Positions 1 through 22,100 of a DNA stretch of 22,100 nt are shown in pieces. The DNA is taken from positions 1 to 22,100 of IMG/VR virus record IMGVR_UViG_3300034104_000306. One strand, given 5' to 3'. The stretch is from a virus. Position numbers and translations under genes: made by a program. The notes beneath the pieces are model-generated. The model saw nothing but the letters and a program-made list of their open reading frames with translations. It did not search any database and was not told the DNA's origin. Positions within the stretch are counted from its first letter, which is position 1. Every line of letters starts with the position of its first letter.

Positions 1-2
1 AT

Positions 3-344
3 GCATTAAATCAATCTACAACAACAAGAGATGGATTTAAGGTAGGATTTAATGATGAAGGAGGAGCAAGTAGATTTTTCTATTGTCCTAAAGCAAGTAA
101 GAAAGATAGAGACGAAGGAAACATACACCCAACAGTTAAACCAACCGACTTAATGAAATACTTAATTCGTTTAGTCACGCCGAAAGATGGTATAGTATTA
201 GACCCGTTTATGGGTAGTGGTAGCACGGGCAAAGCAGCAATGCAAGAAGGTATGTGGTTTGTTGGAATAGAAAGAGAGAGGGAGTATTTTGAGATTGCAA
301 AACAAAGAATAGAGTATGAAGCGGATAAAAGAAAGTTTTGGTAA
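3..344 (+). CDS. DNA methyltransferase, C-terminal part (partial, 5' end outside window)
   Basis: The frame is open from base 3 with no start, so this is the C-terminal 113 residues of a longer protein. It contains HPTVKPTDLMKYL followed by the S-adenosylmethionine-binding motif LDPFMGSGSTG. This order, with the AdoMet motif near the C-terminus, is typical of beta-class N6-adenine or N4-cytosine DNA methyltransferases, whose catalytic (D/N/S)PP(Y/F/W) motif lies upstream and would be off-window. An aromatic/basic stretch (FFYCPKASKKDR) just before is also common in this group. The protein ends in a charged helix (EREREYFEIAKQRIEYEADKRK). Such orphan phage enzymes usually modify phage DNA to evade restriction. 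That role, and the target base, are inferred. It overlaps the next small ORF by 29 nt and sits directly upstream of the terminase genes. Confidence 0.9.
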   Translation, partial: ALNQSTTTRDGFKVGFNDEGGASRFFYCPKASKKDRDEGNIHPTVKPTDLMKYLIRLVTPKDGIVLDPFMGSGSTGKAAMQEGMWFVGIEREREYFEIAKQRIEYEADKRKFW

Positions 345-426
345 GTATCCTATAATACCTCTACTACTTGCATATCTCCTCACCCTGACATTATGTATTG
401 CATGGGAGGTATATACTACAAAATAA
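316..426 (+). CDS. Predicted 36-residue single-pass membrane peptide
   Basis: An ATG at 316, inside the 3' end of the methyltransferase gene but in another frame, opens a 36-codon ORF ending in TAA at 424-426. The peptide has a basic N-terminus (MKRIKESFGK), a hydrophobic segment of about 20 residues (positions 11-30, YPIIPLLLAYLLTLTLCIAW) and a short polar tail (EVYTTK). This is the layout of a single transmembrane helix, probably N-in by the positive-inside rule. The ORF fills most of the 127-nt gap between the methyltransferase and the terminase genes, which supports it being real. I do not recognise a family. Size and position would fit a small holin-like, lysis-accessory or superinfection-related membrane protein, but none of these can be assigned from sequence alone. 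Confidence 0.55.
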   Translation: MKRIKESFGKYPIIPLLLAYLLTLTLCIAWEVYTTK

Positions 427-432
427 AGTAAG

Positions 433-446
433 TGTTGTTATAAAGA
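433..446 (+). promoter_or_regulatory. Intergenic GTTAT(A)A element, copy 1
   Basis: TGTTGTTATAAAG lies in the 45-nt gap before the small-terminase-like gene, with its TTG at 435, 37 nt upstream of the ATG at 472. It is the least conserved of six similar elements (GTTATAA instead of GTTATTA) found in the larger intergenic gaps. It may be a promoter element for the terminase genes; the function is inferred only from recurrence. Confidence 0.3.
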
Positions 447-471
447 TAGTAAAATACAATGAAGATACTAT

Positions 472-783
472 ATGGCATTCGTTAAAGGAGATACAAGAAT
501 AAATTTAAATGGCAGACCAAAAGGTGCACTGAATAGAACAACAGAACAAATGCGTCTAACTATAAATCGTGCAGTAAACAATACACTCAATACAATACAA
601 TCAGATTTAGAGGAATTAAAAAAGACTGACCCTGTTAAAGCATTAGAGTTATCAATGAGACTAATGGAATATGCAATGCCTAAGATGAGGTCAATAGATT
701 TGAAAGGTAGTATAGAGGTAGACCAAAGAATACATCAAGTAAGTGTAAATATAAACAGAACGGGTAGTGAACTTAGAGATTAA
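472..783 (+). CDS. Putative terminase small subunit / DNA-binding protein
   Basis: A 103-residue basic protein directly upstream of the large terminase and overlapping it by 17 nt, the usual place for the small terminase subunit. Residues 5-25 (KGDTRINLNGRPKGALNRTTE) resemble the K-G-x-S-G-N-P-N-G-R-P-K-G signature seen at the N-terminus of many phage DNA-binding or small-terminase-like proteins. The middle is helical, and the C-terminus (IEVDQRIHQVSVNINRTGSE) may be the oligomerisation or TerL-docking tail. If it is TerS it would recognise the packaging site and regulate the TerL ATPase. The call rests on position and this weak signature. It is shorter than most well-studied TerS proteins, so a DNA-binding protein of unknown role is the alternative. 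Confidence 0.5.
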   Translation: MAFVKGDTRINLNGRPKGALNRTTEQMRLTINRAVNNTLNTIQSDLEELKKTDPVKALELSMRLMEYAMPKMRSIDLKGSIEVDQRIHQVSVNINRTGSELRD

Positions 784-1933
784 CACAACTATTACATTTG
801 AAAACCTAATTGATAGCAAGACTAGAGTTACACAACACATAGGAGGAACGAGAAGTGGTAAGACATATGCTATATTGCAATTCCTGATAGTAAAAGGAAT
901 AGAAAATAAAGAAACAATAACAATAGTAAGAAAGACAATACCCTCTCTTAAAAGAACTGTAATAAAGGATTTTAAGGATATCTTACAGGGACTAAACATA
1001 TGGCAAGATGAAAACTATAATATTACTGACCGCATCTATAATTTGTACGATTCTACTATTCAATTCCTCTCTACTGATGATGCTGATAAGTTACGTGGTA
1101 TTAAATCTACTATACTATTTGTTGATGAGGCAAGTGAGATTGATGAGGAAAGTTATTTTCAGTTATCTATTAGAACTTCAGGCAACATCATACTTGCTTA
1201 TAACCCGACCATTAGTCCTTACCATTGGATTAGACAGATGCAAGATTGTGAAAGATTTGTAACAACATACAAAGATAATCCTTACTTGCCAAAAGAAATG
1301 GTTAAAGCAATTGAGGAATTAAAATTAACTAATTTAAAATATTATAAAATATATGGCCAGGGTGAATTCGCTCCGAATGATAAAGCAATATTTGAGTTTG
1401 ACATATGCGATGATATTGAAGCTGATTTTATTTGTTTTGGGTTTGACGTTGGTTATTCTAATGACCCCGCTTGTCTTGTGGCAATTTATAAAAATAGTGA
1501 TACTTTATATTTGGAGGAACTCATATATGAGACGGGTATGGTTACAAAAGATATAATAGATAGGTTTCATAAATTAGAAATAGATAAATCACAAACTATA
1601 TGGTGTGATAGCAGTGAACCAAGACTGATAGAGGAATTATATCGTAGTGGGTTTAATACGAAGCCGGTAGTGAAAGGTAAAGATAGTATTAACTTTGGTA
1701 TATCAGTAATGAAGAACTATAAGATAAAGATACTTAAAACCTCACAGAATTTAATTAACGAGATGTATGCTTACCAATATGAAACAGATAAGCATGGTTA
1801 TACTACTGACAGACCTGAAGGTGGATTAGACCATGCAATAGATGCAGCAAGGTATGGATGTATGATGTCTCTATCACAGAAAGCAGTAAACAAAGGCACA
1901 TATGCAATCTCAATCGGAAAATATAAATACTAG
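767..1933 (+). CDS. terL: Terminase large subunit (packaging ATPase-nuclease)
   Basis: A 388-residue motor that pumps DNA into the prohead and cuts it at headful or cos/pac sites. The ATPase domain shows Walker A GGTRSGKT (residues 26-33), Walker B ILFVDE (116-121) with E121 as the likely catalytic glutamate, and a coupling motif LAYNPT (143-148). The nuclease domain shows an RNase H-like strand GFDVGYSNDPA with D227, a second acidic site IWCDSSE (D281), and the C-terminal LDHAIDAARYG with D355/D359. The start must be the GTG at 767, because no ATG lies between it and Walker A. That gives a 17-nt overlap with the upstream gene, suggesting translational coupling. All catalytic residues are present, so it is probably active. 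The next ORF starts inside its 3' end. Confidence 0.95.
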   Translation: MNLEINTTITFENLIDSKTRVTQHIGGTRSGKTYAILQFLIVKGIENKETITIVRKTIPSLKRTVIKDFKDILQGLNIWQDENYNITDRIYNLYDSTIQFLSTDDADKLRGIKSTILFVDEASEIDEESYFQLSIRTSGNIILAYNPTISPYHWIRQMQDCERFVTTYKDNPYLPKEMVKAIEELKLTNLKYYKIYGQGEFAPNDKAIFEFDICDDIEADFICFGFDVGYSNDPACLVAIYKNSDTLYLEELIYETGMVTKDIIDRFHKLEIDKSQTIWCDSSEPRLIEELYRSGFNTKPVVKGKDSINFGISVMKNYKIKILKTSQNLINEMYAYQYETDKHGYTTDRPEGGLDHAIDAARYGCMMSLSQKAVNKGTYAISIGKYKY

Positions 1934-2123
1934 AGAAAACTTATGGAACTCTACCGAAATTAAAGAGTTGATAGAGTATGCTAGACATTTGCAAGCAGAA
2001 AATGAGGATTTACAAGCAAAAATGATAATGATGCAAGCAAAGTTAAACAACGAAGAAGCAAAGGTTAGACAAATGAATAACGCAATAAAACAAATGATAT
2101 ATGGTCAAGGAGGTAACGCTTAA
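1902..2123 (+). CDS. Small coiled-coil protein of unknown function
   Basis: A 73-residue protein starting within the last 32 nt of terL and overlapping the next gene by 23 nt, so it is embedded in a tightly coupled cluster. Residues 19-66 (from EIKELIEYARHLQAENEDL on) form a strongly predicted coiled coil with heptad-spaced L, I, M and A and many E, K and Q. The C-terminus (YGQGGNA) is short and flexible. I do not recognise a family. A coiled coil of this size beside terminase and chaperone-type genes could be an assembly adaptor, but that is speculation. Confidence 0.7.
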   Translation: MQSQSENINTRENLWNSTEIKELIEYARHLQAENEDLQAKMIMMQAKLNNEEAKVRQMNNAIKQMIYGQGGNA

Positions 2124-2763
2124 TATCCCTACAAGTTATGGTGATATAAGTTTAAAGAAATGGTTAGAGTTTCAAAAGCAATTAAAGAACTATGAAGATA
2201 ATGAAGATGCAATAACTGCATTAATGTTATCTTACTTATGTGGATTAGATACTGAATACATATCAGGTATAGCAGTAGCAGATTATGCAATGCTTAGAAA
2301 TGAATTAAGTAAGTTTATAAACAATACTGAATTACCATTACAAAAATTTATTTACATAGATGGTGTTGAGTATGGATTTGAACCTAATTTATCTAATATG
2401 TCTTATGGTGCATTTGCAGACATAACAAAGTTTAATACAATAACAATAGATGATAATTGGGCAAAGATAATGTCAATACTATACAGACCAGTTATAAAGA
2501 AAGTAGGAGACACATATACTATTAAAACATACACAGGCGACATAGACCATAAACCATTTTTAGAATTAGGTATGGATATTCACTTTGGTTGTTTGTTTTT
2601 TTTTGTAAATTTGTCAACGGACTTACTGAATTCTATCCTGAAATCTATGACGCAGATGGAGTTGCCTCTCAACATCAAGTCAACTTTAGTAAAAAGTGGG
2701 GAGCATATCAAGCAATTATTGAACTTGCAAACGGAGATATCCTCAAGATTAACGAAGTTGTAG
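2101..2763 (+). CDS. Tail-assembly-chaperone-like protein, zero-frame product
   Basis: A 220-residue protein, mostly helical, with a central motif FIYIDGVEYGFEPNLSNMSY followed by GAFADI and a later ILYRPVIKK, both familiar from a Bacteroidota phage family. Near residue 166 the frame crosses nine consecutive T (2596-2604) encoding Phe-Phe-Phe. In the zero frame it continues for 52 more codons (NLSTDLLNSILKSM to the C-terminal SRLTKL), and this tail looks like a genuine amphipathic helix. A second frame (-1) is open across and beyond the same region to 2864. Two C-termini from one N-terminus is the arrangement of lambda G/GT-type tail chaperones, so I propose that role. The gene lies about 18 kb from the tape measure, unlike the usual neighbour position. 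The function is inferred. Confidence 0.7.
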   Translation: MVKEVTLNIPTSYGDISLKKWLEFQKQLKNYEDNEDAITALMLSYLCGLDTEYISGIAVADYAMLRNELSKFINNTELPLQKFIYIDGVEYGFEPNLSNMSYGAFADITKFNTITIDDNWAKIMSILYRPVIKKVGDTYTIKTYTGDIDHKPFLELGMDIHFGCLFFFVNLSTDLLNSILKSMTQMELPLNIKSTLVKSGEHIKQLLNLQTEISSRLTKL

Positions 2764-2864
2764 AAGAACCATTGGAAAAATGTTTATTATATCTTTCTTT
2801 TAAAGCAGATAAAATACATTTAGAAAATCTATTACATAACGAAGCAATGAAGAAAGTTAGATAA
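2589..2864 (+). CDS. -1 frame extension of the chaperone-like gene (probable frameshift product)
   Basis: This frame is open through the T9 run and reads as a normal protein afterwards (GLTEFYPEIYDADGVA, FSKKWGAYQAIIELANGD, EKCLLYLSFKADKIHLENLL). It has no ATG until near its end. The only start available near the run is a TTG at 2589, so independent initiation is unlikely. A -1 slip at 2604 would join residues 1-168 of the zero-frame protein to 86 residues of this frame, giving about 254 residues ending at the TAA 2862-2864. From 2605 to 2763 both frames are coding. Alternatives are an error in the T9 count in the assembly, which would make this the only true frame, or transcriptional slippage. 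The helical SKKWGAYQ...ANGDILK section resembles the second partner seen after such proteins in related phages, as far as I recall. Confidence 0.6.
   Translation: MFVFFCKFVNGLTEFYPEIYDADGVASQHQVNFSKKWGAYQAIIELANGDILKINEVVEEPLEKCLLYLSFKADKIHLENLLHNEAMKKVR
2596..2604 (+). promoter_or_regulatory. T9 slippery site, candidate programmed -1 frameshift
   Basis: Nine T in a row are read in the zero frame as TTT TTT TTT followed by GTA. The heptamer T_TTT_TTT fits the X_XXY_YYZ rule for -1 ribosomal slippage, because both tRNAs can re-pair after slipping. Runs of nine T are also long enough for polymerase slippage. I see no obvious strong stem-loop or pseudoknot just downstream. Confidence 0.5.
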
Positions 2865-2894
2865 TAACATTTTCATTTATAGTTGTTATTACTA
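2863..2894 (+). promoter_or_regulatory. Intergenic GTTATTA element with inverted repeat, copy 2
   Basis: In the 40-nt gap before the gene at 2905, TTGTTATTA (2883-2891) lies 22 nt upstream of the ATG. AATAACA (2863-2869) and TGTTATT (2884-2890) are a perfect 7-bp inverted repeat with a 14-nt AT-rich spacer. The sequence TATAGTTG just upstream is one base from the Bacteroidota -7 consensus TAnnTTTG. A promoter or RNA-processing hairpin is possible. Confidence 0.4.
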
Positions 2895-2904
2895 AAAACA
2901 CATT

Positions 2905-3174
2905 ATGGCTAGACAATGGTCAAATTCAGGCAATGGTAATTTAAGATACTCTGTTAATAGACAGAATCAATCTGGTATTTACATAGGGCCAACAAGAGGA
3001 TTAAGTTCACCAAAGAATAGTAGAAGAGGATGTTTGTGTATTGAAAAGAATACATACTCTGTTAGTTGCTGTGATGGTGCATTGATACAACAAGGAATAG
3101 GACAAATTGAATCTCCTTTTGTAGAAAATGGTTCGTTTAGTTCAGGTTATGATGATGGATACCAAATAGATTAA
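2905..3174 (+). CDS. Small cysteine-rich protein of unknown function
   Basis: An 89-residue protein with a polar, Asn/Ser-rich N-terminus, a basic segment (SSPKNSRRG) and a compact Cys block, GCLC-x(9)-SCCDG (residues 42-59), followed by ALIQQGIGQIESP and an acidic end (DDGYQID). The four cysteines could bind a metal ion or form disulfides. Position right before the fibre gene at 3190, with a 15-nt gap, suggests a virion or fibre-associated role. I recall the arginine-G-C-L-C ... C-C-D-G ... Q-G-I-G pattern from small ORFs in other Bacteroidota phages, always without known function. The ATG at 2905 follows an A-rich leader (ACTAAAAACACATT). Confidence 0.75.
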   Translation: MARQWSNSGNGNLRYSVNRQNQSGIYIGPTRGLSSPKNSRRGCLCIEKNTYSVSCCDGALIQQGIGQIESPFVENGSFSSGYDDGYQID

Positions 3175-3189
3175 AATTAAAATATACAA

Positions 3190-4503
3190 ATGTCAGCAAT
3201 ATCAAAACAAGCTTTAGTAGTAGATAATAGTCAATCATTCCCAAATAATAATGCCGGTGCAATTACACCTACTGCATTAAGGGATTTTAATACTAATATG
3301 ATAGACTCAAATGTCAATCAAACTGAATACAATACAAATAGTGGAAGTTGGAATGTATCTATTAGTAATTTAAATACTTTTACTTCGTCTCAACAACCTA
3401 CATTTAATGCATTGAATTCATTTACTGCAAGTCAGTTAACAATCAATACAGGTGTTAATCAGTTTACTCAAAGTGCCAATGCAAGTATTAATAGATTGGA
3501 CACATTCAGTTCTTCTTTTAATACATACACTGCTTCAATAAATCAGATACAATCAAATGGTGTAGCATTAGGATATTCAACAAGATTTAATTTAGTTGGA
3601 CCTGGAACATTCTTTTCAGCATCATTAGTACAAAATGTAGGAGGGACAATTGCTACTTTGACATTTACTTCTGATAATGCAAAATTGAATACCAGTTCTT
3701 TTAATGATTATACTGCATCAACTGCAGCGACCCAATCAGTATTTAGTGCATCAGTTGCAACATCTTTTAGTTCAAGTAATGCAACATTTACCGCATTCAG
3801 TGCTTCACAGAATAGTTTTAATCTATCTGCAACTGCAAGTATCGTTGAGTTATTAAACTTATCATCATCATTAAGTGGTGGATATGCAACTCAAGGTGAA
3901 TTAGACCAATCTGCATCTGTATTACAGGCAAACATTGATACGAAATTAAATACATCTTCGTTTAATGCATATACACAAAGCACTAATAATACAATTGCAA
4001 CTCTAACAACCACTGCATCTTTTAATTCATACACTGCATCTCAAGCAACAGTCAATAGTGGATATAATTCATACACTGCATCTAATAATACTAAATGGGA
4101 TACAATTGGATTATTAACAGGCTCATATGCAACAACAGGTAGTAATGTATTTACCGGTTCTCAAACAATTACAGGTAGTATATATGGAAATATAATATCA
4201 GCAAGTATAGTAAGTTTAACTGCAAGTTTAGATTTAAGTAAAGGTAATTTCTTTACTTTAACATTAGTATCAGGCAGTACAACAAATTTAACTACAACAA
4301 ATATAAAAGCGGGTCAAACTATAAATTTATTAGTAACACAACCATCTGTTGGGTTTGGAAGTTTATCATATAATACCGCAATTGCATTTCCACAATTTAA
4401 TATATACTCTCCAACTACTCAATCAGGTAGTGTAGATATAGTAACTTTTGTAACATTTGATACTGCTAAAATTTATGCAACTGCAGTTAAAAATTTAGTA
4501 TAA
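3190..4503 (+). CDS. Ser/Thr/Ala-rich tail-fibre-like protein
   Basis: A 437-residue, low-charge protein. Residues about 55-300 repeat SFNxYTAS / NxFTASQ-type units with regularly spaced I, L, F and N, typical of slender trimeric fibre shafts. Residues about 310-345 carry TGSYATTGSNVFTGSQTITG, a module also found in the large fibre at 11406 (GSFATTGSNNFNGGQIITG). The C-terminus (about 349-437, beginning LSKGNFFTLTLVSGSTTNLT) is a compact beta-rich domain. The protein probably extends from the virion, perhaps as a short fibre or attachment scaffold for the Gly-rich protein that follows: the stop and start share a base (TAATG at 4501-4505), so the two are co-translated. No enzymatic motif is seen. 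The exact location in the particle is inferred. Confidence 0.7.
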   Translation: MSAISKQALVVDNSQSFPNNNAGAITPTALRDFNTNMIDSNVNQTEYNTNSGSWNVSISNLNTFTSSQQPTFNALNSFTASQLTINTGVNQFTQSANASINRLDTFSSSFNTYTASINQIQSNGVALGYSTRFNLVGPGTFFSASLVQNVGGTIATLTFTSDNAKLNTSSFNDYTASTAATQSVFSASVATSFSSSNATFTAFSASQNSFNLSATASIVELLNLSSSLSGGYATQGELDQSASVLQANIDTKLNTSSFNAYTQSTNNTIATLTTTASFNSYTASQATVNSGYNSYTASNNTKWDTIGLLTGSYATTGSNVFTGSQTITGSIYGNIISASIVSLTASLDLSKGNFFTLTLVSGSTTNLTTTNIKAGQTINLLVTQPSVGFGSLSYNTAIAFPQFNIYSPTTQSGSVDIVTFVTFDTAKIYATAVKNLV

Positions 4504-5312
4504 TGAGATTTACACCATTTTCATTTTTAGGAGGAGATAGTAATGCAAGTGCATCGTTAAGTATAACAAACGCAATATCAGGAACATTTACATCCGGTTC
4601 TGACACTTATGGATATTTAAAATTCACAGGGTCAGGACAATTGAATATAACTACTGGTGCATTACCTTATGTTAATATATTTTTAGTAGGTGGTGGCTCA
4701 GGTGGTAGAACACAAGAAGTGGGTAGACCTAATGGACATGGTGGTGGAGGAGGTGGATTATTATTTACTTCATCATTAACTTTAAATGCAGGTTTATATA
4801 CAATTAATGTAGGAACTGGAAGTTTTCAAAATTATGATGGTGGTTCATCATCAGTAATATGTGATGCAAGAGGAATTAATATAGGAGTAGATGGAGGAAA
4901 ATTTGATGGAACATCTGGTTACCCATCATATAATGTTAAAGGTGGATATGGTGCCGGTGCTGCAGGCGGTGGTGGTGGTTTAGGAAGTGTAGGACAAAGT
5001 GGTAGTTTAGGTATAACTTATATAGGTGGTAATGGTGGTACAGGTTTAGCATATACAATTATAGGGTCATCATCTTTTTGGGGAGCAGGTGGCGGTGGTG
5101 GTGGATGTAAAGAGGGTGTTCCATATAATGGAACAGGTGGAACAGGTGGTAGTGGAATTGGTGGAAATGGCCAAAGTACAGCTGCAGGTAATGCATATGG
5201 TGGTACTGCGGGTGTTACAAATACAGGTGCGGGTGGCGGCGGTGAAGCAAATGATAGTGGTGGAAGTGAACCAGGCGGTAGTGGTATAGTAATTATCACA
5301 TATAAATTATAA
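4503..5312 (+). CDS. Glycine-rich tail protein (putative host-contact domain)
   Basis: A 269-residue protein. The N-terminal 55 residues (FSFLGGDSNASASLSITN, then a beta-rich stretch) lead into a long Gly-rich region (residues about 60-260) that begins VNIFLVGGGSGG and ends GGSGIVIITYKL. This beginning and end are the hallmarks of the Gly-rich repeat domain found at the tips of many phage tail fibres, where polyglycine helices expose variable loops for receptor binding. The match to that domain type is clear. Receptor recognition is inferred. The gene overlaps the upstream fibre stop by one base (TAATG). A second Gly-rich domain of the same kind ends the protein at 18991. The base composition is locally G-rich because of GGT/GGA codons. 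Confidence 0.75.
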   Translation: MRFTPFSFLGGDSNASASLSITNAISGTFTSGSDTYGYLKFTGSGQLNITTGALPYVNIFLVGGGSGGRTQEVGRPNGHGGGGGGLLFTSSLTLNAGLYTINVGTGSFQNYDGGSSSVICDARGINIGVDGGKFDGTSGYPSYNVKGGYGAGAAGGGGGLGSVGQSGSLGITYIGGNGGTGLAYTIIGSSSFWGAGGGGGGCKEGVPYNGTGGTGGSGIGGNGQSTAAGNAYGGTAGVTNTGAGGGGEANDSGGSEPGGSGIVIITYKL

Positions 5313-5318
5313 AACAAA

Positions 5319-5354
5319 AATAACTATTTTTTAAACAACCTTTGTTATTAAAGG
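5319..5354 (+). promoter_or_regulatory. Intergenic GTTATTA element, copy 3, before scaffold/capsid genes
   Basis: In the 58-nt gap before the scaffold gene, TTTGTTATTAAAGG sits 29 nt upstream of the ATG at 5371. CCTTT (5339-5343) and AAAGG (5350-5354) form a 5-bp hairpin with GTTATT as the loop, and AATAAC (5319-5324) is complementary to that loop. AACTATTTT (5322-5330) begins 22 nt before GTTATTA, exactly as in the copy at 7776-7804. AACCTTTG is one base from TAnnTTTG. It is a good candidate for the promoter driving the abundant capsid proteins. Confidence 0.45.
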
Positions 5355-5370
5355 TATAAAACACATACAA

Positions 5371-6126
5371 ATGAATTCAAAAACTGTATTAAGTAAGATA
5401 ATGTCATTATTAAACATAGAAGACACAATATCTTTAACAGACGCAAGAACGGCTGACGGAACAATTTTACAATCTCCAACTTTTGATTTAGGTGAAAAGG
5501 TAGAAGTAGTTTCAGAAGATGGAACTAAAACACCTGCACCAGATGGTGAACATCAAATTGAATTGAAAGATTCAGAAGGTAATGAAGTAATTATCAGAGT
5601 AATGACCAAAGATGGTATTATTACTGAAAGAGAAAATGTAGAGGAAGCAGAAAATGAAACTGAATTAGAAATGGTTCCAGTTGAAGAAATCCCTCAAGCA
5701 TCAGGAGACTTATTAAAAGTAAACGAAACTCCAACTCAAAAGAATTCAGTAGAATCTGGCACCTTAAAGATGGCAGAACAAACTGATACCGCAGAACCAA
5801 TCACAGAAGATGAAGATGCACCAACTAAAGAAATGCCAACTGAAGAAGTTGATATGGGCAAGATGATGGATGATATGTCTTATAGAATTGGTGAAATGGA
5901 AGCTAAGATAGCTAAGATGGAAGAAGCAATGATGCCTCCAGTTAATTCTGAAGTAACTGAAGAAGTTGCAGGAGTTAAGATGGCAGAAGTAGATGAAGAA
6001 GAGTTACCTAAATTAGATGGTGCTCCAATTGAGCAAGCTACTAAGTTTGCATCTCAAACACAAAACAATTATGGTAAGAAAGTAAATGATTCACAATCAA
6101 ACTTCTTATCTAAATTATATAACTAA
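5371..6126 (+). CDS. Acidic coiled-coil protein, putative capsid scaffold
   Basis: A 251-residue, very acidic protein rich in Glu, Met and Lys, directly upstream of the major capsid gene. Residues 1-85 form a small beta-containing domain (FDLGEKVEVVSEDG, HQIELKDSEGNEVIIRVMTKDG). Residues 90-170 are disordered and Glu/Pro/Thr-rich. Residues about 168-188 (MDDMSYRIGEMEAKIAKMEE) are a predicted coiled coil. The C-terminus becomes basic and polar (NYGKKVNDSQSNFLSKLYN). Scaffolding proteins typically lie just before the capsid gene, are acidic and helical, and end in a basic capsid-binding helix, so this assignment fits well. No Ser/His/Asp or Ser/Lys protease motif was recognised, so a scaffold-protease fusion is not supported. 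A decoration protein is an alternative. Confidence 0.6.
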   Translation: MNSKTVLSKIMSLLNIEDTISLTDARTADGTILQSPTFDLGEKVEVVSEDGTKTPAPDGEHQIELKDSEGNEVIIRVMTKDGIITERENVEEAENETELEMVPVEEIPQASGDLLKVNETPTQKNSVESGTLKMAEQTDTAEPITEDEDAPTKEMPTEEVDMGKMMDDMSYRIGEMEAKIAKMEEAMMPPVNSEVTEEVAGVKMAEVDEEELPKLDGAPIEQATKFASQTQNNYGKKVNDSQSNFLSKLYN

Positions 6127-6150
6127 TTATTAAATAAAAAAGAAATTAAA

Positions 6151-7140
6151 ATGAAACAATTTCAAAAATTTGCAAACCCAGTTGTAACTTCAACAAGTTA
6201 CGCGGGAGAGGCAGCAGCAGGATATATCGCAGCAGCGTTATTGAGTGCAAACACATTGGACAAGAAGTTAGTAACTATCATGCCTAATGTTAAATACAAA
6301 TCTGTAATCCAAAAGATTTCAGTAGCATCATTAGTAAATGACGCATCTTGTGATTTTATCACAAACACAGGTAGTGTAACTATCGCAGAACAAGTATTGA
6401 CTCCAAAAGAATTACAAGTTAACTTACAATTATGTAAGCAAGAGTTTGTAGCATCTTGGGAAGCTTTACAATTAGGTTTTTCAGCTTTTGATGAAATCCC
6501 TAAGTCTTTCAATGACTTCTTAGTATCTTATGTTGGTGGTAAAGTAGCAGAAGCAACTGAGCAAAACATTTGGCAAGGAACTTCAACTAATGGTTCTTTC
6601 GCAGGTTTCCAAAACATCTTATCTGCATCAGTAGCAGCAGGTGGAGCAACAGCAGTATTACCAGCAAGAACAACAGGTGGTTCATCTGCAATTATCTCTG
6701 GTAGTGTAACTTCAGCAAACGTAGTTTCTAAATTAGATTCTATCGTTCAAACAATCCCAGCAACTGTATATGGTAAGCAAGACTTATTATTATACGTTCC
6801 TACGAATGTAGCAAAAGCATTCCAAACTGCAATGGCAGGTAATGGTGCTTCTGGTTTAGGTGCTAATGGTTGGAACAATTCAATGAATATCGGAGAGAAG
6901 CCTTATAACTTCCAAGGTATTGAAATGGTATTGTGTCCAGGTTTGAGTGATTCTAACATCGTTGCAGCTCAAAAATCAAACTTATTCTTCGGTACAGGTT
7001 TGTTATCTGACTACAACCAAGTAAAAGTAATTGACATGAGTGACATTGATGGTTCACAAAACTATCGTATCATCATGAGATTTACTTCTGGTGTACAATT
7101 CGGTGTTGGACAAGATATCGTTTACTACGGAGCATACTAA
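6151..7140 (+). CDS. Major capsid protein, HK97-fold type
   Basis: A 329-residue protein with the expected size and position for a major capsid protein: after the acidic scaffold candidate and before the tail-tube-like gene and terminator. Features include an N-terminal arm (about residues 1-30), a segment rich in beta strands (VKYKSVIQKISVASLVNDAS), a long helix (LQVNLQLCKQEFVASWEALQ) as in the HK97 spine helix, and a C-terminal beta domain (MRFTSGVQFGVGQDIVYYGA). Codon choice shifts toward C-ending codons (ATC, TTC, AAC) compared with neighbours, which suggests high expression. The ATG follows an A-rich leader (AAATAAAAAAGAAATTAAA) with no Shine-Dalgarno, as in strongly expressed Bacteroidota genes. 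The identity rests on size, context and overall pattern rather than on a catalytic motif. Confidence 0.8.
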   Translation: MKQFQKFANPVVTSTSYAGEAAAGYIAAALLSANTLDKKLVTIMPNVKYKSVIQKISVASLVNDASCDFITNTGSVTIAEQVLTPKELQVNLQLCKQEFVASWEALQLGFSAFDEIPKSFNDFLVSYVGGKVAEATEQNIWQGTSTNGSFAGFQNILSASVAAGGATAVLPARTTGGSSAIISGSVTSANVVSKLDSIVQTIPATVYGKQDLLLYVPTNVAKAFQTAMAGNGASGLGANGWNNSMNIGEKPYNFQGIEMVLCPGLSDSNIVAAQKSNLFFGTGLLSDYNQVKVIDMSDIDGSQNYRIIMRFTSGVQFGVGQDIVYYGAY

Positions 7141-7171
7141 TATTAACTAACAAAAATTAAAACAAAGTATT

Positions 7172-7717
7172 ATGGCTTGTAATTTATCAGCTGGAAGACA
7201 GGAAGTTTGTAAAGAATCAATTGGTGGTATCCAAGGGGTTTACTTTATTAACTATGTAACTGGCTCTTTCACTAAAAACGGAAGTGGTGAAGTAACTGCA
7301 GTACCTTCAGGGTCAACTCTTTATTTCTATACTCTTAAAGGTTCGAGTGCATATACTGAAACTGTTACAACTTCAAGAGATAATGGTACTACATTCTTTT
7401 CACAAGAATTAGTATTAAATCTTAAAAAGTTGACAAACGAGATGACTACTCAATTAAAGCTTATGGCTTATGGTCGTCCTCAAATTATCGTTTGGACAAA
7501 TAATGGTGATGCATTGTTAGTTGGTGAAAAATTAGGTGCGGATGTAACTGCAGGTACAATTCAAACTGGTGGAGCATTGGGTGACCTTTATGGTTATTCA
7601 GTAACTTTCACAGGTATGGAACAATTACCGGCGGCATTCTTATCAGGTAGTTCAACAACAAACGCATTAGGTGGTCTAACTGCAAACTACACAGTAGTTA
7701 CAGGGTCAGCTGCTTAA
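7172..7717 (+). CDS. Putative major tail tube or virion structural protein
   Basis: A 181-residue protein starting MACNLSAGRQEVCKESIGGI, with alternating strands (GVYFINYVTGSF, TLYFYTLKGSSAYTETVTTS) and a C-terminal part LGDLYGYSVTFTGMEQLPAAF. The pattern R-x-N/D-G-T-T-F-F followed by strands and TFTGME is what I associate with tail-tube-like proteins of Bacteroidota siphoviruses. It has capsid-like codon use and is followed directly by a strong terminator, so it is probably made in large amounts together with the capsid protein. Tail tube is the preferred reading. A head decoration protein cannot be excluded because the gene lies before the portal rather than beside the tape measure. Confidence 0.55.
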   Translation: MACNLSAGRQEVCKESIGGIQGVYFINYVTGSFTKNGSGEVTAVPSGSTLYFYTLKGSSAYTETVTTSRDNGTTFFSQELVLNLKKLTNEMTTQLKLMAYGRPQIIVWTNNGDALLVGEKLGADVTAGTIQTGGALGDLYGYSVTFTGMEQLPAAFLSGSSTTNALGGLTANYTVVTGSAA

Positions 7718-7740
7718 TCAGTATTAGCATAAAAATATTA

Positions 7741-7775
7741 AACCCTACTCTTAACGGAGTGGGGTTTTTTGTTTT
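7741..7775 (+). terminator. Intrinsic terminator after capsid/tail-tube genes
   Basis: AACCCTACTC (7741-7750) pairs with GAGTGGGGTT (7757-7766) in a 10-bp stem with one T-G wobble and a 6-nt loop (TTAACG). The stem is followed by TTTTTTGTTTT. This is a clear rho-independent terminator, the only strong one in the window. It should limit read-through from the abundant capsid transcripts into the portal genes. Confidence 0.93.
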
Positions 7776-7833
7776 AACTATTTTAAGATAATGTTATGTT
7801 ATTACAAGATACAAACAAGCAAATAACAAGATA
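7776..7833 (+). promoter_or_regulatory. Intergenic GTTATTA element with repeats, copy 4, after the terminator
   Basis: Right after the terminator, AACTATTTT (7776-7784) begins 22 nt before GTTATTA (7798-7804), the same spacing as in the copy at 5322-5350. TGTTATT (7797-7803) and AATAACA (7822-7828) form a 7-bp inverted repeat. ACAAGATA occurs twice (7804-7811 and 7826-7833), the second copy touching the ATG at 7834. A new transcript for the portal operon is expected to start here because of the terminator. Confidence 0.45.
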
Positions 7834-8190
7834 ATGCTAGCTTACTATATATCTCAATCTAACGCATACACATTTAGAACAGAACCAACTTCTAGTAATC
7901 AATTTACTATGTCTTTACAAGATATGTATACATTGCAGAATTTAACTATGTCTATGACAAGTATGAGTTACGAACCATACGAAAGTTATATTCAATTCAC
8001 AGGGTCTATTAGTAGTTCCATAGTTGCATCTGAATATCGTGCTACATTATATAATAGTGCAACTCCAATATGGCATGGTTCAATACAAGTTTATAGGTCT
8101 CAATCAACAGACGATAAATCAGTATACGAAAACCAAATTCCTCCAGTAACTTCACACGCTAGTGAAAACAGATATACAATTTTGACATAA
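7834..8190 (+). CDS. Small beta-rich virion protein of unknown function
   Basis: A 118-residue protein, first gene after the terminator and one base before the portal gene (stop TAA at 8188-8190, portal ATG at 8192). It is rich in Ser, Thr, Tyr and Met and predicted beta: TMSLQDMYTLQNLTMSMTSM, YIQFTGSISSS, SEYRATLYNS, and a tail WHGSIQVYRSQS then ENRYTIL. The strand pattern with two halves looks like a compact Ig-like or beta-sandwich domain. I recall similar short proteins before Bacteroidota phage portal genes, without an assigned role. Head decoration or neck accessory is possible. Confidence 0.6.
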   Translation: MLAYYISQSNAYTFRTEPTSSNQFTMSLQDMYTLQNLTMSMTSMSYEPYESYIQFTGSISSSIVASEYRATLYNSATPIWHGSIQVYRSQSTDDKSVYENQIPPVTSHASENRYTILT

Positions 8191-8191
8191 T

Positions 8192-9487
8192 ATGAAACAA
8201 CAAGAAAAATTCTCAATCATCAACGTAAATAATAATTTGCTTCCTCTAATAACGGAAGATACAAAAACTCGTTACTCATGGATACCTTTTGGTGTTTATG
8301 GACATGATGATTTCTTTAATGCAGTAACAATGACTTTTAATGTATCAACAACTAACTCTGCATGTATAGAGGGTATTGCTGATTTAATTTATGGTAAGGG
8401 TATATACTCAAAAACACCTGCATTCAACGATGTATTACAAAAGTTAATTCCACAAGAAGAAACTAAAAGAGTTGCATTTGATTTAAAACTATATGGTAAT
8501 GCATGTTATCAGGTATATTGGAACGATGAACATACTAAGATAATTAAGATGTATCATATTCCAGTTCAAACCATTCGTGCAGAAAAGATTGGTAATTCAC
8601 CAAGAATAGAAAACTTTTACTATTGCATAGATTGGAATGACCAAAAGAAAATAAAAGAAAAGAAAAAGATTCCTGCATTTGGTACTTCTAATGAGAAAAT
8701 GGAATTACTTTATATTAAGAATTACTCACCAGGTTTATATTATTATTCCCTACCTGATTGGGTTGCAGCAATGCAATTTGCAATATCAGAAGGCGAGATT
8801 AGTAACTTACATTTAAATAATATTACAAATGGTTTCTTACCTGCTGTAATGTTAAACTTTAATAATGGAGTTCCTGCACCTGAAGAAAGACAAACAATAG
8901 AAGATTTAGTTCAAGCTAAGTTTACAGGTACGGATAACGCAGGTAGATTTATGTTATCATTCAACGATGACCCTGCAACTAAACCAACATTAGATGTAAT
9001 TGATATTAGTAATTTGCATGAGAAATATGATTATGTTGCAGAATATACACAAGATAGAATATTAGTTGCACATAGAGTAACTAGTCCATTACTATTCGGT
9101 GTTAGAACAAAGAACAATGGTTTTAGTTCTCAATCAGAGGAAATGAAAACTGCATTTAGTATCTTACAAACTATGACAATTAGTCCATTCCAAAACTTAA
9201 TCTTAAATAGTTTAGATATGGCATTGACAGAAGGTGGATATGCAGATACTGAATTATACTTTGAACAATTAACACCATTAGTAATACTTGCACAAACTGC
9301 AGATGAGACAGGTAAGTCAGTTGCACAAGTTGAAGATGAAACTAATAAGTCAATGGAAAATCCTGCAACACAAGAAAACCCAGGTGACCAAACAACACAA
9401 GACGCAATTATACCTACTGATAAAAAACCAATTTCACAATCATCAGCATTCTTTGAAACAGAATACGAAATATTTAATAAAAAATAA
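8192..9487 (+). CDS. Portal protein
   Basis: A 431-residue protein with portal-type features. It has an N-terminal region of conserved aromatics, then a stem/clip section LYGNACYQVYWNDEHTKIIK and IKMYHIPVQTIRAEKIGNSP, a repeated WNDQKK-type turn, and FAISEGEISNLHLNNITNGF followed by AVMLNFNNG. Further on it has EYTQDRILVAHRVTSPLLFG, where initiation/portal proteins place a conserved helix. The C-terminal 60 residues are polar and disordered (QEDETNKS-, QENPGDQTTQD-like). Twelve subunits would form the ring at the capsid vertex through which TerL pumps DNA and to which the connector (next gene) binds. It is unusual that the portal lies downstream of the capsid gene rather than upstream. Confidence 0.85.
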   Translation: MKQQEKFSIINVNNNLLPLITEDTKTRYSWIPFGVYGHDDFFNAVTMTFNVSTTNSACIEGIADLIYGKGIYSKTPAFNDVLQKLIPQEETKRVAFDLKLYGNACYQVYWNDEHTKIIKMYHIPVQTIRAEKIGNSPRIENFYYCIDWNDQKKIKEKKKIPAFGTSNEKMELLYIKNYSPGLYYYSLPDWVAAMQFAISEGEISNLHLNNITNGFLPAVMLNFNNGVPAPEERQTIEDLVQAKFTGTDNAGRFMLSFNDDPATKPTLDVIDISNLHEKYDYVAEYTQDRILVAHRVTSPLLFGVRTKNNGFSSQSEEMKTAFSILQTMTISPFQNLILNSLDMALTEGGYADTELYFEQLTPLVILAQTADETGKSVAQVEDETNKSMENPATQENPGDQTTQDAIIPTDKKPISQSSAFFETEYEIFNKK

Positions 9488-9489
9488 CT

Positions 9490-10008
9490 ATGTCATACGC
9501 ATTATTCATAAACAGAAACGATATTATAAAGAACACACCATTGCAAGGAGCAATTGATGCAGATGCTTTATTACCATTCGTTAGAACTGCACAAGATAAA
9601 TACTTAAAGAATCTTTTAGGAACAATTCTATTTGATTACTTACAGGCACAAATCATTGCAAATACTGTTGGTAATTTATCTGTATATTATCAAGACCTTT
9701 TAGATGACTATATTAAAAATGCTTTAATGTGGTATAGTTGTGTTGAATACATTCCGTTTTCATCTGTTCAGTTTAAATCTAATGGAGCAGTTAAACAACA
9801 ATCAGAACAAGGTATTGCACCAACAAAAGGAGAAATAGATTACTTAAAAGCACAGGCACAACAAAATGCTGACTATTATGCATTAAGATTACAAAACTAT
9901 TTGATTGCATATTCTCAATTTATTCCACAATACTTACAATCTATTGGTAATCAAACTCAAATATATCCTGACCAAAGTAACATGTACTTCGGTGGAATAC
10001 AATTATAA
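9490..10008 (+). CDS. Head-tail connector/adaptor-like protein (DUF6712-like)
   Basis: A 172-residue, mostly helical protein two bases after the portal stop. Residues 1-60 (MSYALFINRNDIIKNTPLQG, ADALLPFVRTAQDKYLKNLL, GTILFDYL) match the pattern I associate with the DUF6712 phage family, whose members sit after portals and are thought to be head-tail adaptors. A middle helix (YYQDLLDDYIKNALMWYSCV) and a C-terminal helix with many Gln and Tyr follow. In other siphoviruses the gene between portal and tail terminator encodes the gp6-like adaptor ring that closes the head. Family resemblance plus synteny support this, without catalytic residues to check. Confidence 0.65.
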   Translation: MSYALFINRNDIIKNTPLQGAIDADALLPFVRTAQDKYLKNLLGTILFDYLQAQIIANTVGNLSVYYQDLLDDYIKNALMWYSCVEYIPFSSVQFKSNGAVKQQSEQGIAPTKGEIDYLKAQAQQNADYYALRLQNYLIAYSQFIPQYLQSIGNQTQIYPDQSNMYFGGIQL

Positions 10009-10011
10009 ACT

Positions 10012-10536
10012 ATGTCAACTGCATTAGTAACAAATACAAATACAAATTATACAAATTATTACAATTTGATTAATTTCTTTGCAGAGTATATGGCACAACA
10101 CCCATCTATTACAGAAGTAGCAAATGAAGATTTAGCTGACTTTGATGAAAGAGAGTTTCCAAACTATCCTGTTGCAAATATAAATGTATTAGGAACAACA
10201 TTTAAAGATACTACAACTGATTTTAATATGCAAATCATTATTGCTGACAAGTATAAAGAAAAGAATAATGAGAGTGATGAAAGAACAAATGAAATGTCAG
10301 TTCCGTTTTATGGTACAGATGATAAGTATGATATATGGGCAAACACATTAGCAATAATGAATGATGTTACCAGTTTTATACAAAGAGGTGTAACCAATTT
10401 TGATATAAATGGTGATATAAATTGCAAACAATACCATGAAAGATTTGATTCAGGTTTAGCAGGATGGACTATAAACTTTACTTTAACAACACACAACGAC
10501 AGAAATCGTTGTCTATTTGAATTATACCCAAATTAA
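10012..10536 (+). CDS. Tail-terminator-like protein, paralog 1
   Basis: A 174-residue alpha/beta protein. It starts with a Thr/Asn-rich strand (TNTNTNYTNYYNLINFFAEY), then QHPSITEVANEDLADFDERE, FPNYPVANINVL, KDTTTDFNMQIIIADKYKEK, NNESDERTNEMSVPFYG and a C-terminal strand GLAGWTINFTLTTHNDRNRC. Length and position (after the connector, before the tail genes) fit a tail terminator or tail completion protein, which caps the tail tube and contacts the connector. The following gene is a clear paralog sharing almost every one of these blocks. Two diverged copies suggest separate roles, for example one terminator and one neck or tail-tip ring, but that split is a guess. Confidence 0.6.
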   Translation: MSTALVTNTNTNYTNYYNLINFFAEYMAQHPSITEVANEDLADFDEREFPNYPVANINVLGTTFKDTTTDFNMQIIIADKYKEKNNESDERTNEMSVPFYGTDDKYDIWANTLAIMNDVTSFIQRGVTNFDINGDINCKQYHERFDSGLAGWTINFTLTTHNDRNRCLFELYPN

Positions 10537-10537
10537 T

Positions 10538-11386
10538 ATGGCAACACCAATAATATCTAACACAGGAACAAACTATACTCTTTATTATAATGTAATAAAT
10601 TATTTTAGAATTATAATGTCTAATCACCCATCAATAGGAGTTGCAACAACAGGTGACTTATTTGATATAGATGAAAGACAATTTCCTGCATATCCAATCG
10701 CAAACATACAAATATTAGAATCTGATTTTGGAACTAATGTAACTAATTTTAGATGTCAATTAATAGTTGCTGATAAAGTTAAAAATAGAAATAACGAAAG
10801 TGATGAGAGAACTAATGAACAAATAATTCCTTATTTTGGAGTTGATGATAAAGTAGATGCATTCGCAAATACTCTTGCTATCTTAAATGATTTAACTTCG
10901 TATACGCAAAGAGGAGTGCAAGGATTTGAAATCAACGATGATGTTGTTTGTACCCCATTTGCAGACCGATTTGATAATGGTCTGGCTGGGTGGTCAGGAG
11001 AATTCACTTTGACTACTCACAATGATAAAAATCGTTGTCTTTTTTTTTTACTAGGTGATAGTGGATTTATAATTCAAGATTGTCAAACAGGTGAAAGATA
11101 TAAAGCAATATTAGACCCAGGCACTTATTCAACTACAATCGGTGGAGTATTCTCTACATTAAAATCACCTGGTTTATCAAATACATATGCTAACTTAGTG
11201 TGTTATATCATAGTAGAGCCAATAGAAGATTATGAGTGGGATTTTATAAATCTTCCAATAATTCAACCAGGAATCTTACAAACTTGCGCATTGTGTAATT
11301 TGTGGATAAATCCTAAAATATGGTCAACAACTCCTGCAGCATGGAGTGGAGCAGATGCAGAATTTAGAACATGGGCAACAGTATAA
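10538..11386 (+). CDS. Tail-terminator-like protein, paralog 2, with C-terminal extension
   Basis: A 282-residue protein. I chose the ATG at 10538 (MATPIISNTGTNYTLYYN) over the upstream in-frame start at 10517, because it aligns with the paralog's start and leaves a one-base gap after the upstream stop. Residues 1-168 match paralog 1 throughout (NHPSIGVATTGDLFDIDERQ, FPAYPIANIQIL, NRNNESDERTNEQIIPYFG, GLAGWSGEFTLTTHNDKNRC). The match ends exactly where a run of ten T (11040-11049) begins. After it come about 110 extra residues (GDSGFIIQDCQTGERYKAIL, CALCNLWINPKIW, and end WATV) with no Met. Reading either other frame from the run ends within about four codons, giving a 171-173-residue protein, close to paralog 1's 174. 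The extension is Cys/Trp-containing and unrecognised. Confidence 0.65.
   Translation: MATPIISNTGTNYTLYYNVINYFRIIMSNHPSIGVATTGDLFDIDERQFPAYPIANIQILESDFGTNVTNFRCQLIVADKVKNRNNESDERTNEQIIPYFGVDDKVDAFANTLAILNDLTSYTQRGVQGFEINDDVVCTPFADRFDNGLAGWSGEFTLTTHNDKNRCLFFLLGDSGFIIQDCQTGERYKAILDPGTYSTTIGGVFSTLKSPGLSNTYANLVCYIIVEPIEDYEWDFINLPIIQPGILQTCALCNLWINPKIWSTTPAAWSGADAEFRTWATV
11040..11049 (+). promoter_or_regulatory. T10 run at the domain junction, candidate slippage site
   Basis: Ten T follow NRC codons at the end of the shared paralog domain. The zero frame reads CTT TTT TTT TTA CTA and continues into the extension. A -1 slip reads TTT ACT AGG TGA (stop at 11056-11058). A +1 slip reads TAC TAG (stop at 11052-11054). 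Slippage by ribosome or polymerase would give a short form, and no slippage the long form. A miscounted T in the assembly is the main alternative. Confidence 0.4.
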
Positions 11387-11405
11387 AAATATTAAAATAA
11401 AAATA

Positions 11406-14400
11406 ATGGGAAGTTTAAGTAATCTTTATATATCACAATCGTATCAATCTCTAATTCATTTAGGGACTAACAATACTGCGTCTGCAAACTTAATTGAATT
11501 GCAAGATGGATTGGGTAATTCTATTGGAGTAGCAGTAAATACTAATGGAGATTTATTTCTTTCAGGTAGTTTAACTGCATCTTTACAACAAGGATATCTT
11601 TATGTTGGTGATTCAACTGGTAAAACAACTGCATTTGCAACGTCATCTTTGGTATCTAATGTTAATACATCATCATTAGTTACGACTGCTTCATTCAATG
11701 CTTATACTGCAAGTAACGATAGTAAAGTAAATCAGTTAATCAATGCTACATCATCATATGCAATCAGTTCATCTGTTGCAGCAGTAGACGCATCTCAACA
11801 ATCTCAAATCAATTCTTTAATTGCAGCAACTGGCAGTTATGTAACATCTACAATCACTGCAAGTTCATTAGTGACTGCATCATTTAGTGGAAACACATTG
11901 ACATTTACAAAAGGAGATAGTTCTACATTTGGAGTTGTTATCCCTGATATTAGTGGTAGCACAATCAATACAGGTAGTTTTGCAACAACTGGTAGTAATA
12001 ATTTTAATGGTGGTCAAATAATTACAGGTAGTTTAGCTGTTAGTGGTGCAGTTGTAGTAACTGGTATTATAGCAATAAATGCAGGGGGGCCAGTTGGTTA
12101 TTTGCAAACTGACTCAATATTTGCAAGAAGTGGAAGCTTGACACTCAATGGCCAACCGGGTAGTGTCATTATTACAAATTTCATGTCAAAACCAACTATT
12201 ATACAAACCAATACTGAAATTACAGGAGCTCTTAATTTAACTGGTAATTTAACTGCATCTTTGCAACAAGGATTTGTTTTAGTTGGTAATGCAAGTGGTA
12301 GAACTACGACTGTTGCAACATCTTCATTTGGTACTACAATAGATACAGGTAGTTTTACAACAACATCTTCGTTTAACTCATATACTTCATCTACTAATAT
12401 AAGACTAAATAACTTAGAAACTACATCGGCGAGTGTCAATATATCAATTAGTAATTTAAACTCAACTACAGCAAGCCAGGCAATTTCTATCACTAATTTA
12501 AACACATTTAGTGCATCTGCATTAGTGTCTATAACCAATTTAAACTCTGCAACATCATCTTATGTGACAGAAAGTGAAACTGCTTCTTTTGCAAGAACAA
12601 ATGTTGACAATAACTTTTCTGCAAATCAAACATTCACAAACATAACTGCAACATCTGCATCTATTACATATCTTACAACTCTTTATGAAACTGCAAGTGT
12701 AATATATTCTAGTGGTTCAAATCAATTCGGAGATGAGTTGACAGACATACAAACTCTTTCAGGTAGTGTAAAGGTACAAGGTAGTTTAACAGTTAATGGA
12801 ACACCTGTACAAACAAGTTCAGTTGATATCAGTGCATTAAACCAAGCAACTGCATCATTACAATCATTTACTCAATCAGCACAAATATCAATCAATGCAT
12901 TAAATACAAATAGTGCATCTGTAAATACATCTATATCTGCATTAAATACTTTTACTGCATCACAATCAACTGCATCATTAGTAACATCTATAACTGAATT
13001 AAACACATTTAGTGCATCTACATTAGTGTCTATTAGTAATTTGAATAGTACGACTGCATCTTTGAATACATCGGTAACTAATATTAATTCTGCTACTGCA
13101 AGTTTATTTGATAGTGCAAGTTTAGCATTAGTAACTGCATCATTTGACACAGGTACTAGAAACTTAACATTCACAAAAGGAAATAATACAACCTTTGCAG
13201 TTAATATTCCTGATGTTAGTGGTAGTGCAGGTGATTTCGTAACAACATCTTCATTCAATGCATATACACAAAGTAATGACCAAAGAGTTAGTTCATTAGA
13301 AACAAATTCAGCAAGTGTTAATATATCAATAAGTAATATAAACTCAACTACTGCAAGTTTAAATACATTTAGTGCATCAGCATTGGTGTCTATTAGTAAT
13401 TTGAATGCAAGTTCTGCATCACAACAAATTAGTATTGACAATTTAAATACAAATAGTGCATCGGTTAATACTTCTATAACTAATATAAATTCAGCTACTG
13501 CTAGTTTATTTACATCTGCAAGTTTAGCATTAGTAACTGCATCATTTGATACGGGTACTAGAAACTTAACATTTACAAAAGGTAATACAACTCAATTTAG
13601 TGTAAACATTCCTGACGTGAGTGGTAGCACAATCAATACAGGTAGTTTTGCAACAACAGGTAGCAATTCATTTACAGGTATTCAAACATTTGTTGATGGT
13701 ACAAATTTCAGTTCATTAGTTCCTACATCGGGTAGTTTAATGTTAGTTGCTAAATCATTTACATCAGCATCTGCACATCTTTCATCTTCATTTACGAATA
13801 GTGTAAACTTAATATTTAAGAACAATAATAATACTGCAGATACAATTATATCAGGTAGTAATAACTTATTTGTTAATCCAGCTGCTCCAACTGCAGGATA
13901 TAAAAGATACATAGGTGGTAGTGGTAATATAATGTTGAACGCAAGTACTGTCCCACTAATAAGTGGTAGTATGGTATTTAGTCCAATAATGACTAATAAC
14001 TATTTTGGTGGTAATGCAACTACATTAACTATGAGAGGGCCTGTAAGTGCTTCTACATGGACTTTTGCAGGTAATAGTGTAAATGGAACAATAAACATAG
14101 GAAATGCAGGAGTTTCTGCAGAGAGATTAACTGCAGGATTAACAATAACTGCTAATATTATTGCAGGGTCATTGACTGCATTTGCAAATCAAACTGCAAT
14201 AACATCTTCTGCTACAACGGCAAATGCTAATATAATCGTAGGAGGTGTAACATTAACTTTAAGTTCATCTGCAGCAGGATTTAGTAATAATATTGTAAAC
14301 GATAATGCTTTTACTTTAATTAATCAATTTTCATCAGGAAGTTTAGGATTGGGTCTCCCAGTTGTAAATCAAAATACAATTGGTGGTTCTACTAATACAT

Positions 14401-15290
14401 TCTATATAACAGGTAGTCAGCTAGTTGCAGGAACAGGCCCATCACTTAACCAAAACTTTATATTTGGCCAGACCAATATATTATTTGCAAACGCAAGTGA
14501 TGCTAGAGTAAGTGGTAGTATTGCTTATATGAGCTCACTTGCTACTGGTCTAATGGGACAAAGATTGATTGCAAGTGGTAGTTCTAATGTAAATGATTTA
14601 AACTCTTTCGGTAGTGTATTCGTAGGTAGATTTAATGCAAATGACGGAATTAAAAATAAAACATCTGATGTAGTCTTTGCAGTAGGTACAGGTATATCAG
14701 GTAGTGGAAACACAGGTAGAAAAACAGGCTTCTTAATAGATAGTGGGTCTAACTCATACTTTGAGGGAACACTAAATGTAAGTGGTAGCACATCCCTAAC
14801 AGGTAGTTTGACAATTCAAAGTGGAAGTTCATTCTTTGCAAATGGAAATAAACAATTTAATGTTGGTGCATTCCAATCAAATATAAATCAATCAGGTAGT
14901 GCAAATGTATCTCAATCTATGAATTTTGAAGTAACTGATATATCAAGCGGTGTATCAATTGTATCTAATTCACGAATTACATTAGCAAATAGTGGAACAT
15001 ATAACATACAATTCTCAGCACAAATTCTAGCAGATACAGGAGCAGATGATGTATATATTTGGTTAAAGAAAAACGGAACTAATGTAGCGGCATCAGCAGG
15101 ACATGTTGTATTAGCAAATAATGAAGAATTGATTGCAGCATGGAATTATGTTGTAGATGCTGCAGCAAGTGATTATTTTGAATTAGTTTGGCAAAACACT
15201 AATGGTGATGCACTCCTATTAGCAGAAACTGCAACAGGTAATATACCATCAATTCCATCAATAATACTAACGGTCACACAAGTAAGATAA
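11406..15290 (+). CDS. Large tail fibre with coiled-coil repeats and C1q-like C-terminus
   Basis: A 1294-residue fibre. I start it at the ATG at 11406, which follows an A-rich leader, rather than at the in-frame 11346 inside the previous gene. The N-terminus (SNLYISQSYQSLIHLGTNNT) probably anchors to the virion. Long shafts at residues about 335-385, 475-575 and 625-700 consist of 14-residue repeats, for example TTSASVNISISNLN, STTASQAISITNLN, TFSASALVSITNLN, whose I/L spacing is two heptads and fits a trimeric coiled coil. Beta-rich modules (SLTASLQQGYLYVGDSTGKT, TGSFATTGSN) interrupt the shafts. Residues about 1150-1294 (GTYNIQFSAQILADTGADDV, YIWLKKNGTN, SDYFELVW) look like a C1q/TNF-type jelly roll, often the receptor-binding tip. 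Host binding is inferred. Confidence 0.8.
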   Translation: MGSLSNLYISQSYQSLIHLGTNNTASANLIELQDGLGNSIGVAVNTNGDLFLSGSLTASLQQGYLYVGDSTGKTTAFATSSLVSNVNTSSLVTTASFNAYTASNDSKVNQLINATSSYAISSSVAAVDASQQSQINSLIAATGSYVTSTITASSLVTASFSGNTLTFTKGDSSTFGVVIPDISGSTINTGSFATTGSNNFNGGQIITGSLAVSGAVVVTGIIAINAGGPVGYLQTDSIFARSGSLTLNGQPGSVIITNFMSKPTIIQTNTEITGALNLTGNLTASLQQGFVLVGNASGRTTTVATSSFGTTIDTGSFTTTSSFNSYTSSTNIRLNNLETTSASVNISISNLNSTTASQAISITNLNTFSASALVSITNLNSATSSYVTESETASFARTNVDNNFSANQTFTNITATSASITYLTTLYETASVIYSSGSNQFGDELTDIQTLSGSVKVQGSLTVNGTPVQTSSVDISALNQATASLQSFTQSAQISINALNTNSASVNTSISALNTFTASQSTASLVTSITELNTFSASTLVSISNLNSTTASLNTSVTNINSATASLFDSASLALVTASFDTGTRNLTFTKGNNTTFAVNIPDVSGSAGDFVTTSSFNAYTQSNDQRVSSLETNSASVNISISNINSTTASLNTFSASALVSISNLNASSASQQISIDNLNTNSASVNTSITNINSATASLFTSASLALVTASFDTGTRNLTFTKGNTTQFSVNIPDVSGSTINTGSFATTGSNSFTGIQTFVDGTNFSSLVPTSGSLMLVAKSFTSASAHLSSSFTNSVNLIFKNNNNTADTIISGSNNLFVNPAAPTAGYKRYIGGSGNIMLNASTVPLISGSMVFSPIMTNNYFGGNATTLTMRGPVSASTWTFAGNSVNGTINIGNAGVSAERLTAGLTITANIIAGSLTAFANQTAITSSATTANANIIVGGVTLTLSSSAAGFSNNIVNDNAFTLINQFSSGSLGLGLPVVNQNTIGGSTNTFYITGSQLVAGTGPSLNQNFIFGQTNILFANASDARVSGSIAYMSSLATGLMGQRLIASGSSNVNDLNSFGSVFVGRFNANDGIKNKTSDVVFAVGTGISGSGNTGRKTGFLIDSGSNSYFEGTLNVSGSTSLTGSLTIQSGSSFFANGNKQFNVGAFQSNINQSGSANVSQSMNFEVTDISSGVSIVSNSRITLANSGTYNIQFSAQILADTGADDVYIWLKKNGTNVAASAGHVVLANNEELIAAWNYVVDAAASDYFELVWQNTNGDALLLAETATGNIPSIPSIILTVTQVR
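11952..11989 (+). repeat. 38-nt exact direct repeat in the fibre gene, copy A
   Basis: A 38-base block encoding SGSTINTGSFATT is repeated exactly at 13620-13657, 1668 bases away (a multiple of three). Recombination between the two would delete or duplicate an in-frame part of the shaft. Confidence 0.85.
13065..13232 (+). repeat. 168-nt near-identical fibre module, copy A
   Basis: Encodes 56 residues starting NTSVTNINSATASLFDSASL and containing LALVTASFDTGTRNLTFTKG. It is nearly identical to the module at 13467-13634 (402 nt downstream, in frame). A shorter related unit with TLTFTKGDSSTFGVVIPD lies near 11900-11960. Confidence 0.85.
13467..13634 (+). repeat. 168-nt near-identical fibre module, copy B
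   Basis: Second copy of the 56-residue module (NTSITNINSATASLFTSASL ... VNIPDVSGSTI). Most differences from copy A are synonymous or conservative, as expected after a duplication held by selection or refreshed by gene conversion. Confidence 0.85.
13620..13657 (+). repeat. 38-nt exact direct repeat in the fibre gene, copy B
   Basis: Exact copy of the block at 11952-11989, at the end of the second 56-residue module and just before the non-coiled middle part of the fibre. Confidence 0.85.
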
Positions 15291-15291
15291 T

Positions 15292-15738
15292 ATGGCAACA
15301 TTATTAGAAGTAGCTAAACGATTAGGTGAATTAACCGCAATTAAAGCACCTAGAAGTAAAAAAGGTTCTAATGGTAATCCTCCTGGTAATCTTAAAAGAC
15401 AATTAAAATCTGTTAATACAGGTAGAAATGTATTAAGTGGTAGAAACTCTGCAGGTGCTGAAAAACAACTTATAGAAGATTTAAAAACAGGAACTTATAC
15501 TTTTGAATTTAATATAGATGTTGCACCACCAGGAGCAGAATATGGTAAGTATTGGAACGACCCTGATGTATCTGAACAAGTTGAAAATCAAAGAACAGGT
15601 AATAAAGATAAAATAAATTTTGCAGACCAAGCAGTAGAATCTGCTGAGTTTCAAAGTATGTTAGACGATTATATAGAAACTTTAACTGACAAGATTGCAA
15701 ATAGTGTTTCTAAAGCGATAGACAAAGAGTTAAAGTAG
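15292..15738 (+). CDS. Putative neck / tail-completion protein
   Basis: A 148-residue protein starting one base after the fibre stop. It has a basic, Gly/Asn-rich N-terminal third (APRSKKGSNGNPPGNLKRQL), a central strand pair (TGTYTFEFNIDVAPPGAEYG) followed by KYWNDPDVSEQVENQRTG, and a C-terminal helix (FADQAVESAEFQSMLDDYIE). The layout, a basic N-terminal helix, then a strand hairpin with 'AP..EYG.YWN', then a C-terminal acidic helix, resembles HK97 gp10-type tail-completion proteins (which have APYAxxVExGT), but the match is loose. It ends with TAG, one of the few non-TAA stops here. Position next to fibre rather than next to the terminator genes is unusual for gp10-like proteins. Confidence 0.45.
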   Translation: MATLLEVAKRLGELTAIKAPRSKKGSNGNPPGNLKRQLKSVNTGRNVLSGRNSAGAEKQLIEDLKTGTYTFEFNIDVAPPGAEYGKYWNDPDVSEQVENQRTGNKDKINFADQAVESAEFQSMLDDYIETLTDKIANSVSKAIDKELK

Positions 15739-15742
15739 TCAT

Positions 15743-15780
15743 CCAATACTTTTATTTTTTTATTGGTTATTATTAAAAAG
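15743..15780 (+). promoter_or_regulatory. Intergenic GTTATTA element with inverted repeat, copy 5
   Basis: In the 49-nt gap before 15788, CCAATA (15743-15748) and TATTGG (15761-15766) form a 6-bp inverted repeat with a 12-nt T-rich loop, running straight into GGTTATTATTAAAAAGG. The TGGTTATTA begins 24 nt before the ATG. The T run lies inside the loop, not after the stem, so it is not a standard terminator. Confidence 0.4.
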
Positions 15781-15787
15781 GAAATAG

Positions 15788-16954
15788 ATGGCATTATCAA
15801 TCACACAGACACCGGCGTTAGTTAGTTTAGCTCAATCACCGATTATATTTACAGTTACAGAATCAACACCTGTTTATACATCATCCTCATTTCAATATGT
15901 GGGTGAATTATATTATTGGACAGGTAGTTTAACCAATTCAAGCAGTCTTTCGGATTACACAATTACGAAATTCCCAAACACAGTAAATGTAGGTATTTTT
16001 GACTTGAATAGAATTATTAATTCAACTCTAACACCTCTTGCAATTGCTAATACATCATCGGTTTCATACTTTGCAGTTGATTTTTATTTCCAATATTTAA
16101 GTGGTAGTACATATGTAACCGGGTCTCATACCCGTTCACAAACTTATAAAGCATTGGATGGTTATGGTCTATTCCAAGAACCAATTGGACAAAACATAAC
16201 ATCATCATCTATTTACTGGCCTTTGATGACTGATGGCCCTGCAACTCAATCTGCGTTTATAGATAATACAGGTATTGCAGGAATTTATACAGGTGATGCA
16301 GGTGGAACAAATCAACCAACTAAAATAGTATATACATCTAATTTAGGAACTGCAAATTATAATGTTAGTTCATCTCTATCATCATCAGGACAAATATATT
16401 CTTATCCAATAGGGCCTGCACAAAGTGGGTTTCCTCTTTCAACAAGTGGAATGGAATACTTTTCAGTTCAAGCATTTTCAGGAAGTGTTGCATTAAGTAG
16501 TCCTATTTTATATAATATAGATTGTATCCAAAAGTATCCAAATGTTAGAATAAAATTTAAAAATAGATACGGACAATTTGATTACTTTAACTTTTATATG
16601 GTTAGTAAAGAATCATTCCAAACTGAAAAAAGAACTTATCAACCACAATTAGGAACATGGGAAAGTTCTACATTATCTTATCAAAAATACGATACAGGTA
16701 ATCAGGCATACATTGCAGATTCTAAACAAGGATTAAGTGTTAATTCATTTTGGATTTCTGAAGATTATAACGATATTCTAAAACAATTATTAGTATCTGA
16801 TGAAATATATTGGGTATATGATGAAGCAAATGATTATGTAAGACCTATTACCATTGTAACTCAAAATATAGTATTTAAAACAGGTGCAGTAGATAAGTTA
16901 ATACAATATCAATTTGACTTCCAATACGGCCAACCATATAAATTAATAATATAA
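15788..16954 (+). CDS. Tail / baseplate-type structural protein
   Basis: A 388-residue virion protein. The N-terminal half is beta-rich and fibronectin-like in look (ALVSLAQSPIIFTVTESTPV, YVGELYYWTGSLTN, FPNTVNVGIFDLNRIINSTL). The C-terminal part contains CIQKYPNVRIKFKNRYGQFD, YFNFYMVSKESFQTEKRTYQ, WISEDYNDILKQLLVSDEIY, WVYDEANDYVRPITI and a final QYQFDFQYGQPYKLII. These blocks are familiar to me from tail proteins of Bacteroidota phages, where this gene usually precedes the larger tail-tip protein, as here. No enzymatic motif is seen. The stop is followed one base later by the next ATG, so the two are probably co-translated and may assemble together at the tail tip. Confidence 0.65.
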   Translation: MALSITQTPALVSLAQSPIIFTVTESTPVYTSSSFQYVGELYYWTGSLTNSSSLSDYTITKFPNTVNVGIFDLNRIINSTLTPLAIANTSSVSYFAVDFYFQYLSGSTYVTGSHTRSQTYKALDGYGLFQEPIGQNITSSSIYWPLMTDGPATQSAFIDNTGIAGIYTGDAGGTNQPTKIVYTSNLGTANYNVSSSLSSSGQIYSYPIGPAQSGFPLSTSGMEYFSVQAFSGSVALSSPILYNIDCIQKYPNVRIKFKNRYGQFDYFNFYMVSKESFQTEKRTYQPQLGTWESSTLSYQKYDTGNQAYIADSKQGLSVNSFWISEDYNDILKQLLVSDEIYWVYDEANDYVRPITIVTQNIVFKTGAVDKLIQYQFDFQYGQPYKLII

Positions 16955-16955
16955 T

Positions 16956-18977
16956 ATGGGAATTATTTCTACTCAAGCATTTACTTTTAGATTAGTTGCT
17001 AATGGCACTCAATTGGATATATTTGACGATGAGGATATTAAACTATCTAATAATGTAACAGGTCTATTTGATATCGGTCAATTACCATCAGACTTTACAA
17101 GACAAATAATTTTACCAGGTACAAAAGTAAACAATGCTTTCTTTGAGCATGTATATGATATTAGTATTGACTCACCATTTCTTTTTAATACAAACATTAA
17201 AGTTCCTGCATACTTTGACTTTGACTCTGTTTATCTTTCAAACGGATATATTCAGTTAAACAAAGTAAACGTAGTTGAAAATAAATTTGTTGATTCTTAT
17301 GAAGTAACAATGTTTGGAACTTTATCTTCATTCGGTAGAGATATCAATAGAAACTTTTTAACTGATTTAACTACATTATCATCATATAATCATACCTCAT
17401 CTTACGATAATATTACAGCAAGTTGGAGTGGTAATTTATTTAATGGAGATATAGTTTATCCACTTGCCGATTATGGTAGTGGATATGCATTTACACAAGG
17501 TTCATATGAATTATTTGGTTTGGATGACCAAGATGGTGCATTATGTGTACAAAACTTTAAACCTGCAATTAGAATTAAACCTGTATTGAATGCAATCTTT
17601 GCAGAGGCAGGATACACATACTCATCGTCATTTATGGCACAACCTATGATAGATGACATTTATATGGTTTGTAATAATTCATTAAAATATCCTGAATATG
17701 CGGGTGTTGATTTGGAAGGATATGGTAAAATAAAAATAGGTGCAATATCAGGTAGTGGTATGACAGACATAAATCTACCATCAGGCAGCTGGGTAACTTT
17801 ACCTTGGTTTAATGAATTATCTGACCCACAAAATTTTTATACAAATGGTGCATACAGAGTTGAACAACGTACTAATTTAAGAGGAGTATTAAATATAAAT
17901 ATAAATGTAAGTGGCTCTGCAAATAATATGCCAGGTACATTTTCAGCAAATGGAACATGGGGATTAAGAATGATAGAAACAGGTAGTTTAACTCCTACTT
18001 CAAATCAAGCAATTCCGGCTTATATAAGATTTTTTGACCAATTGCAACAAAGTAGAGGAGCTATAACTGTTGGTATCAATACAACATATCAATTAGAAAC
18101 TGAGTTTAATTTAAATAGCGTACCTGTTGGTAATTATTATTTTCAAATACTTCAATCACCTAATTATCCATCATCGGTTGCATCTTTACCTGTTGTGACA
18201 TTAGACCCACTATCAACAACTAAATCTTTTTTAGAAATTAGACAAGTTAATTCAGCTGCTGATGGTAGAATAATGGACATACCTTCTAATATGCCGTTTG
18301 GAACATCAGGGATTAAACAAATAGATTTTATATTAGGTTTACAAAAGAAATTCAATTTAGTAATTTATCCAAATAGAACACAATTAAATCAGTTTATAAT
18401 TGAAACATTTAATGAATGGTATAAAAGAGGAGAAGTAAAAGATTTTAATAAATACATTAACTTGGATAAGTCATTAGAGTTTATACCTGCAAATAATTTA
18501 GCAGTTAATAAATTAAACTTTGGAGACACATTAGATACAGATTATATTAGTCAACAATTTGCCAAAGCAGCAAATAGAGAATATGGTAAACAATATTATA
18601 TAGACACCACAAACTTTTATTCACAGGGAGAATATAATGTAAAAACTACATTTGCATCTGACCCATTGATTAGAATACCAGGTACTGGTTTATCAGGTAG
18701 TGTTGGTGGTATCAATCCTACTCCTACACAATTTTATGCGGGTAATTTTACCTTCACACCATCATCTAATGCTAGTTATGTATGTAGCTCACCAATTGCA
18801 TTTGATATGTATACAGTTGATGGTATGATTACACCAGGACAAATTGCATACTATGACAGATATGGTGAGTCACCTATTACTGGATTTTATTATTTTACAT
18901 ATGGTGGCGGAAATGAAATTTATGAAATCAATAGAGTAACAGGAGAAATAGGATACGGAAGTGGATACTTCTGCTAA
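16956..18977 (+). CDS. Large tail-tip / baseplate-hub-type protein
   Basis: A 673-residue protein. The N-terminal 130 residues (FTFRLVANGTQLDIFDDEDI, KLSNNVTGLFDIGQLPSDFT, RQIILPGTKVNNAFFEHVYD, then IQLNKVNVVENKFVDSYEVT) match the start of a large Bacteroidota-phage tail family. In that family a strand-rich hub-like domain reads 'LD(L/I)...DIxLSNNVT...RxxxxPGTKxNNxFF'. The middle holds an AIRIKPVLNAIFAEAGYTYS helix-strand unit, and GIKQIDFILGLQKKFNLVIY occurs near residue 450. The C-terminus is Gly/Tyr-rich (YFTYGGGNEIYEINRVTGEI) and ends GYGSGYFC. In relatives, as I recall, the protein continues into a segment with a YWxxYxxxLY motif. Here that segment is at the start of the next gene, suggesting a split. 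Confidence 0.65.
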   Translation: MGIISTQAFTFRLVANGTQLDIFDDEDIKLSNNVTGLFDIGQLPSDFTRQIILPGTKVNNAFFEHVYDISIDSPFLFNTNIKVPAYFDFDSVYLSNGYIQLNKVNVVENKFVDSYEVTMFGTLSSFGRDINRNFLTDLTTLSSYNHTSSYDNITASWSGNLFNGDIVYPLADYGSGYAFTQGSYELFGLDDQDGALCVQNFKPAIRIKPVLNAIFAEAGYTYSSSFMAQPMIDDIYMVCNNSLKYPEYAGVDLEGYGKIKIGAISGSGMTDINLPSGSWVTLPWFNELSDPQNFYTNGAYRVEQRTNLRGVLNININVSGSANNMPGTFSANGTWGLRMIETGSLTPTSNQAIPAYIRFFDQLQQSRGAITVGINTTYQLETEFNLNSVPVGNYYFQILQSPNYPSSVASLPVVTLDPLSTTKSFLEIRQVNSAADGRIMDIPSNMPFGTSGIKQIDFILGLQKKFNLVIYPNRTQLNQFIIETFNEWYKRGEVKDFNKYINLDKSLEFIPANNLAVNKLNFGDTLDTDYISQQFAKAANREYGKQYYIDTTNFYSQGEYNVKTTFASDPLIRIPGTGLSGSVGGINPTPTQFYAGNFTFTPSSNASYVCSSPIAFDMYTVDGMITPGQIAYYDRYGESPITGFYYFTYGGGNEIYEINRVTGEIGYGSGYFC

Positions 18978-18990
18978 AATAAAATAGATT

Positions 18991-20514
18991 ATGAGTCAAA
19001 TAATTCCAATATACATACCAACATTTATTAGTGACCAAAACTATAATCCAAGTAGAGTTTTACCACATATCTATTTTTATAATGGATTGATAGATTGTGA
19101 AACTTATTGGATTGAAAGTGGGTCAGCAGCTTTTGGTGGTGTAACATATCAACAAAATGCATTTCCATACTTTGACAATTATAATGTAGTATCAGGTAGT
19201 TTCCCAACAACAAATAGTGAATCATTACTTTTTAATAATGAGAATGCTGCATATGGTCAAATACCAACTGAAAATCTTTATACAACTTATTGGGAAACTT
19301 ATGTTTCACTTTTATATAATCCAAAGACAAGGTTATTAAATTGTGAGGCAATTATACCTTTAGCAGATTATTTCAAAATGGAATTGAATGATGTTGTAAA
19401 CTTTAAGGGTAATTATTATCACCTTCGTGCAATAAACGAATATTCTCTTAAAACAGGGGAGTGTGTACTACAATTATTAGGGCCAATAATTAGGGATACA
19501 TTGAGTGACTTACAACCAATTCCAACAGTACAAGCATCATCATCGGTTAGTTGGTCATTTACTGAAACAAGAACGAATGGAACATTTACTGTATTTGATG
19601 ATGCAACAACACTTGCAACATTAACTGCAAATGGTAGTGGTAGTGCACAAATATCTCAATCACATTATGTAACGGCATCATTAGCACCTGTAAGTTATCC
19701 ATCATCTGGAAGTGTAACAATGAGTATAAATGTAAATGGTGGAACTACACTTGTAGCAACGGGAAGTACAAACACAACAATAAGTGCATCATTCTTAGTT
19801 GGTGCAGGACAACAATATGGTATAACAGGAAGTATTGAATGGAATGATACGCCATCATTAGCACTTGAATATTTAGTTGTTGCAGGTGGTGGTGGTGCAG
19901 GTTCACAAAGTGGAGCAACTAGTACGTGGCCTGGAGGTGGTGGAGCAGGTGGATTTAAAACAGGAAGTATAACTCTTAGTAGTTCTGTTTCATTACCTGT
20001 TGAAGTTGGTACAGGTGGAGCTGTAAATACGAATGGTACTACTTCTTCATTTAATTCATTAACTTCAACAGGTGGAGGAGCAGGTGGTTCAGGTAATTCT
20101 GACCCTGGTAATAGTGGAGGTTCAGGTGGAGGCGGTTCAACGACAGGTAATTCAGGTTCAGGTGTGCCTGGAGAAGGTTATAATGGAGTTAAGGCATTTT
20201 ATGCAAGCCCAACTAATTATAATGGTGGTGGCGGAGGAGGAGCAGGTGGTGGTGGATTTATTGGTACTCCAGGTTCTACATTAGCATGGTTAGATGGAAA
20301 TCAATATGCAGGTGGAGGAAATGGTGTAAGACCAGATGTATCCGGCTCACTAACATCAGGTTCAGGTGGTAATGCTCCAAATTCAAGCGGTCAAAATGGA
20401 ATTGTTATAATTAGATATGCTGGTAGTGGAAGTCAAGCAACAGGCGGTATAATATCATATAGTGGAAGTTATACTTATCATACGTTTATATCAGGTGGAA
20501 CATTTACTTATTAA
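18991..20514 (+). CDS. Tail-tip protein with Gly-rich C-terminal domain
   Basis: A 507-residue protein. Residues 1-175 (PIYIPTFISDQNYNPSRVLP, YTTYWETYVSLLYNPKTRLL, NCEAIIPLADYFKMELNDVV, NFKGNYYHLRAINEYSLKTG) look like the C-terminal end of the large tail-tip family whose N-terminal part is the preceding gene. Residues about 178-290 are beta-rich and Thr/Ser-rich. Residues about 292-480 form a Gly-rich domain starting LEYLVVAGGGGAG and ending NGIVIIRYAGSG, followed by a short strand end (YHTFISGGTFTY). The Gly-rich domain is the same kind as in the protein at 4503 and is probably a receptor-binding tip. It thus looks like a fusion of a tail-tip C-terminal domain with an adhesin. The 13-nt gap before it indicates co-transcription. 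Confidence 0.65.
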   Translation: MSQIIPIYIPTFISDQNYNPSRVLPHIYFYNGLIDCETYWIESGSAAFGGVTYQQNAFPYFDNYNVVSGSFPTTNSESLLFNNENAAYGQIPTENLYTTYWETYVSLLYNPKTRLLNCEAIIPLADYFKMELNDVVNFKGNYYHLRAINEYSLKTGECVLQLLGPIIRDTLSDLQPIPTVQASSSVSWSFTETRTNGTFTVFDDATTLATLTANGSGSAQISQSHYVTASLAPVSYPSSGSVTMSINVNGGTTLVATGSTNTTISASFLVGAGQQYGITGSIEWNDTPSLALEYLVVAGGGGAGSQSGATSTWPGGGGAGGFKTGSITLSSSVSLPVEVGTGGAVNTNGTTSSFNSLTSTGGGAGGSGNSDPGNSGGSGGGGSTTGNSGSGVPGEGYNGVKAFYASPTNYNGGGGGGAGGGGFIGTPGSTLAWLDGNQYAGGGNGVRPDVSGSLTSGSGGNAPNSSGQNGIVIIRYAGSGSQATGGIISYSGSYTYHTFISGGTFTY

Positions 20515-20540
20515 TAAATTAATATCACTAATAGAAACAA

Positions 20541-20560
20541 ATTAAATTGTTATTAAGAAT
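20541..20560 (+). promoter_or_regulatory. Intergenic GTTATTA element, copy 6, before the tape-measure unit
   Basis: In the 46-nt gap after 20514, TTGTTATTAAGAA (20547-20559) ends next to the ATG at 20561. AACAA (20536-20540) and TTGTT (20547-20551) form a 5-bp inverted repeat with a 6-nt loop. This is the closest of the copies to a start codon; if it is a promoter, the transcript would have almost no leader or begin inside the small ORF. Confidence 0.35.
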
Positions 20561-20719
20561 ATGATAAAGGATATAATAGAATTACTGAATACTAATGAAT
20601 ACTATGGAGTAAGTGAGAGAGTTGATATTGCAAAAGGAAAATATCAAACACCTTTCACATGGAAAGATACATGGAAACATATTAAAAGACGATTATGGCC
20701 GACAAACAAGTCAAAGTAA
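20561..20719 (+). CDS. 52-residue protein of unknown function before the tape measure
   Basis: An ATG at 20561 opens a 52-codon ORF ending TAA at 20717-20719, overlapping the tape-measure start by 25 nt. The peptide has a short acidic amphipathic N-terminal helix (MIKDIIELLNTNEYYGVSER), then KGKYQTPFTWKDTWKHIKRR and a basic end (LWPTNKSK). Three Trp in the C-terminal half and a strongly basic end stand out. The overlap suggests translational coupling with the tape measure. Tail chaperones often precede the tape measure, but this is far shorter than those, so I leave the function open. Confidence 0.6.
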   Translation: MIKDIIELLNTNEYYGVSERVDIAKGKYQTPFTWKDTWKHIKRRLWPTNKSK

Positions 20720-22100
20720 AAATTGATGTAGAAACTAACGTAGAAGGTTCAATTGCAGAATTAAAAGCATTGAAAAAGCAGTTGAAAGAAACTGCTGCAG
20801 GTAGTGAAGAGTTTAAAAAAATCTATAATCAAATTGATGATTTAGAAGATAAAATTAAATCTGCAAAAGGAGCATCTGCTGACTGGATTGACTCATTAGA
20901 ATCAGCAGGAGGCCCTATCGGTATGTTAGGTGCAGGGTTGAATAAATTAAAAGTTTCAACTCAATCTTTTGGTGCTGCGTTAAAAGCAACGGGTATTGGT
21001 TTAGTAGTTTCAATTGTAGCTGGATTAGTTGCTGCATTTAGTCAAACAGAGGGTTCTTTGAAGAAATTAGAACCTTTGTTAATTGGTTTAGAAAAAATCT
21101 TTGGGGGTATTGTAGAAGTAATGCAACCTCTTTTAGATATATTTTTAGAGTTAGCATTAAAAGCATTACCATATATAACTTCTGGTATTGGTAAATTATA
21201 TTCAGGGTTTGTTGCATTCTTTACTTTAATAAAAGAAGCTGGAACAGGTGTTGGTAAAATTCTTAAAGGTATATTCACATTAGATACAGATTCAATTACC
21301 GAAGGTTATGCACAAATAAAAGGTAGTTTAAGTAAAACAATAGAAGCATATGATGAAGGTGTTAAAAGATTTGAAGTAGGAACAAAGAAACTTACTAAAA
21401 CTCAAAAAGAAAATCTTAAAACTCAAAAAGAAGATGCAGATAAAGCATTAGCTGATAAGTTAAAACAAATGGAGGCTTTAGATAAATTAGACGAAGCCCG
21501 TTTAGAAAAACTTAAAGCAGAAGCATTAGCAATTGCAACAACAGAACAACAAAAATTAGATATTGAAAAACAATTTGCAGAAAAATCATATCAATTAGCT
21601 AAAAAAGATATAGAGGATAAGATTGCCATAAATAAAAAATATGGTAAAGATACAACGGAATTACAGGCAGATTTAGTAAAATTAGATGCAGATAATATTA
21701 ATAAAAAAGCTGAAATAAATGATAAGCAAAAAAGTTTAGATGAAAATGTATTAAAGGAATTAAAAGAATTTAATAAAAGAGCTACTGATATTAAAACTCA
21801 GGCTATTATAGACGAATTAACACAATCTAAACAATCTAGAGCAGATAAATATACAGAAGACCTTGCAGCATTAGAAGAAGATAAAGTTTTTATTACAAAA
21901 TCAGAAACCGAAAAGCAAGAATTAAGAAATGCTTTAAAAGCAACATTTGACCAAGATACTATTAAATTAGAAAGTGATGCACAGGCTAAACAACATGATT
22001 TAAAATTAAGAGGATTAGAATTAGAATCACAAGGTTTGATTGAAGGTACAATGTCTTATTTTGCAAATAAGAAAGCTATATTAGATGAAAACTATGCAAA
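20695..22100 (+). CDS. Tape-measure protein, N-terminal part (partial, 3' end outside window)
   Basis: The frame starts at the ATG at 20695 (MADKQVKVKIDVETNVEGSI) and stays open to the window end, 468 complete codons. Residues 20-58 are a coiled coil. Residues about 72-118 are Gly/Ala-rich with a hydrophobic segment (TGIGLVVSIVAGLVAAF). A second hydrophobic/amphipathic stretch follows (about 140-185, PLLDIFLELALKALPYITSG ... LYSGFVAFFTLI). From about residue 220 on it is a very long Lys/Glu/Ala-rich coiled coil (KKLTKTQKENLKTQKEDADK, DKLKQMEALDKLDEARLEKL). This succession is typical of tape-measure proteins, whose length sets tail length and whose hydrophobic segments are thought to enter the host membrane during DNA ejection. 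It supports a siphovirus-like or long-tailed virion. Confidence 0.85.
   Translation, partial: MADKQVKVKIDVETNVEGSIAELKALKKQLKETAAGSEEFKKIYNQIDDLEDKIKSAKGASADWIDSLESAGGPIGMLGAGLNKLKVSTQSFGAALKATGIGLVVSIVAGLVAAFSQTEGSLKKLEPLLIGLEKIFGGIVEVMQPLLDIFLELALKALPYITSGIGKLYSGFVAFFTLIKEAGTGVGKILKGIFTLDTDSITEGYAQIKGSLSKTIEAYDEGVKRFEVGTKKLTKTQKENLKTQKEDADKALADKLKQMEALDKLDEARLEKLKAEALAIATTEQQKLDIEKQFAEKSYQLAKKDIEDKIAINKKYGKDTTELQADLVKLDADNINKKAEINDKQKSLDENVLKELKEFNKRATDIKTQAIIDELTQSKQSRADKYTEDLAALEEDKVFITKSETEKQELRNALKATFDQDTIKLESDAQAKQHDLKLRGLELESQGLIEGTMSYFANKKAILDENYA

Follow-up and report, generated by a model that had tools for sequence, protein, structure and literature searches.

A two-frame gene beside the terminase of an uncultivated virus probably encodes a G/GT-like pair of proteins by slippage at a run of nine T

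A gene located close to the terminase gene of an uncultivated virus probably makes two proteins by slippage at a run of nine T, and the two products would work as a pair in the manner of gpG and gpGT of phage lambda; we give this reading a probability of about 0.7. The comparison of sequences gives strong support to one gene coding for both a short product, which is G-like, and a long one, which is GT-like. In the mechanism that we propose, normal reading would give a short form of 220 aa, which consists of the G-like domain and a dual-coded tail. Slippage at the T9 run, with the effect of one added U or of a step back by one base, would instead continue the G-like domain into a helical domain encoded in the -1 frame, giving a long form of about 254 aa. 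By analogy with lambda, the short form would coat the tape measure protein and the -1 domain would recruit the tail tube subunits.

The window, by which we mean the whole stretch of DNA that was analysed, is a contig of 22,100 bases from an uncultivated virus, and all the features described below lie on its plus strand. The gene of the terminase large subunit (767–1933; PHROG_2, E 2e-37), the conserved upstream neighbour, is separated from the two-frame gene by a 73-aa frame of the ORF list (1902–2123) that overlaps both; a PHROG search with this ORF gave no match, and a counterpart is present in another contig (L348, 17017–17238). The zero frame of the two-frame gene (2101–2763, 220 aa) starts with the ATG at 2101 and codes for the G-like domain (about residues 1–165) followed by a C-terminal tail of its own. 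The T9 run (2596–2604) is read TTT TTT TTT in the zero frame and includes the in-frame heptamer T_TTT_TTT (2598–2604). The extension in the -1 frame (2598–2864, stop codon at 2862–2864) codes for a T-like domain of about 88 aa, defined from an alignment of 39 rows and an AlphaFold2 model; the only start codon of this frame before its late ATGs is the TTG at 2589. The two frames overlap over 159 nt (2605–2763), which are dual-coded. The coordinates given in an earlier note on this DNA, including those of the heptamer, of the TTG and of the 159-nt overlap, all proved correct when they were rechecked. The window contains two runs of at least eight T, one of which is the T9 of the two-frame gene, and no run of at least eight A.

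Searches with either frame collected 289 loci of viral contigs that contain the -1 domain. Once near-copies are discarded, 116 non-redundant loci are left (125 if another key is used). The run consists of 9 T in 94 of them (100 with the other key) and of 10 T in 22 (25), no other length being observed, and the extension is in the -1 frame in every one of these 116–125 relatives. A single uninterrupted frame was found in none of the 116 loci. The earlier note asked whether relatives keep both frames and a T run, and all the non-redundant relatives do so; it also considered that relatives with one unbroken frame and no T run would speak against its claim, and there are none among the loci examined. 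The claim itself, that of a two-frame gene with a slip site, is borne out, in that the run, both frames and the -1 direction are kept in all the relatives examined. In a distant group of relatives, NTTTTTTTTTATCATTTAGG-AACGACTT is kept almost letter for letter. The alignment of the -1 domain shows invariant YPE, KW and CL residues; the alignment of the zero frame has 34 rows.

Homologues are also found in cultured isolates, the Nonlabens phages P12024L and P12024S (Inhavirus; genes 40–41 and 38–39, respectively), with about 28% identity. In these phages, too, the terminase gene is followed by the same two frames, and the T9 run, which is at 24388–24396 in P12024L, has the same role. Unlike in our description of the window, the frames are annotated in P12024L/S as two separate hypothetical proteins, the downstream one starting from an internal ATG, and the zero frame ends 24 codons past the run. 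The relation to the Nonlabens phages suggests that the host of the virus belongs to the Bacteroidota. A search of a genome collection returned a single short match, which looks like a chance match, in an Oscillospiraceae MAG, and a distant blastn search with one of the relatives (L089) matched short stretches of Fusobacterium phages only.

Two other explanations of the gene structure have to be weighed. Homopolymers are error-prone and the window comes from an uncultivated virus, so that the two frames might result from an assembly or sequencing error, or from a broken gene; this is hardly credible, since the stretch is 100% identical over both frames in two other metagenome contigs (L002, L003/L071), and since all relatives and the cultured isolates agree. 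The -1 domain might otherwise have a gene of its own, expressed through translational coupling or from an internal start and never fused to the G-like domain, the overlap being a by-product. The TTG at 2589 would allow such a start in the window, and the annotators of P12024L/S did call separate ORFs. However, the run is invariant in its length range and in the direction of the shift. In most relatives, the -1 frame can be followed over about 17 codons upstream before it closes; it is never open over more than 40 codons, and in several relatives it opens just a few codons before the run; because it is closed so shortly upstream, internal initiation cannot yield a fusion with the G-like domain. 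Moreover, the start annotated for the downstream protein of P12024L falls within the -1 domain, about a third of which would be lost. We consider a separate gene to be very unlikely, and retain the reading in which a slip at the run joins the two frames.

Past the run, the zero frame remains open over about 48 codons on average, and over 54–84 codons in most members of the distant group; if the -1 frame is recoded with synonymous codons, the median is about 4. A zero frame open so far above the null shows that the short form's own C-terminal tail is kept too. Within the overlap, the identity of the zero frame reaches 46%, where the synonymous null gives 34 ± 0.8%, although relatedness of the sequences inflates part of the difference. 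The codon conservation of the -1 frame (observed/expected) is 1.35 in the overlap, 0.96 about the end of the zero frame and 1.17 beyond, values that are also partly due to relatedness. The AlphaFold2 model of the short form (mean pLDDT 75) has a reasonably confident fold up to about residue 180 and values below 50 for residues 185–220, which makes it probable that the kept tail is flexible. For the -1 domain, an all-helical fold is predicted (mean pLDDT 82).

The two-frame gene likely codes for a tail assembly chaperone, to which the comparisons of sequences and folds point indirectly. We have moderate confidence that it works like G/GT, and we place it in no named chaperone family. The short form belongs to PHROG_32199 (E 7.4e-14), a PHROG of unknown function. 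The commonest Pfam match is Phage_TAC_7 (PF10109), the family of P2 gpE, which is found under threshold in 14 of the 34 members (best E 0.001) and in 3/21 of a wider set; the protein of the window gives 12.6 bits, below the gathering cut-off of 25 bits. Three members match PHROG_166, "tail protein" (E 8e-4). A Foldseek search of viral models (BFVD) returns the family itself and one annotated tail assembly chaperone (E 3.9e-3), whereas the same search of the PDB gives no match, and the family profile matches nothing in lambda G, P2 E and Mu gp41, each used as a single sequence (a search for relatives of Mu gp41 from which a deeper profile could be built gave six loci, five of them near-copies). 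The earlier assignment to a lambda-type chaperone is plausible in view of the PF10109 matches below the cut-off and of one weak fold match, but neither the PDB nor lambda G, P2 E and Mu gp41 themselves gave a match in its favor. In the same BFVD models, six proteins of 234–268 aa (A0A6J5SVK3, A0A516L5A8, A0A6J5N3F3, A0A6J5N0W0, A0A6J7XA66 and A0A6J5MY57) match both domain models in Foldseek; they may be single-frame fusions in distant relatives.

The short form is also matched in Foldseek by a protein of Flavobacterium phage 6H (E 4e-4, TM-score 0.32) which, based on its length of 191 aa, is probably the product of gene 10352–10927 (R9VW65). This gene is in the tail region, some 2.6 kb upstream of a "putative phage tail protein" which is likely the tape measure protein, but it has a T6 run only and the frames cannot be joined by one -1 shift. 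Another open frame, which is not annotated, is present in the 300 nt that follow this gene (L352, minus strand).

The gene's position beside the terminase had been described as unusual. The position is real, and far from the tape measure gene, but it is a trait of the family and not a peculiarity of this phage: the terminase is within 800 nt upstream of the two-frame gene in 85 of 89 non-redundant relatives. In the window, the two-frame gene is about 18 kb upstream of a putative tape measure gene (20695–22100), which runs off the contig and to which we assign this function based on its length, place and character; this ORF weakly matches PHROG_971, "endolysin" (E 2e-4), and in 12 of 15 contigs it has homologues, with frames of as much as about 700 aa. 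The two-frame gene is 12–14 kb downstream of the tape measure gene in one linear contig (G010) and about 8 kb upstream of it in a distant phage (G016, locus L345). According to the genome records, lambda G/T, P2 E/E' and Mu 41 all adjoin the tape measure gene, and compared to these the location is atypical for a chaperone; the site directly 5' of the tape measure gene is, however, customary for G/GT chaperones without strictly defining them. No other two-frame candidate upstream of the tape measure gene was seen by eye in the ORF lists of the window, of G010 and of G016. In the distant group, the gene that follows the two-frame gene is a relative of the domain encoded at 10541–11044 in the window (10 cases out of 12).

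The likeness to lambda gpG/gpGT is that a short form and a form extended in the -1 frame come from one gene of a tailed phage, and that both frames are kept in relatives. There is no detectable relation between the sequences, however, and lambda G/T is between the tail tube and the tape measure genes, while the two-frame gene is beside the terminase. The dual-coded overlap is long (about 48 codons) and the slip site consists of 9–10 T, whereas the slip motif of lambda is GGGAAAG. The pair gpE/gpE+E' of P2 also depends on a -1 shift at a T-rich site (TTTTTTG, annotated at 19685), and the weak PF10109 matches point in the same direction, but in P2 the run is T6G, E ends about 20 nt later, and E abuts the tape measure gene.

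The slip that gives G and GT takes place, in textbooks, during translation, and the earlier note proposed a ribosomal -1 shift at T_TTT_TTT. The heptamer is indeed present in every relative, but several of the features that are kept agree no less well with slippage during transcription. Judging from the sequences, we would rate ribosome and RNA polymerase about equally, with a slight lean to RNA polymerase. If slippage is transcriptional, which has close to an even chance of being correct, the host RNA polymerase would insert an additional U when it copies the T9 run into some of the transcripts, whose ordinary translation would then give the long form. Transcriptional slippage is known from the U run of Shigella mxiE and from the A9 run of Thermus dnaX, where a slip in an A/T run of about nine gives a second product, as would be the case here. 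No paper describing transcriptional slippage in a phage tail chaperone was found in a literature search with limited subscription coverage. The alternative, a ribosomal -1 shift in which both tRNAs slip in tandem on T_TTT_TTT, on the model of lambda G/GT and P2 E+E', is only a little less probable. The lambda-type chaperones and P2 do use the ribosomal -1 mode (PMC5009743), and U_UU.U_UU.Y motifs promote the shift efficiently in E. coli (PMC4066793). The presence of the heptamer in every relative favors the ribosome as well, but it is not independent evidence, because any T9 run holds an in-frame heptamer in any phase.

What speaks for the polymerase is the set of features that are kept around the run. 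The run is never of 7, 8 or 11 and more T, although a heptamer suffices for the ribosome, and ribosomal slippage gives no account of the missing runs of 7–8 T. It is kept at 9–10 T in phases 0 and 1, whatever the register, which changed at least 6 times on a quick tree with patchy branch support, with no 8-T state. A G or a C directly precedes the run in 122 of 124 cases, including all 83 in which this base is the third of a codon. All 72 Leu codons 5' of the run are TTG, CTG or CTC, although TTA and CTA together make up 77% of Leu codons, and a quick tree (again with patchy support) counts at least 37 changes of the codon at this place. Since this third base is outside the translated -1 frame, three bases 5' of the heptamer, the ribosomal model does not predict the G/C rule and leaves it unexplained. 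The +1 frame meets a stop within 8 codons in 98% of the cases, against 73% in the null. Furthermore, the window has another conserved T run, a T10, in a different gene of the virion module, and the genes of the window contain a single run of at least seven A where 7.4 are expected from synonymous shuffling. A conserved stem-loop 3' of the run was looked for and not found (RNAalifold -0.22 kcal/mol, no compensatory pair), which counts against the ribosome.

A study in E. coli (PMC6260861) saw 25% more insertion slippage, and a threefold drop in deletion slippage, with CC in front of T5. GG and AC at this place made no difference in that study, which counts against the transcriptional explanation. 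In potyvirus slippage, insertion is more frequent with GC-rich flanks (PMC5027478), and selection against A/T runs shows at length nine in many bacterial genomes (PMC1088944). Antonov et al. read a constant -1 direction as a sign of ribosomal frameshifting, and an unconserved direction as the mark of transcriptional slippage (PMC3711429); the direction is always -1 here, but this criterion is weak in the present case, because both mechanisms need -1 once the -1 domain is fixed. Another point against a transcriptional explanation is that two-frame coding also limits the third TTT codon, since TTC would change the -1 residue. We had considered the missing TTC at the third Phe codon as evidence against the ribosome, and dropped it for that same reason.

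The second T run is in a gene (10541–11386; the listed ORF begins with the TTG at 10517) that is the long form of an upstream tandem paralogue (10012–10536), from which it differs by an extra C-terminal domain of about 110 aa; the domain common to both has distant relatives in other phages, where they come after the two-frame gene. Pfam and PHROGs gave no function for it. Its T10 run (11040–11049), C-TTTTTTTTTT-A, is a candidate slip site. It is kept in 20 of 22 long-form sequences, the two others (L313, L315) encoding CLFFL without T10, and it is absent from the paralogues. A shift either way at T10 would lead to a stop within 0–4 codons, and to a product of about the size of the paralogue 10012–10536, which ends where the shifted product would end (NRCLFELYPN). 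Early stops after T10 exist in both frames in all 22 sequences, but these stops by themselves exceed the synonymous null weakly at most (P 0.24–0.73 each). A slip here would truncate the protein, as in Thermus dnaX. The T10 run and the rarity of runs of at least seven A fit with slippage being felt in this genome. A tentative proposal, which we regard as possible but less likely than not, is that the large family related to P12024L/S makes a G/GT-type pair by programmed transcriptional slippage at T9–T10 runs with a 5' G/C, and a truncated single-domain form by slippage at the T10 run of this other virion-module gene.

Elsewhere in the window, two long Ser/Thr/Asn-rich ORFs (3190–4503 and 11346–15290) have repeated SFNAYTAS-like motifs and are fibre-like, and two others (4503–5312 and 18991–20514) have Gly-rich C-termini that match PHROG_2295.

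The G/GT slip, which the literature treats as ribosomal, counts among the most widespread recoding events of phages. In the present family, the register and the codons change around a run whose length and flanking base are conserved, and it may be that the same ratio problem is solved by RNA polymerase. If this is true, RNA-polymerase slippage would set the ratios of proteins involved in virion assembly. Genes annotated as two hypothetical proteins would gain a joined product, and the family would show that such a gene can adjoin the terminase and that its two-frame overlap can be unusually long.
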